Positions 1 through 64,000 of a stretch of 64,000 bases of DNA are shown here, piece after piece. The notes under the pieces were generated by a model. That model saw only the letters and a program-made list of their open reading frames with translations, ran no database searches and was not told where the DNA came from. Positions within the stretch are counted from its first letter, which is position 1. Each line of letters opens with the position of its first letter. The translations under genes and the position numbers were made by a program. This stretch comes from Granulicella cerasi (GTDB lineage Bacteria; Acidobacteriota; Terriglobia; Terriglobales; Acidobacteriaceae): positions 860,592 through 924,591 of the forward strand of contig NZ_JAGSYD010000003.1 in the NCBI RefSeq assembly GCF_025685575.1. The letters are read 5' to 3'.

Positions 1-200
1 TCGGTAGTGCTGCCGTCCTCCATAGTCACCACGATCGAGGCGATCCCTGACGTCAGGAAGTGAATGTACTTAGGCTGTTCGTCAGGCTCATAGAGAGACG
101 TCTTCACCGAAAGGGTCATCGGCTTGAGGTGGCGTAATAGCTTTTTTCTCTCCACCTCGGGCATGGAGTCAAGCAGTACATTGCTGAGTCGGTAAGGCAT
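1..200 (-). CDS. Crp/Fnr-type transcription regulator, N-terminal part
   Basis: Partial gene: only the first 66 codons lie in the window and it runs off the left edge. The ATG at 200 is preceded by an AGGAGG ribosome binding site 6 bases upstream. The visible sequence (MPYRLSNVLLDSMP, then LRHLKPMTLSV, LYEPDE, IHFLTSGIASIVVTMEDG) matches the start of the cyclic-nucleotide-binding (cNMP) domain of Crp/Fnr regulators that lack obvious Fe-S cysteines. The DNA-binding helix-turn-helix should lie outside the window, so neither ligand nor target can be told. It is transcribed away from the TonB receptor at 358. Confidence 0.75.
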   Translation of the reverse strand, partial: MPYRLSNVLLDSMPEVERKKLLRHLKPMTLSVKTSLYEPDEQPKYIHFLTSGIASIVVTMEDGSTT

Positions 201-357
201 CAAAAGCCTCCTGGATATCTATTGGATGCCGCGGCCGTCGTTGAAAAGCTGGGGATTGGGTGTCGAAACGAGAAACCCGGGTTGAGAGGATGTTCCTGCT
301 TATAGCGGAGCACGATGCAAACTACCGTGTTCGGATCGAATCGTATAAATTCGGGAG

Positions 358-3300
358 ATGCCCTCAGAACCCTTCCTTCGCCGCGCTCTGCGGCTGTCTG
401 CCCTTTCGTTTGCTCTTGGCGTTGCGACAAGCGCGGCGCACGCTCAAGCTCTCGGTGAACTCAAAGGCCATGTCACCGATGCCACTGGCGCTGCGATCCC
501 CAGCGCTTCGGTCACGCTGACCGATAGCGCCACGCACACGGCGCTTCATGCGCGCACCACCAGCGCGGGCGACTACGACTTCTCGCAGTTGAACTCCAGC
601 CGCTACACGGTTGCGGTGGAGGCGTCCGGCTTCGCATCGTTCACACAAGTCGGCATCACCGTCACCACCGGCACCACGGTTCGCGCGGACGTGATGCTCA
701 AGGCGGGCAACACCGAAGCTGTGACAGTCAACAGCGACCTTCCGCTCCTCCAGGCCGCGACAAGCGATATGGCCACGACGATTCCGGGCCATCAGGTGCA
801 GGCGCTACCGCTGAATGCGCGCAACTTCATCCAGCTCACACAGCTTGCGCCGGGTGTGGCCCTGCCACCGGGGCAGTTGCTGCCGCGTATCAACGGCGGA
901 CGTCCGCGCACCAACGAATACCTCTACGACGGTGTCTCTGCGCTGCAGCCCGAACCCGGCCAGGTCGTGTTCTTCCCGATCATTGACGACATCGCCGAGT
1001 TCTCCGTCGAAGCCAACAACGTGCCCGCAGAGTTTGGCCGATTCAACGGCGGCGTGGTCAACGTGGCGACACGCTCCGGCACGGCCGACTTTCACGGCAG
1101 CGTCTACGAGTTCTTCCGCAACGAAGCCTTGAACGCGCGCAACTTCTTCGCGCGCACCGGCGCCAAGCCGCAGTATCGTCGCAACATGTTCGGCGCGACG
1201 CTGGGTGGCCCGATCGTGAAGGACAAGCTCTTTTTCTTTGCGGACTATCAGGGCCTGAAGCAGCGCATCGGCATTCCGCGCATCTCCACCGTGCCCACTG
1301 AGGCGATGCGTGGCGGCAACTTCTCGGGCGTCGCAAAGATCTACAACCCTTGCACGACGACGACGAACGGCGCGGGCCAGACGGTGCGCACGGAGTTCAC
1401 CAACGACACCATCACCACCGCGCAGTGCGCATTCGATGCGAAGGCGCTGACGATCCTCAATCTCTATCCGCATGCGCAGAGCGCAGCGGCGAGCAACAAC
1501 TACAGCTACACAAACAACGACGACGATCATCAGAACCAATTCGATGTGCGTCTCGATGGCGCGCTCGGCCGCAAGGACCGCGGCTTCGTGCGCTACAGCT
1601 ACTTCTCTGAGGCCGACAAGCCCGCAGATTATCTGCCGCTCTACGGTGGACTCATCAGCTCGGCCAGCGCTGTGGTCGGCACGTCGAACGTGACCGGCGT
1701 AACGAACGTGCTCGGCCAACAGGTAGTGCTCAACGAGACGCACACCTTCACCTCCTCGCTGCTCAACGACTTTCGCGTTGGCTACACGCGCCGCGGCAAC
1801 TCCTCACTGGGCGCGCAGCTAAACGGCACTGCGACGAGCGTGCTCGGCATTCCGAATATCCCGGTGAACTCGTCGTACGCGAACACGATGCCGCAGTTCA
1901 CGTTCACGGGCTATCAGCAGCTTGGCTCTGCGGCCAGCGCCAGCGGACGCTACCAGACAGCTGTTGGCGAGCTCATCGATACGCTTGTGTGGACGAAGTC
2001 TTCGCACACCATCAAGCTTGGCGCCGACCTTCGTCGCTATGAGCTGAACGCCTTCGCGCCGCCGTTGCCGACAGGCTCGTTTCAGTTCACGACCACCGGC
2101 ACCGACACCACCAGCACCGCAGGCGCGGTCACCGGCGGTAACGCCTTCGCGAGCTTCCTGCTTGGCCAGGTGGACACGTACACCGTCGACCTGCAGCAGC
2201 GCACGATTCGTCCGCGCGACTACATCCACGAGTTCTTCGCGCAGGACGACTGGCGCGTAACGCCGAAGCTCACGCTGAACCTCGGCGCGCGATGGACGCT
2301 GCACATGCCCTCCACCGAAACGCACAACCAGGGTGCGGTCTTCAACCTTGCCACGCAGCAACTCGACTACCTAGGCGTCAACGGTAATTCGCGCTCCGCG
2401 CGTGAACTGCATTGGACAAACGTAGCTCCGCGCGTCGGCTTCGCCTACTCGCCGAACGCACTGAGCGTCATCCGCGGTGGATACGGCATCGTCTTCATCG
2501 ACCAGAGCGGCATCACCACGCCGTTCACCACGCCGCAGTATCCGTTCATCCAGAACGTGCAGCAGAAGACAACCGATGGCTACATCCCCGCCTTCGCACT
2601 CGCGGCTGGTCCCAGCCAGGTGACGCCCATCGCAGCGACGCCGGACGCGGGCCTCGGCCAGAGCGTGTACACCGCCAACCGCAAGATGGGCTCTGGCTAT
2701 TCGCAGCAGTGGAACCTCGCAGTGCAGCAGGCGTTCACGCCGAACCTCTCGCTGGAGGTCGCCTACATCGGCTCGCACATCGTGCACCTCGGCATCCCTG
2801 ACCAGAACCTCAATCAGCTGACTGACGCGCAGATCGCCAGCGGTCTCGCCGGTGGCGCAGCCGCCACGAATCTTACCGGTCAGGTGGCAAACCCGTACTT
2901 CAATGTGCTGCCGCGCACCAGCGTGCTCGGCGCTTCGGCGAAGATCGCTCATGCTCAGTTGCTCAAGCCGTATGCGCAGTTCCAGAACATCGCGATCTAC
3001 CGCAATAACACCGGCTCTTCGGTGTACAACGGCCTCAGCACGAAGCTCGAACAGCGCACGCGCGAGGGGCTGACCTTCCTCGTGTCGTACACATGGTCGA
3101 AGCTCATCGATCCTGCGTCGAGCGTCTTCTCGTCCACGGTGTTGAGTTCGCCGAATACCTCATCACTCATCATGGCTGATACCTATCGACCGTGGCTGGA
3201 GCGCGATCTCTCCAACGGCGACATGACCAATGTTGCTTCGGTGAGCGCGGTCTATGAGTTGACGAAGTTCAAGGGCCACGGCTTCCTCACGCCCGTGCTT

Positions 3301-3747
3301 GGCGGTTGGACCATCAACGGCATCTACACGATGCAGAGCGGCATGCCGGTGACGGTGACGAACTCCACGAACAACAATGCCTTCGCGGGTGTGCCGTTGC
3401 AGCGACCGAACATTGTTGGCGACCCTGTGTTGCCATCGAGCCAGCGCAACTTCCAGCACTGGTTCAACACCTCGGCGTTCCAGGCTGCGCCGCAGTTCAC
3501 CTTCGGCAATGCCTCGCGCAACCCCGTGCGTGGACCGGCATATCGTGACCTCGATCTCTCGCTCTCGAAGCACACCGCTCTCGGCGCGAAGACCGATCTC
3601 GAGTTCCGCGCCGAGGTCTTCGACGTCACGAACACCCCGGGCCTAGGCTCACCGAATGGCTCTGTAGGCGCCGCAGCTTTCGGTACGATCACCGCCACCA
3701 GCACCGATCCTCGTGTGGTCCAGTTCGCTCTCAGGCTGAGCCGCTAA
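358..3747 (+). CDS. Oar-like TonB-dependent receptor with carboxypeptidase-regulatory-like domain
   Basis: Outer-membrane beta-barrel of 1129 residues, probably for uptake or export of large substrates; the substrate cannot be read from sequence. Order seen: signal peptide (residues 1-30, ending AHA), carboxypeptidase-regulatory-like / CarboxypepD_reg domain (about 33-118, with GELKGHVTDATGAAIPSA and GDYDFSQL), plug region (about 140-260, with LPLNARNF and EFGRFNGGVVNVATRSGT), then a long barrel. Receptors of this architecture are expanded in Acidobacteria. The ATG at 358 has only a GGGAG directly against it, which is a poor ribosome-site spacing, so the start is the least certain part. No TonB, ExbB or ExbD gene is adjacent. 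Confidence 0.88.
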   Translation: MPSEPFLRRALRLSALSFALGVATSAAHAQALGELKGHVTDATGAAIPSASVTLTDSATHTALHARTTSAGDYDFSQLNSSRYTVAVEASGFASFTQVGITVTTGTTVRADVMLKAGNTEAVTVNSDLPLLQAATSDMATTIPGHQVQALPLNARNFIQLTQLAPGVALPPGQLLPRINGGRPRTNEYLYDGVSALQPEPGQVVFFPIIDDIAEFSVEANNVPAEFGRFNGGVVNVATRSGTADFHGSVYEFFRNEALNARNFFARTGAKPQYRRNMFGATLGGPIVKDKLFFFADYQGLKQRIGIPRISTVPTEAMRGGNFSGVAKIYNPCTTTTNGAGQTVRTEFTNDTITTAQCAFDAKALTILNLYPHAQSAAASNNYSYTNNDDDHQNQFDVRLDGALGRKDRGFVRYSYFSEADKPADYLPLYGGLISSASAVVGTSNVTGVTNVLGQQVVLNETHTFTSSLLNDFRVGYTRRGNSSLGAQLNGTATSVLGIPNIPVNSSYANTMPQFTFTGYQQLGSAASASGRYQTAVGELIDTLVWTKSSHTIKLGADLRRYELNAFAPPLPTGSFQFTTTGTDTTSTAGAVTGGNAFASFLLGQVDTYTVDLQQRTIRPRDYIHEFFAQDDWRVTPKLTLNLGARWTLHMPSTETHNQGAVFNLATQQLDYLGVNGNSRSARELHWTNVAPRVGFAYSPNALSVIRGGYGIVFIDQSGITTPFTTPQYPFIQNVQQKTTDGYIPAFALAAGPSQVTPIAATPDAGLGQSVYTANRKMGSGYSQQWNLAVQQAFTPNLSLEVAYIGSHIVHLGIPDQNLNQLTDAQIASGLAGGAAATNLTGQVANPYFNVLPRTSVLGASAKIAHAQLLKPYAQFQNIAIYRNNTGSSVYNGLSTKLEQRTREGLTFLVSYTWSKLIDPASSVFSSTVLSSPNTSSLIMADTYRPWLERDLSNGDMTNVASVSAVYELTKFKGHGFLTPVLGGWTINGIYTMQSGMPVTVTNSTNNNAFAGVPLQRPNIVGDPVLPSSQRNFQHWFNTSAFQAAPQFTFGNASRNPVRGPAYRDLDLSLSKHTALGAKTDLEFRAEVFDVTNTPGLGSPNGSVGAAAFGTITATSTDPRVVQFALRLSR

Positions 3748-3764
3748 AGACTCACTCAAGCGTG

Positions 3765-3829
3765 TTGCGCCGACGATGAATCCGCGTCGGCGCAAAGCTT
3801 GCAGGGGCGCAGAGAATCTCTGCGCCCCT
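3765..3829. terminator. Two adjacent perfect hairpins after the TonB receptor
   Basis: First hairpin: 11-base arms at 3765-3775 and 3785-3795 (TTGCGCCGACG) with a 9-base loop. Second: 12-base perfect arms at 3803-3814 and 3818-3829 (AGGGGCGCAGAG) with a 3-base loop. They fill the space between convergent genes and could end transcription in either direction, although neither has a clear T-run. Confidence 0.5.
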
Positions 3830-3856
3830 ACAAATCACAACGCTGTAACGTCGCTG

Positions 3857-4759
3857 TCAGCGCGTACGCGCACGCCAAAGCGCGCCGCTCACAGCATCAG
3901 TAGCTTCCGTCATGAAGACCGAGTGAGGATGCTGCGCGAGTACGGCTTGCTCCATCGCGCGGCGCACCGGCAGGATGTGCTGCACGACCGAACCGGTGAA
4001 AGCAAAGTGGATCGAGTCACCTTCGCGGAAGCCAGCACGCGCCAGCAAGCGCAGTATCACCGCCGCCAGAGCCCTTCCCTGCTCGGCAAGAATCTCATCA
4101 GCCAATGGATCGCCAGCAGCTTGCGCTTCCGCAACGATGCGCGCGAGCGAAGCAAAGTCCGGCCCCGGCTGTGCATGTACCAATGAGATAAGCTCGCTCG
4201 GCGTGGCCACGTTCCAGTGTGTGAAGACACGCTGCATGAGCGGCGTGATCTCGCCGCGGTCATACTCGCGGAAGAGACGTCGCAACGTCTCTATACCGAT
4301 GCGATAGCCTGAGCCATCATCCCCCAGCAGCGGGCCCCAGCCACCGGCAGAGAGCATCTGCCCCTCCGGGCTGCGCACAGCGATGTTCGACCCTGTGCCC
4401 GCAAGCACCAGCACCCCCGGCTTGCCGAAGAATGCTGCATCCAGCGCAATTTCCACGTCACCGAGCACCAGCAGATCGCCGCCAACGCGTGCGCCGATCT
4501 CTTTGCGTAGCCAATCCGCCACCATCGGCACCTGCTCGCCAGCCGTGCCGATGCAGGTGTGCACCACATCCTTCAGGCTGCGGCCCGATTTCGCTTCGAG
4601 CTCACGCAGCGCGTCTTCCAGATGCTTGGTGGCTGTGGCTTCGTCCACGCGCATGCGTTTGATCGAGCCGCCACGTACGCGCGCGATCTCGCGTTCGCCT
4701 TCTGCCAGCGCGTACTCGGCCTTCGTGCCGCCCGCGTCGATTCCCAGATACAGATTCAT
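3857..4759 (-). CDS. BadF/BadG/BcrA/BcrD-type ATPase, N-acetylglucosamine kinase-like
   Basis: A 300-residue sugar-kinase-fold protein. The first phosphate-binding motif is at the N-terminus (GIDAGGTKAEYAL, residues 6-18) and the second near residue 120 (VLAGTGSNIAVR). Further family marks are GGWGPLLGDDGSGYRIG and FTGSVVQ. The family includes N-acetylglucosamine kinase and, more distantly, activators of 2-hydroxyacyl-CoA dehydratases; the length and the GGWGPLLGDEGS-type motif favour an amino-sugar kinase acting in the cytoplasm on recycled or salvaged GlcNAc. No aminosugar genes are adjacent, so the substrate is an inference. The gene lies 35 bases downstream of the NarL-type regulator on the same strand. 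Confidence 0.82.
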   Translation of the reverse strand: MNLYLGIDAGGTKAEYALAEGEREIARVRGGSIKRMRVDEATATKHLEDALRELEAKSGRSLKDVVHTCIGTAGEQVPMVADWLRKEIGARVGGDLLVLGDVEIALDAAFFGKPGVLVLAGTGSNIAVRSPEGQMLSAGGWGPLLGDDGSGYRIGIETLRRLFREYDRGEITPLMQRVFTHWNVATPSELISLVHAQPGPDFASLARIVAEAQAAGDPLADEILAEQGRALAAVILRLLARAGFREGDSIHFAFTGSVVQHILPVRRAMEQAVLAQHPHSVFMTEATDAVSGALWRARTR

Positions 4760-4794
4760 CGTTCTCGTTTCGTCGGCTATGGCTCGCAGCGGAG

Positions 4795-5424
4795 CTAGAT
4801 GTCGTTGCGGTAGCGCTCGATAGCGAGCAGCACCAGTTGCGAGCGAGTGCGTACGCCGGTCTTGGAGAAGAGCTGTTGCAAAGTGGCCTTCACCGCGCTT
4901 TCAGAAACGCCGAACTCCGCCGCAATCTCCTTGTTCGCCTTGCCTTGCAGCAACAGGCGCATGGTCGCACGCTCGCGTTCGGTGAAGCGCGGAATCGTCG
5001 GCGCTTGTCCCGCAACGAGAATCGCGCGCAGGTACTCCTGATCGATGAGCACACGGCCCGACGCTACCTCCACAATCGCGCGCTGCAGATCTTCCGGAGA
5101 TTGCTGCTTGTGGAAGATGCCCGACAACCCCATCTGGATGAGCTTGAGCGCGTCGGCATCGGGCAGCCCCGCAGTGACGAGCAACACGCGGCCTTCGAAG
5201 CCACGACCGCGCAGGGTCGTCATGAACTGCAACGCCGTTTCGCTGCCGAGGTCGTAGTCGAGGATCAACACGTGCGGCTTCGTCGTCAGGATCTGATCGA
5301 TCGCCTCCGACGGCACACCGCTCTGGCCCACAAGGTCATATCGTTGATCGTTCGAAAGCAGGCGCAACAGACCCTCGCGGAAGAGGGCGTGATCGTCCAA
5401 CAAATATAGGCGTACAGGAACCAT
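4795..5424 (-). CDS. NarL/FixJ-type response regulator
   Basis: A 209-residue two-domain regulator. The receiver domain (1-120) has the acidic pair D10-D11, the likely phosphorylated Asp56 (VLILDYDLG) and a conserved Lys near 106. A LuxR-type helix-turn-helix follows at about 145-205 (FTERERATMRLLLQGKANKE, IAAEFGVSESAVKATLQQLF). It sits 9 bases after the histidine kinase at 5434-6921 and almost certainly forms a two-component pair with it. Phosphorylation is expected to promote dimerisation and promoter binding; the target genes are unknown. Confidence 0.93.
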   Translation of the reverse strand: MVPVRLYLLDDHALFREGLLRLLSNDQRYDLVGQSGVPSEAIDQILTTKPHVLILDYDLGSETALQFMTTLRGRGFEGRVLLVTAGLPDADALKLIQMGLSGIFHKQQSPEDLQRAIVEVASGRVLIDQEYLRAILVAGQAPTIPRFTERERATMRLLLQGKANKEIAAEFGVSESAVKATLQQLFSKTGVRTRSQLVLLAIERYRNDI

Positions 5425-5433
5425 GGTGCTCTT

Positions 5434-6921
5434 CTATGCGGAAGCCGCCGACAACGCGGCCACCGCTCCTTCCTGAGGAGTCACGAGACGAAGGATGATC
5501 GCAAAGCGGCAGCCTTCGTCCGTGGGTCGGTAATGCAAATCAGCGCCAAAGCTCTTCGCGATGGCGCGCGAAACGTACAGTCCCAGTCCGGAACCTCCGC
5601 CTTGCGGGCGGCCGGTCTGGAAAGGCTGAAACAGTCCCTTCGGATTCTTCAAACCGTGGCCCGTATCGGTAACGAACATCGTCACCACGGAGCCATCATG
5701 CGTGGCCTCGATGATCAGTTTGCGCTCGGGCATCTCTTCCACGGCCCGCAGCGAATTCTGCGCCAGGTTCAATAGCACCTGCAGCAACCCCTGACGCTCC
5801 GCCTGCACCGCCGGGAAGGAACGCGGCACGCGGAACTCCAGCGAGCCGTCGATGTCTTCCCAGTCCTGGCCGATCACAACGCGAAGCTGCTCGATCACTT
5901 CATGCAGACTCACCGCAGAGAGCGCCGCGCGGCTCTGGTTCCGAAGGTCGAAGGTAGAGATCTCGGTGAGGCCGTCAATCAGACGCGTCAACGCCTCGAA
6001 GTCTTCATCGCCTGCAAGGTTCGTGTGGTTGGAGAGGTTGCGCTGCACGACGGCGATCGCAGCGCAGAGGTTGCGAATCTCATGCGAGACCGCGCCGGCC
6101 AGCACACGGTTCTGCTGCACCATGTCTTCGAAGTGAGCGTGCTCACGCTCACGTACTTCGGTCGAGCTGTCCGTAAGAATCGTAGCGAGTCGGCGGTTCT
6201 CGCCCGTGCCATAGATGGAGAACCATGCGGTCGCCGGAAACTGCGTGCCGTCGGAGCGATGCGCCCAGGTGCTTACCTGGGTGCGGACACCGGAGATCTC
6301 CTCGGGCAGGCGCAATGCGTCGTCAAAGAGCGGAACGAGTTCGCGAATCTGCCGACCGACAAGAATGCGTCCGTCCTTCTTGCCCTCGAGCGCGAAGATC
6401 TCTTCCGCAGCGGCGTTCGCAGCCAGCACCTCGCCCTTCACGCTGATCGTGAGAATCGCGGCCGGGCTGCTCTGTGCCATCAGGCGAAGCTGCTCCTCCG
6501 CGCGACGGCGCAGGCGCTGCTCGAAGCGGATACGCGCGTTGTGTTCCAGCAGCGAGCGACGCGAGTCGAGGATCTGATAGATAAGCAGACCGCAGCCGAT
6601 GTACGCCATGCTGGCCATGCCGAAACTCAGCAGATGCCCGAGGAAGGTTTCGCCGCTGATCGAGAAGCCGCGCACGATCGCGCAGAAGATTGCCGCGCCC
6701 ACAATCTGCCAGCGCGTCAGCACCACGGCCGCAAGCATCACCGGGAAGACATATACGATCTCGAGCGAGTAGTCGCTGCCGGTGTGCTGCTCCAGTAGAG
6801 CGATTGCCGCGACCAGCACCAGGCCCATCCCCAACGTCTTCGGCTTGCTGGAAACGAAGCGCCGCACCGCTCGAAAAACGCGGTTACTCTGGCGACGTCG
6901 GGTAGTGGTGACAGGCAGCAT
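5434..6921 (-). CDS. Membrane-bound PAS sensor histidine kinase
   Basis: A 495-residue kinase. N-terminal hydrophobic segments (about 32-45, 55-82, 94-118) anchor it in the inner membrane. A PAS domain follows (about 145-258), then a HisKA-like segment with the likely phosphoacceptor His280 in VSHEIRN, and a HATPase domain with the N-box (NLAQNSLRAVEE), DTGHG and GSGLGLYVSR. The H-box is unusual: the residues after HEIRN are LCAAIAVV where the family normally has P-L. ATG at 6921 has GAGG a few bases upstream. It is encoded just before the NarL-type regulator and divergently from the VWFA-type gene. The signal sensed is not evident. Confidence 0.92.
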   Translation of the reverse strand: MLPVTTTRRRQSNRVFRAVRRFVSSKPKTLGMGLVLVAAIALLEQHTGSDYSLEIVYVFPVMLAAVVLTRWQIVGAAIFCAIVRGFSISGETFLGHLLSFGMASMAYIGCGLLIYQILDSRRSLLEHNARIRFEQRLRRRAEEQLRLMAQSSPAAILTISVKGEVLAANAAAEEIFALEGKKDGRILVGRQIRELVPLFDDALRLPEEISGVRTQVSTWAHRSDGTQFPATAWFSIYGTGENRRLATILTDSSTEVREREHAHFEDMVQQNRVLAGAVSHEIRNLCAAIAVVQRNLSNHTNLAGDEDFEALTRLIDGLTEISTFDLRNQSRAALSAVSLHEVIEQLRVVIGQDWEDIDGSLEFRVPRSFPAVQAERQGLLQVLLNLAQNSLRAVEEMPERKLIIEATHDGSVVTMFVTDTGHGLKNPKGLFQPFQTGRPQGGGSGLGLYVSRAIAKSFGADLHYRPTDEGCRFAIILRLVTPQEGAVAALSAASA

Positions 6922-7025
6922 AAGACCTCAGTACAGCTTAAGCCGTGGCGACAGATAGATGCGAATCCGTTTAGCGGAACTATCGAAAGATTTTGCGCGA
7001 CTTTGTCACTAAACTTGACGTCTAC

Positions 7026-8597
7026 ATGGTTGCCGTGAAAATCCTGATGCGCTCGCTCCCGTTGGCCCTGTTGGCTGCAGGTTCTCTCTCTGCTGCTGCC
7101 CAGACCGCTCCTGCCTCTTCCGCACCCTCCACCAGCCCCGAGCCGCAAGGCTACACGCTGAAGACCTCGACGCGTCTGGTTGTGCTGGACGTCGTGGTGC
7201 TCGACAAGAACGACAAGCCCGTCACCGGGCTCGATAAGTCGCAGTTCACCATTCTGGAAGATAAGGTGCCGCAGCGCATCCGCAACTTTGAGCCACACGT
7301 GCCACCCGCGAACGGTGCACCGAAGACGGTGGTGACGAGCACCGCGGACCTGAAGAAAATCGGCACCGACCCGGTCGACATCCTCGTGCTCGATGAGTTG
7401 AACTCCAAGTTCGAAGACATGGCCTATGCGCGCGACCGCATGGAGCACTACCTGATGCGCCAGCCCGAAGTACTGCCGCACCCCACGCAGATCGTCGCTG
7501 CCGGTGACGCGCACTTCGTCGTGCTGCACGACTACACGCAGAGCCGCCAGGAACTGCTGGACGCCGTGAAGAAGCACTTCCCGCAGTACCCGTGGCAGAT
7601 GATGCGCAACAGCAGCGGCGATGGCGCGCTTGAGCGCACCTCGCAGACGCTCGGCGTGCTCGGTCAGATCGCCGATGCCTCCAGCGGCACTCCCGGTCGC
7701 AAGAACGTGATCTGGATGGGCGTGGGCTACCCGATGATCGACACCGTCAGCCTCGACGAAGAGGATCAGGACAAGATCATGGCCGTGGTGAAGACCATCA
7801 CCACGCGCCTGCAGATGTCTCGCGTCGTGCTCTACGTGATCGACCCGCAGGGCGTGCACGCGGTGCAGCAGGATGACGGCACGGACGCGGATGGCAACCC
7901 CACCACGAGCGGTCCCACCGATAGCCTTGGCCCCTTCGCCGACAAGCTCGACTTCGCCAGCTTCGCCACGGCCACCGGCGGCGCGATCTTCGCCGAGCGC
8001 AACGACATCGACGTGGCCATCGCTGACAGCTTGAAGGAAGCTTCGGTCTATTACACGCTGACCTACACGCCGACCAGCACCGACGACGCAGCCGCCCCCT
8101 TCCGCAAGATCGTCGTCAAGCTCGGCACGCCCGGCCTCCACGCCGTGACGCGCCAAGGCTACTTCAGCGGTCCGCCGCCGGTAGAAGCCGCGCCAACGCC
8201 GACCGCGAAGACCAGCAATCAGCTCAAGTGGGACATCGCTGCCGCCGCGCAAACGACGCTGCCCTACAACGGACTCGACGTGCAGGCCAGGCAGGATGGC
8301 AAAGGCTACAAACTGCTCGTGCTCGCCAAAGATGTCACCTGGATCGACGAAGACGAAGGCTCTCGCCGCGCGGAAGCCACCATCATGGTGGTTTGCTACA
8401 ACGTCAAGGGCAAAGAGCTGTTGCACAAGTCGATCGAAGAGAAAGAGCGCATTCCGGCGGGCACCGATGTTGACCACGGCCAGCACGTGGCCTTCCCCTT
8501 CGCCTTCGACGTGCCCGAGAAAACCTCTCGCATACGCTTCGTAGTGCGCGACGCAGGCACCGGGCACATCGGCACCGCGGATGTGAACCTGAAGTAA
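7026..8597 (+). CDS. Secreted VWFA-related protein (acidobacterial type)
   Basis: About 523 residues with an N-terminal signal peptide (hydrophobic LPLALLAAGSLSAAAQ). The mature part starts with the beta-rich segment characteristic of this family (LKTSTRLVVLDVVVLDKNDK, PVTGLDKSQFTILEDKVPQ). A von Willebrand A-like region follows (PVDILVLDELNSKFED, then RKNVIWMGVGYP and SRVVLYVIDPQG), and then a beta-rich C-terminal third. The canonical MIDAS DxSxS is replaced by a D-E-L-N-S form. Such proteins are numerous in Acidobacteria and their roles are not established. Starts at 7026 (ATG) and 7047 (ATG) both give a signal peptide; neither has a strong ribosome site. Confidence 0.82.
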   Translation: MVAVKILMRSLPLALLAAGSLSAAAQTAPASSAPSTSPEPQGYTLKTSTRLVVLDVVVLDKNDKPVTGLDKSQFTILEDKVPQRIRNFEPHVPPANGAPKTVVTSTADLKKIGTDPVDILVLDELNSKFEDMAYARDRMEHYLMRQPEVLPHPTQIVAAGDAHFVVLHDYTQSRQELLDAVKKHFPQYPWQMMRNSSGDGALERTSQTLGVLGQIADASSGTPGRKNVIWMGVGYPMIDTVSLDEEDQDKIMAVVKTITTRLQMSRVVLYVIDPQGVHAVQQDDGTDADGNPTTSGPTDSLGPFADKLDFASFATATGGAIFAERNDIDVAIADSLKEASVYYTLTYTPTSTDDAAAPFRKIVVKLGTPGLHAVTRQGYFSGPPPVEAAPTPTAKTSNQLKWDIAAAAQTTLPYNGLDVQARQDGKGYKLLVLAKDVTWIDEDEGSRRAEATIMVVCYNVKGKELLHKSIEEKERIPAGTDVDHGQHVAFPFAFDVPEKTSRIRFVVRDAGTGHIGTADVNLK

Positions 8598-8677
8598 TGT
8601 AGGCTGGAAACACTTTCCGTTTTGTGGCGTTTCCGTGCGGCGCTTTCGAGCGCTGCCCCCAACCTTCTGGAGGCAGA

Positions 8678-9745
8678 ATGCAGCTTCTTCGCTTCGCCTG
8701 TGCCGCTGCGGCCCTTGCAGCGGTAGGCACTGGCGCGATCTCTCACGCGCAGGCCAAGGCTCCCGTGAAACCGACCTTCCCCGCCGGCGTACCGGCCGTG
8801 ACGGTTCCCTACTCCGACGATGCGCTGAACTTCCAGCACCTCGGCTCGATTCACATGCGCCTCTCCTTCAACGGCGGGGAGAGCTCGACGTTCCAGATCG
8901 ATACCGGCTCCACCGGCATCATGGTTTCGGCCGACGAGATTCCCGGTTACACAGGCAAGGGTGAGCCGGGCGAGATCACGTATTCCTCTTCGGGCATCCG
9001 CCTGAGCGGTACCTGGGAAACGGTGGACGTGAAGTTCGAAGACGCCAAGATGCCGGATGGCTCGCCTATCATCGCGCACATGCCGGTACTCGCGGTGAAG
9101 CTCCGCGAATGCCTGGGCACCGGCGTCAATGCGGCGCATTGCTCCCCCGGCCCTGGCCATCCGCACATGCTCGGCATCGGCTTTGGCCGCGGCGATGGCA
9201 AGGACTGGAAGGTACAGCAGCGCAATGCGTTCATCATGCTGAATGCCATGCAGGAAGGCCGCATGCGCCGCGGCTATGTGCTCACGCCGAAGGGCGTGCA
9301 GCTTGGCCTGAACGCCGACCTGATGCAGACCGGCGATTGGAAATGGCAGAAGCTGAATTCGCGCTCGGTCGAGCCGCCCGACGACTCCAACGCGCCGAAG
9401 GATTGGGAGACCGCTGCGGGAACCATCGCCGTCGCAGGCAAGACGCTCGGCATGGGCACAGTGCTGATCGATACCGGACTCACGAACATGATGGTCTCCT
9501 CCCCCGGTGCGCCCGAGAGCGGAGACGTTCCCGACGGCACGCCGATCAAGGTGTATCTTCTGGGCGGCCAACTCAGCTATGAGTTCACCAGCGGCGACAC
9601 GCATGATCCTGAGACCCCGCGCAAGGTAAGCTGGCGCAAACCGCACGAGACCACCTTCGTGAACACAGGTCTGCGCGGGATCGCTCACTTCGACTATGCC
9701 TATGACGCCGATGGCGGCTACCTGGGCCTGAAGTACCGCCCGTAG
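8678..9745 (+). CDS. Secreted pepsin/retropepsin-like aspartic protease homologue
   Basis: A 355-residue protein. The ATG at 8678 has an ideal GGAGG site 6 bases upstream, so longer GTG starts are rejected. The signal peptide covers residues 1-25 (ending SHA). Two aspartic-protease-like motifs are visible: FQIDTGSTGIMVS around Asp75 and VLIDTGLTNMMVSS around Asp265, about 190 residues apart, as in two-lobed pepsin-family enzymes where each lobe gives one catalytic Asp. The MLGIGFGRG segment near 164-172 resembles the glycine-rich strand that follows the first active site. Periplasmic or extracellular proteolysis is inferred; no prosegment is obvious. The gene ends at a strong bidirectional hairpin. 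Confidence 0.72.
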   Translation: MQLLRFACAAAALAAVGTGAISHAQAKAPVKPTFPAGVPAVTVPYSDDALNFQHLGSIHMRLSFNGGESSTFQIDTGSTGIMVSADEIPGYTGKGEPGEITYSSSGIRLSGTWETVDVKFEDAKMPDGSPIIAHMPVLAVKLRECLGTGVNAAHCSPGPGHPHMLGIGFGRGDGKDWKVQQRNAFIMLNAMQEGRMRRGYVLTPKGVQLGLNADLMQTGDWKWQKLNSRSVEPPDDSNAPKDWETAAGTIAVAGKTLGMGTVLIDTGLTNMMVSSPGAPESGDVPDGTPIKVYLLGGQLSYEFTSGDTHDPETPRKVSWRKPHETTFVNTGLRGIAHFDYAYDADGGYLGLKYRP

Positions 9746-9760
9746 TCTCACCGCAACACA

Positions 9761-9800
9761 AAAGAGAAACGCCTACTGCGAGCAGTAGGCGTTTCTCTTT
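9761..9800. terminator. Strong bidirectional hairpin terminator
   Basis: Arms at 9761-9779 and 9782-9800 (AAAGAGAAACGCCTACTGC and its complement) are perfectly complementary, with A-rich and T-rich outer ends. The hairpin is therefore a good intrinsic terminator for both the plus-strand protease gene and the minus-strand gene that ends at 9814. Confidence 0.85.
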
Positions 9801-9813
9801 CCCTCAGATACAG

Positions 9814-10563
9814 CTAGTTCTTCTTCGCCTGGTCGGACCACTTGGCGATCAGCTTCTGCCAGTCGATCGTATGCACGTAGTAGCGAACGCCGTTCGGCCA
9901 TGCGCCTTCGTGCTTGGCAAACGACACGCGCGCTACGCCGCTGGAGAAGTTTTTCGCTCCGGCCTGTGCGGTCTGCACACCATTCTCGGCAAGGTCGGCA
10001 TTCGTCTTCGGGAAAGGACGCACGATCGCCACATGCCCCGGTCGACGAGGCTCTGGGCTCTCATACACGACGACGACCAACTTGCCCGCGTTGGAGAGCG
10101 TCTGCGCCTCTGCAGCCGTTGGAACAGAAGTCCATCCCGCCTGCACGCCTCCCGGAGAGCGAAACCACTCGCCCTGAGCGCTTGCCAGCAACTGCTGCGA
10201 ATGTTCCGGCGGACGCAGCATGTAAACATCCAGCTTTAGCCCAAGCGCTGCGGTGAAGGATGAGCAATGTGTTGCTCGGTCAGGACCACTCGAACCGGAC
10301 GGCTGATCCTGCAGCCCCGTAGCCCATTCGATATGCACATGCGGCTGCCAACGATCATCCACATGCATCGAGTCGATAACGCGGTCCAGCAGCTTGCCAG
10401 GGTTCGATACCTCACCGCAACAGAGCGCTGTGGCATCGGCAGCAGTTGGAGGCGCCTGAACAGAGGCTGGGGCAGAGGACACAGCTGTCCCTTGTGCGTG
10501 AACGCCCGGAACGACGATACACAAAGCAGCGAATGCGAGTAGTACGGAGGACTTCACTTTCAA
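9814..10563 (-). CDS. Secreted Cys/His peptidase-like protein of unknown function
   Basis: A 249-residue protein with a signal peptide (1-23, ending VHA) and a low-complexity Ala/Pro linker to about 45. The mature part contains THCSSFTAALGLKLDVYML around Cys100 and RRPGHVAIVRP around His177. A Cys followed some 75 residues later by a GHVAIV strand is the layout of NlpC/P60, CHAP and related papain-fold amidases, so a cell-wall or peptide amidase is possible; the family was not recognised with certainty. The TTG at 10563 is preceded by AAGG at 7 bases. A GTG two codons on is the alternative start. Confidence 0.62.
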   Translation of the reverse strand: MKVKSSVLLAFAALCIVVPGVHAQGTAVSSAPASVQAPPTAADATALCCGEVSNPGKLLDRVIDSMHVDDRWQPHVHIEWATGLQDQPSGSSGPDRATHCSSFTAALGLKLDVYMLRPPEHSQQLLASAQGEWFRSPGGVQAGWTSVPTAAEAQTLSNAGKLVVVVYESPEPRRPGHVAIVRPFPKTNADLAENGVQTAQAGAKNFSSGVARVSFAKHEGAWPNGVRYYVHTIDWQKLIAKWSDQAKKN

Positions 10564-10583
10564 AGCTTTTCCTTTTCAAGGAC

Positions 10584-10610
10584 GAGGACGCGGCATGCAG
10601 CCGCGTCCTC
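10584..10610 (-). terminator. Hairpin downstream of the second Oar-like receptor
   Basis: Perfect 11-base arms GAGGACGCGGC (10584-10594) and its complement (10600-10610) with a 5-base loop lie 21 bases after the stop of the receptor gene. There is no strong T-run, so termination may be partial and read through into the gene at 10563. Confidence 0.55.
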
Positions 10611-10631
10611 AGGTAATTCCACGTTAGTCAA

Positions 10632-13600
10632 TTAGAACTTGTAACGAATTCCAAGTTGCATAACGCGAGAGCCACTTGCTGCATCGGCTTCACCGTAATA
10701 GGATCCAGGTTTCCCCGTGCTCGTTGGAGTACGTGCGGTTGGGTTCTGCCCGGTACCCCAGGAGGTATCGAAGTCGGTGATGTTGTAGTGGTTGAAGAGG
10801 TTGAACGCTTCAGCCGAGAAGGTCAGGCGCTGGCCACGTGGGAAACGGATTTCCTTCTGGCCGCGGGCGCTCGCGCTCGACTGCCGAGCACCGCGGAAGG
10901 CATTACGGCCGACGATCACACCATTGATGAACGGACGGTCCGTCGAGGTGGAACCATCGTTGTTCATGTCCGAACCCACGGTAATGTTTTGCGGAGTTCC
11001 CGAACCAGTGATGTACGTTCCCGACATGATCCAGTCACCTAAAATAGCCTTCGTCCAAGTGAAGTGGCGGCGATTCGTGTGATACGGGATGCGGTACACC
11101 ATCGATCCGGTAAAGCGATTGCGCACGTCTTCGTTGGAAAGCGACTTTTCTGCCTTCGGGTTGTAAGGGTTGTCCGGCAGAGCTCCGTTCAGGAAGTCCG
11201 GTGCATCGTCTTCCGCACGCGCCCATACATATCCAGCGCGAACCGTGAGGCCATGCCAGGCGTTCTGCTGCAGACCGATGCGAAGACCGTTATAGTTCGA
11301 GTGCCCCCACGGGCCAGTGATGCTGATGTCGTAGTAATGCGGGTCGAGGCGGCCCGCACGGATCAGCGCATTCGTCGTCGGGTCACGCATATCGCCATAG
11401 AACGCGCGGTTGAGCTGCTGGTAGCAAGGCTGTGACTTGCCTGAAGAACTGTTCACGCCGTTACAAGTGGTCGTACCGTTAGAAACCGCATAGCCGAAGT
11501 ATGTCTGGTTTGCGCTGGTGAGGATCACTGGAGGCGCGAGGTTCGAATTGGCGGCCTTCAGCAGCTTCTCACCTTCGACGTGAATGCCCGTGATCGACAG
11601 CACAAGCTTCGAGGTCAACGCGCGATCGATGCCAAGATCCATCTGATGGATGATCGGCAGAACGGTACCCGGGAAAGAACGGCTGATGCTCGGAGCAAAG
11701 CCTGCACCAAAGCCCGTCGTCGGGAACGATGCGGTATTCGTGTAGGGTCCCGTGGCGAACGCATTGATGAGTGCGGTATTTGCTGCAGCAGTCGTCGTGC
11801 CCGAGTTGTTCAGAGTCATGACAAGCTGCTGCTTGGTCTGCAGCGTATTGCGAGCGAGGATCAGCAGGTTCTTGTCGTAGAACATGCCGTAGCCTGCACG
11901 CAAAACCGTCTTGCCCTTCTTATCGATCGCGTACGACAGAGCTACGCGCGGAGCAAAGTTGTTATAGTCGCGCGCCATCCCGTGCGAGAGCGAAGCCTGG
12001 ATCGGATCGTTCGCATTCTGGTTGAAACCCTGCGGCTGCAGATCGAGGTCGTAACGCACGCCGAGATTCAGCGTCAGGCGCGAGGTCGCCTTCCACGAGT
12101 CTTCGATGTAGCCACCAATCAGCGTATCCGGAAGATGGATATCCGGATTACCGAAGCTCTGAACATAGCGGTACGGCTGCGGAGCGGCGAGCGCAAAGTT
12201 GCCCGTCGTGTAGAAGCTCCAGTAACCCACAAAATTCGTCGGGAAGTAGCTGCGCGCGCGGATGTAATTCACCTGCACACCAGCCTTGAAGAGATGACGA
12301 CCCAAAGTCTTCGAGAGAGCGTCATCAATTTCGTAGTGGTCTTCGTCGAGCGTCACCGGGAAGTCGCTTGTCGCGCCGATGTTCACAACACCGCCGATCG
12401 CTGCGCCCGTGCCGTATACGTGAGGAAGCTGTTTCAGACGCTGAGGAGCCACCATTGCGTGCAACTCATTCAGCAATGTCGGCGAGAAGATATGTGTCCA
12501 CTCGGCGAAGTAGTTCTGCGTGTGGGTGTACGTACTGGTAGCCGCAGACAAATCGTAGTAGCCGCCGGTGTTGGTGCTGTTGGCCTGGAGGTACTGCACG
12601 TAGAGCACGCGACCGATCAACGTGTCGCGGTCGCTGATGCGGTGGTCGATACGCATCGACGCGAGCGTCTGCGCAGAGGACTGCGGAATGTAGCCATCGG
12701 TATCAACTCCACGAACGGGTGAACCGATGAGTTTGCCTGCTGCCAGAGTGCCGTCAACCGCCGAAGCATACGAACCGATGTACGAGTACTTCGAGGTATT
12801 CAGACCTACGTATTCGAGCGCACCGAAGAAGTAAGTGCGGTTCGACTTGATCGGTCCGCCAACTGAGAGTCCCAGATCATTACGTGAGTAAATGCTCGGG
12901 TTCGTATTGCTGAACGCATTCGAGGAGTTCAGGAACTGCTGACGCGTGAAGTAGTACGCCGTACCGTGAAACTTGTCTGTACCTGCGCGCGTGACCACGT
13001 TAATGAAGCCGCCGCCTGCACCGCCGAACTCTGCGGGGAACTGTTCCGTGAGCACCTGGAACTGCGCGATCGCATCCTGCGAAAGCGTCTGGCGAACGTT
13101 GCCGTTGAGCTGGCCGTTGTTCTCCACACCGTCGATCATGATCGAGTTCGAACGCGAACGCTGGCCGTTGACCGAGAAACCGGAGTTCTGGCCGGTCGTC
13201 TGCGTCGTCGTTACTTCAGGGACAGTGATTGCGAAGTCAAGGAAGTTACGGCCATCCGACGGCAGGTTGTCGATTTCTTCCTGCGAGATGGTCTGGCCGA
13301 TCGTCGTACGGTCAGGGTCAATCTGAGAAACGTCCGCATTTACCTGGACGACCGCATCCGAGGAAGCTACCGTCAGCGCGATGTTCGCGGTGGAGGCCTG
13401 GCCGACCGAGAGCGTGATGCCTGTCTGGCGCGTCTGCGCGAAGCCAGCGTGCTCGACCAGCAACTCATAGCCGCCGGGTTGCAGCGCGACGAAGCGGAAA
13501 ACGCCCGCCTTGCCCGAAACGCCGACGCGTACATCGTGCGTGGCGGTGTTGGTCAGCGTTAGAGTTGCGCCTTCGACCTTCGCGCCGGAAGGGTCGCGGA

Positions 13601-13706
13601 CGTCGACTTCGAGGCCGGCAGTATCCACCGACTGCGCTCGTGCGGACACGCCGATAAACAACGCCACCAGTAGTGACAGGGAAAGAAACCAACGAGCCAA
13701 ACGCAC
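10632..13706 (-). CDS. Oar-like TonB-dependent receptor with carboxypeptidase-regulatory-like domain
   Basis: About 1024 residues. The GTG at 13706 is chosen because AAGGAG lies 10 bases upstream and a clean signal peptide follows directly (ARWFLSLSLLVALFIGVSAR). Order: carboxypeptidase-regulatory-like domain (LEVDVRDPSGAKVEGATLTL and the strand YELLVEHAGF), plug (IDNLPSDGRNFLDFA, NGQRSRSNSIMIDGVENN, EFGGAGGGFINVVTRAGTDK), then the barrel ending in GIRYKF, with the terminal aromatic expected for BAM-assembled barrels. It is related in architecture but not near-identical to the receptor at 358. Its cargo is unknown. Confidence 0.9.
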   Translation of the reverse strand: MRLARWFLSLSLLVALFIGVSARAQSVDTAGLEVDVRDPSGAKVEGATLTLTNTATHDVRVGVSGKAGVFRFVALQPGGYELLVEHAGFAQTRQTGITLSVGQASTANIALTVASSDAVVQVNADVSQIDPDRTTIGQTISQEEIDNLPSDGRNFLDFAITVPEVTTTQTTGQNSGFSVNGQRSRSNSIMIDGVENNGQLNGNVRQTLSQDAIAQFQVLTEQFPAEFGGAGGGFINVVTRAGTDKFHGTAYYFTRQQFLNSSNAFSNTNPSIYSRNDLGLSVGGPIKSNRTYFFGALEYVGLNTSKYSYIGSYASAVDGTLAAGKLIGSPVRGVDTDGYIPQSSAQTLASMRIDHRISDRDTLIGRVLYVQYLQANSTNTGGYYDLSAATSTYTHTQNYFAEWTHIFSPTLLNELHAMVAPQRLKQLPHVYGTGAAIGGVVNIGATSDFPVTLDEDHYEIDDALSKTLGRHLFKAGVQVNYIRARSYFPTNFVGYWSFYTTGNFALAAPQPYRYVQSFGNPDIHLPDTLIGGYIEDSWKATSRLTLNLGVRYDLDLQPQGFNQNANDPIQASLSHGMARDYNNFAPRVALSYAIDKKGKTVLRAGYGMFYDKNLLILARNTLQTKQQLVMTLNNSGTTTAAANTALINAFATGPYTNTASFPTTGFGAGFAPSISRSFPGTVLPIIHQMDLGIDRALTSKLVLSITGIHVEGEKLLKAANSNLAPPVILTSANQTYFGYAVSNGTTTCNGVNSSSGKSQPCYQQLNRAFYGDMRDPTTNALIRAGRLDPHYYDISITGPWGHSNYNGLRIGLQQNAWHGLTVRAGYVWARAEDDAPDFLNGALPDNPYNPKAEKSLSNEDVRNRFTGSMVYRIPYHTNRRHFTWTKAILGDWIMSGTYITGSGTPQNITVGSDMNNDGSTSTDRPFINGVIVGRNAFRGARQSSASARGQKEIRFPRGQRLTFSAEAFNLFNHYNITDFDTSWGTGQNPTARTPTSTGKPGSYYGEADAASGSRVMQLGIRYKF

Positions 13707-14204
13707 CTGGGTCAAACTCCTTGAAGCGATACGAGGCGGCAAACGCCGTCGTCGCTGGCAACACTTCCCGCACACGCGAGTGCTCCATCGCAAAACAAAA
13801 CGTGGAGTAGGCAGAACACACCTATCGAGTCACTTAGCGAATCGAAAATCAGACCCGTGTGGGAAGCAGAACAATTGTTAGAGGACCGTTGCAATTGAAC
13901 CTAACACCGCCCACGCGCCGTAGCAATAAGGACCCGAGATAGATGGCCGATGTTCGCACTACGACCTTGCATCAGGGCCTTGGCGAACGTATGCTTTGAC
14001 CAACCTAAGCAACTTTCAGTGCCACGCGCGGCATGAATATGCCGCTACAGCTCACAAACGCAACACTTGCGGCCAGGACTGGCCACTCTTCAGAAATCCC
14101 ACCTTGCTAAGGACATGCGCGCCTGGACCGCTGCGACATGCCCACGGGATGACTGAAGAACGAAGCAAGTGAAGCACTGCTCTATGAGAAGGGATCGTCT
14201 CCGA
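13707..14204. promoter_or_regulatory. Divergent intergenic region of about 500 bases
   Basis: This is the only gap over 300 bases. It separates the minus-strand receptor from the plus-strand NHL/Ig protein and must hold both promoters. No credible gene is seen; short open frames here have no ribosome site or recognisable product. A 7-base hairpin (GCGGCAT / ATGCCGC at 14028-14045) is the only clear secondary structure. No operator or riboswitch was recognised. Confidence 0.5.
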
Positions 14205-17200
14205 ATGGTCGGTCGTACGTTTGTCAGGAACTTCGCTCTTGCCTTGGCAACAGCCCTGGGCCTTGGCTCGCAGGCAGCTCATGCCTCCGCGGGTCAGGCG
14301 TTTACGCTTTCCAGCAGCACCACCGTTAGCTTCCCGTCGACCGCCATCGGGCAGACCTCAAGCTCACAAACCGTGACGTTGACCGCGAATCGCGCCGTCA
14401 CGGTGGCGAGCGTCGTCATCTCCTCAACGATGAACAGCAAGCAGGAGTTCGTACTCGGCACGACCTCGGGCTGTACGACCGTGGTCTCCGGCGGCACCTG
14501 TAGCATCCCGGTCACGTTCAAGCCGTTCTACTCCGGCACGCGTACCGCAACCCTGACGGTCACGGACTCCACCGGCACGCTCTACACCGTCGGCCTCACC
14601 GGCGCCGCAAGCGGCCCACAGGGGTTGATGAGCCCGGGCTACAACACCTATAGCGGCCCCGTCGGTTCGGGCTACTCCGGCGATGGCGGCCCCCTCTCTG
14701 CCGCCAAGTTCTACACCCTGATGGGCACGACCTCTGACGCAGCCGGCAACCTCTACATCGCCGACTACGGCATGCAGAACATCCGCGTGGTCTACAACAG
14801 CGGCTCAGCTCTGGCTTGCCTGATCCAGATCGAGGAGCCGACGCTCTTCGGCCTCTCCGCAGGCGCAACAAGCTGCGCTGGTGCGACCTCCGCACCCGTT
14901 GCCGGGAACATTTACACCATCGCTGGCGACACCACTGCCGTATCCGGCACGGCAACGACGACCTCGCACACCGGTGGCAATCTCAACAATGTGCTCGCCA
15001 CCACAGCAGGCACGCTCTATGGTCCGGAAGGCGTAGCCGTCGATGCCGCTGGCAACATCCTGGTCTCGAACTACACCAACTACTCGACGAGCGTAGTCTT
15101 CGCGGGCGGCGACTCCATGGCTTGCCTTATCGAGATGGCAAACCCCACGATCTTTGGTCTGACCACGGGCGCAACCACCTGCGCCGGCGCCACCTCAGCG
15201 CCTCAGGTCGGCTATATCTACAAGCTCATCGGCACACCCGGCACTGCGGGTATCACCGGCGATGGCGGCCCGCTCGGTTCAGGCACCGTACTCACGGGCT
15301 ACGGCACCGCGATCACTGTGAGCCCGGCTGGCGATATCTTCTTCGTCAGCTACTCCACGCTCGCTACGCGTGGCACGCGTATTCGCGTGGTCTACAACGG
15401 AGGCGCAGCAGCAGCAAAACTCATCGCCGCAGAAAACCCCGGCACCACGCCTGTGATTGGCTACGTGTACCTTGTCGGCGGCTATGCGCAGGTGGCTTCC
15501 GCTGGCGACGGCGGACTGGCAACCGCTTCGACCGCAGGCATCCTCAACAGCCGCGGACTTGCTCTCACGGCCGATGGTGATGTCGTCTTCACCGAATACA
15601 CCTCAGCCACCAGCGCGAAGATCCGCGTGATCTACAACGGCGGCGCCGCGATGGGTAAGCTCATCACCACAGAGAACTCCGCATGGGCTTCGCCGACCGT
15701 GGGCTATCTCTACACACTCGCCGGTAATGCAACTCCGGCAACCTCAGCAACCGTAGCCGGAGCCTTGGCCTATACCAACGCCCTGAGCGACCCCATTGGC
15801 GTTACGACGGACCCTGCAGGCGACATCTACTACGTCGACTACGGCAACTTCCAGCTCTACAAGATCGACACGGCCAGCGGCAAGATCGTTCCTTACGTCG
15901 GCACCGGAGTGAAGGGCACCGGCAACGGTAACGCGCTCACGGTCGCCAAGTATTACCTTCCCTGGGCGTCGAACTTTGGCACCGATGGCACGGTCTACGT
16001 GACCGACTACGGCGTGTATCACATCAACGTAGACACCGCCGCAGCCGCGCCGATCACCTTCACCACCACCGCGGCGATCGGCAATGTCTCCGAGACAGAG
16101 GTCGTTTATCACAACAACGTCGGCAACTCGCCGTTGACGATCTCCGGCATTACGGCCAGCACAAACTTCGCCGTCGTAGCGTCGGGCTCGACGCTCTACA
16201 GCGATTGCACCTCGACGACCGTCCTGCAGCCCGGCCAGACCTGCGCGATCGGCGTGGCGCTGTCGCCAACGGTCTCGAACCAGACGCTCACCGGCACCCT
16301 CACGGTGACGGACAACTCCTCGGTCGGCACCTACACCGTCGCGCTGACGGGCACGGCTGCGGTCGCCACCACGACCACGCTTACCTCTTCGGCGAACCCG
16401 TCGCAGGGCGGCACCTCCATCACGCTCTCGGCAGCCGTCGCCGTGGCCTCGGGCCAGACCGTCCCCACGGGCACGGCTGCGCTGGCCGGTACGGTGAAGT
16501 TCACCGACGGCACCACGACGCTCGCCACCGGCGTGGCCATCGATGCCACCACCGGCATCGCGACCTACACCACGGCAGCGCTGGCAAACGGTTCGCACAG
16601 CCTGAAGGCGACCTTCACCCCGGCGACCGCGGACTACTCCACCTCGTCGGGTTCGCTGACGCAGGTGGTCAACTCGCTCACCACGACCACCACTGTCACG
16701 TCGTCGGCCAACCCCAGCGCGGGCGGTTCAGCGGTGACCTTCACCGCGACGGTCGCCGTGGTCGCTGGCCAGACCGCCCCCACCGGCGCGCCGGGACTTG
16801 CCGGCACCGTCACCTTTACCGATAGCGTGAGCGGCGCAGCGCTGGCGAGCAATGTTGCCATCGACGCCACCACTGGTCAGGCAACGGCCACGACCAGCGC
16901 CCTGACGAACGCCACCCACACCATCACCGCCGTCTTCACCCCGGCGACGGCATACTACGCCACATCGACGGGTACGCTCTCGCAGGTAGTGAGCGGCATC
17001 ACCACCTCGACTACCGTCACCTCCACCGATCCGAGCCCCGGACCGAACACGCAGGTCACGCTGACCGCGACGGTAGCCGTCACCGGCACGGTCCCCAGCG
17101 GCACTACCGCGCTGAGCGGAACGGTGACCTTCGTCGACGTTTCGCTGGTCAGCGGATCGACCACCTCCACCACGACCACGCTGGGTACGAGCACCATCAG

Positions 17201-17819
17201 TTCAGCCGGCGTCGCTACGCTGCCGTTCAAGTCCTCGCTCGTGGCAACGCACACCATCACCGCGACCTTCACCCCGTCCACGCTCTACTACGCGTCCTCG
17301 GCGGGAACGATCGTCGAGACCGTCTCGGGACCGACCTTCACGGTCGCCAACAGCAACCCCGGCGTCGCCATTCCGACGGGCGGCAGCACGACCACCACCT
17401 TCGCCGTCAGCGGCATAGGTGGCTACTCGGGCACCGTCTCGGCAAGCTGCTCGGGGGCGCCGGCGTACATCACCTGCTCCTTCGCTCCGGCCAGCACCAC
17501 GTTCAGCGGTACGAGCGCTACCTCCAACGTGGTCATGACCATCCGCACGAACGGCCAGACGAGCTCGCTGGTCAGCCGCACCGGCGGGCTGGAGCTGGCT
17601 TCCCTGCTCGGCTTCGGCGTGTTGCTCGTGGCTCCGCGTCGTCGTCGCCTCGGCGCGATGCTGATGCTCGCTCTGGGCCTCGCTCTGACGGCCACCATGA
17701 CCGGCTGCGGCAACGGCACGAACAGCGCGGCGCGCGGAACCTTCAACCTCACCGTCAACTTCACCGACGGATCGTTGACGGTCACCTCGCCGGTCACGGT
17801 GTCGATCACTGGCAACTAA
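14205..17819 (+). CDS. Large secreted NHL / Ig-like repeat surface protein with Arg-cluster C-terminus
   Basis: About 1204 residues from the ATG at 14205, which has AAGGGA 10 bases upstream; ATG 14184 and GTG 14169 are alternatives. Order: signal peptide (ending AAHAS), an ASH-like beta domain (SFPSTAIGQTSSSQTVTLTA, SIPVTFKP), an NHL-type propeller region with recurring GDGGP, AGNLYIADYG and VYNGG blocks, a second ASH-like domain (PLTISGITAS, QTCAIGVALSP), and three Ig-like repeats of about 105 residues each. It closes with LLVAPRRRRLGAM, a hydrophobic stretch, TGCGN (Cys1168) and a 36-residue tail. A surface adhesin-like or scaffold role is inferred. The same C-terminus occurs in the protein at 31407-37202. 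Confidence 0.82.
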   Translation: MVGRTFVRNFALALATALGLGSQAAHASAGQAFTLSSSTTVSFPSTAIGQTSSSQTVTLTANRAVTVASVVISSTMNSKQEFVLGTTSGCTTVVSGGTCSIPVTFKPFYSGTRTATLTVTDSTGTLYTVGLTGAASGPQGLMSPGYNTYSGPVGSGYSGDGGPLSAAKFYTLMGTTSDAAGNLYIADYGMQNIRVVYNSGSALACLIQIEEPTLFGLSAGATSCAGATSAPVAGNIYTIAGDTTAVSGTATTTSHTGGNLNNVLATTAGTLYGPEGVAVDAAGNILVSNYTNYSTSVVFAGGDSMACLIEMANPTIFGLTTGATTCAGATSAPQVGYIYKLIGTPGTAGITGDGGPLGSGTVLTGYGTAITVSPAGDIFFVSYSTLATRGTRIRVVYNGGAAAAKLIAAENPGTTPVIGYVYLVGGYAQVASAGDGGLATASTAGILNSRGLALTADGDVVFTEYTSATSAKIRVIYNGGAAMGKLITTENSAWASPTVGYLYTLAGNATPATSATVAGALAYTNALSDPIGVTTDPAGDIYYVDYGNFQLYKIDTASGKIVPYVGTGVKGTGNGNALTVAKYYLPWASNFGTDGTVYVTDYGVYHINVDTAAAAPITFTTTAAIGNVSETEVVYHNNVGNSPLTISGITASTNFAVVASGSTLYSDCTSTTVLQPGQTCAIGVALSPTVSNQTLTGTLTVTDNSSVGTYTVALTGTAAVATTTTLTSSANPSQGGTSITLSAAVAVASGQTVPTGTAALAGTVKFTDGTTTLATGVAIDATTGIATYTTAALANGSHSLKATFTPATADYSTSSGSLTQVVNSLTTTTTVTSSANPSAGGSAVTFTATVAVVAGQTAPTGAPGLAGTVTFTDSVSGAALASNVAIDATTGQATATTSALTNATHTITAVFTPATAYYATSTGTLSQVVSGITTSTTVTSTDPSPGPNTQVTLTATVAVTGTVPSGTTALSGTVTFVDVSLVSGSTTSTTTTLGTSTISSAGVATLPFKSSLVATHTITATFTPSTLYYASSAGTIVETVSGPTFTVANSNPGVAIPTGGSTTTTFAVSGIGGYSGTVSASCSGAPAYITCSFAPASTTFSGTSATSNVVMTIRTNGQTSSLVSRTGGLELASLLGFGVLLVAPRRRRLGAMLMLALGLALTATMTGCGNGTNSAARGTFNLTVNFTDGSLTVTSPVTVSITGN

Positions 17820-17838
17820 TCGCAACCGCAACACGCAG

Positions 17839-17865
17839 AAAGGCCCGCCAAATCGGCGGGCCTTT
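17839..17865 (+). terminator. Intrinsic terminator of the NHL/Ig protein gene
   Basis: Perfect 11-base arms AAAGGCCCGCC (17839-17849) and its complement (17855-17865) around a 5-base loop, 20 bases after the stop codon. The outer A/T ends allow use from both sides. Confidence 0.8.
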
Positions 17866-17923
17866 CGCTTGCTCGAAACATCGTGACGCGCAGAGTCTTC
17901 CCTGCACCCCACATACGCGCGAT

Positions 17924-18187
17924 CTAAATTTTGATCGACCAGCCCAGCTGTTCGAGTTCCACTTCGATAGTCGCCAGGGCCTGCGTGAGCGCTTCACGGC
18001 GATGCGCGCTGGAGGTACGTTCGCTCAGCACGCGCTCGCGCTGCAGCTCGAGCGCCTGGATGCGGCGCTTCTTCTCCGCTTCCTGCAACAGCTTGGCGCT
18101 GTTATCTTCTGGCTTGAATGATTGCGTTGATGCGGCGGCTTCGGCTTGCTGCTCTTCCACGTTCTTCGACTCCCAGCCTTTGGACAT
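17924..18187 (-). CDS. Small charged coiled-coil protein, unknown function
   Basis: 87 residues, no signal peptide. Residues about 30-82 are rich in Leu, Glu, Arg and Gln in heptad-like spacing (AKLLQEAEKKRRIQALELQR, then EALTQALATIEVELEQLGW), which predicts a continuous coiled coil. The ATG at 18187 has GAGG 3 bases upstream. No known family was recognised. The next gene upstream on the same strand is some 100 bases away, so it may be transcribed alone. Confidence 0.6.
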   Translation of the reverse strand: MSKGWESKNVEEQQAEAAASTQSFKPEDNSAKLLQEAEKKRRIQALELQRERVLSERTSSAHRREALTQALATIEVELEQLGWSIKI

Positions 18188-18292
18188 AACCTCATCCTAC
18201 GCCGGAGACCGCGAAGTTGGCGATGCCTCTTTCGCGGCAAAGCAAAACGCCAGCCACGAGGGCTGTCGTTCGTCTGATGCGATGCTCCGAAA

Positions 18293-19015
18293 CTACTGCT
18301 TGCCGAAGCGGTAAACGACGCCCATGTTCACGCCGAAGTTGTTCTGCAGGCTACCGCCGAAGGTGGTCGGCACATACGTCGGCTTCAAGCGGAACGCGAG
18401 GTTCGGATAGAAGTTGTAATCGAAATTCACGCCGCCCGAAAATGCCGGACGGACACCATCGGGCCAGATGCCCAGAGCGGTCGAGTTGATGCCCTTCGAA
18501 CCACCCGAGAACAAACCCCAGCCAGCGCCGCCCAGAGCTTCCAGGCCGATCGCCAGCTTTTCCTTGCCATAGATGCGGTAGTTTACGCCGCCCATGAAGG
18601 TGTATTCGTTGATCTGCGGCTTCGTGATCTGCGGATAGTAGTACGGGCGCTGCGCATGAGCGTTACCGAACATGCCGCGTGCGTCGCCGACGATCGCCAG
18701 ACGCGGGTTGAGGTAGCGCGCCGCAGCCACGTTCCACGTGACTTCATTGTTCTTCTGCGTGTTCTCGCCGGAACGGAAACGCATGTAACCACCGCCGCCG
18801 AAGACTTCCCAGCGATGCGAGTACGTCGCGGTGATGGTGCGCTGAATGCGTGCCTCGCGGCTAGCATTGGTTTCACGACGAGCGCGCTTGACGGGCTTGT
18901 GCGTGGGCTGCTCGCCGTCCTTTGCCTTCTGCGCTGCCAGCGTGCCAGCTCCGGCCAGCACCAATGCTCCTGCTACAAACACACGCAATCCCTGTTTCGA
19001 CAACACCGACTTCAC
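18293..19015 (-). CDS. Outer-membrane beta-barrel protein, unknown function
   Basis: 240 residues beginning with GTG at 19015, supported by AAGGAG 8 bases upstream. The signal peptide covers residues 1-28 (ending LAAQ). The mature part alternates hydrophobic and polar residues with aromatic girdles (HRWEVFGGGGYMRF, INEYTFMGGVNYRIYGKE, GVNFDYNFYPNLAFRLKP) and ends GVVYRFGKQ, as in small OmpA-like or opacity-type barrels. No ligand or enzyme motif is visible. Confidence 0.72.
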   Translation of the reverse strand: MKSVLSKQGLRVFVAGALVLAGAGTLAAQKAKDGEQPTHKPVKRARRETNASREARIQRTITATYSHRWEVFGGGGYMRFRSGENTQKNNEVTWNVAAARYLNPRLAIVGDARGMFGNAHAQRPYYYPQITKPQINEYTFMGGVNYRIYGKEKLAIGLEALGGAGWGLFSGGSKGINSTALGIWPDGVRPAFSGGVNFDYNFYPNLAFRLKPTYVPTTFGGSLQNNFGVNMGVVYRFGKQ

Positions 19016-19066
19016 TCGACGGACTCCTTGCAGGCGATTACACCTGCGTACTCTCCATTAGAACAT

Positions 19067-19106
19067 TTTGCGGGCCCGGAATGTCTCCATTCCTGCGGCC
19101 CGCAAA
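19067..19106. terminator. Compound hairpin between two minus-strand genes
   Basis: Outer arms TTTGCGGGCC (19067-19076) and GGCCCGCAAA (19097-19106) enclose an inner GGAATG / CATTCC stem with a TCTC loop. It lies 33 bases after the stop of the DUF481 gene, which it probably terminates. Confidence 0.7.
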
Positions 19107-19139
19107 GTGCTTTGCCTCGTAAATTGTGCTTCCAGCGGC

Positions 19140-20291
19140 CTACTTGACCGTATATGTCACGCCGAAGGTCACCGTATAGGTGTTCGGCTTGTAGTACTGC
19201 GCCGGATTGCTGATGTAGCTGTCCGTGCCCGAAACCGACGCGGCAAGCTGCTTCCACACAGGCAATGTCAGCATCGCCGTCGCGTTCGCCGAGTACACGC
19301 TGTTTTCGGTCCAGCCTGGAATATAGTTCCCCGACTCCGTGAAAACCATCTTCTTCGGCAGGTTGTAGGTCCAGGCTTCCGAGAAGGTCGAGCCGAAGAG
19401 ATGCACGTCGGGCTCGCCCGAGTTCGCGATGAACTGCTGCATCTCGAAGTGCACATCGCCCTTCAGGTCCAGCGTCTGCTTGGCTGTCTTGATCGGCGTC
19501 CAGCCGATACCGCCGCCGTAGATCTGCTGCAGGTTCAGGCCGGAGGAGTAGTTGTGGTCGTACGACAGCGTGCCCAGCATGTACAGGTTGCGCTCCGGCA
19601 AATACTGGTCGCGCTCCGCGTCGGCGTGGAAGAGGTTCGTCTTCACGATCGTGTCAGGCGTCGCAGGAGTTGTCGGCGGAATCGTCGGCGTCGTCTGCTT
19701 GCCGTAGGTCTCGCTCACGTTCACCAGCGTGCGGTTGCGCGTGGCGATGTACGGCAGCGAAGGCATGGTGCGCACCAGTGCAGCTGCACCGGTGAAGGTA
19801 ATCGAGGTCTGCGTGGACTGCACCGAACTGAAGCCGGCGGTCAGCGGGCCGGTCCAGCCCTTCCACAGCGGCGTCTTCTGGTGCACCTGCTTCTCAAACG
19901 TGGGCTGGTCGATGATGAAGGCGATATCGCCTGCGGCCACCGTCTCGGGAGCGCCCTGGTCCGGCGTGATCGTCAGCTTGCCGTCGGTGATCTTGATCTT
20001 GCCGGTCACCGTCTCCAGGTCGCGCACGCGCGCCACCGTCTTCTTCACCTTGCGAATGAGCACGAAGTTCGTCGTCGAGCTCGCGGATTTGATCTTGGCG
20101 AGATCGACCGCCTGGTCGCCCGCCATGTCGGTGTGGAAGGTTACTGAGCCGCCTGTGCCCTTGGTGATCTTGCCGGTCAGCTTGTCACCGTTGGTGAAGG
20201 TGAGGACGTCGGGCGCGCTCTGCGCGACCAGCGGCATAGCAGCCGAGACGAGAGCGATTGCAGCAGTCAGGAGGGCTGTTTTTCTCTTCAT
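19140..20291 (-). CDS. DUF481 (YdiY-like) outer-membrane protein
   Basis: 383 residues with a signal peptide (1-24). The N-terminal third has small beta-rich repeats typical of the family (VLTFTNGDKLTGKITKGTGG, and VTGKIKITDGKLTITPDQG). The rest is a predicted barrel with many aromatic strands (LYMLGTLSYDHNYSSGLNLQ, GGGIGWTP, AWTYNLPKKM) ending in FGVTYTVK. DUF481 proteins are salt- or stress-linked outer-membrane proteins with no settled biochemical role. A Pro/Thr-rich stretch (TTPTIPPTTPATPDT) interrupts the barrel and may be a surface loop. Confidence 0.78.
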   Translation of the reverse strand: MKRKTALLTAAIALVSAAMPLVAQSAPDVLTFTNGDKLTGKITKGTGGSVTFHTDMAGDQAVDLAKIKSASSTTNFVLIRKVKKTVARVRDLETVTGKIKITDGKLTITPDQGAPETVAAGDIAFIIDQPTFEKQVHQKTPLWKGWTGPLTAGFSSVQSTQTSITFTGAAALVRTMPSLPYIATRNRTLVNVSETYGKQTTPTIPPTTPATPDTIVKTNLFHADAERDQYLPERNLYMLGTLSYDHNYSSGLNLQQIYGGGIGWTPIKTAKQTLDLKGDVHFEMQQFIANSGEPDVHLFGSTFSEAWTYNLPKKMVFTESGNYIPGWTENSVYSANATAMLTLPVWKQLAASVSGTDSYISNPAQYYKPNTYTVTFGVTYTVK

Positions 20292-20373
20292 GCCCCTAAG
20301 AATATCGTCATACCCCGGCTTCTGAGCATTACCGTGCTTGATTCGCGGGTGTTCCCGGGGCTAACCTGTAGCC

Positions 20374-20820
20374 ATGTACGAAGATTTCGTCGCCACTGAT
20401 CGTTGGACCGGAGAACCTCAGCATTGCGTGTGGAAGGGCACGGTCGTGGCCATTGCCACGCGTCATGCCGACGCCACCGACATTCGTTTTTCCGTCAACG
20501 GACGCGGCGTGTGGGTCGCCATGCCGAACAACGCGTGGCTGGCGCAGAAGGCGAAGAACGGGAAGGTCATCACCGACTATCTCGCCGCGCAGATCGCGGG
20601 CCGCTATCTCAAGCTCGCCATCGAAACCGGCTATGACAACGGCCGCGAGCTCTACACCATGACCGTGGACGAAGTGCTCGAAGGCGCTGACGCCGTGGTG
20701 AACGAAGCCGGTCGCACCGACAAGCTGCCGCAGCTTCCGGTCGTAAACAGCGACGCGCATCCGCAGGAGCTCGACTTCAAGCTGCCGGGCGAGCCGCACA
20801 CCGTCGCCGCAGAAATCTAA
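20374..20820 (+). CDS. Hypothetical cytoplasmic protein
   Basis: 148 residues, no signal peptide or membrane segment. It has a mixed alpha/beta composition (CVWKGTVVAIATRHADATDI, RFSVNGRGVWVAMPN) and a C-terminal acidic tail. Not recognised as a known family. It is divergent from the DUF481 gene and is followed by a hairpin, so it is probably monocistronic. No clear ribosome site precedes the ATG. Confidence 0.6.
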   Translation: MYEDFVATDRWTGEPQHCVWKGTVVAIATRHADATDIRFSVNGRGVWVAMPNNAWLAQKAKNGKVITDYLAAQIAGRYLKLAIETGYDNGRELYTMTVDEVLEGADAVVNEAGRTDKLPQLPVVNSDAHPQELDFKLPGEPHTVAAEI

Positions 20821-20839
20821 GCCATCACCCCAGTTTGAA

Positions 20840-20865
20840 AACGCCACGGCCTCGGTCGTGGCGTT
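20840..20865 (+). terminator. Hairpin terminator after the hypothetical gene
   Basis: Perfect 9-base arms AACGCCACG (20840-20848) and its complement (20857-20865), 20 bases after the stop and just before the next gene's ribosome site. Confidence 0.65.
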
Positions 20866-20883
20866 ATTGCATCGGAGCCATCT

Positions 20884-22032
20884 ATGCGCACGCCCTTGTC
20901 CCGTCGCCATTTCCTTGCTGCAAGTGCTACGCTTCCCTTCGCGATGCGTGCGCTGGCCATAAACCGTGAGACTCATTGGGTGCTGCTCGGCACCGATAAG
21001 GGCGATGGCCTCTATCGCGCGCCGTGGGATGCGAAGACCGGCAAGATCGGCAAGCTCTCGCTCGCCATCGAAGGCTCCCGCCCGACGTACATCGCGCGCC
21101 ACCCGCATCTGCCCGTGGTCTACACCGCCAACGAGCAGGACAACGGCTCGCTCTCCGCATATCTCGTCGACAACACCAACGCCCGCCTGACGCAGATGAA
21201 CAAGCTGCCGTCGGAAGGCAGCAGCCCCTGCTACGTGAGCGTGCATCCGTCGGGCAAGGCGATCTATGCGGCGAACTACTCGAGTGGTTCCTTCGTAGCG
21301 TACGCGCTGAATGCCGAAGGCAGCCTCGACGCCAGCGGCAAGGTAGCCTTCGACTGCCGCACGAACGGAGAATGCGGCGTCCCCGGCCCGCAGAAGGACC
21401 GTCAGGAAGCCTCGCACCTGCACTGCGCCACCCTCTCGCCCAGCGGACATCATCTCGTCGTCTGCGACCTCGGCACGGACTCGCTGCTCGTCTTCACCCT
21501 TGATGCGAAGACGGCGCTTCCGCATCCGAAGCCGCATCGCGTGAGCAATGCTCCTGGCAGCGGCCCGCGCCACGTGGCGTTTCATCCGAACGGCCGCTGG
21601 CTCTACGTGATCCACGAGCTCGACCTCACGATCTCCTGCTACGACTGGAACCACGGCAAGCCGACGATGCGCGAAGACTCGGTGATCTCCACCGTCGCAC
21701 CGGGCGTCGACCGCAAAGGCATGACCGCGTGCGAGCTATGGATCTCTCCCGACGGCAAGTTCGCCTATGCGAACAATCGCGGTGTGGACGAGATCATCGT
21801 CTACGCAATCGACACGACGACAGCGAAGCTCGCGGAACAACAGCGTTTCGGCTCCGGTGGCAAAATTCCGCGCATCTTCCGCTTCGACCCGACGCACCGT
21901 TGGCTTGTCGCCTGCAACCAGAGCGCCCCCGGCACGATCGCGGTCTTCGCGCACGACCCTGCAACGGGCAAGGTCGATCCCACGCCGCGCATCCTCGCGG
22001 CCAATACGCCGATGGACATCTGCTGGATCTAA
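20884..22032 (+). CDS. Tat-exported lactonase-fold seven-bladed propeller (6-phosphogluconolactonase-like)
   Basis: 382 residues. The N-terminus carries a twin-arginine motif SRRHFLAAS followed by a hydrophobic stretch, so export through Tat is predicted. The body matches the YbhE-type lactonase family: repeated blades with PTYIARHPHLPVVYTANE, YVSVHPSGKAIYAANYSSGS, SGPRHVAFHPNGRWLYVIHE and WISPDGKFAYANNRG. Cytoplasmic family members hydrolyse 6-phosphogluconolactone. An exported copy probably acts on another sugar lactone, so the substrate is uncertain. A small gene follows after 3 bases. Confidence 0.85.
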   Translation: MRTPLSRRHFLAASATLPFAMRALAINRETHWVLLGTDKGDGLYRAPWDAKTGKIGKLSLAIEGSRPTYIARHPHLPVVYTANEQDNGSLSAYLVDNTNARLTQMNKLPSEGSSPCYVSVHPSGKAIYAANYSSGSFVAYALNAEGSLDASGKVAFDCRTNGECGVPGPQKDRQEASHLHCATLSPSGHHLVVCDLGTDSLLVFTLDAKTALPHPKPHRVSNAPGSGPRHVAFHPNGRWLYVIHELDLTISCYDWNHGKPTMREDSVISTVAPGVDRKGMTACELWISPDGKFAYANNRGVDEIIVYAIDTTTAKLAEQQRFGSGGKIPRIFRFDPTHRWLVACNQSAPGTIAVFAHDPATGKVDPTPRILAANTPMDICWI

Positions 22033-22035
22033 GCC

Positions 22036-22299
22036 ATGTTTGCGCGTCGCGTCCTCATCGAAGCCGTGGATGGAACAGGCCAGCGCCGTCGTGCGCCGCT
22101 GTCGAACATCGACAACTTCGCCATGCGCAACTTCACCAACGACGCAGTCTTCGACGACACACTGCCTGTAGCCGATGGCCTGCTGGAGATCGGCGCACGC
22201 GTGCCCGTTGAGCTACTGCGCGACCGCATGGAAGACTGGTTTCGCCGCAAACGCTACCTCAGCGAGCAGGAGCGGCTCGAGATAAGCGAAATCGTCTAG
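22036..22299 (+). CDS. Small hypothetical protein co-transcribed with the lactonase-like gene
   Basis: 87 residues, charged, no signal peptide (MFARRVLIEAVDG, then RMEDWFRRKRYLSEQER). It starts 3 bases after the upstream stop codon and ends at a shared terminator, so it is almost certainly translated from the same mRNA. No family was recognised. Confidence 0.6.
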   Translation: MFARRVLIEAVDGTGQRRRAPLSNIDNFAMRNFTNDAVFDDTLPVADGLLEIGARVPVELLRDRMEDWFRRKRYLSEQERLEISEIV

Positions 22300-22307
22300 C
22301 CGAAACA

Positions 22308-22344
22308 GACGACGGCCCCCGATGCATCATCGAGGGCCGTCGTC
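22308..22344. terminator. Long bidirectional hairpin terminator
   Basis: Outer arms GACGACGGCCC (22308-22318) and complement (22334-22344), continued after a mismatch by CGATG / CATCG with a 3-base loop. It lies between convergent genes and likely ends both. Confidence 0.8.
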
Positions 22345-22354
22345 CTGCTTATAG

Positions 22355-23401
22355 CTACTTCTTCAGTTCCTTGCAGTCGAGCACGAAGCGGTACTTCACA
22401 TCGGCCTTTACAACGCGCGTCCAAGCCTCTTCCAGCTTTTCGAAGCTCGTCATCTCGATGTCCGAAACGATGCCCTTCTCTGCGCAGAAGTTCAGCATCT
22501 CCTGCGTCTCGGCGATGCCGCCGATCATCGAGCCCGTCATGTAGCGACGGCCGATGATCGAGAAGCCCGCCACCTGGAACGGGTCTTCCGGCAAGCCGAC
22601 CGTGCAGTACACCGCGTCGCGCTTCAGCAGGTTGAGATAGGGGTTGATGTCATGCTCGGCCGAAACGCAGTCAAGGATGAAGTCGAACGTACCGGCGTGC
22701 GGTGCATGCCAGTTCTCTTCCTTCGTCAGCACGACAGCATCCGCGCCGAGCTTCTTGCCATCTTCAATCTTGTTGGCCGACGTGGTGAAGAGCACCGTCT
22801 CTGCACCGAATGCGTGCGAGAACTTGAGGCCCATGTGGCCAAGGCCACCGAGACCGACGATGCCGATCTTCTTGCCCGGGCCAGCCTTCCAGTGCTTCAG
22901 CGGCGAGTACGTGGTGATGCCCGCGCAGAGCAGCGGAGCCGCACCTGCCAGGTCGAGACCTTCCGGCACGCTCAGCACATAGTTTTCATCGACGACGATG
23001 TCGGTCGCATAGCCGCCGAAGGTCGGCGCGCCGTCGCGGCCCTTGCCGTTATAGGTCGGCGTCATGCCGCCGTTGGTGCAGTACTGCTCGTCGCCATCCT
23101 TACAGCTTGCGCACTCACGACAGGAGTCCACCATGCAGCCGACCGCGGCCTTGTCGCCCACCTTGTACTTCGTGACGCTGGCGCCTACGGCCTTCACCGT
23201 GCCGACGATCTCGTGGCCCGGAACCATCGGATAGATCGAACCACCCCACTCATCGCGGGCCTGGTGAATGTCCGAGTGGCAGATGCCACAGAACTCGATC
23301 TCGATGTGTACATCGTTCGGACGCAGGTCACGATGCTCAAAATCGAAGGGCTGAGGATTGGTCGTCGGATTGGGCGCAGCGTAACCGTGTGTCTGAATCA
23401 T
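22355..23401 (-). CDS. Zinc-dependent NAD(P) alcohol dehydrogenase (YahK-like)
   Basis: 348 residues from the ATG at 23401, with AGGAG 9 bases upstream. Medium-chain dehydrogenase family: catalytic zinc ligands in FCGICHSD (Cys41) and PGHE (His63), four structural-zinc cysteines C94, C97, C100 and C108, and the nucleotide-binding motif GIVGLGGLGHMG. The sequence resembles the YahK/cinnamyl-alcohol-dehydrogenase branch that reduces a wide range of aldehydes using NADPH. It is divergent from the diguanylate cyclase gene. The physiological substrate is not evident. Confidence 0.93.
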   Translation of the reverse strand: MIQTHGYAAPNPTTNPQPFDFEHRDLRPNDVHIEIEFCGICHSDIHQARDEWGGSIYPMVPGHEIVGTVKAVGASVTKYKVGDKAAVGCMVDSCRECASCKDGDEQYCTNGGMTPTYNGKGRDGAPTFGGYATDIVVDENYVLSVPEGLDLAGAAPLLCAGITTYSPLKHWKAGPGKKIGIVGLGGLGHMGLKFSHAFGAETVLFTTSANKIEDGKKLGADAVVLTKEENWHAPHAGTFDFILDCVSAEHDINPYLNLLKRDAVYCTVGLPEDPFQVAGFSIIGRRYMTGSMIGGIAETQEMLNFCAEKGIVSDIEMTSFEKLEEAWTRVVKADVKYRFVLDCKELKK

Positions 23402-23518
23402 GTCTCTCTTCTCCTGTAACGGAATACTTTTTAGATGCACCCGTATGGCATTTGGAAGCGGATTCGCTTGCGATTGTTCGATGAACTTCGCACAATGGAA
23501 GAGACTCCTGAGGGCCCG

Positions 23519-24679
23519 ATGTCTATTGATGTACTCCTGTTTATTCAGGATGTTCAACTCGTCTGCTTCTGCGTGCTGTTCGGCTTCATCGCGGCCCAGC
23601 ATGACTTCGAGCCGGTGAGGCTTTGGCTGTGGTGCGCGTTCATTGCCACCGCGATCGGCGCTATGCTCGCATTCCTCGAATCCAGCCTACCGTTCTGGCT
23701 CAGCCATACCGTGCACTTCGAGATGCTTCCACTCTCCATTGCACTCATCAACGTTTCGCTGGTGTACTTTGTGCGCCGCTGGCGCTGGACCATCTACACA
23801 AGCTTCGCGCTGCTGCTGGCCTCGCTGCCCGTGCAAATTCTGTGGCGGACACGCCCCGGACATATGGCGGGCTTCTCGGTGGAAGACCTCGTGCTCGGCC
23901 TGCAGGCGATCCTCGCCGGCGCGTTGCTGCTGAACTCGTCGGAAGAGTCGACGCGTCTCTCGCGACGCGTCCTCAGCTTTCTTTTCTTCTGCTTCTCTGC
24001 GGTAGAGCTGACGCGCTCCGTAGCTGTGTTCGTGCTGCATCTCGACCCCGACAAGCTCAACGCATTGCACCTCGCTACGGGCATCATCTTTGTGGTCTTC
24101 GGCTGCATGCTGCCGCTCACGCTGGTGTGGATGTTGGGCTCGCGCTCCGAGGCGCTGCTGACGATGGAAAGCCTGATCGATCCGCTGACGCAGGTGATGA
24201 ATCGCCGTGGCCTGCGCCAGGTGCTGGAACGCGAAGTGCGTCGCCTGCACACGACGCGCGGCGCATTGAGCGTGGCTGTGCTCGACCTCGACTACTTCAA
24301 GCAGCTCAACGATCGCTACGGCCACGTCACCGGCGATGCGATGCTTGCGGGCATTGCCAGGCAGTTGCGCTGCACCCTGCGCGACTCCGACCACATCGCG
24401 CGTTTCGGCGGCGAGGAGTTCGTGCTGCTGATGCCGCACACGGACGCTGATACGGCCTTGGCGCTACTGGAGCAGGTGCGACGCATGATCGAAGCCCACC
24501 ACGAACTCAGCCCCGGCGCAGAGATCGTGCGCACTACCGCGAGCATCGGCGTCACCACCACGCGCGACAACCACACAGCCACCAGCGCCGCGCTGCTCCA
24601 CGAAGCCGATCGCGCGCTTTATCAAGCCAAGGAGACGGGACGGAACATCGTGCGCGTCTTCGAAGCGGAGGCTAGTTGA
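23519..24679 (+). CDS. Membrane diguanylate cyclase (GGDEF)
   Basis: About 386 residues. A hydrophobic N-terminal half with several membrane segments (VQLVCFCVLFGFIAA, CAFIATAIGAMLAFL, TSFALLLASLPVQIL, LHLATGIIFVVFGCMLPLTL) leads to a GGDEF domain with DPLTQVMNRR, DLDYFKQLNDRYGH and the active-site FGGEEF near residue 296. RDSD five residues before GGEEF matches the RxxD product-inhibition site, so it should make cyclic di-GMP and be feedback controlled. ATG 23519 is chosen because GAGGG precedes it; ATG 23495 is an alternative. It overlaps the convergent gene's end by 8 bases. Confidence 0.88.
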   Translation: MSIDVLLFIQDVQLVCFCVLFGFIAAQHDFEPVRLWLWCAFIATAIGAMLAFLESSLPFWLSHTVHFEMLPLSIALINVSLVYFVRRWRWTIYTSFALLLASLPVQILWRTRPGHMAGFSVEDLVLGLQAILAGALLLNSSEESTRLSRRVLSFLFFCFSAVELTRSVAVFVLHLDPDKLNALHLATGIIFVVFGCMLPLTLVWMLGSRSEALLTMESLIDPLTQVMNRRGLRQVLEREVRRLHTTRGALSVAVLDLDYFKQLNDRYGHVTGDAMLAGIARQLRCTLRDSDHIARFGGEEFVLLMPHTDADTALALLEQVRRMIEAHHELSPGAEIVRTTASIGVTTTRDNHTATSAALLHEADRALYQAKETGRNIVRVFEAEAS

Positions 24680-25709
24680 GGTTGAAGTTCATGACTACAG
24701 TAGTCTCCACTTCGGTAATAACGCCATTCAGCAGGTACGGCTTATACACCCACTTCGACAGCGTGTGCACAGACTCAAACGCCAGCTCCGCACTTGGGAA
24801 CGAGATCGGTTCAATGAGGCGCAGGTGACCATCTTCACCGATGACTGCGTGCAGTACGACAGCGCCCGAGATATGGTGGTCGCGCGCGTTCGGCGGATAA
24901 CGCGGCTGCACTTTGCTAATCACTTGTCCAGCCATCACGCCTGAACCGATGCGGGCCAAACCATGATCGCGTTCCAGCAAATCGGTCGTCGACCAATCAC
25001 CCGTGTCCTCGCTTTTGGAGCGGAGCTCTTCAATCGTGCCCCCGAAGAGGGCAACACCATCACGCGTTCCAGCCAGCTTGGTGGCTACCGCATGCCCCTG
25101 GAATTTACCGGCGAGATTGGCAACGATATTCATGCCCGACGTCGAGGTAAGGCGCAGCGCATTGTCCGCGGCTACACAGAATGTGGGGAACAACCCGAGA
25201 TGCACAGTATCTTCCGTGTTCGCGTGTCGCGCACGCATCACGCAGGACAACTCCAATGAACCAAACTTATGGTTCTCCTGTGTCGGCTCCAGCGGCTGAC
25301 CATTCGCAGAGGCATACTGCACCGGATGCACAATGGCATCCTGGAGCGTTTGCAGAGCCGCGGGCATAGGCGCTGCATCGTTCGAGATATAAGAGTGGCC
25401 GCCGACACGCATACGCACAGAGGTCTTACCGTCCTCCGTCCGCACTTGCCGCCACTTGTCTCGGCTTACCCACCACTCTTCGATCGTGCCTGAAGAGCTC
25501 TTCTCGGCTCCGTCGTGCAGCGTGTAGCTGTACTTCAAGTGCCAGGGCTTCATGTCTTCGCCATCAAGGGAGTTCATGACCTCGATGGCCTTCAGGCGTT
25601 CGGTGGCCGCAGCGATCTTCTCCGCTTTACTTTCGAAAGCAAAGGCGGAGGTGGAAAGGAACGCGCAGCACGAAAAGACGCAGCAGGCTACAGCACGGAG
25701 CTTATTCAA
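24672..25709 (-). CDS. Secreted protein with TonB C-terminal domain
   Basis: 345 residues. It has a Cys-rich signal peptide (VACCVFSCCAFLSTSAFA) instead of the long membrane anchor and Pro-rich linker of ordinary TonB. The middle (35-250) is an unrecognised beta-rich region. The last 80 residues match the TonB C-terminal domain (KVQPRYPPNARDHHISGAVV, LHAVIGEDGHLRLIEPIS, KWVYKPYLLNG, VVMNFNLN). Starting at TTG 25709, it lies 26 bases after apt on the same strand. It may bind TonB boxes or peptidoglycan-side partners but is unlikely to transduce energy alone. Confidence 0.78.
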   Translation of the reverse strand: MNKLRAVACCVFSCCAFLSTSAFAFESKAEKIAAATERLKAIEVMNSLDGEDMKPWHLKYSYTLHDGAEKSSSGTIEEWWVSRDKWRQVRTEDGKTSVRMRVGGHSYISNDAAPMPAALQTLQDAIVHPVQYASANGQPLEPTQENHKFGSLELSCVMRARHANTEDTVHLGLFPTFCVAADNALRLTSTSGMNIVANLAGKFQGHAVATKLAGTRDGVALFGGTIEELRSKSEDTGDWSTTDLLERDHGLARIGSGVMAGQVISKVQPRYPPNARDHHISGAVVLHAVIGEDGHLRLIEPISFPSAELAFESVHTLSKWVYKPYLLNGVITEVETTVVMNFNLN

Positions 25710-25735
25710 TTTGAAGTGATCCTGAGATGAAGCGT

Positions 25736-26275
25736 TTAGTCGTTGTAATGCAGAAGGCTGTAGACATCATAGCCTTCGAGCTTGTTGCGGCCCTTCAGGA
25801 AGTCGAGCTCGATGGCGAACGCGATACCTTCGACCTTGCCGCCGAGCTTCTCCACGAGCTGCACCGTCGCCTGCATCGTGCCACCGGTGGCGAGCAGATC
25901 GTCCACCAGCAGAACGCGCTGGCCGGGCTTCACGGCGTCGAGGTGAATCTCCAACGAGTCCGAGCCATACTCGAGGTCGTAGCTTACCTTCGCCGTCTCC
26001 GCAGGCAGCTTCTTCGGCTTACGCACAGGCACGAAGCCAGCGTTCAAGCGATACGCAATCGCAGGCGCAAAGATGAAGCCGCGCGCTTCCGTGCCAAGCA
26101 CCAGGTCGATGCCCTTACCGATGTAATGCGCCGCAAACGCATCGATCAACTGCGCGAAACCTGCGGGGTCCTTCAGCAGCGTCGTGATGTCGTAGAAGAG
26201 GATTCCCGGCTTGGGGAAGTCGGGAACGGTGCGGATGAGGTCCTTCAGAGGCTCGCAGTTAATCTCGTATGCCAT
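25736..26275 (-). CDS. apt: Adenine phosphoribosyltransferase
   Basis: 179 residues. It converts adenine plus PRPP to AMP and pyrophosphate in purine salvage, in the cytoplasm. The PRPP-binding motif is [14 protein letters not shown] (121-134); the family hallmarks [15 protein letters not shown] and [14 protein letters not shown] are both present. The ATG at 26275 is 7 bases after the acylphosphatase stop, so the two are probably one transcript. Length is normal for the family. Confidence 0.96.
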
Positions 26276-26282
26276 TGCTTGT

Positions 26283-26564
26283 TTACCAGGCTCCTTCAAT
26301 GTGAAACGGTCCGAGCCCTTCGGCTTCGGACTCCGCGAGCTCATGCTCGATGACTGCGTCGACGCGACTGCCGCGCGATCCTTTGCGCAGTGATTTGCGC
26401 AGTTCGGCAAGTTCCTTGGCGTCGCCCGAAGCGACCGCTTCGACCTCGCCGCTTTCGGTGTTGCGTACCCATCCGCTCAGGCCAAGCTCGGCCGCTTCTC
26501 GATGGACGAACCAACGAAAACCAACGCCCTGAACGCGACCGCGAATGAGAAAGTGCAACACCAT
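26283..26564 (-). CDS. acyP: Acylphosphatase
   Basis: 93 residues. It hydrolyses acyl phosphates such as carbamoyl phosphate and acetyl phosphate. Both family signatures are present: [13 protein letters not shown] (residues 8-20, with the catalytic Arg) and [17 protein letters not shown] (31-47, with the catalytic Asn). The reading frame stays open far upstream, but that part is antisense to the outer-membrane protein gene, so the ATG at 26564 is taken as the start. It precedes apt by 7 bases. Confidence 0.92.
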
Positions 26565-26810
26565 GCCGAGTCTCAGTTTCGCAGAGTGTTTCACGGCACG
26601 CAACCGAACCATAATCAGCAACACAACAACCCGGCGGTTAGCGGCATCCATTGTTACAGCAAAGTTTATGGGCTCCAGCAGCGCCGCTGGTTGCACAAGA
26701 ATCACAGTAACAATCGCGGAGACGCTGCGTAACACGTCGATCACGATGGCCCTCGAGCTGTCGGCGATTGCGCCCCGTTGCGTCTCCCCAGCACTAGGAG
26801 AACGCAACAC
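26565..26810. promoter_or_regulatory. Divergent intergenic region
   Basis: 246 bases between acylphosphatase (minus) and a beta-barrel gene (plus). Only the AGGAG at 26796-26800 that serves the plus-strand gene was recognised; no small gene or clear hairpin is seen. Confidence 0.4.
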
Positions 26811-27542
26811 ATGAAGCACCTGAAGCGCTTGACTCGTATCGCCATGACCACTGCCGCAGCCGCCCTCTTCATGAGCGCCGGCAACACAGCACACGCACAG
26901 CTCTACAAGGACCTCCACATCGGCAACGTTGCCGTTGGCGGAACCGGCGTCTTCAATACCATTCTGGAGTCCAACGAGCGCCCCTACAACACGACGGCCG
27001 CTGGCGGAACCACCAGCATCTACAACCAGCGCCAGGACACCACCTGGTCGGCTGGCTTCGTAGGCTCCGTTCAGATGGTGCCGAAGTCCTGGCTCGGCCT
27101 GCAGTTGAACTACAGCTACACGCGCTACCAGGAGCGCTACTCGCAGCTCAGCCGCTTCACGCCGACGGGCAGCACGGTGTCGAACCTGGCTACGCGCAGC
27201 GTGCAGGTTCCGACCGACGCGCATGAAGCCACTGCAGGCTACCTCATCCACCCGAAGCACATCGCCTTCAAGCCGTATGTGGCGATCGGTGGCGGTGCGA
27301 TCGACTTCAACCCGGAAGGCGGCCTGACGCAGTTCCAGACCTCTACCTACAGCCACCAGTGGCGCGGCGCGGGCTACCTCGAAACCGGCTTCGACATCCC
27401 AACGCATAACAAGCACTTCGCGTTCCGCGTGTCGGGCCGTTCGCTGTACTACCGCTCGCCCAACTACGGCGACTCGTCGATCAGCACGCGTTCGTGGCGT
27501 GTGACCACCCAGCCGGCGATCAGTGCGGTGTACAAGTTCTAA
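26811..27542 (+). CDS. Outer-membrane beta-barrel protein, unknown function
   Basis: 243 residues. ATG at 26811 with AGGAG 10 bases upstream. Signal peptide to about residue 29 (ending AHAQ). The mature part shows regular amphipathic strands and aromatic girdles (WLGLQLNYSYTRYQERYSQL, HIAFKPYVAIGGGAIDF, GYLETGFDIP, QPAISAVYKF) and ends in Phe, the usual signal for insertion of a barrel in the outer membrane. No functional motif was recognised. Confidence 0.75.
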   Translation: MKHLKRLTRIAMTTAAAALFMSAGNTAHAQLYKDLHIGNVAVGGTGVFNTILESNERPYNTTAAGGTTSIYNQRQDTTWSAGFVGSVQMVPKSWLGLQLNYSYTRYQERYSQLSRFTPTGSTVSNLATRSVQVPTDAHEATAGYLIHPKHIAFKPYVAIGGGAIDFNPEGGLTQFQTSTYSHQWRGAGYLETGFDIPTHNKHFAFRVSGRSLYYRSPNYGDSSISTRSWRVTTQPAISAVYKF

Positions 27543-27556
27543 CCGCGCACAGATCA

Positions 27557-27595
27557 AAGCAAGGAGGGCAGCCATATTGGCTGCCCTCCTTGCTT
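27557..27595. terminator. Bidirectional hairpin terminator
   Basis: 18-base perfect arms (27557-27574 and 27578-27595, core GGAGGGCAGCCA) around a 3-base loop, with A-rich and T-rich outer ends. Serves the plus-strand barrel gene and the minus-strand efp. Confidence 0.88.
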
Positions 27596-27611
27596 GTTGC
27601 AGATGACTGGC

Positions 27612-28172
27612 TTATGCGCGAGACATGTAAGCGCCTTCAGCGGTGTCGATCTTGATGCGCTCGCCTTCATTGATGAACGGCGGCACCTGAACCACGAGAC
27701 CGGTCTCCATCTTGGCAGGCTTGGTCACCGACGAAGCCGTCGCCGACTTGATGCCCGGCTCGGTCTCAACGACAACCATCTCCACCGAGGTGGGCAGTTC
27801 GATACCGACGGGGTTGCCGTCGTGGAAGCTGACTTCGATCTGCAGGTTTGCCGTGAGGAACTCCACAGCATCACCCAGCGTGTCACGCTTCAGCGGCGTC
27901 TGCTCGAAGGTTTCCTGGTCCATGAAGTAGTAGTCGTCGCCGTCGTTGTAGAGGAACTCCATCTTGATCGACTCGACGTGCACGCGGTCGATGGGGTCCG
28001 GCGAGCGGAAACGCTCCACGAACATCGCACCCGTGCGGATGTTGCGCAGCTTGGCCTGGATGAAAGCGCGCAGGTTGCCGGGCGTACGGTGCTCAACGGA
28101 GAAAACAAGGTGGAGATCATCCTTGAACTTGATGATCATGCCGGGACGCATTTGTGTGGCGGGAATCGCCAT
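27612..28172 (-). CDS. efp: Elongation factor P
   Basis: 186 residues, normal length. It binds next to the ribosomal P-site tRNA to relieve stalling at polyproline. All three beta domains are present (RPGMIIKFKDDLHLVFSVEH, the middle domain to about 130, then the C-terminal SVTKPAKMETG and VPPFINEGERIKIDT). The tip loop, residues 30-36, reads TPGNLRA where many EF-Ps have PGKG with a modified Lys34; here the position holds Asn33 and no lysine. The gene follows the receiver-protein gene by 53 bases. Confidence 0.96.
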   Translation of the reverse strand: MAIPATQMRPGMIIKFKDDLHLVFSVEHRTPGNLRAFIQAKLRNIRTGAMFVERFRSPDPIDRVHVESIKMEFLYNDGDDYYFMDQETFEQTPLKRDTLGDAVEFLTANLQIEVSFHDGNPVGIELPTSVEMVVVETEPGIKSATASSVTKPAKMETGLVVQVPPFINEGERIKIDTAEGAYMSRA

Positions 28173-28225
28173 AAGAGAACTCCTCGTACAAGTGTTTGTG
28201 TCTTGCGATCCGGTGCGGTGGCTCG

Positions 28226-28687
28226 CTACCGGATGGAACCTGAATCATCACGCAGATACTTGATGAGCTGCGTGGGGTGGAGCGGCTTGGGGAGCAGCTC
28301 GAAGTCGTGGCCGCGCTCGCGAGCGCGCGAAAGAATCTCCATGGTGGCCGCCTGTCCGCTGAAGAGCACCACGCGGGTCTCGGGGCAGATCTCGCGGATG
28401 GCAATCGCCGCTTCCACACCATCGACCAGCGGCATCAGAACATCGCTCAACACGATCTCCGGGCAGTAACGGCGCGCGGCCTCGATGGCTTCCTTGCCAC
28501 CGTAGACGGCTTCGGCGATGAAGCCATTGCGATTCAGAATCTGCACGATCGTATCGGCGATCAGCATCTCATCGTCGACGACGAGGATGCGCGGGGCCGG
28601 AGCATGATTTTCCGCCTCATCCCCATCGGTCTTGAAGAACGTGGAATAAGGCTTTCGATCATCGATGCAGAACAGCGTCGGATTCAT
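28226..28687 (-). CDS. Stand-alone CheY-like response regulator
   Basis: About 153 residues: a 33-residue N-terminal extension and a single receiver domain with the acidic pocket DDE (38-40), phosphorylatable Asp82 (VLSDVLMP), a Ser in VVLFSG and Lys in LLPKPL. There is no output domain, so it likely works through protein contact or as a phosphorelay step. The GAF-PAS kinase is 146 bases upstream on the same strand and is its likely partner. The start is uncertain: ATG 28687 is preferred over ATG 28750 because the extra residues look non-coding. Confidence 0.85.
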   Translation of the reverse strand: MNPTLFCIDDRKPYSTFFKTDGDEAENHAPAPRILVVDDEMLIADTIVQILNRNGFIAEAVYGGKEAIEAARRYCPEIVLSDVLMPLVDGVEAAIAIREICPETRVVLFSGQAATMEILSRARERGHDFELLPKPLHPTQLIKYLRDDSGSIR

Positions 28688-28832
28688 CAATCTGGGTATC
28701 CTATGGGCAAGGGGCCTGGCCCAAAGCACAGCTTCGCTACGCATTTCCATCGCAGCTTCAGTTGCATTCTGAGCGGGAGTAGGTCAAGGCACAAGTGCTT
28801 CGCCTCTCCTTCACTAGTTTACCTGTAAACCC

Positions 28833-30587
28833 CTACTGGATAAAGGTTGAACCGGGGGCACCGAACGCATCTACCTCCCGGATTTGCGCCGGAAGGAAGA
28901 CCCGGAAGATCGTTCCGGTGGGCGGATCGGTCTTCGTGCGGAAGCCAATGGCGCCGCCCTGCTTCTCCACGATGCCCCGCGTCACCCACAGCCCGAGGCC
29001 GGTGCCGAGCGACTGCTTCGTCGTGAAAAACGGCGAGAAGAGGCGCGTTTGCACCTCCGGCGGGATGCCATGACCGCAATCGCTCATCAAAACCGAGACG
29101 CCGTTGATGCCCGATCGCTGGGCAATGCGCCCGCGAATCTGGATCGTCGTATCGACCTCAGAAGCTTCAATCGCGTTCACCAGCAGGTTGGAGAAAACTT
29201 GCTTGATTTCTCCCTGCAGACCAAAGATTCGAAGGTCGCCATCCACCTTCACGGTGCATTGCAGGCGTTTGCTCATCATCTTGCGGCTGAAGAGATCGAC
29301 AACGCCGTGCAACAACTCAGCAAGGTCAATCGAAGCTGGCCGCGTCGTGTCGCGATAGAAACCGAGCGTCTGCTGCGCGATCTGCGAGACGCGCGCAAGC
29401 TCGTTGTCTGCCGTCTCCAGCAGACGCTGTACGCTCGTGGGGATCGTCGGATCGGTCTTGCAGAGATAGACGAGGTTCGTAACCGCCTCGAGCGGATTAT
29501 TGATTTCGTGCGCAATCGTGGCTGCCAGACGACCGGTCGCCGCGAGCTTTTCGCTCTGCCGCAGGGCCGCTTCCTGGTTCTTGCGCTCGGTGATGTCCTG
29601 CACGGTGCCGCTGAGACCAACGCGTTCGCCGGTATGCTCATCCGTGACAACGATGCCCGAGATGGAGATCCAGCGCACGGTGTCGTCCTGCGCGAGGATG
29701 CGAAGCTCAGAGGCGTAAGTGTCCCCATCCTTCAGGCGATCCATCACGTTCGCAGGAACCCGGTCGAGGTCTTCCGGATGCACACGCTTCATGCGAAGAT
29801 CGTCTCGCTCGATGGCTGCAAACGGCTCCACGCCAAAGAGCCTCGCGCCCAGCTCGTCAAAGACGATCGCCTTTGTCTCGCGATTCCACGTCCATGTGCC
29901 GAAGCGTCCTGCATCAAGAGCCTGCTGCAGGCGCTGCGAAACCACCTGCTGCTCGTGTCGTGCTGAGTCCGCAGCAGCAAGCGCAGCCACGGTTTGTTCA
30001 GCCTCGCGGCGCAGATCCATGGTGAGTCGCATGTTGTCCATGGCGCCTGCCGCCTGCGAGGCCACCGTGCTGATCAGTGACGCTGTATACGCAGAGAAGA
30101 CATGCTCGGCCGGGTGCCCCAGCACGATGCAGCCAAGCTGCTCGCCCGTGCGTGTGAAGACAGGCACCGCAAGGTAACTGCAAACCTTCAAGCTCGATCG
30201 CTTCAGCGAATCCGAGGCCGCCGTCTCATGAATCTCTTCCAGGCGAAGGGTGTTGTGTTGCTTATGCGGGAGCAGGTCCGCGCGACGTTCGGTAAGCAGG
30301 TCGACGAACGCGTCACCCTCTTCGCCGGTGGTCATGTGCAACTCGTCGTGCTCGTTCTCGCTCCAGAAATTCTTGTAGATGAAGCCACCGAAGGCGGCTT
30401 CCGACAGCTTCATACTCGCGCTGAGCGCGTGCGCCACTGCGGCATCGATCGTGCGCGAACCAGCAAGCTGCAGGCCCGTGTCCACCAAAAGTCGGAGTTG
30501 TGATTCAGTTCGATCCACGTGATGCGCTACCGCCCCTAGCGAATCGGCGAAGTTGTTTTTCGACGCCGTATGAGTGCTTGGATGCAA
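28833..30587 (-). CDS. GAF-PAS sensor histidine kinase
   Basis: 584 residues, no membrane segment, so cytoplasmic. Order: GAF domain (about 30-190), short coiled coil (190-222), PAS domain with PAC motif (225-338, ending SGTVQDITERK), HisKA with phosphoacceptor His360 in IAHEINNPLEAV, then a HATPase domain with NLLVNAIEASE, DCGHGIP and GTGLGLWVTRG. The signal is unknown; GAF and PAS could bind a small ligand or cofactor. The start is a TTG without a clear ribosome site; an internal GTG at 30518 is an alternative. It probably phosphorylates the receiver protein encoded next. Confidence 0.9.
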   Translation of the reverse strand: MHPSTHTASKNNFADSLGAVAHHVDRTESQLRLLVDTGLQLAGSRTIDAAVAHALSASMKLSEAAFGGFIYKNFWSENEHDELHMTTGEEGDAFVDLLTERRADLLPHKQHNTLRLEEIHETAASDSLKRSSLKVCSYLAVPVFTRTGEQLGCIVLGHPAEHVFSAYTASLISTVASQAAGAMDNMRLTMDLRREAEQTVAALAAADSARHEQQVVSQRLQQALDAGRFGTWTWNRETKAIVFDELGARLFGVEPFAAIERDDLRMKRVHPEDLDRVPANVMDRLKDGDTYASELRILAQDDTVRWISISGIVVTDEHTGERVGLSGTVQDITERKNQEAALRQSEKLAATGRLAATIAHEINNPLEAVTNLVYLCKTDPTIPTSVQRLLETADNELARVSQIAQQTLGFYRDTTRPASIDLAELLHGVVDLFSRKMMSKRLQCTVKVDGDLRIFGLQGEIKQVFSNLLVNAIEASEVDTTIQIRGRIAQRSGINGVSVLMSDCGHGIPPEVQTRLFSPFFTTKQSLGTGLGLWVTRGIVEKQGGAIGFRTKTDPPTGTIFRVFLPAQIREVDAFGAPGSTFIQ

Positions 30588-30767
30588 CCGCGTCGAGCGC
30601 GGTCACTAGAAAACGCGGACATTGCTATGCACGCATCATCAAAAGGGCCCAGTGAACTTCTATGCGTCGAACATAAAGGATTCGCCTGCGGATCGCGCAT
30701 AACTTCGCAGCACCCTTTTCGCTACAGCAAATTGAGGGGCTGGCTTCAGGCGCATGCGCGCGCAAGC

Positions 30768-31373
30768 CTAGGGGCCGAAGTGGAAGTTGATACCAGCGCT
30801 GAGACGCAGTGTGTTCTGCTGATTCGTGGTGCCGTTCGGCAGCTTGGTGATGACGTACTGCGCATCGATCAAGCGCACATCAAATCGTTGATACGCATGG
30901 AGGTTCACACCACCACCGCCCATGTAAGTGAGGCCCGAAGCATGGTTCTGCACCACGCCATTCACCGGGTATTGCCCCGCAGTGGCCAGCGTGTAGCCGC
31001 CCTTGCCTTCGACGAAAACGCCAAGCTTGCGGTTCGTGGCCGTCGGCGTGATGTGGCCGAAGTTGTAGGTATAGCGCAGGCCACCGGTTCCTTCGATGTG
31101 CTGAATATCGATGTCCGTCAGCAGGTTTGTACCGGCGAGTCCCGTACCGCTGCCCACAACGCCGATGCCCTTCCAGAACGTGTAGCCGAGATCGATCGTC
31201 GCGCCACGCAGATAGAAGTAGTTCGTCGATGTGTTCGCGCCCACAAACTTCGAACGCTCCTGCGTGTACATCATGCCGAGGTCATACGAACGCTGCGCCG
31301 CAGCCTTCTGCGGCATGGCCGCCAGCAGCGCCAGCGCCACCGCGCCGCACAGCGTCGCTGTAAGCTTCTGCAT
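30768..31373 (-). CDS. Outer-membrane beta-barrel protein
   Basis: About 201 residues from the ATG at 31373, which has GGAAG 10 bases upstream and opens a clean signal peptide (LTATLCGAVALALLAAM, ending AAAQ). The mature part is barrel-like (SYDLGMMYTQERSKF, GLRYTYNFGH, VFVEGKGGYTLA, LTYMGGGGVNLHA) and ends SAGINFHFGP. It follows the giant repeat protein on the same strand and may be its outer-membrane partner, which is only an inference from position. Confidence 0.72.
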   Translation of the reverse strand: MQKLTATLCGAVALALLAAMPQKAAAQRSYDLGMMYTQERSKFVGANTSTNYFYLRGATIDLGYTFWKGIGVVGSGTGLAGTNLLTDIDIQHIEGTGGLRYTYNFGHITPTATNRKLGVFVEGKGGYTLATAGQYPVNGVVQNHASGLTYMGGGGVNLHAYQRFDVRLIDAQYVITKLPNGTTNQQNTLRLSAGINFHFGP

Positions 31374-31406
31374 CCACGAGTTTCTTCCGCTGTCACGCAT
31401 GGGTTT

Positions 31407-34400
31407 TTATTGGACCGTCAACGTAAGCGTAACCGAGCGAGTGAGCGTTCCGGAGGTTCCGGTGACTACAACTTGGTACGTCTGGGGTGCAGAACCGTAA
31501 TAACCGTCGCTCGTGGAGTTCAAGCAGCCGGTCAACGCCGTGAGAGGAAGAGCGAAGATCGCAAGCATGAGCAGCTTCGCCATGCGGCGACGACGCTTGA
31601 ACGCGAGCAGCGGCAGGCCGAAGATCGCCACCGAAAGTGGAGCGAGTCGCTGCGACATCGGGCGCGGGGCAGACGGAGCGGCCATGGCCTTCACAGCCGG
31701 CGGCGTGATCGCCACCGTGAACGCAGTCTCTGCATCGCCAGCGGCCATCGAAGCTGGCGTGGTGACGACCTTTGCGCCGGTCGGAGCGCCGCTCGTTGTG
31801 AACGTGATCGCTCCCGCGAAGGTCGAGCCGCCCAGCGGCGAAGCCAGCAGCTTGTACGTCGCGGTGCTGCCACCGGTGATCGAATACGACGATGAGCCAC
31901 CGCTCGCAATATTGAGCGCGAAGTCTTCTACAAGCTCGGGATACTGCGCCGAGGCTGAACCCGTGTAGTTGCCATCGCCCTGGTAGGTAGCGACGAGGTT
32001 GTGCGTGCCGATGGTGCTGAAGAGCACGTTCGACAGCGTTGCCGTACCGTTGCTCAGCGCCGCAGAGCCCACCGTTGCGCCGCCGTCGGTGAAGATCACC
32101 GTCCCCGTCGGCACAGCCGTGCCTGAACCCGCGTTAGAGACAACTGCGGTCAGCGTCACTGCGTTGCCGATCAGCGTCGGGTTCGCAGAGCTGGTCATCG
32201 TAGTCGTAGAGGTCGTCTGTGCCGAGGTGACCAGGACGCCGTTGCTCGTGCCTGCAAGCGTGCCGCTAGTAGCGGTGATCGTTTGCGTGCCGAGCGTGCT
32301 CAACTGCACGCCCGTCGACGGAGCGACGAAGGTATGCACGCCAGCATCGGCTGTCGTGAAGGTGTAGCTGTTGCCACCGTAGAACTTCGCCGTGGTATCG
32401 CTGGAGGTGAAGGCTACGGTGCCGGTGTACCCCGCAGCCGTAGCGCCGTTCGCGCCCGTCGCCGTGATGGTGAAGCTCACCGTGCCGCCAGCCTTGATCG
32501 TCGCAGGCGTCGCCACGATGGTGAAGCCCGTCGCCACCGCGTTTACCGTGACCGTGTTGCTGGTGCCGACCATCGTACCGCTGGTGGCGGTGATGGTCTG
32601 CGTGCCCGCGGTGTTCAACGTGGCGCCTGCGGTGAACGTGTGCACACCGTTGTCAGCCGAGGTGAAGGTGTAGCTCGTGACACCGAACTTCGCCGCAGCA
32701 TCGCTTGAGCTGCAGACCACAGTGCCCGTGTAGCCCGTCGCCACGCTGCCCGAAGCGTTCATCGCGGAGATCGTGTAGCTCACGCTTTGGCCCGCATCGA
32801 TGGTCGTCGGCGTCGCCGTCACCTTGAATGCCGTTGCGGGCGCAGCGTTCACCACGACGCCGTTGCTGGTGCCGGTGAGTGTGCCGCTCGTGGCCGTGAT
32901 CGTCTGCGTACCAGTCGTGTAGAGGTCCGCCGCTGCGCTGCCGGTGAAGGTGTGCACGCCAGCATCGGCGGTGGTGAACGTGTAGCTGGAACCGCCGAGG
33001 AATTTCGCCGCGCTATCGCTCGAGGTCAACGCGATCGTGCCCGTGTAGCCCGTCGCCGTCGCGCCGTTCGCACCCGTTGCCGTGATGGTGAAGCTGACCG
33101 CACCACCCGAGGTGATGCTCGTCGGCGTGGCCACGATCGTGAACGCGGTAGCCGTCGGCGGGTTCACGACGACACCGTTGCTCGTGCCGGTGAGCGTGCC
33201 GCTCGTCGCGGTGATCGTCTGTGTGCCAGTGGTGTAGAGGTTCGCAGCAGCGCCACCGGTGAAGGTGTGCGTGCCTGCGTCAGCGGCCGTGAAGACATAC
33301 GTCGTGCCGCCCAGGAACTTCACAGCGCTATCGCTCGAAGCCAGCGCCACCGTACCGGTGAAGCCCGTCGCCGTCGTGCCGGTCGAACCCACTGCAGTAA
33401 TCGTGAAGCTGACCGCGCCGCCCGAAGCAATGCTCGTCGGTGTGGCCACGATGGTGAACGCAGTAGCCGTCGGCGGGTTCACTACGACACCGTTGCTCGT
33501 GCCGGTGAGCGTGCCGCTCGTGGCCGAGATCGTTTGCGTGCCCGTCGTGTAGAGCTGCGCCGCTGCACTGCCGGTGAAGGTGTGCACGCCGGCGTCAGCG
33601 GTCGTGAAGGTATACGTCGTGCCGGCGAGGAACTTCACAGCGCTATCGCTGGAGGTCAGCGCGACCGTGCCGGTATAGCCCGTCGCCGTTGCGCCCGAGG
33701 AACTCACTGCCGTGATCGTGAAGCTGACAGCATCGCCAGAGTTCACGCTGGCAGGCGTTGCGACAATCTTGAACGCAGTCGCCGTCGGCGGGTTCACCAC
33801 CACACCGTTGCTGGTGCCGGTGAGCGTGCCGCTCGTGGCTGTGATCGTCTGCGTGCCCGTCGTGTAAAGCTGCACCGCAGAGGTGAACGTGTGCGCACCC
33901 GCATCCGCCGTGGTGAACGTATAGCTCGTCACACCGAACTTCGCGGCGCTGTCGCTCGACGTAAAGGCCACCGTACCGGTGAAGCCCGTGGCCGTCGCGC
34001 CCGAAGATCCAAGCGCGGTAACGGTGTAGCTCACCGAATCGCCCGAGGTGATTGCCGTCGGCGTCGCCACAATCTTGAACGAAGCTGCGGTCGGCGGGTT
34101 CACGAGAATGCCGTTGCTCGTGCCCGTCAACGTGCCGCTCGTGCCCGTGATCGTCTGCGTGCCGGTCGTGTAAAGCTGCACCGCAGCGGTGAAGGTGTGG
34201 ACGCCTGCGTCGGCGGTCGTAAACGTGTAGCTCGTTGCGCCGAATTTCGCGGCGCTGTCGCTCGACGTGAAGACTACCGTGCCGGTGTAGCCCGTGGCGG
34301 TCGCGCCGGTGCTGCTGACGGCGGTGACCGTATAGCTCACCGAATCACCCGAGGCGATCGTCGTCGGCGTCGCCACAATCTTGAACGCGGCTGCAGTCGG

Positions 34401-37202
34401 CGGATTCACCAGCACGCCGTTGCTTGTGCCCGTCAGTGTTCCGCTCGTCCCTGTGATCGTCTGCGTGCCGGTCGTGTAAAGCTGTGCGCCCGCGGCGAAG
34501 GTATGGACGCCTGCATCTGCGGTTGTAAAGGTGTAGCTCGTCGTGCCGAACTTGGCGGCACTATCGCTCGACGTGAAGACCACCGTGCCCGTAAAGCCCG
34601 TCGCCGTCGCGCCCGATGCGCCCGATGCGCCCACCGCCGTCACCGTATAGCTCACCGAATCACCCGAGGTGATCGTCGTCGGCGTCGCCACAATAGTGAA
34701 GGAGGTCGCTGCCGGCGGATTGACGAGAACACCGTTGCTCGTTCCCGTCACCGATCCGTTGGTACCTGTGATCGTCTGCGTGCCTGCGGTGTAAAGCTGC
34801 ACACCCGAAGTGAAGGTATGCACGCCCGCATCGGCTGCGGTGAAGGTATAGCTCGTTGCGCCGAACTTCGCTGCGCTATCGCTAGACGTGAAGACCACCG
34901 TTCCCGTGAAGCCCGTTGCCGTGACGCCCGACGATCCCACCGCCGTGACGGTGTAGCTCACCGAGTCGCCGGAGTTGATCGTCGTCGGCGTCGCTACGAT
35001 CTTGAAGGCTGATGCCGTGGGAGTACCGACGACAACGTTGTTGCTCGTGCCGCCTCCATAGCCGTCCGAGGCGGAGATCGTCCACGTACCGATCGTGATG
35101 AGCTGTACGCCTGCAGTGCCGCTGAAGGTATGCGTTCCTGCATCCGCCGCGGTGAAGGTGTAGCCGGTCGTTGCGAACTTCGCCGCGCTGTCCGTCGAAG
35201 TGAAGGTGACCGCGCCGGTGTATTTCGGCGCTGCTACGCCCCTAAAGGTCGGCACCACCATATAGGTGACGTAGTCACCGCTGGCGATGGAGGTTGGCGT
35301 GGCAGAGATGTAGAAGCCATCGGCCCACACGACGCGAATCGGATTGCTCGTGCCCGTCAGCGCGCCAGTTGTGCCGACGATGGTGTACAGCCCCACCGTG
35401 TTGTAGGTCACGCCGTTTGTAAAGATGTGTGTGCCCGCATCCGCGGCCGTGAAGGTGTACGTCTTCGGTGCAAAGGTCGCCGCGCTGTCGCCGGTCGAAA
35501 GCGTCACCGTGCCGATGAAGCTCTGATCGACGTTGCCGTTATCGTCCACCGCAGAGACAGTCACGCTGGTCGAAGTGCCAGGCTGGATCGTGTCCGGCAA
35601 AGCTGACACCAGCAGCTTCGTGGCCGTCGTGTTACCCGTGCCGGTCAAAGCTACAGAGACGTTGTACGTTGTCGTGGTCGACGTCGAGCTACCGACCGTG
35701 ATCGTGCCGGTACCGCTGTTCGTACCAGTCTGCGAGGGCGTGAAGTCCACCGCGTAGGTGCAAGGCGCACCCACGGCCAGCGTGTAAGCCGAGCTCGCCG
35801 CGTTCTGCACCGGGCAAGTGCTGCTGGCGTCCGTGGAGAAAGCTCCGTTCGAGATCGACCAGTTGTTGCCGCCGGAAGGCACCGTCAGCGTCAGCGCCAC
35901 GTTGCCCGAGTTCTGCAGCACCGCGGTGCGCGGATTGTCCGTGTTGTCAGGGTTGTTGACGCGCGTGGATGTCGGGAAATTCACCGCACCTGCATCGCGT
36001 TCGATCGAAAGAATACCGCTGCCATCATTGGCCGCATAGAGCGTGCCATCCAATGCAAGCGCCAGCTGCAACAGCTGCGCAGGCGATGTGCCGCTCAAAC
36101 CCAACGCATAAGCCGTGCCGTTCGAAGGCACCATCCACAAGCGATTGTTGCCCGTGTCCGCAACGAGGACGTTGCTACCCGCGTCTACGGCGACGCCATG
36201 CGGTGCCGTAACCGACGTGGTCACGACTGCGGTCGTGCCCGTATAAACACCTACCGACACCACGCGGTTGTTTCCCGTGTCCGCGATGTACAGCGTGTTG
36301 TTCGCGTCGATCGCAAGCCCCGAAGGAGCGGAAAGCGTGATGCCGCTCAGCGATAGATACGAGCTCGTGCCATCGGTCGCCACGCGCAGGATTTTGTTCT
36401 GCGTCGAGTCCGCGATGTAGACGTAGCCCTGCGCATCCACGGCGATGCCCGACGCTGCGCTCAGCGTATTTCCACCGGTCGCAAAGACCGCAGGATTGTT
36501 CCCCGGCACCAGCGAGTACACCGTCGCACCGGCCGTAATGTACAGCGTGCCCGCGCCATCGATCGCCATCTGCGTCGTGGTCGTGGCGTTCAACAGCGTG
36601 AGCACGGTCACCGTGCCGTCGGTGGTGCGGCGCAGAATGCGCTGATACTGCGAATCGCTGAAGTACAGCGAACCTGCAGCGTCCGTCACCACACCGCTGC
36701 TATAGAAGGCGCTCGGCGAAATCGACGCAGCGATGCTGAGTGCCGTAGACAACGCCGGCGAGACTGTGACCTGTGATCCAGTGCCGATGCCGTGCAGAAA
36801 GACGCGATTGACGACGCTTCCCGAGGAGTCCGTGAGCGCGACCGCGCCGCGGCGCAGCCCCGCCGCTACCGGCGAAAACGAAATCGCCACCGTGCAAGTC
36901 TGCGGAGGATTGATCGTACCCGTGCACGTCTGCGAGACGACATTGAAGTCTTTCTGCGCAACGCCTTCCGCGACCGCGCTCACGCTGCTGATCGTCGTCG
37001 TGCTCGTCGCCGAAAAGGTGATCGTATAGGTGTTGCTGGTCGCGCCGACCGCCACCGTGCCGAAGTCGATAGGGCCACCAGGCTGCAGGCCCTGCGCATG
37101 CACTACAGGGGCGGCGATCGCCGACGTGACCAGCGCCAGCGCGCCCATCGCGCCACGCGCCCAGTTCTTCAGCCTGCTGAAGTAATTGCCCTTGTAACTC
37201 AC
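31407..37202 (-). CDS. Giant secreted NHL / tandem-repeat surface protein with Arg-cluster C-terminus
   Basis: 1931 residues. GTG at 37202 is chosen because GGAG lies 9 bases upstream; two ATGs further up lack this. Order: signal peptide (ending VVHAQ); an ASH-like domain (IDFGTVAVGATSNTYTITF); an NHL propeller (about 150-420, with GIAVDAQGYVYIADST and GLAIDANNTLYIADTGNNR); a second beta domain; eleven tandem repeats of about 103 residues (524-1662); one Ig-like domain (TTTMTSSANPTLIGNAVTLT); then LLAFKRRRRMAKLLM, a hydrophobic run, TGCLN (Cys1893) and a 38-residue tail. Probably an adhesin or matrix protein; no catalytic motif is seen. Confidence 0.83.
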   Translation of the reverse strand: MSYKGNYFSRLKNWARGAMGALALVTSAIAAPVVHAQGLQPGGPIDFGTVAVGATSNTYTITFSATSTTTISSVSAVAEGVAQKDFNVVSQTCTGTINPPQTCTVAISFSPVAAGLRRGAVALTDSSGSVVNRVFLHGIGTGSQVTVSPALSTALSIAASISPSAFYSSGVVTDAAGSLYFSDSQYQRILRRTTDGTVTVLTLLNATTTTQMAIDGAGTLYITAGATVYSLVPGNNPAVFATGGNTLSAASGIAVDAQGYVYIADSTQNKILRVATDGTSSYLSLSGITLSAPSGLAIDANNTLYIADTGNNRVVSVGVYTGTTAVVTTSVTAPHGVAVDAGSNVLVADTGNNRLWMVPSNGTAYALGLSGTSPAQLLQLALALDGTLYAANDGSGILSIERDAGAVNFPTSTRVNNPDNTDNPRTAVLQNSGNVALTLTVPSGGNNWSISNGAFSTDASSTCPVQNAASSAYTLAVGAPCTYAVDFTPSQTGTNSGTGTITVGSSTSTTTTYNVSVALTGTGNTTATKLLVSALPDTIQPGTSTSVTVSAVDDNGNVDQSFIGTVTLSTGDSAATFAPKTYTFTAADAGTHIFTNGVTYNTVGLYTIVGTTGALTGTSNPIRVVWADGFYISATPTSIASGDYVTYMVVPTFRGVAAPKYTGAVTFTSTDSAAKFATTGYTFTAADAGTHTFSGTAGVQLITIGTWTISASDGYGGGTSNNVVVGTPTASAFKIVATPTTINSGDSVSYTVTAVGSSGVTATGFTGTVVFTSSDSAAKFGATSYTFTAADAGVHTFTSGVQLYTAGTQTITGTNGSVTGTSNGVLVNPPAATSFTIVATPTTITSGDSVSYTVTAVGASGASGATATGFTGTVVFTSSDSAAKFGTTSYTFTTADAGVHTFAAGAQLYTTGTQTITGTSGTLTGTSNGVLVNPPTAAAFKIVATPTTIASGDSVSYTVTAVSSTGATATGYTGTVVFTSSDSAAKFGATSYTFTTADAGVHTFTAAVQLYTTGTQTITGTSGTLTGTSNGILVNPPTAASFKIVATPTAITSGDSVSYTVTALGSSGATATGFTGTVAFTSSDSAAKFGVTSYTFTTADAGAHTFTSAVQLYTTGTQTITATSGTLTGTSNGVVVNPPTATAFKIVATPASVNSGDAVSFTITAVSSSGATATGYTGTVALTSSDSAVKFLAGTTYTFTTADAGVHTFTGSAAAQLYTTGTQTISATSGTLTGTSNGVVVNPPTATAFTIVATPTSIASGGAVSFTITAVGSTGTTATGFTGTVALASSDSAVKFLGGTTYVFTAADAGTHTFTGGAAANLYTTGTQTITATSGTLTGTSNGVVVNPPTATAFTIVATPTSITSGGAVSFTITATGANGATATGYTGTIALTSSDSAAKFLGGSSYTFTTADAGVHTFTGSAAADLYTTGTQTITATSGTLTGTSNGVVVNAAPATAFKVTATPTTIDAGQSVSYTISAMNASGSVATGYTGTVVCSSSDAAAKFGVTSYTFTSADNGVHTFTAGATLNTAGTQTITATSGTMVGTSNTVTVNAVATGFTIVATPATIKAGGTVSFTITATGANGATAAGYTGTVAFTSSDTTAKFYGGNSYTFTTADAGVHTFVAPSTGVQLSTLGTQTITATSGTLAGTSNGVLVTSAQTTSTTTMTSSANPTLIGNAVTLTAVVSNAGSGTAVPTGTVIFTDGGATVGSAALSNGTATLSNVLFSTIGTHNLVATYQGDGNYTGSASAQYPELVEDFALNIASGGSSSYSITGGSTATYKLLASPLGGSTFAGAITFTTSGAPTGAKVVTTPASMAAGDAETAFTVAITPPAVKAMAAPSAPRPMSQRLAPLSVAIFGLPLLAFKRRRRMAKLLMLAIFALPLTALTGCLNSTSDGYYGSAPQTYQVVVTGTSGTLTRSVTLTLTVQ
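32217..35633 (-). repeat. Eleven tandem repeats of about 310 bp inside the giant surface protein
   Basis: Each unit encodes about 101-107 residues with the pattern ATAFxIVATPTxIxSGD, TGYTGTVxFTSSDSAAKF, SYTFTTADAGVHTF, QLYTTGTQTITATSGTLTG and TSNGVVVNPP. Central units are near-identical in the last third, while the first two (nearest the N-terminus) and the last two are more diverged, as expected from unequal crossing-over within the array. Confidence 0.9.
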
Positions 37203-37397
37203 TGCGTTGTTCTCCAATAAACAGACGTTGCCTGATGGTGTCCTTCGCATCATCGCCGCTCACAAGGGCTTATGGGAGTACAACTTTGCCGGGGGTTACG
37301 CCCTTAGCATCGTCCAGCTTGTTATTGGCAAACGTGGTTCCTGGCTCGCTCTCGCGCCAAAGCGGGAGCAATTCGTTGATTTTCCTCGTCCGCAAAC
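37203..37397 (-). promoter_or_regulatory. Leader region of the giant surface protein gene
   Basis: The upstream region of the minus-strand gene. It holds the GGAG ribosome site near 37212-37215 and a possible long-range stem, AAGGGC (37264-37269) with GCCCTT (37300-37305), enclosing a C/G-rich loop that in the RNA reads ACCCCCGGCAAAG. No named riboswitch class was recognised and no -10/-35 pair stands out. Confidence 0.35.
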
Positions 37398-37431
37398 AGC
37401 AAAACGCCGCGAGCTGTCACTCGCGGCGTTT
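37398..37431 (-). terminator. Terminator of the ABC-queA-polA-bcp run
   Basis: Perfect 12-base arms AAACGCCGCGAG (37402-37413) and complement (37420-37431) with a 6-base loop. Read on the minus strand, the stem is followed by GTTTTGCTGTTTG, a fair T-rich tail. It lies 32 bases after the bcp stop. Confidence 0.82.
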
Positions 37432-37463
37432 GCTGCGTCTTCCGACGAAGGTTGTAGTGCAGC

Positions 37464-37919
37464 CTACTTCTTCAACAGCGCCAACACCTCTTCGGCGTGG
37501 CCTTCCGGCTTCACGTTTTCAAACACGTGAACGAGAGTACCCTCCGGGCTGATTACGTAGGTGGTACGGGCTACTCCCGTAACCTGCTTGCCGTACATCA
37601 TCTTCGGCTTCACCAGCCCGAAGCGGTTCACAATCTCCTGCTCGGCGTCGGCCAACAGCGTGTAGGGCAGCTCATACTTCTGCTGGAACTTCTTCTGCGC
37701 CTTCACGGTATCGCGCGAGATGCCGAGCACGACGACGCCCTCAGCCTGCAGCTTCGCAAAGTGGTCGCGGAAACCGCAAGCCTCGATCGTGCAGCCCGGC
37801 GTGTCCGCGCGCGGGTAAAAGAACAGCACCACGGGCTTGCCGCGAAACTGCGACAGTGAGGTCGGTACACCGTCCTGATCCGGCAACGTGAAATCTTCGA
37901 CTACATCTCCAACGTTCAT
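37464..37919 (-). CDS. bcp: Thiol peroxidase of the Bcp/PrxQ family
   Basis: 151 residues, cytoplasmic. It reduces hydroperoxides with thioredoxin as electron donor. The peroxidatic Cys43 and resolving Cys48 are in TPGCTIEACGFRD, the atypical 2-Cys arrangement of the family; LFFYPRADT and TYVISPEGTLVHVF are also conserved. ATG 37919 is supported by GAGGAG 7 bases upstream. It starts 21 bases after polA and is the last gene before the terminator. Confidence 0.94.
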   Translation of the reverse strand: MNVGDVVEDFTLPDQDGVPTSLSQFRGKPVVLFFYPRADTPGCTIEACGFRDHFAKLQAEGVVVLGISRDTVKAQKKFQQKYELPYTLLADAEQEIVNRFGLVKPKMMYGKQVTGVARTTYVISPEGTLVHVFENVKPEGHAEEVLALLKK

Positions 37920-37940
37920 TGCTTCACTCCTCACTTCAAT

Positions 37941-40841
37941 CTACTTCGCGTCACGCCAATTTGCGCCGCGTCCTACTTCCGCCACGATCGGCACACTGAA
38001 CTCACCCGCCGACTCCATCAGATCCTTCACCAGCGCTGAGACCTCATCGACCTCATGCTCCGGCACGTCGAAGAGCAGTTCGTCATGCACCTGCAGCGTC
38101 ATGCGCGCGGCGAGTTTGCGCTTCGTCAGCTCGGCATCGATGCGAATCATCGCTACCTTGATGAGGTCCGCAGCGGTTCCCTGCAGCGGCGTGTTCACCG
38201 CTGTGCGCTCCGCAAAGCCACGCTGGTTCGGATTGCGCGATTGAATATCCGGGATCGGTCTGACACGTCCGAACGCCGTCTTCACCGCCTGCGTGCGGCG
38301 CACTTCTTCAAGTGTGCGCTCGATGAACGCAGCCACACCCTGATAACGCTCGAAGTACTTCGCGATGTACTCGCGCGCAATCTTCTGATCGATGCCCAAC
38401 TGCGCCGCCAGGCCGAACGGCGAGATGCCGTACACGATGCCGAAGTTCACGGCTTTGGCTCGCGCACGCGTCTCCTTGTCCATCGTCTCGGGGTCGACCT
38501 CGAAGACCTCCGCAGCCGTGAGCGTGTGAATGTCCTTGCCGGTCTTGTACGCGTCCAGCAGCAGCGGGTCCTGCGAAAAGTGCGCCATCAGGCGCAGCTC
38601 GATCTGCGAGTAGTCCACCGCAAGCAACACATTACCTGGCGCAGCCACAAACGCTGCGCGAATCTCACGCCCCACCGCCGTGCGAATCGGAATATTCTGC
38701 AGGTTCGGGTTCGTTGAACTCAAGCGGCCCGTCGCCGTGCCCACCTGGTTGAAGGTCGTATGAATGCGGGCATCGGCGTCCGCCAGCAACGGCAGCTGGT
38801 CGAGGTACGTCGACTTCAGCTTCTGCAACTGGCGATGTTCCAACACGAGCGACGGCACTTCATGATGTTGCGCGAGGTCTTCGAGGATGTCCTGCGCCGT
38901 CGAAACGACCTTGCCCTTGCCGTACTTCATCGGCTTCGGCAGGTCCATCTTGTTGAAGAGCACATCGCCCAGCTGCTTCGGCGAGTTGATGTTGAAGCGA
39001 TGCCCTGAGCTCGCATAGATGCGCTCGGCAAGATCATCGATCGTGACGCCAAGCCGCGTGCCCATTTCGCCCAGCACGCCGAGATCAACACGCACGCCCA
39101 CCTGCTCCATGCGCAGCAGCACAGGCACGAGTGGACGATCGATCTGCTCGTACACCTCTGTCAGCGTCGACGCTTCTGAAAGCTTTACAGAGTCGCTGCT
39201 CGAGGCCTGCAACATCTCAAGCGTCATCGCACCGCCAAGCTCAGGCTTGTCCTCGGCGATCACATGCTCGACAACGCCCTCCTGCATCTGCTTGCCCAGC
39301 ACCAACGCCAGTTTCGATACCGCGCTCGCGGCCTCCGCAAGACGCAACGGATCACTCGGGTTGTCCTTCGCAGGCTGATGCGTCAGCGCGCGGCTCGTCG
39401 AGCGCGCAGCGATGTCCACCAGCGTGTGCGACCCATGCGTCGGGTTGAGCAGATAGCTCTCGAGCATCACGTCCGTCACGTGCCCGCGCAGCGTAACGCC
39501 ATGCGGCTCCAACGCGCGCAGCACAGCCTTCAAATCATGCACGCGCTTTGGCAGCGACTCATCCTCGAGCACTGCACGCGCAAGCTCCAGTGGTACTTCG
39601 ATCGCCAGCGCATCCGTTGCCGCCAGCCCGAGCTTGCAGGCAACGTCCTTCACCACTTCTTCGGCGACAGGCGCCGGCTCTTCCACGGCAAACAAGTCCA
39701 TCGTCGCAGGCGCTTCAGGCTCAGCTTCAACGACCTCATCGCCTTCGGCCTGCACCTCTTCGCTCACGCTTTGCGCGGTCTCGGCAAGCGCGATCGAAAG
39801 GCCGCCCGCCTCACGCGCAGCCTCAACCATTGTCTGCAACGTCGCAGCGTCGGCAGGAACTTCATACTTCGTCACAACCGCCTCGACATCCGGCGCGAGG
39901 TCCTTCAGCAGTGTGGTGAACTCCAGCTCCGAGAACAACTGGCGACACGCATTCGCATCGACCGGCTGCGTCTTCATCGCATCGAGTGCCAACTCAATCG
40001 GCACGGAGGTGTGAATCGTGACGAGCTCCTTCGACAACAGAATGTTCTCGCGATTATTCGCCAGCGACTCACGATACGTCTTGCGCTTCACCGAGTCAGG
40101 ATCGTTCACCGCCGCATCCATTGCGGCTTCCACCGTGCCGAACTGCTGAATCAGATCGACCGACCCCTTGTCGCCGATACCCGGCGCGCCCGGCACGTTG
40201 TCGATCGCATCGCCACGCAGCGCCATCACATCGATCACGCGCTCCGGACGCACGCCCAGCGCCTTCTCCACGCCATCGGAGTCCAGGATCAGGTTGTCCT
40301 TCATCGGATTCAGAATCGATACATGCTCATTCACGAGCTGCATCATGTCCTTGTCCGAAGACACAACGTACACCTGGTGTCCCATCGCCGCGTACTGGCA
40401 CGAGAGCGTGCCGATAACATCGTCAGCTTCGAAGCCCTCGTAGTACACGATGGGAATACGGAACGCCTCCAGCGCGCGCCGAATGTAGGGCTGCTGCTGA
40501 ATGAGGTCCGGCGGAGTCTCCGCGCGGTTCGCCTTATAGCCGCCGTACTCCACCTCTTCAAACTGCTGCGTCTTGATGTTGAACTTCTTCACCGCCTTCA
40601 TCTGGTCGGCGAGTTCATGACGATGCACCGGCTTACCCACGTCATACACGGCGGCCATGTACTCCGGCTTAAAGTCCGCACGCAGCTTGTTGATCATGTT
40701 CACGAAGACATACGTCGCCGCCGTGGGAATGCCAGTGCGCGTCGACATCGGGCGCGAACGCTGCATCGCGTGGTACGCGCGGAAGATGAACGCCATCGTG
40801 TCGAGCAGATAAATCGGCGGTTTTTGATTGTTTTCAGGCAT
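37941..40841 (-). CDS. polA: DNA polymerase I
   Basis: 966 residues. Replication-gap filling and repair. The 5'-nuclease domain fills about 1-300 (EGFEADDVIGTLS, SSDKDMMQLV, GVPGIGDK-type motif). The polymerase domain has motif A VDYSQIELR, motif B RARAKAVNFGIVYG and motif C QVHDELLFD, all intact. The middle 3'-5' exonuclease-like region (about 330-540) lacks the DxE, Nx3D and YxxxD metal ligands and contains an acidic insertion (EEVQAEGDEVVEAEPEAPAT), so proofreading is probably absent. It lies 43 bases after queA on the same strand. Confidence 0.97.
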   Translation of the reverse strand: MPENNQKPPIYLLDTMAFIFRAYHAMQRSRPMSTRTGIPTAATYVFVNMINKLRADFKPEYMAAVYDVGKPVHRHELADQMKAVKKFNIKTQQFEEVEYGGYKANRAETPPDLIQQQPYIRRALEAFRIPIVYYEGFEADDVIGTLSCQYAAMGHQVYVVSSDKDMMQLVNEHVSILNPMKDNLILDSDGVEKALGVRPERVIDVMALRGDAIDNVPGAPGIGDKGSVDLIQQFGTVEAAMDAAVNDPDSVKRKTYRESLANNRENILLSKELVTIHTSVPIELALDAMKTQPVDANACRQLFSELEFTTLLKDLAPDVEAVVTKYEVPADAATLQTMVEAAREAGGLSIALAETAQSVSEEVQAEGDEVVEAEPEAPATMDLFAVEEPAPVAEEVVKDVACKLGLAATDALAIEVPLELARAVLEDESLPKRVHDLKAVLRALEPHGVTLRGHVTDVMLESYLLNPTHGSHTLVDIAARSTSRALTHQPAKDNPSDPLRLAEAASAVSKLALVLGKQMQEGVVEHVIAEDKPELGGAMTLEMLQASSSDSVKLSEASTLTEVYEQIDRPLVPVLLRMEQVGVRVDLGVLGEMGTRLGVTIDDLAERIYASSGHRFNINSPKQLGDVLFNKMDLPKPMKYGKGKVVSTAQDILEDLAQHHEVPSLVLEHRQLQKLKSTYLDQLPLLADADARIHTTFNQVGTATGRLSSTNPNLQNIPIRTAVGREIRAAFVAAPGNVLLAVDYSQIELRLMAHFSQDPLLLDAYKTGKDIHTLTAAEVFEVDPETMDKETRARAKAVNFGIVYGISPFGLAAQLGIDQKIAREYIAKYFERYQGVAAFIERTLEEVRRTQAVKTAFGRVRPIPDIQSRNPNQRGFAERTAVNTPLQGTAADLIKVAMIRIDAELTKRKLAARMTLQVHDELLFDVPEHEVDEVSALVKDLMESAGEFSVPIVAEVGRGANWRDAK

Positions 40842-40884
40842 AGGTCGCTCTTGAAGTTTAGATGCACGCAGGAAACATGCGTGG

Positions 40885-41985
40885 TTAGAGCAGCAACATG
40901 CAATCGCCGTAGCTGAAGAAGCGATAGTCCGTGGCTACCGCGTGTTCATACGCGGCCAAGACACGTTCGCGCCCGGCGAACGCGCTCACCAGCATGATGA
41001 GCGTGGACTGCGGCAGATGAAAGTTGGTCAGCAGACCCTGCACCAGCTTGAACTCGACGCCGGGTGAAAGAAACAGCGCGGTCTCGCCAGAATGCGGCGC
41101 GATCGCGCGGCCTTCATAGACACGCGCTACATGCTCCAGCGTGCGCGTGGTCGTAGTGCCCACAGCCACGATGCGGCGGCCTTCGGTACGTGCACGCTCG
41201 ATCGCAGCGGCGGTTTCCGCAGAGATCGTGTACGGCTCGGCATGCAGGCGAATCTCGTCAACACGCTCAACGCGCACCGGCTGAAAGGTTCCCAGCCCCA
41301 CATGCAGCGTGATCGTCGCAAGCTCAACGCCGCGCGCGCGCAACGCAGCAAGCACCTCGTCGGTGAAGTGCAAACCCGCTGTGGGCGCGGCGGCGGAGCC
41401 ACGCGTGGCAGCGTTAGATACCACCGTCTGATAGCGCTCACGATCTTCATCCGTGTTCGGCTCTGATTTGTCGCGATGAATGTACGGTGGCAGCGGAAGA
41501 TGTCCGATGCGCTCGAGCGCTGCGTAGAAATCTTCATTCGCCGCGAAGCGCAACGTGCGCTCACCAAACTCACCTTCGCCAATCACCTCTGCCTGCAGCA
41601 CGCTCTCGCCTTGCGCGTCGCGGAAGTGCAAACGCTCGCCCACGGGGACTTTCTTCGCGGGCTTCACCAGAGCGCTCCACTCGCCCTCGCCAGCCAGCTT
41701 CGCAGTGAGCAACACCTCAACGTGGCCCGTCGGAGCCTGCGCGCTCTTCTGTGTACGCAGGCCTTCGCGTGTCGCAAACAATCGCGCAGGAATCACACGG
41801 GAGTTGTTCATCACCAGCAGATCACCTGGCTGCAGCATCTCTGGCAGGTCACAAAACATGCGGTCCTGCCATGCACCTTCCACGCGCGGTAAAAACAACA
41901 TGCGACTCGATCCGCGCACCTCTGGCGGACGCTGCGCAATCGACGACTCGGGCAGCTCGAAATCAAAATCACGCACGAGCATCAT
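40885..41985 (-). CDS. queA: S-adenosylmethionine:tRNA ribosyltransferase-isomerase
   Basis: 366 residues. It transfers the ribosyl part of SAM to preQ1 at the wobble base of certain tRNAs, giving epoxyqueuosine. Family marks: [46 protein letters not shown] and [13 protein letters not shown] 41985 has GGAGG 7 bases upstream and overlaps the stop of the upstream gene as ATGA, so translation is likely coupled. Length is as usual for QueA. Confidence 0.96.
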
Positions 41986-42641
41986 CGGCCCACCTCCGTC
42001 ATCGCTACTGCATCGTCCATGCGCCGTTGCACTTGCTGCAACAACTCTTCCGCGCTCGCGCTTTCCGTTACGCTGAGGTGCTGCGGCCACGAAAACGTAA
42101 TGCGCGCGAACGGCTTGGGCACCATGAAGCGGTCCCACGAACGCATCGACCAAGCACGGTCAGGCTGCGCGTGAAAGCAACCGATCCACGGCGCGCTCGT
42201 CAGCTTCGCGAGCTGCACCGGCCCGGCTTTCGCGACGCGTGCGGGGCCTTTGGGGCCGTCCGCAGTGAAGGCACAGATGCGACCTTCCGCGTACGCATCG
42301 GCCATCGCTTTCAGACCGCCTACGCCGCCACGCGAACTCGATCCGCGCACGGCGACAAAGCCAAGCTGCTCGACGACACGCGCGATCAACTCACCGTCGA
42401 ACGACTGCGAAATCAGGATCGCAATCCCCTGCCCTCGAAAGCGGTACGCGCACGCGAGCAACGAGCAGTGCCAGAACGCAAAGACGCTCGGCCCGCCGAT
42501 CGTGTGGCCCACTGGCGTCTGCGGCGCGTTCACATCGCGCACGCGCCACGTCATGCCGAGCAGACGCACAAAAGCAGCGACGAGTGGAGGCACCAGGGCC
42601 AACATCCATCGCTGCTTGGTCGAGTACGTACGCACAGGCAA
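41982..42641 (-). CDS. DUF374-type lysophospholipid acyltransferase-like protein
   Basis: 219 residues. N-terminal hydrophobic anchor ([20 protein letters not shown]), then [44 protein letters not shown] and [20 protein letters not shown], which match the DUF374 branch of the LPLAT superfamily. Members acylate lipid A or phospholipid precursors at the inner membrane; the substrate here is unproven. The start is a TTG at 42641; GTG 42635 or ATG 42605 are alternatives. It lies 22 bases after the ABC permease gene and overlaps queA by 4 bases. Confidence 0.84.
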
Positions 42642-42663
42642 CAGTCTATCGCCCCTGCGCGGT

Positions 42664-43899
42664 TTAGCTGTACTTCAGCCAGCGCAGAATCTCCGGCAGG
42701 TTCGGCTTCTTGCCATACATCAGGATGCCCACGCGATAGATGCGGCTCGCGAGCCACAACACGATCGCGATCGTCACCACGAGGCCAGCAATCGAAGCAG
42801 CGATCGCCGTGCCTCCAGGCTTGCCGACGATGACACGCGTGTACATGATCAGCGGCGTCGTGAAGGGGAAGAACGATGCGAACTTCGCCACCGGACCATC
42901 AGGAGCCGTGATCACGTTGAAGATGATGAAGGACGAACAGATCAACGGAAGCATCAGGAATATCTGCATCTGTTGCAACTCCTGCTCGGAGTTGTTCATT
43001 GCGCCCAGCGCTGCAGCAAGCGACGAATAGAGCAGGTAGCCCAGCAGGAAGAAGACCACGAACAGCGCAGCCTGCGGCGCGCTCGGGAGGATATGCAGGT
43101 CCAGCGCCATCGTCTGGAACTTCACAATCACCACCGCAACCGCGATCCAGATGCCCACCTGCGTGAGGCCAACCGCCCCCACGCCGAGCACCTTGCCCGC
43201 AAGCATCTCGTCCGGCTTGATCGACGCGAGCATCACCTCGAAGACGCGCGAGGTCTTCTCTTCGATGATCGAGCGGGCGACGTTCATGCCGTAGAACAGA
43301 ATGATGAAGTACATGAGGAAGTACATGCCCCATGCGCTTGCCACTGCGGCACCCGCACGGCCATCGCCGTCCTTGCCGTTGTCGAGCTTCACCGGCGCCA
43401 GCAGTCCGTCTACCTGCACCTCCGACATGCCCGCAGCCAGCAGTTTGGCGCGCACCAGACCACCGCGCGCAGCATCGGAAACGCGACCACGCGTGATCAC
43501 ATCAGACTGCACGCGCGGCACCCATTGAAACGTCGGCCGAGCCGTAGGATCGGCCGCAGGCGTCACTACGAGATAGCCGTCCAAGTCCGAGCCCTTCTGC
43601 TTCAACTCCGCGTCGAGTTTCGTGCGCACGGTCGTGTCCGCCAGCGGATAGACATCGACCTTTGGCGCGGCGCCAAAGCTCTTGCTCTCGTTCAGCTCAC
43701 TCTGCACGTTCGCTGCGAACTTCGCATCATCGGTGATGATCGCTACATGCTGCGCCGAGTGTTGGTTCTTATTCACCAGCACCAGGCCACCGATCACGCC
43801 CGCCATCAGCGCGGGGATCAGCACCGTCATCACCACAAAGCTCTTCGCGCGCACACGCTCCAGATATTCGCGCTTCGCCACCAGCCAGATGTTACGCAT
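42664..43899 (-). CDS. ABC-2 type transporter permease (NatB-like)
   Basis: 411 residues. N-terminal membrane segment (FVVMTVLIPALMAGVIGGLV), a large extracytoplasmic domain (about 50-180), then a cluster of five or six membrane helices (YFLMYFIILFYGMNV, IWIAVAVVIVKF, ALFVVFFLLGYLLY, LMLPLICSSFIIFNVI, SIAGLVVTIAIVLWL). EEKTSRVFEVMLASIKPDEML is typical of the NatB/YhaP branch. It overlaps the ATPase gene by 8 bases and forms an exporter with it; the cargo may be Na+ or a toxic compound, but this cannot be read here. Confidence 0.9.
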   Translation of the reverse strand: MRNIWLVAKREYLERVRAKSFVVMTVLIPALMAGVIGGLVLVNKNQHSAQHVAIITDDAKFAANVQSELNESKSFGAAPKVDVYPLADTTVRTKLDAELKQKGSDLDGYLVVTPAADPTARPTFQWVPRVQSDVITRGRVSDAARGGLVRAKLLAAGMSEVQVDGLLAPVKLDNGKDGDGRAGAAVASAWGMYFLMYFIILFYGMNVARSIIEEKTSRVFEVMLASIKPDEMLAGKVLGVGAVGLTQVGIWIAVAVVIVKFQTMALDLHILPSAPQAALFVVFFLLGYLLYSSLAAALGAMNNSEQELQQMQIFLMLPLICSSFIIFNVITAPDGPVAKFASFFPFTTPLIMYTRVIVGKPGGTAIAASIAGLVVTIAIVLWLASRIYRVGILMYGKKPNLPEILRWLKYS

Positions 43900-44824
43900 C
43901 GATCTTGCCTCCCGCCTCGACAAACTCCGGCGTGTTCTTCACCGTCTCGATGAAGATCTCCTCAAGCGTCGGCTCCATCACTTCAAAGCGCGTGAAGTTC
44001 GTTCCCTTCCCCACGGCGTAGGCCAGCAGCGACTGCGCTGCGTCCGGCGAGGTCACCACGATCTCCGCAATCCCCGCATAGTTCTTTGCTTCCACGATCG
44101 ACTCGTGGCGCAGGAAAGAATCATCGCCTGTAAACACCGCCTGCACGCGATTGCGCGGATAGCGGGACTTCACCTCGCGCATCGTGCCGCCGAGTACAAG
44201 CTTCGAGCGGTAGATGATCGCGATCGAGTCGCACAGCTTCTCCACCTGGTCCATGCGATGCGTCGAGAACAACACAGCCTTACCCTCGGCGCGCAGCTGC
44301 ACCAGCGTGTCCATCAGCAAGCCAGCGTTCACCGGGTCCAGGCCCGAGAACGGCTCGTCCATGATGACGAGTTCAGGATCATGCAGCAGCGCCGCGATGA
44401 ACTGAATCTTCTGTTGCATACCCTTTGAAAGCTCTTCCACCTTCTTCGGAATTGCCTCGGTGATCTCCATGCGTTCGCACCATGAGAGCGCCCGCTTCTC
44501 TGCCTCAGCGGCAGAGAGACCATGCAGTTCGCCCATGAAGATGAGTTGCTCGATGCACTTCATCTTCTTGTACAGGCCGCGCTCTTCCGGAAGATAGCCG
44601 ACACGCTTCAGCGCGTCGCGCGTGAAGGGTTGGCCGAAGAGCTTCACCGTGCCGCTGTCAGGCACCGTCATGCCGATCATCATGCGGATCGAGCTCGTTT
44701 TTCCGGAGCCATTCGGGCCCAGCAAACCGAACATCGTGCCCGGCTCGATCGAGAGCGAAAGGCCATCGACCGCTACCTTCCGGTCATAAATTTTGCGGAT
44801 TTTTTCGAGTTCAACAATAGCCAT
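43892..44824 (-). CDS. ABC transporter ATP-binding protein (NatA-like)
   Basis: 310 residues. Walker A GPNGSGKT (36-43), Q-loop region EERGLY, signature LSKGM (132-136), Walker B LVIMDEP (152-158), and H-loop STHRMDQ. A C-terminal domain of about 90 residues follows (VQAVFTGDDSF, then FEVMEPTLEEIF), as in DUF4162-bearing exporters. ATG 44824 has GGAAG 5 bases upstream. It is the first gene of the run ATPase-permease-DUF374-queA-polA-bcp on the minus strand. Confidence 0.94.
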   Translation of the reverse strand: MAIVELEKIRKIYDRKVAVDGLSLSIEPGTMFGLLGPNGSGKTSSIRMMIGMTVPDSGTVKLFGQPFTRDALKRVGYLPEERGLYKKMKCIEQLIFMGELHGLSAAEAEKRALSWCERMEITEAIPKKVEELSKGMQQKIQFIAALLHDPELVIMDEPFSGLDPVNAGLLMDTLVQLRAEGKAVLFSTHRMDQVEKLCDSIAIIYRSKLVLGGTMREVKSRYPRNRVQAVFTGDDSFLRHESIVEAKNYAGIAEIVVTSPDAAQSLLAYAVGKGTNFTRFEVMEPTLEEIFIETVKNTPEFVEAGGKIDA

Positions 44825-44953
44825 GGATTCTTCCAGTGTACGCCGACCTAAATCGAAGAAAAGCGATAGTTTGGCGATCAAAATCGGTCTCGATGTGTTT
44901 TGCTTATGACAGCTGAGTTCTGAGAGAAACCATGCAAAGGAAGTTGAACCACA

Positions 44954-46462
44954 TTGAATGGTGCAGCCCAAACAGAACATCCGCTGGAGCTTGAAAGTCT
45001 CCGCCTGAATGCACTCTATCGGACGGAACTGCTCGACACCGAGCCCGAGCCGGAGTTCAACGAACTGGTGGAGATCGCCGCGGCCATCTGCGGCGCTCGC
45101 ATCGGTGCCATCTCTCTCATCGACGAGCGGCGCCAATGGATGAAAGCCACCTTCGGCACCGACATCGACGAGACGCCACGCTCCATCGCCTTCTGCGCGC
45201 ACACCATTCAGCAGGACGACGTCTTCGACATCCCCAACGCGCTCAACGATAAGCGCTTCGCCGAAAACCCGCTCGTCACCGGCGACTTCCACCTGCGCTT
45301 CTACGCCGGCTTCCCGATCTCCAGCCCCGACGGCTTCCACGTAGGCAGCCTGTGCGTCATCGACCAGGAGCCTCGCGTGCTGACCGAGACGCAGAAGCAT
45401 GCGTTGCGCACGCTCGCGCGCCAGGTCAACGCGCGCATCGAGCTCCGCATGCAACGCAAGCAGTTGGAGCGCGCCCTCGGGCAGGCAGAACAGGCCCAGA
45501 CGATGCTCGAGCTCTTCGATCGCCGCTTTAAGGCGTTCATGGACGCAGCGCCGTTTCTCTCCTTCATCAAAGACTCCGAAGGCAAGCTCGTTTTCTATAA
45601 CCGCTACTTCGCCGAGCACTTCAACATCGGCTCGGATGACTGGCTCGGCGTGCGCGGCCTGAAGAACGCAGACCCCGAGAGCGTCGCGCTCTTCTACGCT
45701 AACGATCAGGCCGTGCTGGCCTCAGGCGAGCCGCAGTCCTTCATCGAGCGCGGCCGCGAGTCCGATGGCACGATGCACTACTGGCGCTCGTATAAGTTCC
45801 CCTGCCTCGACGCGGACGGCAGCACGCTCATCGGCGTCATCTCGATGGACGTAACCGAGGACCTGCAAAAGAGCGAAGACCTGGCACGCTCGCATGAAGC
45901 ATTGCGCGAGGCCAATCGTCGGCTCTCCAGCCTCGCTGCGACCGATCCGCTGACCGGCCTCGCCAATCGTCGCGTGCTGGACGCGCGGATCAACGAGGAG
46001 TTCAACCGCGCCCGCGATGAAGGCCGCCAACTCGCGGTGCTCATGCTCGACGTCGACCACTTCAAGGCCTGCAACGACACGCACGGCCACGAATACGGCG
46101 ACGAAGTATTGCGGCAGATCGCGCACTGTCTCTCCACGACCGTACGCAGCCACGATCTTGCGGCGCGCTATGGCGGCGAAGAATTCTGTGTGTTGCTGCC
46201 GGATTGCGATGAAGAGCAGGCGCTACAGATGTGCTCCCGCATCTCACACTGCCTGGACCAGCAGAAGTGGGCGCATGGCTGCATCACCGTCAGCATCGGC
46301 GCGGCAGCACTCGAGCCCGCAACGCCGAATCCGCAGCGCCTCGTAGTGCTCGCCGACGAAGCACTCTACGCAGCAAAACGCGCGGGACGAAACCGTGCCG
46401 TGGGTTATCGCGCGTTCTACGACGAAATGGTCGCCAGGCTGCAGCAGCAAGTTCCGAACTAG
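44954..46462 (+). CDS. Soluble GAF-PAS diguanylate cyclase
   Basis: 502 residues, no membrane segment. Order: GAF domain (about 25-165, with GAISLIDERRQWMKA and VGSLCVIDQEPR), short coiled coil (168-190), PAS domain (190-310, RRFKAFMDAAPFLSFIKDSE), linker, then a GGDEF domain with DPLTGLANRR, DVDHFKACNDTHGHEYGDEV and the active site YGGEEF near residue 406. RSHD five residues before it fits the RxxD feedback site. It should synthesise cyclic di-GMP in response to an unknown cytoplasmic cue. The start is a TTG with AAGGAAG about 11 bases upstream. Confidence 0.9.
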   Translation: MNGAAQTEHPLELESLRLNALYRTELLDTEPEPEFNELVEIAAAICGARIGAISLIDERRQWMKATFGTDIDETPRSIAFCAHTIQQDDVFDIPNALNDKRFAENPLVTGDFHLRFYAGFPISSPDGFHVGSLCVIDQEPRVLTETQKHALRTLARQVNARIELRMQRKQLERALGQAEQAQTMLELFDRRFKAFMDAAPFLSFIKDSEGKLVFYNRYFAEHFNIGSDDWLGVRGLKNADPESVALFYANDQAVLASGEPQSFIERGRESDGTMHYWRSYKFPCLDADGSTLIGVISMDVTEDLQKSEDLARSHEALREANRRLSSLAATDPLTGLANRRVLDARINEEFNRARDEGRQLAVLMLDVDHFKACNDTHGHEYGDEVLRQIAHCLSTTVRSHDLAARYGGEEFCVLLPDCDEEQALQMCSRISHCLDQQKWAHGCITVSIGAAALEPATPNPQRLVVLADEALYAAKRAGRNRAVGYRAFYDEMVARLQQQVPN

Positions 46463-46466
46463 CCGC

Positions 46467-47387
46467 TTACTTCGCCTTATGCGCTGGCGTTGCCGCCGCG
46501 CAGTCAACGCGAAGCGGGCGCGCGCAACTCTGACTCTCCAACGTGCAGGCGCGCGCCTTCTGCTTCAACTCGCTGCCGACGAAACGCGCATAGAGGCATT
46601 TACGCTGGTCCGTGCCGTCATCGTTGGGTAGCGCGATCGACCTCTGCATCCATTCGTCCGCGAGCTTCGGCTCATGCACATGCGCATACGCCCAACCGAG
46701 GTTCCAGGTATCGATCGGGTCCTTCGGGGCCAGTTCCGCCGCGCGCTTGAGATACGGAATTCCCTGCGGCCACAGCCCCTGGATGTCGTACATCGTCCCC
46801 GTGTTGCCAATGATCTCGTGCGAGTTCGGAAAGTGTTTATCCAGCACGGCGAGCAGCTTCAGCCCACCTTGCGCATCGCCCGAAGCCCCAAGCTGCGCGG
46901 TATAACGCAGCCAGTCCGGCAGATACTCCGGCTCGGGTAGCTTGTTCAGCGTATCCTCAAGCGCCGCAGCCATCTCCGCATATCGTCCAGATAGCCCCAG
47001 CAGAAACAGCCGCCCCTTATGCAGCGTCAGGTCTTTCGGCTCGAGCGCGATGCCTTTGTTCAAATGCACAAGCGCGACATTCACAGCCTCGGGCTTGAAG
47101 CCGTCTCCCAGCGTTCCGCCGCCGACATCATTGCCTTTCAACTGCACGGCTTTCCCTTCGGCGAGCGCGAGATTCGCAAGGCACTTTTCTGCTTCAACCT
47201 GCTGTGCGTGCGTGCCGCTACTCTCCCAGCCCAGGCAAAGCTTTTTCGCCGCAGCGGTCTGCTTCTTGTCGGAGAGCTCATGCCATTGCTTCGCCTCGGG
47301 CGTCAGCGCGTCGCCCTGCGCGAACGCGATGCCAGCAGCGAAGGAGCACCACGTCACCGCCCCGAGAAGTCTGTAACGAAAACCCAT
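46467..47387 (-). CDS. Secreted TPR-like repeat protein
   Basis: 306 residues with a signal peptide (ending FAQG). The mature part has tetratricopeptide-like helix pairs (ALVHLNKGIALEPKDLTLHK, YAEMAAALEDTLNKL, GIPYLKRAAELAPKDPIDTW, NLGWAYAHVHEPKLADEW). Cys residues near both ends may form disulfides in the periplasm. The function is likely protein-protein scaffolding; the partner is unknown. It ends 5 bases from the convergent cyclase gene. Confidence 0.74.
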   Translation of the reverse strand: MGFRYRLLGAVTWCSFAAGIAFAQGDALTPEAKQWHELSDKKQTAAAKKLCLGWESSGTHAQQVEAEKCLANLALAEGKAVQLKGNDVGGGTLGDGFKPEAVNVALVHLNKGIALEPKDLTLHKGRLFLLGLSGRYAEMAAALEDTLNKLPEPEYLPDWLRYTAQLGASGDAQGGLKLLAVLDKHFPNSHEIIGNTGTMYDIQGLWPQGIPYLKRAAELAPKDPIDTWNLGWAYAHVHEPKLADEWMQRSIALPNDDGTDQRKCLYARFVGSELKQKARACTLESQSCARPLRVDCAAATPAHKAK

Positions 47388-47437
47388 GAACGTAGCCTAT
47401 GCGATTTCCAACGGCGATCAAAGCCGCGCAAAAAGAA

Positions 47438-47469
47438 AACGAGCGCATGGCCGAAGCCCTGCGCTCGTT
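47438..47469 (-). terminator. Terminator of the alpha ribosomal operon
   Basis: Perfect 10-base arms AACGAGCGCA (47438-47447) and complement (47460-47469). On the minus strand the stem is followed by TTCTTTTTG, a clear T-tract, 22 bases after the rplQ stop. Confidence 0.88.
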
Positions 47470-47490
47470 GAAATGCTTGTGAAATCGAAG

Positions 47491-47955
47491 TTACTCAGCC
47501 GACTGATCGCCACCCTGCTCTTCGAGCTGCTTCTGCAGATCAGCAAGACGCTTCGCCTTGATCTCTTCGCGCTTCTCAGCCTTTGCGGTGAGTTCCTTCT
47601 CGGCATCGAGCAGCTCGATGAAGGCGATCTCGCCTGCGTCACCCTTACGGATGCCGCCCTTGACGATGCGCGAGTAGCCACCGTTGCGCTCAGCGTAACG
47701 CGGAGCCACGGTCGTGAACAGACGGTCTACCGCATCAGCGGTCATGAGGTAAGACAGGGCCTGACGACGTGCGTGAACGCTGCCGTTCTTACCGAGGGTG
47801 ATCATCTTCTCAACCAGGGGGCGCGAAGCCTTTGCCTTGGTGAGGGTCGTCTCCACGCGATCATGCAGGATGATGGAGGTGACGAGGTTGCGCAGAAGCG
47901 CACGACGATGGGAAGTATTACGACCGAGCTTGAATCCGCCCTTACGATGACGCAT
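47491..47955 (-). CDS. rplQ: Ribosomal protein L17
   Basis: 154 residues: the usual core of about 116 (MRHRKGGFKLGRNTSHRRAL, LRNLVTSIILHDRVETT, GGYSRIVKGGIRKGD) plus an acidic/basic C-terminal extension (LTAKAEKREEIKAKR and on) beyond the usual length. ATG 47955 has AAGGAG upstream. It is the last gene of the alpha operon but is separated from rpoA by the four-helix-bundle element, so its dosage could be influenced by that insert. Confidence 0.97.
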   Translation of the reverse strand: MRHRKGGFKLGRNTSHRRALLRNLVTSIILHDRVETTLTKAKASRPLVEKMITLGKNGSVHARRQALSYLMTADAVDRLFTTVAPRYAERNGGYSRIVKGGIRKGDAGEIAFIELLDAEKELTAKAEKREEIKAKRLADLQKQLEEQGGDQSAE

Positions 47956-48011
47956 GGTGATTTCTCCTTCGACTCAGCTTGTGCTGTCAGTCGGCAATCG
48001 GTGGTGGTGCG

Positions 48012-48046
48012 AGGGTCCAGGGCTCAGGGCCCGGGGTCCAGAAAAC
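48012..48046 (+). repeat. Left inverted arm of the gene-bearing element
   Basis: 35 bases differing at two positions from the arms at 50466-50500 and 53569-53603, and ending in the same GGTCCAGAAAAC. Confidence 0.85.
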
Positions 48047-48051
48047 ACAAC

Positions 48052-48402
48052 TTAGAGTTTGGAGATCAGCGAATACAACATTTTGCTGACCTGCTCTGCC
48101 AGAGCTCCGACTTCTTCGCGAAGCTCTGAAGAGCCAAACCCGAGCTCAGTTGCTATGAGCAATTGCGTTTGCACTTCTAGTGTTGAGCCACGAGCAATGG
48201 AAAGAAACTGCTTGTAATCCTTCCGTGTCCCGCGGCCGTAGCCTTCTGCAATGTTGCTCGGTATCGATACCCCGGCCCGTCGTATCTGGCTGGTAAGTCC
48301 GAACCGCTCCTCCACTGGAAACTCTGCTGTGCAACGGTAGATCGCAAGTGCTAATTCCACTGCGCGTTGCCAGACCAGCAAATCCTTGTAGGAAGAAACC
48401 AT
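48052..48402 (-). CDS. Four-helix-bundle protein (S23/IVP family)
   Basis: 116 residues from the ATG at 48402 (GTG 48438 is possible). It matches the four-helix-bundle family first known from intervening sequences of 23S rRNA genes: SYKDLLVWQRAVELALAIYR, FPVEERFGLTSQIRRAGVSI, PSNIAEGYGRGTRKDYKQFL, GSTLEVQTQLLIATELGF. The biochemical role of the family is unknown; related bundles act as accessory factors in diversity-generating retroelements. Here it sits alone inside an inverted-repeat element in the middle of a ribosomal operon, which is not a place where operons normally carry extra genes. It is co-directional with the operon, so it is likely transcribed with it. Confidence 0.85.
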   Translation of the reverse strand: MVSSYKDLLVWQRAVELALAIYRCTAEFPVEERFGLTSQIRRAGVSIPSNIAEGYGRGTRKDYKQFLSIARGSTLEVQTQLLIATELGFGSSELREEVGALAEQVSKMLYSLISKL

Positions 48403-48463
48403 TCCGTCCTGCTCAACGGGAGATGGTGCAGCGGCCACTGTGCAAGCTGACCGCCTTCGTACT

Positions 48464-48494
48464 CTGGGCCCTGGGCCCTAAGCCCTGGACCCTG
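48464..48494 (-). repeat. Right inverted arm of the gene-bearing element
   Basis: Read on the minus strand it is ACAGGGTCCAGGGCTTAGGG followed by CCCAGGGCCCAGAG. It ends 5 bases before the rpoA stop codon. Confidence 0.85.
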
Positions 48495-48499
48495 TGAAA

Positions 48500-49588
48500 C
48501 TAGAAGTTCTCCGGCTCAGAGACCGCGAAGTCATCTTCATCTTCGTCTTCTTCGTCATCGAACGCGCCATAGCTGGCCGCGAGCGTTGCCGCAGGAAGTA
48601 CCGAGGTCGGGCCCGGGACCGGGTTGCCGTTCTCGTCGATCTTCATGCCCAGCGAGAGACCCATCTGAGCAAGGATTTCCTTGATCTCGTTCAGGCTCTT
48701 GCGGCCGAAGTTCTTGGTCTTCAGCATTTCTGCTTCAGTCTTCTGGATCAGCTCACCGATGGTGGAGATGTTCGCGTTCTTCAGGCAGTTGTAGCTGCGC
48801 ACCGAAAGCTCAAGCTCTTCCACCGAACGGTTCAGGTTCTCGTTGCGAACCGCGGGACCGTCGATACCATCGTGACCACCCTGCTCCATCTCTTCTTCGA
48901 AGTTGATGAAGATGGTCATGTGGTCCTTGAGCAGCTTGGCCGAGAGACCGAGCGCGTCAGCCGGAAGCACCGTGCCGTTCGTCCAGATCTCGAGCGTCAG
49001 CTTGTCGTAGTCGGTGATCTGACCGAGACGCGCTGCTTCGACCAGGTAGTTCACCTTGCGAACCGGCGAGTGCACCGAGTCCACGGGGATGAAGCCGATA
49101 CCGAGGTCCGAATCAAAGTTCTTGTCGGCCGAAACGTAGCCGCGGCCACGCTTCAAGCGCATTTCCATGTCGATGCGGCCGCCTTCCGAAACCGTGCAGA
49201 TGTACACGTTCGGATCGAGGATCTCGACATCGTTGTCAGCCTCGATCATGCCCGAGGTGATAACGCCAGCCTGATCGGCGTGGATGTAGAGGGCCTTGGG
49301 GCCTTCGCCGTTGAGCTTGAAGGGAATCTGCTTCAGGTTCAGGATGATGTCGGTCGCGTCTTCAACAACGCCAGCAATCGCCTGGAACTCGTGCAGCACA
49401 CCCTCGATACGGACAGCCGTGACAGCCGCGCCTTCGATGGACGAAAGCAGCGTGCGGCGCAGAGCGTTGCCGACCGTGGTGCCGAAACCGCGTTCAAACG
49501 GCTGGGCGGAAAACTTGCCATAGTTGGCGGTCAGGGTCTCCTGATCAACAGCAAGACGCTTGGGCTTCTGAAAACCTCTCCAAAGCAT
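48500..49588 (-). CDS. rpoA: RNA polymerase alpha subunit
   Basis: 362 residues. N-terminal assembly domain ([20 protein letters not shown], then [13 protein letters not shown]) and C-terminal DNA/activator-contact domain ([49 protein letters not shown]). It has a strongly acidic C-terminal tail ([17 protein letters not shown]) beyond the usual end. ATG 49588 has AAGGA 6 bases upstream. Inverted-repeat elements lie on both sides, toward rplQ and toward rpsD. Confidence 0.98.
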
Positions 49589-49627
49589 GGTGGTTCCTTT
49601 CTTCCTGCCTCCGCGAAGCATTCTGCG

Positions 49628-49756
49628 AGGGTTCAGGGGTGAAACTCAGGTTCAGGGCCCAAGTTCAGGGCCCAGAAAAACTTACTCGAGGAGGACTTAG
49701 AACCCGAGCGCAGAAAGGCTTGCCTTCTGAGCCCCGGGCCCTAAGCCCTGTCCCCT
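49628..49756. repeat. Gene-free inverted-repeat element between rpsD and rpoA
   Basis: Left arm 49628-49681 (an expanded, degenerate form with repeated TTCAGGGCCCA units, ending CCCAGAAAAAC) and right arm 49725-49756 (TTCTGAGCCCCGGGCCCTAA and on) enclose 43 bases without a gene. The right end is 1 base from the rpsD stop codon. The transcript would fold into a long hairpin. Confidence 0.75.
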
Positions 49757-49757
49757 A

Positions 49758-50390
49758 TTACTTGCTGTACAGTTCGACGATCTGCTGTTCGTTGACCGGC
49801 AGCTGGATGTCTTCGCGCTTCGGCAGCGATACGATCTTGCCCGACAGGCCATCGGCCGCGAACTCGATCCAGGTCACCTTGTTCTGGCCGGCGAGGAACT
49901 CGCGCGACGAACCAAGGATCGCCATTTCCTTCGACTTCTCACGAACGGAAATGACATCGCCTACCTTGCACTGGTAGCTCGGAATGTTTACCTTCTTACC
50001 GTTCACCAGCACGTGGCCGTGACGAACAACCTGACGAGCCTGGCGGCGCGAGATCGCGAAACCGAGGCGGTAGGTCACGTTGTCGAGACGGGTCTCGAGC
50101 TGCTGGAGCAGCAAGTCGCCGGTAACGCCGTGACGGGTCGAAGCCTTCTCGTAGTACGCACGGAACTGCGTCTCGAGCGTGAAGTAGATGCGCTTGGCCT
50201 TCTGCTTCTCACGAAGCTGCAGACCGTAGCCGACAACCTTCTTCACCTTCTTGGACTGACCATGCTGTCCCGGGGGGAAGTTACGCTTCTCTACCGGGCA
50301 CTTCTCGGTAAAGCACTTCGGTCCCTTGAGGAACAACTTCACGCCATCGCGGCGGCACATACGGCAAACGGGGCCTGTATAACGAGCCAT
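49758..50390 (-). CDS. rpsD: Ribosomal protein S4
   Basis: 210 residues. Zinc-binding form: CRMC (9-12) and CFTEKC (26-31) supply four cysteines. RNA-binding S4 domain with LGFAISRRQARQVVRHGHVL and VNGKKVNIPSY. ATG 50390 follows a weak ribosome site. In many bacteria S4 represses this operon by binding its leader RNA; no such site was identified here. Confidence 0.98.
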   Translation of the reverse strand: MARYTGPVCRMCRRDGVKLFLKGPKCFTEKCPVEKRNFPPGQHGQSKKVKKVVGYGLQLREKQKAKRIYFTLETQFRAYYEKASTRHGVTGDLLLQQLETRLDNVTYRLGFAISRRQARQVVRHGHVLVNGKKVNIPSYQCKVGDVISVREKSKEMAILGSSREFLAGQNKVTWIEFAADGLSGKIVSLPKREDIQLPVNEQQIVELYSK

Positions 50391-50465
50391 TGTCTTTTCT
50401 CTCCAATTACTTCTGTGGTCGATCGTTTTACGGGCTGGCTTGCCCTTCGTCACGATCCAAAAACT

Positions 50466-50571
50466 AGGGTCCAGGGCTTAGGGCCCAGGGTCCAGAAAAC
50501 AGATCAAGGCCAGCACCCAGAGCTCAGCAGCTTACGCTTTCTGAACCCTGGGCCCTGGACCCTGACCCCTG
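50466..50571. repeat. Gene-free inverted-repeat element between rpsK and rpsD
   Basis: Left arm 50466-50500 and right arm 50538-50571 enclose 37 bases. The left arm plus two following bases (50466-50502) is identical over 37 bases to 53569-53605. The right arm ends 2 bases from the rpsK stop codon. Confidence 0.85.
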
Positions 50572-50573
50572 AC

Positions 50574-50996
50574 TTATACGCGGCGGCGCTTCGGCGGACG
50601 GCAGCCGTTGTGCGGCATCGGCGTGACGTCGCGGATCGAGCGAACCTCGATGCCCGCAGCAGCCAGTGCACGGATTGCCGACTCACGACCCGAACCCGGG
50701 CCAGCGACGCGAACGTCCACCGAACGCAGACCGTGGTCACGAGCAGCGTTGGCAGCATTCACTGCAGCCTGCTGTGCCGCGAACGGCGTGCCCTTACGCG
50801 AGCCGCGGAAGCCGAGCGAACCCGAGCTCTTCCACGACAGCGTGTTGCCCTGCTGGTCGGTGATCGTCACGATCGTGTTGTTGAACGAAGCCTGGATGAA
50901 TACCAGACCGTACGGAACATTTTTCCGCTCGCGCTTCTTAAACTTCTTGCCCTTGCCAGCCTTAGCGCCGGCACTCTTCTGCTGTGTCTTTGCCAT
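50574..50996 (-). CDS. rpsK: Ribosomal protein S11
   Basis: 140 residues, about 10 more than common because of a basic N-terminal extension ([19 protein letters not shown]). Conserved core: [72 protein letters not shown]. It follows rpsM after 3 bases. Confidence 0.98.
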
Positions 50997-50999
50997 GGC

Positions 51000-51380
51000 T
51001 TACTTGGTCACTTTCTTCTTACCGGCAACGGTGCCCTTACGCGGGCCCTTGCGGGTACGAGCGTTGGTGTGGGTGCGCTGACCGCGAACCGGCAGGTTGC
51101 GGCGGTGGCGGATACCACGGAACGACTGGATTTCCATCAAGCGCTTGATGTTGAGCGAGATTTCCTTGCGGAGATCGCCCTCGATGCCGCCTTCCTGTTC
51201 GATGACAGAGCGGATCTTGTTGAGCTGATCTTCGTCCAGCGTGTTCATCTTCGCGATCGGGTCAATGCCGGCCTTGGCGAGAATCGTCAAAGCGCGGGGA
51301 GCACCGATGCCATAGATGTACTGGAGGGCAATGCGAGCCTGCTTATTGGGGGGCAGGTCGACGCCGGCAATACGTGCCAT
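51000..51380 (-). CDS. rpsM: Ribosomal protein S13
   Basis: 126 residues, normal length. [50 protein letters not shown] and [15 protein letters not shown] are family hallmarks. Located between rpmJ and rpsK, separated from rpmJ by an atypical gap of about 170 bases. Confidence 0.98.
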
Positions 51381-51410
51381 GGGGAGCCTTTCGGTTGGGG
51401 CTCGGAGGAT

Positions 51411-51497
51411 CTACGCCTCGTGAGCGGGGTTACTGGTATCGCGGCTGATATCGGCTGCAAGCACTTCGCTTGAAACTTCTATCTCCTCCGGGTTCAT
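51411..51497 (-). CDS. Possible 28-residue acidic microprotein in the rpmJ-rpsM gap
   Basis: Reading frame MNPEEIEVSSEVLAADISRD plus eight residues, preceded by AAGGAG 4 bases before the ATG at 51497. It fills most of the gap between rpmJ and rpsM. The ribosome site and placement are suggestive, but the length is too short to judge by composition and no family is recognised. Confidence 0.3.
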   Translation of the reverse strand: MNPEEIEVSSEVLAADISRDTSNPAHEA

Positions 51498-51553
51498 CGC
51501 ACTCCTTGACTGCGGAGAACTCGCCCGGTGGGGCCACGTGTCGTGCCGGGGAT

Positions 51554-51667
51554 TTAACCCTGGCGCTGCTTGTGCTTGGCGTTCTCGCAGATGACGCGAA
51601 CGACACCCTTGCGGTGAATCACCTTGCACTTGTCGCAGATCGGCTTTACAGACGCACGGACCTTCAT
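51554..51667 (-). CDS. rpmJ: Ribosomal protein L36
   Basis: 37 residues. The sequence [20 protein letters not shown], followed by [17 protein letters not shown], has the zinc ligands Cys11, Cys14, Cys27 and His32 of the zinc-containing L36 form. ATG 51667; it follows infA after 45 bases. Confidence 0.97.
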
Positions 51668-51712
51668 GATTCCTCTTCCTTACGGTGAAGCTGTTCTGGG
51701 TTGACCGAACGT

Positions 51713-51931
51713 TTACTTGTAGCGGTAAACGATACGGCCGCGGCTCAGGTCGTACGGGCTTAGCTCGATAGCTACGCGATCGCCGGTGAGAATGCGGATG
51801 AAGTTCTTACGCATGCGCCCTGATACGTGCGCAAGAACCTGATGCTTGTTCTCGAGCTCGACCTTGAACAACGCGTTCGGCAAGATGTCGACCACCGTTG
51901 CCATTACCTCAATTGCATCTTCCTTCGACAA
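51713..51931 (-). CDS. infA: Translation initiation factor IF-1
   Basis: 72 residues, a single OB-fold. [60 protein letters not shown] and [10 protein letters not shown] span the family exactly. The start is a TTG at 51931 with GAGGAG 5 bases upstream. It is the first gene of the alpha operon here; the upstream neighbour is divergent, not map or secY. Confidence 0.97.
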
Positions 51932-52177
51932 ACGCTCTCCTCTGACCGGGCATTGGGCCTGGTCAATTTCGTGCCAGTACTACCTGTTTCGTGGGCTTCT
52001 GTGGCTCCTGCAACCGGCAGTCGGTCGCATAGAGACGGTGGAAGGTTCACGCACCATCTCCAAGTCTACCCCAACTGTGGATATTTTCCAAAGATCCTTC
52101 CCTCTTTTTCTTGCGCGAGGCGTATTATTCGTTTCCCCGAAGCGGCTTTGCACTATTTGTAGTGCTAACCTGCGCTC
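51932..52177. promoter_or_regulatory. Divergent promoter region of the alpha operon
   Basis: 246 bases between infA (minus) and a secreted hypothetical gene (plus). It must hold the operon promoter. No small gene is seen, and no convincing -10/-35 pair or S4 binding pseudoknot was identified by eye. Confidence 0.4.
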
Positions 52178-52867
52178 ATGCAGACCATCCGCCGAGCTTT
52201 ACTGCTGCTTCTGGGCCTCTTTGCGCCCGTTTTTCTGCCGCTGGCCCACGCCGTGAAGGTCCACACCGTCGCCCTGGGCGCTGCAAAACGTGTACCGTAC
52301 ACGCCGCCCGAAGCGACCCCGGACACGAAGGGCGAGGACTCCACCAGCCTCAAGGTTCGTCCGCTCATCGTCGACGGCAAGGTCCGCGAGTGGACGGTCG
52401 GCGACATGCACGAGATCACCGACCGCACCTTCGTCATTCGCCGCGTTCTGCACGTGAACGACGCGCTGCCGGGCGAAGCTCCCCGATGGGTCTGGCAGCC
52501 GGGGCCCTGGCTCTCGGTGGACCGCGTCAGCGCACGGGTCTCCGCGCTGCATCTGCCGGACTTTGACCCGCAGGTCTCCGAAATCATCTGGTATCGAGAC
52601 TTCGCCGCCTATTGCGGCCTGCATCTGACCGCAAAGTCGAGCACGCTGCAGGCTGTAGTGATTGAACTCGGCTCCCGTCGCCCGGCCGTCTCGCAAAAGC
52701 TGAGCTTCTGGCCGCCGGAGCCGATCCCTCACCCGGCCTGCGCCGCCACCACCTGGCAACGCCTGCCGATGCGCGCCACCTTTCACCCGACGGGCCTGAA
52801 AGACGTCACAATCTCCATCAGCGGCCTCACCGCTTTGATCGAAGACAACGACAACTCGGACGAATAA
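52178..52867 (+). CDS. Secreted hypothetical protein
   Basis: 229 residues with a signal peptide (LLLLLGLFAPVFLPLAHA). The mature region contains KVREWTVGDMHEITDRTFVI and WQPGPWLSVDRVSARVSALH, LPDFDPQVSEIIWYRDFAAY. Cys residues are few. Not recognised as a known family, but it looks well-folded and its composition suits the genome. It is divergent from infA and lies upstream of the bactofilin gene on the same strand, with 183 bases between. Confidence 0.65.
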   Translation: MQTIRRALLLLLGLFAPVFLPLAHAVKVHTVALGAAKRVPYTPPEATPDTKGEDSTSLKVRPLIVDGKVREWTVGDMHEITDRTFVIRRVLHVNDALPGEAPRWVWQPGPWLSVDRVSARVSALHLPDFDPQVSEIIWYRDFAAYCGLHLTAKSSTLQAVVIELGSRRPAVSQKLSFWPPEPIPHPACAATTWQRLPMRATFHPTGLKDVTISISGLTALIEDNDNSDE

Positions 52868-53050
52868 AGCTCTTACCTCACTTCAGAGGCTTTCGACGTT
52901 ACTAACTTGGCACCGACAACATCAGGTGTTCCACAGGTCGTTACTGTTGACGAAGTAGTATCGTGGACGAAGCGCAGTTGTCCCCGGGCGTGCTAGACAC
53001 ATCCGCCACCTCCCCCGCGCGAAAGAACGAAAGGACATCCATACCGAATT

Positions 53051-53563
53051 ATGTGGAAACCGAATCAGCCCGGCACGACGCCCGCAACTCCTGAACCCCA
53101 GCGCCCCGCTCCCTCCGTTTCCGGTGGAGCGCCCAGCTTCGAGCCGGCACGTCCGACCGCTCCTACCTCCTCGCCCGTCTCGGCTGCTGCCGGCGACCAG
53201 GCAACGATCGGCAAGAGCCTCATCGTGAAGGGTGAGCTCTCGGGCTCGGAGTCGCTCTACATCGACGGTAAGGTCGAGGGCGCGATCAACCTGCCCGGCA
53301 ACCGCGTGACCATCGGCCGCAACGGCCAGGTGGCTGCAAACATCTCGGCTCGCGAGATCGTCGTACTCGGCAAGGTGCGTGGCAACTGCCAGGCAGCTGA
53401 CCGTATCGACATCCGCGCTGAAGGCTCGCTGACCGGCGACGTCATCGCAGCCCGCATCTCCATCGAAGACGGTGCCTTCTTCAAGGGTGGCATCGACATC
53501 CGCAAGCCGGGTGCCGGCGACGCACCGAAGACTCCGGAGAATTCGCCGGAAGCTGCAGGCTAG
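53051..53563 (+). CDS. Bactofilin-family polymer-forming cytoskeletal protein
   Basis: 170 residues. Pro/Ala-rich N-terminal tail (1-48), then a bactofilin beta-helix: IGKSLIVKGELSGSESLYID, GKVEGAINLPGNRVTIGRNG, QVAANISAREIVVLGKVRGN, RIDIRAEGSLTGDVIAARIS, and a disordered C-terminal tail. Members form nucleotide-free filaments on the inner membrane that organise cell-wall synthesis or stalks. It ends 5 bases before an inverted-repeat element. Confidence 0.93.
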   Translation: MWKPNQPGTTPATPEPQRPAPSVSGGAPSFEPARPTAPTSSPVSAAAGDQATIGKSLIVKGELSGSESLYIDGKVEGAINLPGNRVTIGRNGQVAANISAREIVVLGKVRGNCQAADRIDIRAEGSLTGDVIAARISIEDGAFFKGGIDIRKPGAGDAPKTPENSPEAAG

Positions 53564-53568
53564 GTACG

Positions 53569-53735
53569 AGGGTCCAGGGCTTAGGGCCCAGGGTCCAGAA
53601 AACAGCAACGGCCTCTCCTTCGGGAGAGGCCGTTGCCTTTCGCCTGGACAATGTTCCGCAAAGACTCAGAGCGCTTCAGAGCTTCCTGCGCTATTGAGCC
53701 TGAGCCTGGCCCCTAAGCCCTGGGCCCTGGACCCT
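53569..53735. repeat. Inverted-repeat element between bactofilin and GYF gene, containing a terminator
   Basis: Left arm 53569-53603 and right arm 53701-53735. The outer ends extend as ACGAGGGTCCAGGGC and its complement. Inside is a UUCG hairpin (53605-53636). The element fills the convergent spacer almost completely: it begins 5 bases after one stop codon and ends 4 bases before the other. Confidence 0.85.
53605..53636 (+). terminator. UUCG-loop terminator of the bactofilin gene
   Basis: Perfect 14-base arms GCAACGGCCTCTCC (53605-53618) and complement (53623-53636) around a TTCG tetraloop, a highly stable form. It lies inside the inverted-repeat element. Confidence 0.85.
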
Positions 53736-53739
53736 CGTC

Positions 53740-54402
53740 TTACTCTGGCACGCTCACGCGCAACGCTCGCTTCAGCTCGTTGATGCGGTTGAAGTGGTAT
53801 TGGAAGTACGTCACGCCGAAGAAGAACGTCATCACGCCGCCAAGTCGCAACCCGATCGGCTCTGCCTCGTTGAAATGCTTCAGCAACTCCGAGCGGAACA
53901 TGAAGCGCGTCAGCAGGAACAGCACAAACGCGATCACCTGCAGGAAGCGATGCGGATCAGCGTCGATGCCCGTGCCATACACGTTGTGGTGCACGCTATG
54001 GAAGATCGACGGCAGACGCAGGCAGAAGATCACCGCGTTCGCCAGGTAGAGATAGATCGAGATGCTCGTGCGGTCGATGCGGCGCAGCCAACCTGACTGC
54101 ACGATGCCCCACACCACGGTGAACAAGCCCAGCGTGAACATCGAGCCAAGCAGCACGACCCACCACGGCAGGTCCGGAGGATCAGGAAAAAGCCGTGGCA
54201 GCCCACCGGGGTACGCCGTCGGCGGCACCTGTCCGGTCAGTGGCGCGGGCGGAAAGAGTTCAGCAACCGGCAGCCAGTCTTCCGTGCCTTCGGCCTGTGC
54301 CAGGTCCGTCGGCAAAATGTTTCCGCTGGCCATATAGCGGCGTACATCCTCTTCGGTGTAAGGCCCGAAGATCTGCCCGTTGCGTGCAATGCGAAAGTTC
54401 AT
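53740..54402 (-). CDS. GYF_2-domain membrane protein
   Basis: 220 residues. N-terminal GYF_2-like domain (1-55: FRIARNGQIFGPYTEEDVRR, YMASGNILPTDLAQAEGTED, WLPVAELFPP), a Pro-rich linker (LPRLFPDPPDLPW) and four membrane helices (WVVLLGSMFTLGLFTVVWGI, ISIYLYLANAVIFCLRL, FLQVIAFVLFLLTRFMF, IGLRLGGVMTFFFGVTYFQY). GYF_2 modules usually bind partner proteins or sense the domain's own membrane part. The family's role is not established. It is convergent with the bactofilin gene. Confidence 0.85.
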   Translation of the reverse strand: MNFRIARNGQIFGPYTEEDVRRYMASGNILPTDLAQAEGTEDWLPVAELFPPAPLTGQVPPTAYPGGLPRLFPDPPDLPWWVVLLGSMFTLGLFTVVWGIVQSGWLRRIDRTSISIYLYLANAVIFCLRLPSIFHSVHHNVYGTGIDADPHRFLQVIAFVLFLLTRFMFRSELLKHFNEAEPIGLRLGGVMTFFFGVTYFQYHFNRINELKRALRVSVPE

Positions 54403-54471
54403 CGTCGTGGCCCTCCTGTCTTCATCTTGCAGTACGCAGCGCTATCCCGCGCAGTTCCCTTGCAGCGTTCA

Positions 54472-54930
54472 CTACTCTTCGAGCGCGGCCGCTTTCAGCT
54501 TTGCGATATCAAACTTGATCATCTGCATCATCGCGGCCATGGCCTTGGGATGCTGGATGACCTCTCCTACGTTTTCCGGCACGATCTGCCAGCACAACCC
54601 AAAGTGATCAGTGATCCAACCACAGGCCATCGGCTTTCCGCCTGCGGCTTCAAGCTTGTCCCAGTAGTAGTCGATCTCCTCCTGCGTCGCGCATTGCACG
54701 GTGAACGAAATTGCTGGCGTGATCGCATAGGCTGGCCCGCCGTTGAGCATCGTGATCTGCTGGCCCTCAAGCTCAATCACCACGGTCGCGATCTTGCCCT
54801 CAGGCCACGGCCCGACGCCCATCGAGCGTAACTCGCTGAGCTTTTTCGCATGAGGAAAGAGCTGCAGGTAGAACTCCGCAGCTTCTCCCGCGTTGTCGTT
54901 GAACCAGAGAAATGGAGTGACCTTGTTCAT
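54472..54930 (-). CDS. VOC-family PhnB-like protein
   Basis: 152 residues. Vicinal-oxygen-chelate fold of the PhnB / 3-demethylubiquinone-methyltransferase-like subgroup: TPFLWFNDNAGEAAEFYLQL, MLNGGPAYAITPAISFTVQC, EIDYYWDKLEAAGGKPMACG, WITDHFGLCWQIVPE, and AMAAMMQMIKFDIAKL. The subgroup's reaction is unsettled and it is not a true UbiG. ATG 54930 gives the usual family length; no clear ribosome site. Divergent from the next gene. Confidence 0.88.
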   Translation of the reverse strand: MNKVTPFLWFNDNAGEAAEFYLQLFPHAKKLSELRSMGVGPWPEGKIATVVIELEGQQITMLNGGPAYAITPAISFTVQCATQEEIDYYWDKLEAAGGKPMACGWITDHFGLCWQIVPENVGEVIQHPKAMAAMMQMIKFDIAKLKAAALEE

Positions 54931-54989
54931 AGCGGTTCGTATGCGCATACTAACAAAGTGGTGGCACCATCCTCCCGGAGGTTTGCCGT

Positions 54990-55448
54990 ATGCGCGCGTT
55001 TCTTCGTGCCATGACACTTTCTCTACTCATGCTTGCCGTGTGCGCTGGGCTCTGGGCGCATCATCTTCGCGTGCAGCATCAGGCCCGCGCCTTCGAACTG
55101 CTGAAGAGCCAGGACCTCTTTGCCATCGGTGGCATCGGCATCGCAGGCATCGAAAGCGGCGGTGAGCGCTCGCTGCGCTACGTGCTGAGTGAGCCAAAGA
55201 AGCAGGCTATCGCAGACCTCGAACGTCTCTACGCAGAATCCGAGACGCTTGAGGGCAAGGCCTACGCGCTTGCGGGCTTACACACACTCGCGCCACAACG
55301 CTTCGAAGCGCTTGCAGCCCAAGCGCCGCATGGGATGCTCCAGACCGCGCGTGGCTGCATCGTTCAACCTCTCAGCTTCGACAATCTCCTTCAGGAGATT
55401 CGCTCGGGCGTCGATGATACGAGGCCGCAGAGCTGGACGATGCTCTAG
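54990..55448 (+). CDS. Secreted or membrane-anchored hypothetical protein
   Basis: 152 residues. ATG 54990 with GGAGG 8 bases upstream. The N-terminal hydrophobic segment (MTLSLLMLAVCAGLWAHH) is a signal peptide or single anchor. The rest is helical (YVLSEPKKQAIADLERLYAE, LEGKAYALAGLHTL) and resembles a tail of helical repeats. Not recognised. It ends overlapping the convergent GH13 gene by 4 bases. Confidence 0.65.
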   Translation: MRAFLRAMTLSLLMLAVCAGLWAHHLRVQHQARAFELLKSQDLFAIGGIGIAGIESGGERSLRYVLSEPKKQAIADLERLYAESETLEGKAYALAGLHTLAPQRFEALAAQAPHGMLQTARGCIVQPLSFDNLLQEIRSGVDDTRPQSWTML

Positions 55449-57136
55449 TCCTCCAGCGCGATCAGCAACCCCTCGCCTGCCTCAAGCGTTACATCGCCCT
55501 CCACCTCGGCACCCGCACCATCGAGCAGCGTCGTCACCAGCACCTTGCCCTTCGCGCATTGCACCGTTGCGATCTCGCTGCCGAGGTTGAGCAGCACCTG
55601 GAAGTCAGTGCTCTCGCCATCGACCGGCGTGGTGCGCTTGTAGCGCAACACCGAACCTTCAGCGCGCACATCGCTCAGACCGCCCACATGCAACGTGTCA
55701 TACGTGCGGCGATAGTGCAGCAGCGTGCGATACAGCGTGAAGATCGACTTCGGATCACGCGACAACACCGCCGCATTCTTCGTCTCGTACTCGCGCTCTA
55801 TCGGCAGCCACGGCTTCACGTCGGGGAACGTAAAGCCCGCATTCTCCGCAGGCACCCACAGCATCGGCGCGCGCTCCGGATCGCGTCCCGCTGCAGGATC
55901 ATTCTTCGCTGCAGGGTCCTTCACCTGCGCGGGCGTTATCGGCACATCCTCCATGCCGAGCTCATCGCCGTAATACAGCGTCGGTGTGCCGCGCAGCGTC
56001 AGCAGCAGCATCGCAGCGGCACGCGCCTGCTGCTTGCCGATGCGCGTGGCCAGGCGCTTCTGATCATGATTGCCCAGCACATAGTTCGGCCACGCGCCCT
56101 GCGGCAGCACGCGCTCATACTCGTTGATCACGTCCGCGATCGCCGAAGCCTCCCAACGCGTTTGAATCAGATGAAAGTTGAACGGCAGATTCGCACCGCT
56201 CAACTGCGGCAGCGCGTCTTGCTTCGCATCCTCAGAGGACGCGCCGTAATAACTCACCAACTCAGGCAGCGGCAAATAGATTTCGCCGATCAACACACGG
56301 TTCGATACACCACGCACGTTCGGCTCATCGGGCTTCAGCGCATCGCCATAGCTGTCCAGCAGTTTGCGCATCTCGGCGACGATCTCATGCGTCTCCGGCT
56401 GGTTCGCCGTAGCCGTGCGCAGCAGCGAGTTAGGGTCCTGCGGGTTCTGCTGATCGTTTCGGAAGAACTCATCCTTGGTCAGCAGCCACAACACGTCCAT
56501 GCGGAAGCCATCGACGCCGCGATCCAGCCAGAACTTCATCGCGTCATACATCGCTAGGCGCACCGCAGGATTACGCCAGTTCAGGTCCGGCTGCTGCCGC
56601 AGAAACGAGTGCAGATAAAACTGCTCCGTCCGATCATCCCACGCCCACGCCGAGCCGCCGAAGTGCGACTGCCAGTTGTTTGGCAAACGTTCTGCTGCGG
56701 GCTTCCAATCATCACCCGCGGGTGGAGCATCGTGCCACACATACCAATCGCGCTTCGCGCTGTCTCGCGACGAGCGCGACTCCAGAAACCACGCATGAAG
56801 ATCCGAAGTATGGTTCGGCACAAAGTCGAGCACCACGCGCAGACCGCGCTTGTGCGCTTCAGCTAACAGCTCATCGAAATCCGCCAACGTGCCGAAGAGC
56901 GGATCCACATCGGTGTAGTCCGCAACGTCGTAGCCGAAGTCCGCCATCGGCGATGGATAGAACGGCGAAATCCAGATCGCGTCCACGCCAAGCGAGCGGA
57001 AGTAGTCGAGTCGCGCGATGATGCCGCGCAGGTCGCCAACGCCGTCACCGTCGGTATCTTGAAACGAGCGCGGATACACCTGGTAGACCACACCGGTCTG
57101 CCACCATTGCGTGGGCTTGAAGTTCGAGTCTGCCAT
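55445..57136 (-). CDS. GH13 alpha-glucosidase / oligo-1,6-glucosidase
   Basis: 563 residues. The (beta/alpha)8 GH13 barrel is intact: GVVYQVYPRSFQDTDGDGVG, DFVPNHTSD, GFRMDVLWLL with the nucleophile Asp214, VLIGEIYLPL with acid/base Glu285, and LGNHDQKRL with Asp358. The C-terminal beta domain ends at 563. No signal peptide, so cytoplasmic hydrolysis of maltose, isomaltose or short oligosaccharides is expected. ATG 57136 gives the usual family N-terminus. No sugar-transport gene is adjacent. Confidence 0.93.
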   Translation of the reverse strand: MADSNFKPTQWWQTGVVYQVYPRSFQDTDGDGVGDLRGIIARLDYFRSLGVDAIWISPFYPSPMADFGYDVADYTDVDPLFGTLADFDELLAEAHKRGLRVVLDFVPNHTSDLHAWFLESRSSRDSAKRDWYVWHDAPPAGDDWKPAAERLPNNWQSHFGGSAWAWDDRTEQFYLHSFLRQQPDLNWRNPAVRLAMYDAMKFWLDRGVDGFRMDVLWLLTKDEFFRNDQQNPQDPNSLLRTATANQPETHEIVAEMRKLLDSYGDALKPDEPNVRGVSNRVLIGEIYLPLPELVSYYGASSEDAKQDALPQLSGANLPFNFHLIQTRWEASAIADVINEYERVLPQGAWPNYVLGNHDQKRLATRIGKQQARAAAMLLLTLRGTPTLYYGDELGMEDVPITPAQVKDPAAKNDPAAGRDPERAPMLWVPAENAGFTFPDVKPWLPIEREYETKNAAVLSRDPKSIFTLYRTLLHYRRTYDTLHVGGLSDVRAEGSVLRYKRTTPVDGESTDFQVLLNLGSEIATVQCAKGKVLVTTLLDGAGAEVEGDVTLEAGEGLLIALED

Positions 57137-57196
57137 ACGTTTTCGATGCTCCCACGCGCAGCACCGATGCAGCAAGCGCGTAGCATCAAATCAGCC

Positions 57197-57844
57197 ATGA
57201 ACGTTGCCTTGACCGCCGCCTCTCTCGATGAACTCCTGCTCGAAGCCGAACGCGCGCACGGCCACCTGTGCGCGGGCCAGGTGCTCGGCGTGCGCATGGC
57301 GATGCTCGCGCTGCGTGAACTTGGCGTCGGCGATCCTCGTCAGCGTCATCTCGCCGATGGCGGGCTGAACCCTGATCGCAAACGCCTCGTGGTCTTCGTC
57401 GAGATCGATCGCTGCGCTACAGACGCGATCGGCGTCGTCACCGCGGCGCGCGTTGGCAAGCGCGCCTTGAAGCTGCGCGACTGGGGCAAGATGGCAGCGA
57501 CGTTCGTCGACCTCAACGCCTCGCTAGGCAGCGACGAATACAAAGGCCTGCGTGTTGTCGCCAAAGAAAGCTCGAAGGCGCGCGCCAAAGAGCTTTACCC
57601 CTCGCTTGAGAAAAACGTGCAGCAGATGACGGCTTACCGTGAGATGCCCGATGACGAACTCTTTGCCACCGAGTGGGTGCGTGTGCCGCTACCGCCGAGC
57701 GAGTTCCCAGGCTACAAAGGCGAGCGCGTCCTCTGCCCACAATGCGGTGAAGGCGTAAACTTCGATCGCTTCATCGAGCGCGATGGCGTGCGACTTTGCT
57801 TCTCCTGCGCCGACACATCGTTGCGTTATTATCAGCCTCTCTAA
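57197..57844 (+). CDS. FmdE-like protein with C-terminal zinc finger
   Basis: 215 residues. The N-terminal domain resembles FmdE (formylmethanofuran dehydrogenase subunit E family): RAHGHLCAGQVLGVRMAMLA, VVFVEIDRCATDAIGVVT. A C-terminal Cys4 zinc ribbon follows, CPQC at about 186-189 and CFSC at about 206-209. In bacteria such proteins are not part of methanogenesis; some are linked to molybdenum or formate enzymes, but the role is unproven. ATG 57197 is chosen because the frame upstream is antisense to the GH13 gene. Confidence 0.83.
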   Translation: MNVALTAASLDELLLEAERAHGHLCAGQVLGVRMAMLALRELGVGDPRQRHLADGGLNPDRKRLVVFVEIDRCATDAIGVVTAARVGKRALKLRDWGKMAATFVDLNASLGSDEYKGLRVVAKESSKARAKELYPSLEKNVQQMTAYREMPDDELFATEWVRVPLPPSEFPGYKGERVLCPQCGEGVNFDRFIERDGVRLCFSCADTSLRYYQPL

Positions 57845-57846
57845 AG

Positions 57847-57877
57847 ACGAAGGCCGCTCTCCTCGAGCGGCCTTCGT
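57847..57877. terminator. Bidirectional hairpin after the FmdE-like gene
   Basis: Perfect 12-base arms ACGAAGGCCGCT (57847-57858) and complement (57866-57877) with a 7-base loop, 2 bases after the stop codon and 15 bases from the convergent stop. Confidence 0.75.
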
Positions 57878-57892
57878 GCGTTTGCGCCTCGC

Positions 57893-58168
57893 TTACCAGC
57901 GATGGCCGTAGTAACGCGGCGGGGGCGGCGGTGCGTAGTGGCGATAGCCATACGGGCCATAGTGATATCCGTAGCCATAGCCGTAGTAGGCAGGCGGAGG
58001 CGGTACAGGCGCGAAGTAGCGCGGCCCGCCCACATGCACACCAAAGAAGACACGCTGCGCTTCGGCCTTCGGAGTAGCTACGGCGAACATCGCTGCAGCC
58101 AGCGCGCCTGCACCCAGCACGCGCTTCAGGTTGGTCTTCGTGGCAAGCTTCTGAATCATGTTCGTCAT
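57893..58168 (-). CDS. Small secreted Tyr/Gly/Pro-rich protein
   Basis: 91 residues. ATG 58168 has AGGAGG 7 bases upstream, so the start is firm. Signal peptide (1-38, RVLGAGALAAAMFAVATPK then AEA). The mature 50 residues are Tyr/Gly/Pro/His-rich low complexity: PPPPAYYGYGYGYHYGPYGY and APPPPPRYYGHRW. Such short aromatic repeats occur in envelope-stress and biofilm proteins, and can bind metals or phase-separate, but no function is known here. Confidence 0.75.
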   Translation of the reverse strand: MTNMIQKLATKTNLKRVLGAGALAAAMFAVATPKAEAQRVFFGVHVGGPRYFAPVPPPPAYYGYGYGYHYGPYGYRHYAPPPPPRYYGHRW

Positions 58169-58297
58169 CTCACTACCTCCTGCGAGGATGGCTGCTTGAG
58201 CCATCGTGCATTCAAGTAAACGCACCTTACAGCGAAGAGTTGCGCGAAGTTTTGCACTGCTCCTCTCTGCCGAATTCGCAATGCGACAATAGCCTTC

Positions 58298-59068
58298 GTG
58301 AACTCCTCTGCGCCACCGCCGCTTGAAGCAGCAACGCCACCTGCGTTGCCCGGCTTCGAGGTGCGCACGTACGACCTGCACGAGCACCTCGACGGCCCAT
58401 GCACCTATGCGGAGTATCGCCGCGCCATGCTCGACATGGGCAAAGCCAACAAGCTCACGCGCGCGTTCAAGCCGTTCGTCGCGCTGGTGGCGGAGGTCAT
58501 CACGCGCACCGGCGTTGGCACGCGACCGCTTCATGTCGTCGATCTTGGTTGCGGACAAGGCGACCTGCTGCGCCCGTTACGCCGATGGGCCGCGCCGCTC
58601 AGTGTGCCGCTACGACTTACAGGTATCGACCTGCATCCGTACGCGATGCGCCTTGCACAAGAACTCGATGAGCAGGCGCACGTACCGCAGCAGACATTTC
58701 ACTGGCTTACTGCAGATGCGCTTACAACCACGCTTGATGTCGACGTCATCACCTGCTCGCTGATGGCGCATCATCTGCGCGATAAAGACGTCGTTCGCCT
58801 GCTGCAACGCTGCGATGAAGCGCGAGAAGCGTGGATGATCAGCGATCTTCGACGCTCCGAGCGCGCCGCGAAGATCTTCGTGCTGCTGGCACGCGTTTTT
58901 CGTTGGCATCGCTTCGTGCTTGAGGATGGGGATATCTCGTTTCGTCGCGCGTTCTCGCTCGACGAGTGGCGAGCACTTGTGGCGCAGGCCAACGTACGTG
59001 CAGAAGTGATCGATGCAGGCGGCGGCCGCGTGCTGGTCCGCAGCAGACGTCAGCGCGAGAACGTGTAA
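58298..59068 (+). CDS. Class I SAM-dependent methyltransferase
   Basis: 256 residues. SAM-binding motif I HVVDLGCGQGDLLRPL (79-94), acidic motif II LTGIDLHPYAM, and DALTT / DVITCSLMAHHLRD, then an NRxxxx-like SDLRRSERAAK. The C-terminal half with FRRAFSLDEWRALVAQANV is typical of small-molecule methyltransferases. It starts with GTG at 58298 and has no strong ribosome site. The substrate is unknown; it overlaps the convergent receptor gene by 19 bases. Confidence 0.88.
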   Translation: MNSSAPPPLEAATPPALPGFEVRTYDLHEHLDGPCTYAEYRRAMLDMGKANKLTRAFKPFVALVAEVITRTGVGTRPLHVVDLGCGQGDLLRPLRRWAAPLSVPLRLTGIDLHPYAMRLAQELDEQAHVPQQTFHWLTADALTTTLDVDVITCSLMAHHLRDKDVVRLLQRCDEAREAWMISDLRRSERAAKIFVLLARVFRWHRFVLEDGDISFRRAFSLDEWRALVAQANVRAEVIDAGGGRVLVRSRRQRENV

Positions 59069-61080
59069 CGCATGCCCGCGCGCACGAGTCGCGGCGAAGC
59101 CAGAGTCAACGTCGGTGTGCGCCCCGCTTCAATCGTGCGATCGAGCAAATTCTGCGCCCCCGCATACATCGACAGGCCTCGCCACAAAGAGCGATCAGCC
59201 TCTGCATCCACGCGAGCATACGGATGCAACACCAGCGTGTTCAACGCATCATCGAACTGCTTGCCTTGATAGCTCGCCGTCACATGCAGGTTCGCCAGCT
59301 TCGCGTTGCGCGCGTTCACCGTACCCACAAACGCGTTGCGCGCGACCTCGGGAATCCACTTCCCCAACAGGTTCGGCTGCGCGGTGGAGTCTGTGCGGAA
59401 CGCGGTCACTGTCGCCGCAGCGAATTGATAGCTCACACTCGCATCGACACCATGCTTCGTCGCGCTCTGCGCTTCGAGCATCAGTCCGCGCGAGCGAATC
59501 TGCCCGAGGTTCTGTCGTTGCAGCGTCTGCGAGGTGGTGGTCTGCGAAAGCAACACCGCGAAGACAGGCCGATTCACTTCGGTCCAGAAGAACGTCGAAC
59601 GCACACGGCCGTAGCGGGCATGCGCGTACTCACCGCCTGCTTCAATCCCTGTTGCGCGCTCTGCGAGCAAGCTATTGTTGGCCAGCGTCAATTGCTGCCC
59701 CACCTGTCCGGTGCGATAAAGCTCGTTGAAAGTCGGCCCACGAAACGCGCGGAACGCCGCTGCGCTGAGCGAAAAGTTCTTGCCCCACTTGCGCACCACA
59801 CCCAGTCGAGGACTCGCCACCAACTCGCTGATCTGCGACAAAGCTGTCGCCGCGCTCACACCCGTCACGCTGCGCGCGTTGAAGGTGCGAAAGCTGTCCA
59901 CGCGCACCGATGCGGACACCGACCACTGCTTCGGCTGCCAGATGCCATCAGCGTACCCGCCCATCACGCGCTGCCGTGCGCTGATCGCGGTCGTCATACC
60001 TTGCACGCCAACCGATACAGGCGTCTCCGCATCCGTCGCGCGTACGTCGCGAACATCAAACCCCAGCGACGCAAACAGGCTCTGCGCAAACGCGTGAGAC
60101 GCCTGCGCCACAAGGCCCAATTCATTCAGCGGCACACGCTGCAGCTTGGTGAGCGCTTCTGAATTGCGATCGCTCGCGATGCTCGAAAAGCTCTGCCGAT
60201 ACGCCTCGCGCGAACCATAGAGACGCAACGCCGCGGTCGATTGCGCCTGCTGCCAATCACCACCTGCGGCATAGCGCCACAAGCGCGTGCCGTTCGTTTG
60301 CGCAGGCGTGCCGTTACCGCGCGCTTCGTTCAGCATGTTGCCACGCAGGAAGAGGCTCGTGTGCGTGAGCGCGGCGGATCGCAGTTCCGTGCGCGCAGCT
60401 TCACTCACTACGTTCGATTGCGAATCGATGCGACCACGCAGCCACGGGGCCGTCGGCACATAGCCGCCGGTCGACAACACACTCAGCGCACCAAGTGCCG
60501 ACAGTGTTTGCGATCCGCCGCTCAACAGCAAGTCTCCAAGACCCGTTGACTGCTGCGCGCCGCCAGCGTTCATCTCCATGACGAGCCCAGGCGCAGCCAC
60601 GCGTGGAACGACATCAATCGCCCCTGCAATCGCCGACGAGCCATAGAGCGTGCTGCTCGCGCCACGCACGACGTCCACCTCTCGCACCGCGAGTGCAGGC
60701 ACTTCATTCCAATGCACCCACCCACCGAACGGATCCGTCAGCGGCACCTGATCGCTCACCACCAGCGTGCGACTCGCTGCTGTAGAGCCAAGCCCGCGCA
60801 GACTCACGCCGGCGGAAGTAGGGTTCGCTGTCCACGAACTCGTGCGACGAAAAAGCTGAAAGCCCGCGACCGCATGCAGCGCATCATCGAGCGTCAGGCC
60901 CGGCGCCTGCTGCAACTGCGATGGCGTCAGCACCGCCACGCTGCTGGCTTCGTCCGATACATTCGCAAGTCCACGATCCGTTGCGGTCACTGTCACCGTT
61001 TGCTGTACGACGGGCTGCGTTGTCTGCGCGCGAAGGCCTGTAGCTGCGAGCAAAGTCATCGTGGCAACGCGGAACTTCAT
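59050..61080 (-). CDS. TonB-dependent outer-membrane receptor
   Basis: 676 residues from ATG 61080, with GGAG 6 bases upstream. Signal peptide to about residue 19. TonB box-like QTVTVTAT, a plug domain with LDDALHAVAGFQLFRRTSS, VSLRGLGSTAASRTLVVSDQ, VPLTDPFGGWVHW, REVDVVRGASSTLYGSSAIA, then a barrel ending AGMRYTFSR. It lacks the carboxypeptidase-like domain of the two bigger receptors and matches the vitamin B12 / siderophore receptor size class. The cargo is not known. Confidence 0.92.
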   Translation of the reverse strand: MKFRVATMTLLAATGLRAQTTQPVVQQTVTVTATDRGLANVSDEASSVAVLTPSQLQQAPGLTLDDALHAVAGFQLFRRTSSWTANPTSAGVSLRGLGSTAASRTLVVSDQVPLTDPFGGWVHWNEVPALAVREVDVVRGASSTLYGSSAIAGAIDVVPRVAAPGLVMEMNAGGAQQSTGLGDLLLSGGSQTLSALGALSVLSTGGYVPTAPWLRGRIDSQSNVVSEAARTELRSAALTHTSLFLRGNMLNEARGNGTPAQTNGTRLWRYAAGGDWQQAQSTAALRLYGSREAYRQSFSSIASDRNSEALTKLQRVPLNELGLVAQASHAFAQSLFASLGFDVRDVRATDAETPVSVGVQGMTTAISARQRVMGGYADGIWQPKQWSVSASVRVDSFRTFNARSVTGVSAATALSQISELVASPRLGVVRKWGKNFSLSAAAFRAFRGPTFNELYRTGQVGQQLTLANNSLLAERATGIEAGGEYAHARYGRVRSTFFWTEVNRPVFAVLLSQTTTSQTLQRQNLGQIRSRGLMLEAQSATKHGVDASVSYQFAAATVTAFRTDSTAQPNLLGKWIPEVARNAFVGTVNARNAKLANLHVTASYQGKQFDDALNTLVLHPYARVDAEADRSLWRGLSMYAGAQNLLDRTIEAGRTPTLTLASPRLVRAGMRYTFSR

Positions 61081-61114
61081 CAATCAACATCTCCTGCGCG
61101 GAAACAAACGGTGC

Positions 61115-61148
61115 GCTCAAAGTAAACGGCGTGCTCAAAGTAAACGGC
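61115..61148. repeat. Two tandem copies of an 18-bp unit
   Basis: GCTCAAAGTAAACGGC occurs at 61115-61130 and again at 61133-61148, with an 18-base period. It lies just before a hairpin in the spacer between gatA and the receptor gene. Confidence 0.7.
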
Positions 61149-61168
61149 GCTCGAAGATTCGAGCGCCG
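61145..61168 (-). terminator. Hairpin terminator after gatA
   Basis: Perfect arms CGGCGCTCGA (61145-61154) and complement (61159-61168) with a 4-base loop. The minus-strand tail runs GTTTACTTTGA, weakly T-rich. It is 23 bases beyond the gatA stop. Confidence 0.65.
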
Positions 61169-61191
61169 CGCTGTTTGTTTGGATGCAAGCT

Positions 61192-62658
61192 TTACGCTTT
61201 GCGTGCCGCTTCCATCGCCGAGCCCACACGCAGCATCGTCGCTTCATTGAAGGGCTTCGCCAGCACCTGTACGCCGATCGGTAAACCCGCCGACGTGTAG
61301 CCCGCAGGCACGCTCATGCCGCAGATGCCCGCCAGCGACGCGGCCACCGAGTAAATGTCCTCGAGGTACATCTTCAGCGGATCATCGGTCTTCTCGCCGA
61401 GCCTGAACGGCGGCGTCGGCGTCACAGGGCACACGATCGCATCGACCTTCGCAAACGCAGCGAGGAAGTCCTTCGCGAGCAGCATACGAACCTGCTGCGC
61501 CTTGCGATAGTACGCGTCGTAATAGCCCGACGAGAGCGCATATGTGCCCAGCACGATGCGACGCTTCACCTCAGCGCCGAAGCCCTCATCACGCGAGTGC
61601 TGATACATCGCCGAAAGCGTATTGCCATCCGTCGTACGATGGCCGAAACGCACGCCATCGAAGCGCGAAAGATTCGAGCTCGCCTCGGCGGTCGCAATCA
61701 CGTAGTAGGTCGGCACCGCGTACTTCGTGTGCGGCAGCGAGACCTTCTCAATCGTGCATCCGGCAGCGCGTAGATCATCAAGCGACTTCTCGATCGAGGC
61801 GCGAATCTCAGGGTCAAGACCTTCGCCGAAGTACTCTTCCGGTACGCCGATCTTCAGCCCTGCAACAGGCTTCGCAAGCTCTGCGACGTAATCCGCCACC
61901 GGCTGCTCAGAGCTCGTCGCGTCCCTGGCATCCTGCCCGGCAAGCACGCCGAGCATCGTCGCCGCATCGGCGACCGAACGCGTGAACGGACCCACACGAT
62001 CCAGCGAAGACGCAAACGCGATCAAGCCGAAGCGCGACACGCGACCGTACGTCGGCAGCACGCCCACGACATCGCAGAACGCCGCAGGCTGACGGATCGA
62101 GCCGCCGGTGTCGGTACCCAACGAAGCCACGCAAAGCCCCGCAGCCACAGCCGCAGCCGAGCCACCCGACGACCCACCAGGCACGCGGTCGAGCGCCTTC
62201 GGGTTCTTCACCGGGCCGTACGCGGAGTTCTCGTTCGACGAGCCCATCGCGAACTCGTCGCAGTTGAGCTTGCCGAGCAGCACAGCGCCCGCAGCTTCCA
62301 GCTTCTGCACCGTCGTCGCATCGTAGGGCGGGTGGTAGCCCTTCAAAATCTTCGAGCCAGCGGTCGAAGGCGCGCCGATCATCGTCAGCACGTCCTTGAT
62401 GCCGATCGGCACACCCGCCAGCGGGCCGAGCGGATTGCCCGCCTTGGCCGCAGCGTCGATCTTCTCCGCCTGCGCGAGCGCGCGCTCCTTCGTCAGCGCC
62501 AGGTAGCTGTTGATGCCATCGTTCTCGCGCACGTCCAGCGCGGCGATGCGCTCATAATGCTGCTCCGCCAGTGCGCTTGCTGACACGGTGCCAGCAACAA
62601 CACGCTCGCGTGCAACGCCGAGCGAAAGAGTTTCCAGTTCGTTATGCGGTCCGTTCAT
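61192..62658 (-). CDS. gatA: Aspartyl/glutamyl-tRNA amidotransferase subunit A
   Basis: 488 residues. Amidase-signature enzyme that releases ammonia from glutamine for amidation of Glu-tRNA(Gln) and/or Asp-tRNA(Asn). The catalytic Ser-cisSer-Lys is visible: Lys88 in IGIKD, Ser163 in PGGSSGGSAAAVAAG and Ser187 in GTDTGGSIRQ. NCDEFAMGSSNENSAYG is the family hallmark. It follows gatC with 8 bases between; gatB is not in the window. Full length. Confidence 0.97.
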   Translation of the reverse strand: MNGPHNELETLSLGVARERVVAGTVSASALAEQHYERIAALDVRENDGINSYLALTKERALAQAEKIDAAAKAGNPLGPLAGVPIGIKDVLTMIGAPSTAGSKILKGYHPPYDATTVQKLEAAGAVLLGKLNCDEFAMGSSNENSAYGPVKNPKALDRVPGGSSGGSAAAVAAGLCVASLGTDTGGSIRQPAAFCDVVGVLPTYGRVSRFGLIAFASSLDRVGPFTRSVADAATMLGVLAGQDARDATSSEQPVADYVAELAKPVAGLKIGVPEEYFGEGLDPEIRASIEKSLDDLRAAGCTIEKVSLPHTKYAVPTYYVIATAEASSNLSRFDGVRFGHRTTDGNTLSAMYQHSRDEGFGAEVKRRIVLGTYALSSGYYDAYYRKAQQVRMLLAKDFLAAFAKVDAIVCPVTPTPPFRLGEKTDDPLKMYLEDIYSVAASLAGICGMSVPAGYTSAGLPIGVQVLAKPFNEATMLRVGSAMEAARKA

Positions 62659-62666
62659 CTTCTCGC

Positions 62667-62999
62667 TTATCTCTCAATGACCTTCGGCACTTTGAAGAAG
62701 CGGCCATCGGTCTCCGGCGCCTCTGCCATCACGGCGGCACGGTCCACCGACGGGCGAACCTCATCCACACGCAGCGTCTCACCATGCGCGGCGGGCGTCA
62801 GGCCCAGCGCTTCGCTGGCCTGCGCCATCGGCGCAATGCCCGTGGTGTCCAACTCGTTCAACTCGGCGATGTAGCCAAGAATCGCGTTGAGGTCGCGCGC
62901 CATGCGCGGCAACTCTTCCGCCGTCAGCTCGACATTCGCCAGCGCGGCCACATGCCGCACTTCGTCGATCGAGACAGCGCTGTTTGAAGTTTCACTCAT
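62667..62999 (-). CDS. gatC: Aspartyl/glutamyl-tRNA amidotransferase subunit C
   Basis: 110 residues. Wraps around and stabilises GatA-GatB. Family pattern: IDEVRHVAALANVELTAEEL, RDLNAILGYIAELNELDTTG, then DEVRPSVDR and FFKVPKVIER. ATG 62999 has AAGGA 9 bases upstream. It lies between the DUF721 gene (39 bases) and gatA. Confidence 0.96.
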   Translation of the reverse strand: MSETSNSAVSIDEVRHVAALANVELTAEELPRMARDLNAILGYIAELNELDTTGIAPMAQASEALGLTPAAHGETLRVDEVRPSVDRAAVMAEAPETDGRFFKVPKVIER

Positions 63000-63038
63000 C
63001 TGTTCGTTTCCTTGTCCGCGTTCCATTGCCCCGCCCTC

Positions 63039-63329
63039 TCAGCGAGCCATGCGGGCCTTTGCAAAGTGTATCCCGTCAAGCCGCACCTTCGCGACGCGCG
63101 CCAGTTCGCTCACGATCGAGGATCGCCGGTCCATGAAGACACTGAACCACTCCTCGGAGTCCACCGTGACGTGCACCACGTGCTCCGCGTCGAGGTGCGA
63201 GACGCTGCCGTGCGCGGCCAGCGCAGCCCCGCACACAACCTGCCACGCTGCGGCGAGGCGGTCTTCGTCCCCCAACTCGGACAGACTGCGTCCCAGCGAG
63301 CTCTTCAGCACATCGCGCATTCGCTGCAT
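63039..63329 (-). CDS. DUF721/DciA-like protein
   Basis: 96 residues. Small DUF721 protein: LKSSLGRSLSELGDEDRLAA, AWQVVCGAALAAHGSVSHLD, VVHVTVDSEEWFSVFMDRRS, SIVSELARVAKVRLDGIHFA. DciA members load the replicative helicase where DnaC is absent; some DUF721 proteins are shorter, as here, and their role is less certain. Its ATG shares one base with the stop of the glycosyltransferase gene (TAATG), so translation is coupled. Confidence 0.85.
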   Translation of the reverse strand: MQRMRDVLKSSLGRSLSELGDEDRLAAAWQVVCGAALAAHGSVSHLDAEHVVHVTVDSEEWFSVFMDRRSSIVSELARVAKVRLDGIHFAKARMAR

Positions 63330-64000
63330 TAGCGCACCGCTTCCACTTGACGCACGGCGTCGATCGCCTGCGACACCAGGATCTGCGGCATCACGTGCGC
63401 GGGGTTCTCACCAAACTCGAAGCCAAGATGCAGGTAGCCGCCGCTACCGTCGGCAGGCTGTACATTCGCCACGCGCGGCCCACGCGCGCCCCAGCGATGC
63501 TCCGCGGTGGGGCCGTTCAGCGAGACCGTCGGCGCACCCGCGACGGCGGCCAGATGCATCACGCCGGTGTTCACGCTCACCACGGCGCGGCAACGCTTCA
63601 GCACGCGCGTCAACGTACGAAACCCATCGGGGCTCACGAAGCTCTGCGTGCGGATTCCCGCCGCGTTCATCGCCGCGACAAAAGGCTCGGAGCGCTCGCG
63701 ATCGCCTGGGCCGCCGGTGATGAGGAAGAGAGTCTCCGGGCGCGCAATCGCCTTCGCCAGCGCGATCCAATTTGCGTCATCCCACTCGCGCAGGTGCGAG
63801 TTCTGCCCGGAAGCCCAGAGGTGGAACGCAATCAGATCCGGCTCCTCGGCGAACGGCATGGGGCCGCTCTCGTCCAGCAACAACGCGGGTTCATGGTGAT
63901 GGAACGGCGCAGAGACCAGCCCGCAACCTTCGACCAGCGCACGAAAGTTCTTGATCTCGTGACGATCATTGCGATGCTCTGCCGTGCGGTCATATCCGCG
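63329..64000 (-). CDS. Glycosyltransferase family 9 (heptosyltransferase-like), N-terminal part missing
   Basis: Partial: the frame is open to the right edge at 64000, so about the last 223 residues are seen. The visible part carries RGYDRTAEHRNDRHEIK, then DLIAFHLWASGQNSHLREWD, LITGGPGDRERSEPFVAAMN, CRAVVSVNTGVMHLAAVAGA and TVSLNGPTAEHRWGARGP, which match the C-terminal donor-binding half of GT9 enzymes. These add heptose to the LPS inner core; the heptose type is not established here. It heads the operon GT9 - DUF721 - gatC - gatA. Confidence 0.9.
   Translation of the reverse strand, partial: RGYDRTAEHRNDRHEIKNFRALVEGCGLVSAPFHHHEPALLLDESGPMPFAEEPDLIAFHLWASGQNSHLREWDDANWIALAKAIARPETLFLITGGPGDRERSEPFVAAMNAAGIRTQSFVSPDGFRTLTRVLKRCRAVVSVNTGVMHLAAVAGAPTVSLNGPTAEHRWGARGPRVANVQPADGSGGYLHLGFEFGENPAHVMPQILVSQAIDAVRQVEAVR

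Follow-up and report, generated by a model that had tools for sequence, protein, structure and literature searches.

The closest described system to the element reported here is the intervening sequence (IVS) of the Coxiella 23S rRNA gene. This IVS is described as an insert of 428 nt with an S23 open reading frame (ORF) and a terminal stem of 28 bp; tandem GACAGAT heptamers, the number of which varies among strains, lie beside the start codon, and the stem is cleaved by RNase III in vitro (PMC4990558). Its authors argue that the S23 protein is dispensable and that its production in vivo is improbable (PMC4990558). This doubt speaks against a role of the protein in the Coxiella element.

MITEs and REP/REPIN elements are short inverted repeats without an internal transposase that are scattered in intergenic spacers, and the STRRs of cyanobacteria are heptameric intergenic repeats. 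Tandem intergenic heptamers are also known in Beggiatoaceae (TAACTGA), cyanobacteria and Bacteroidetes, as stated in the sections of PMC4679880 on these repeats.

The element studied here lies in the window, the stretch of 64,000 nucleotides of Granulicella cerasi DNA that was analysed. It shares with the Coxiella IVS, as the latter is described in parts of PMC4990558, one S23 ORF, terminal inverted repeats that would form a long stem, and tandem heptamers with one AG per unit. Unlike that IVS, it is hosted by a protein-coding operon, its gene-less copies abound, and insertion into DNA with a duplication is seen in its relatives. With the TAACTGA repeats of Beggiatoaceae and the STRRs it has in common tandem 7-nt units in spacers, those of ribosomal operons included; in the relevant sections of PMC4679880, however, such heptamers are described as direct repeats and no S23 gene is named, whereas the arrays of the window type are inverted pairs around an S23 gene. 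By our own reading, the reverse complement of TAACTGA, TCAGTTA, contains one AG per unit. Like MITEs and REP/REPIN elements, the S23 elements are short inverted repeats in spacers without a transposase inside, but their ends are heptamer arrays, the word varies among elements, and one form bears the S23 gene.

The S23 Element of the Alpha Operon

The ORF at 48052-48402 (minus strand) begins with ATG and has an alternative GTG start at 48438. It matched Pfam PF05635 (23S_rRNA_IVP) with 133.6 bits (cut-off 33.8) over profile positions 1-105 of 106, and NCBIfam TIGR02436 ('four helix bundle protein') with 128.9 bits (cut-off 24). Judged by its sequence, the gene is a member of the S23/23S_rRNA_IVP family, since it scores above the curated cut-offs across the whole domain. 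Pfam profile matches gave the order rpsM, rpsK, rpsD, rpoA, S23 gene and rplQ on the minus strand, so that the gene is flanked by those for ribosomal protein L17 and RNA polymerase alpha, followed in the operon by S4, S11 and S13. The features of the element and its host genes are as follows.

48009 to 48495, no strand: entire element in the rpoA-rplQ spacer, an S23 gene between two arms, with approximate outer ends; from the inverted pair, the sequence and the RNA fold
48012 to 48042, plus strand: arm downstream of the S23 gene, on the rplQ side, AGGGTCC AGGGCTC AGGGCCC GGGGTCC (plus strand); from the inverted and direct repeat listing
48052 to 48402 (GTG start: 48438), minus strand: S23/four-helix-bundle gene; from PF05635, TIGR02436 and a model with pLDDT 97
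48463 to 48493, minus strand: arm upstream of the S23 gene, on the rpoA side, AGGGTCC AGGGCTT AGGGCCC AGGGCCC AGA (minus strand); from the inverted and direct repeat listing
47491 to 47955, minus strand: rplQ (ribosomal protein L17), downstream host gene; from Pfam PF01196
48500 to 49606, minus strand: rpoA (RNA polymerase alpha), upstream host gene; from Pfam PF01000, PF03118 and PF01193

The two arms, 48012-48042 and 48463-48493, form an inverted pair of 31 nt with 90% complementarity that encloses the gene, which bears out the observation of the earlier note that an S23 gene with arms on both sides lies inside the alpha operon. The arms are built of tandem degenerate heptamers (AGGGTCC AGGGCTT AGGGCCC AGGGTCC), with an AG in each 7-nt unit, and the rpoA stop codon, TAG, stands about 7 nt ahead of the arm at 48463-48493. 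Between the arms, the S23 gene is the sole ORF with a Pfam match, and no nuclease or transposase gene was seen. The predicted transcript fold of the element was one structure in which the arms close one long stem (z -7.6). Because it is located between rpoA and rplQ, and hence outside any ribosomal RNA gene, the element was not classed as an rRNA IVS. No empty site was close enough to fix its exact outer ends or a target duplication. Elsewhere in the window, 32223-35489 holds about 10 protein-coding repeats in tandem, each 306 or 315 nt long and 60-83% alike.

Gene-less Elements and Other S23 Copies in the Genome

Three further elements with like arms and no gene had been noted earlier, and such gene-less derivatives are indeed present at all three positions.

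49628 to 49756, no strand: gene-less element in the rpoA-rpsD spacer, arms at about 49628-49675 (by eye) and 49726-49756; from the sequence and a direct repeat
50466 to 50570, no strand: gene-less element in the rpsD-rpsK spacer, arms at 50466-50498 and 50538-50570; from a listed inverted pair
53566 to 53738, no strand: gene-less element after the bactofilin gene, arms at about 53566-53598 and 53706-53738; from a listed inverted pair

The AGGG arm word matched the genome at 15 sites with at most 3 mismatches, compared with 0 for the reversed control word. Two AGGG arrays (G000:C1:240598-240625 and 242157-242184; L018 and L015) lie within a single open frame of 791 aa, apparently in frame; its translation resembles MnmG/GidA by eye, as though copies without the gene were able to insert into coding regions.

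The profile search found six S23 genes in the genome. Two of the other copies have strong period-7 arrays in both flanks, one of AGAGATC (L002) and one of AGCTTCT (L003, in a spacer read by eye as sucC-sucD); L004 and L005 each have one flank that scores 16 of 24 at period 7, and L006 scores 16 at period 8 only. The expectation that these copies would carry the same arms therefore failed (0/5): they have heptamers of their own, and in 4/5 (L002-L005) one flank or both reach a period-7 score of 16 or more out of 24. The earlier note had taken copies lacking these arms, together with arms never associated with such a gene, as evidence against its idea; the other five copies do lack AGGG arms, yet the broader heptamer-array pattern still holds.

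Heptamer Arrays at S23 Loci Across Bacteria

A first set of 61 genomes (the own genome and 60 relatives), 42 of which have a PF05635 gene, gave 95 loci with 100 HMM-hit ORFs and 200 flanks. The period-7 score was at least 16 of 24 in 113/200 flanks, compared with 17 for the best of the lags outside the multiples of 7. The signal was concentrated near the gene: 51 and 40 of 100 flanks had it within the first 100 nt and 13 and 5 within the next 100 nt, compared with 0-3 per later bin. Period 8 is used by some elements (L030, L038, L040, L061, L062 and L100), for example GTCAGCGA or GAACAGCA. An alignment-based scan of bacterial and archaeal species confirmed 585 stretches; the best 80 of these contain 85 ORFs and, to judge from the record titles, come from many phyla. 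At lag 7, a score of at least 18 was reached by 31 upstream and 42 downstream flanks, and lags besides 7 and 14 gave at most 4. S23 matches were present in 28/59 cyanobacterial genomes (24 above the cut-off), and of 30 flanks, 10 and 14 reached 18 at lag 7, while lag 8 gave 6 and 6.

For the composition of the units, upstream arrays were read in the sense of the gene and downstream arrays on the opposite strand. AG was the commonest fully conserved dinucleotide (33/56 upstream and 26/46 downstream arrays; CT, 7 and 3), and runs of at least 4 AG at period 7 occurred in 88/200 flanks, followed by GT (43), GA (40) and GG (39), which overlap the same units. These counts were not phased on AG. The protein-to-heptamer comparison was phased on AG by script, and its first two heptamer columns are therefore uninformative. 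A protein-to-heptamer code was considered and rejected: the Mantel r of 0.21, which 0/1000 permutations equalled, was carried by pairs above 55% protein identity, and below 55% the heptamer identity was flat at 0.26-0.32. A rule of 'five units for a pentamer' was likewise set aside, as AG-or-GG runs peak at 4-5 units but extend to 23, and upstream AG-only runs of 3, 4 and 5 units have about the same frequency, so that the rule is no more than suggestive.

Complementarity between the two flanks (score of at least 14) was found for 138/204 S23 ORFs from many phyla, compared with 33/549 swapped pairs and 8/385 shifted intervals; the remaining 66/204 had no complementary flanks at that threshold. 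This set covers ORFs of at least 85 aa, is uncorrected for kinship and includes two pairs (L046/L141 and L092/L179) that look like the same locus twice. The arms pair in register, with an identity of 0.85 against 0.66 in the best alternative heptad register and a median block of 32 nt. Variant units therefore stand in the same order in both arms, which is the pattern that copying of, or selection on, the entire stem would leave. These alignments showed, at the level of primary sequence, that the two arms of the S23 unit are complementary unit by unit across the family.

The two-armed elements have a preferred position: 78/95 come after a same-strand open frame ending at most 60 nt away (stops: TAG 36, TAA 24, TGA 18), and 49/95 begin at most 6 nt from the stop of the upstream gene. 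A search for rRNA around S23 genes gave no Rfam match in the 20 loci selected, which included several from lineages where rRNA inserts are known.

Genomes with at least 4 S23 genes held 53 arrays in 986 kb sampled (8/12 genomes, with 29 arrays from one genome), and genomes without S23 genes held 7 arrays in 647 kb sampled (2/11 genomes, with 6 in G057). These counts fit a dependence of the arrays on the S23 gene, with G057 as an exception and with small and uneven samples. In G057 (L403 and L404), six strong paired heptamer arrays occur and no PF05635 gene was found, so that either the genes were lost or these arrays are independent of the S23 protein.

Insertion of S23 Units in Cyanobacterial Plasmids

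Five plasmid sites were compared. At site 1, in plasmids of Nostocales, the element lies beside a TrbI/VirB10 gene in Trichormus (L311, 423 bp) and Scytonema (L319, 409 bp), and the site is empty in plasmids of Nostoc linckia (L316) and Tolypothrix (L317). The unit of L311 consists of the arms and one ORF with GTAAT on either side, likewise in L319, which is shorter by 14 bp, equal to two heptamers. The joined flanks and the empty plasmid were identical at 298/300 positions for L311 and L316, 294/300 for L311 and L317, and 299/300 for L319 and L316, and the GTAAT duplication includes the upstream stop codon. No array is present in the empty plasmids, which means that arms and gene arrived or left together at this site; the two act as one unit in these relatives, which supports the earlier suggestion in part. 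At the same site, L318 has, by eye, the left arm and the start of the S23 reading frame only.

At site 4, comparison of L328 with L325 gave the duplication ATTCT, with 283/304 columns identical and one base absent at the junction, and L312 against L315 gave TTCT only. No clean target duplication was seen at sites 2, 3 and 5; the insertion at site 5 is within the 3' end of the upstream gene, and L320 at site 2 has inverted arrays with no S23 gene annotated. As judged from the alignments of sites 1 and 4, it was shown that in the cyanobacterial plasmid relatives the S23 unit enters DNA whole, at a stop codon and with a 5-bp target duplication. A target duplication gave no signal over the 95 two-armed elements, where the mean longest shared word was 3.97 compared with 3.98 in swapped pairs; old insertions with fuzzy ends could be the reason. 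Movement is therefore shown for the relatives and not for the window copy. On plasmid 3 of Nostoc HK-01 (L432), an S23-like ORF with faint heptamer arms lies directly after an IS204/IS1001-type transposase gene, and the search for an empty site of this locus gave no match.

Spacers of Relatives With and Without the Gene

The rplQ-rpoA spacer was resolved in 28 of 30 loci (two did not resolve). Eight resolved spacers have an S23 gene and 20 do not, so that spacers without the gene, which the earlier note had proposed to look for, do occur in relatives; by eye, two of the latter hold a two-armed array (L136 and L140) and two a one-sided array. In the tree, the eight S23 genes fell into two well-supported groups and one further lineage, with which a single origin of the eight would still be compatible. 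Both clades carry AGGG-type arms, and L114/L072 combine, by eye, an AGGGATT left arm with an AGGGTCC-like right arm. In Flavobacterium, 8/29 resolved spacers between gmk and nadD (genes as read) hold an S23 gene with arms, and several others hold short inverted heptamer arrays without a gene (by eye). By eye, the spacers L259, L262, L265, L269, L271, L272 and L273 of this group have no gene and contain a different inverted repeat, of the cacaaagattcgc type, in which the units are about 10 nt long. Of the 12 Bacteroidota loci that were read, 6 have the S23 gene in a spacer taken by eye as sdhA-sdhB.

These spacers bear on two other explanations. The inverted heptamer arrays may have come first, as independent short palindromes that spread or grow by slippage in operon spacers, with S23 genes captured later between the arms, for instance by recombination through the heptamers. 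Such an order would account for the 3 to 1 ratio of gene-less pairs to the gene in the window and the 15 genome sites of the AGGG word, for AGGG-type arms in two separate S23 clades at rplQ-rpoA and the mixed arms of L114/L072, for gene-less two-armed arrays in the same spacers of relatives (L136, L140 and Flavobacterium), and for the arrays of G057 without a detected gene. However, the empty plasmids of site 1 carry no array at all and arms follow protein kinship among close pairs, and we regard this order of events as possible but rather unlikely. Alternatively, the S23 protein could serve the host, regulating the alpha operon by binding to the arms, and the gene would be retained for that purpose. 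The gene does lie inside an essential operon, the neighbouring spacers of which have gene-less arms with the same word; nevertheless, such regulation seems very unlikely, given that the gene is missing from most of the resolved spacers of relatives (the 20/28 above) and that S23 genes occur in many unrelated operons, with differing heptamers within one genome.

Structure of the S23 Protein and Candidate Movers

The model of the S23 protein (pLDDT 97) matched the structures 2gsc and 2rld, which have five chains per entry. It is also predicted to have the same fold as Avd of diversity-generating retroelements (4dwl, 8ubb and 8ub7), with a TM of about 0.77 and 12-14% identity; unlike for Avd, a search of this genome gave no reverse transcriptase. 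The most conserved polar residues among 204 sequences were E75 (99%), E52 (98%), Q38 and R41 (96%), E31 and S45 (93%) and N49 (92%), in the numbering of the L001 domain.

A Y1 (RAYT-like) transposase could also move the arms, which would then be REP-type palindromes, or the gene could be an Avd-type partner of a reverse transcriptase. The fold common to the S23 protein and Avd would suit the latter, and for the former the genome has four Y1_Tnp genes, and a one-sided heptamer array shares a 3.3-kb locus with one of these. That locus (L437, G000:C3:161770) has the best of the four, and its Y1 gene is enclosed by a different inverted repeat, whereas the AGGG-type array lies about 550 nt past the open frame, ahead of another, IlvN-like ORF. 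No heptamer array was found at a second Y1 locus (two of the four were examined). On the side of Avd, PF00078 had no match in the genome (98.7% complete; 3/14 control genomes match), and the S23 protein scored 17.4 bits against the bAvd model (cut-off 40). Both forms of this explanation thus appear very unlikely. The missing PF00078 match and the bAvd score below the cut-off speak against a diversity-generating retroelement, and at two of the four Y1 loci the different inverted repeat of the best gene and the lack of an array at the second speak against Y1 transposases as movers.

Discussion

The element of the window is probably an IVS-like selfish element in an mRNA operon, which moves as DNA, has arms that pair in RNA and is probably excised at the arm stem. 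Its reading as an intervening sequence of an mRNA operon follows from the plan that it shares with the Coxiella 23S rRNA element. Tandem heptamers and a terminal stem, of 28 bp in Coxiella (PMC4990558), belong to this plan, so that the relationship to the intervening sequences of 23S rRNA is even closer than the earlier note had proposed.

The unit consists of a single S23/four-helix gene with an array of AG-containing heptamers on each side, the two arrays being inverted relative to each other. We infer that the arms pair in RNA to give a stem of about 30 bp, which would be cut by RNase III; such cleavage is published for the Coxiella 23S rRNA element, in the parts of PMC4990558 concerned, and is carried over to the window element by analogy. 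The essential operon may tolerate the element because the insert would be cut away from the operon mRNA. More tentatively, the S23 protein, as a relative of Avd, might bind the AG-per-7-nt arrays and aid the spread of the element and its gene-less copies. As no nuclease or transposase gene was seen in the element, DNA breakage and joining must depend on an enzyme from elsewhere.

A wider proposal is that S23 elements form a distinct mobile class, in which a pentameric nucleic-acid-binding protein would read the inverted AG-per-7-nt arrays unit by unit, a borrowed enzyme would insert the element at stop codons with a 5-bp duplication, and RNase III would remove it from RNA; 23S rRNA IVSs and many intergenic heptamer repeats would then be branches or relics of this class. 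TRAP, which reads NAG triplets, offers an analogy for a ring that reads the units of an array. We put this proposal forward as speculative, and it may well be wrong in its full extent.

The 23S rRNA case, heptamers included, and tandem intergenic heptamers are already known, from the parts of PMC4990558 and PMC4679880 that treat them. A search of the open-licence literature found no link of S23 genes outside rRNA to heptamer arms, so that the S23-heptamer link, its generality in many phyla, the rule of one AG per unit and the duplication on insertion are apparently new, although such a search is weak evidence of novelty. The figure of a CRISPR-linkage screen includes '23S rRNA IVP' among its domains (PMC10910872, as far as that figure goes), and heptamer arrays might pass for repeat arrays there.

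If true, this would provide a single explanation for S23 genes in the 23S rRNA of scattered bacteria, for the lone 'four helix bundle' genes in operons, which are common (42/61 genomes, 28/59 cyanobacteria and at least 585 stretches in one scan), and for intergenic heptamer repeats. It would also mean that an element can spread without a transposase gene of its own and evade selection through its position at stop codons and its excision at the RNA level.
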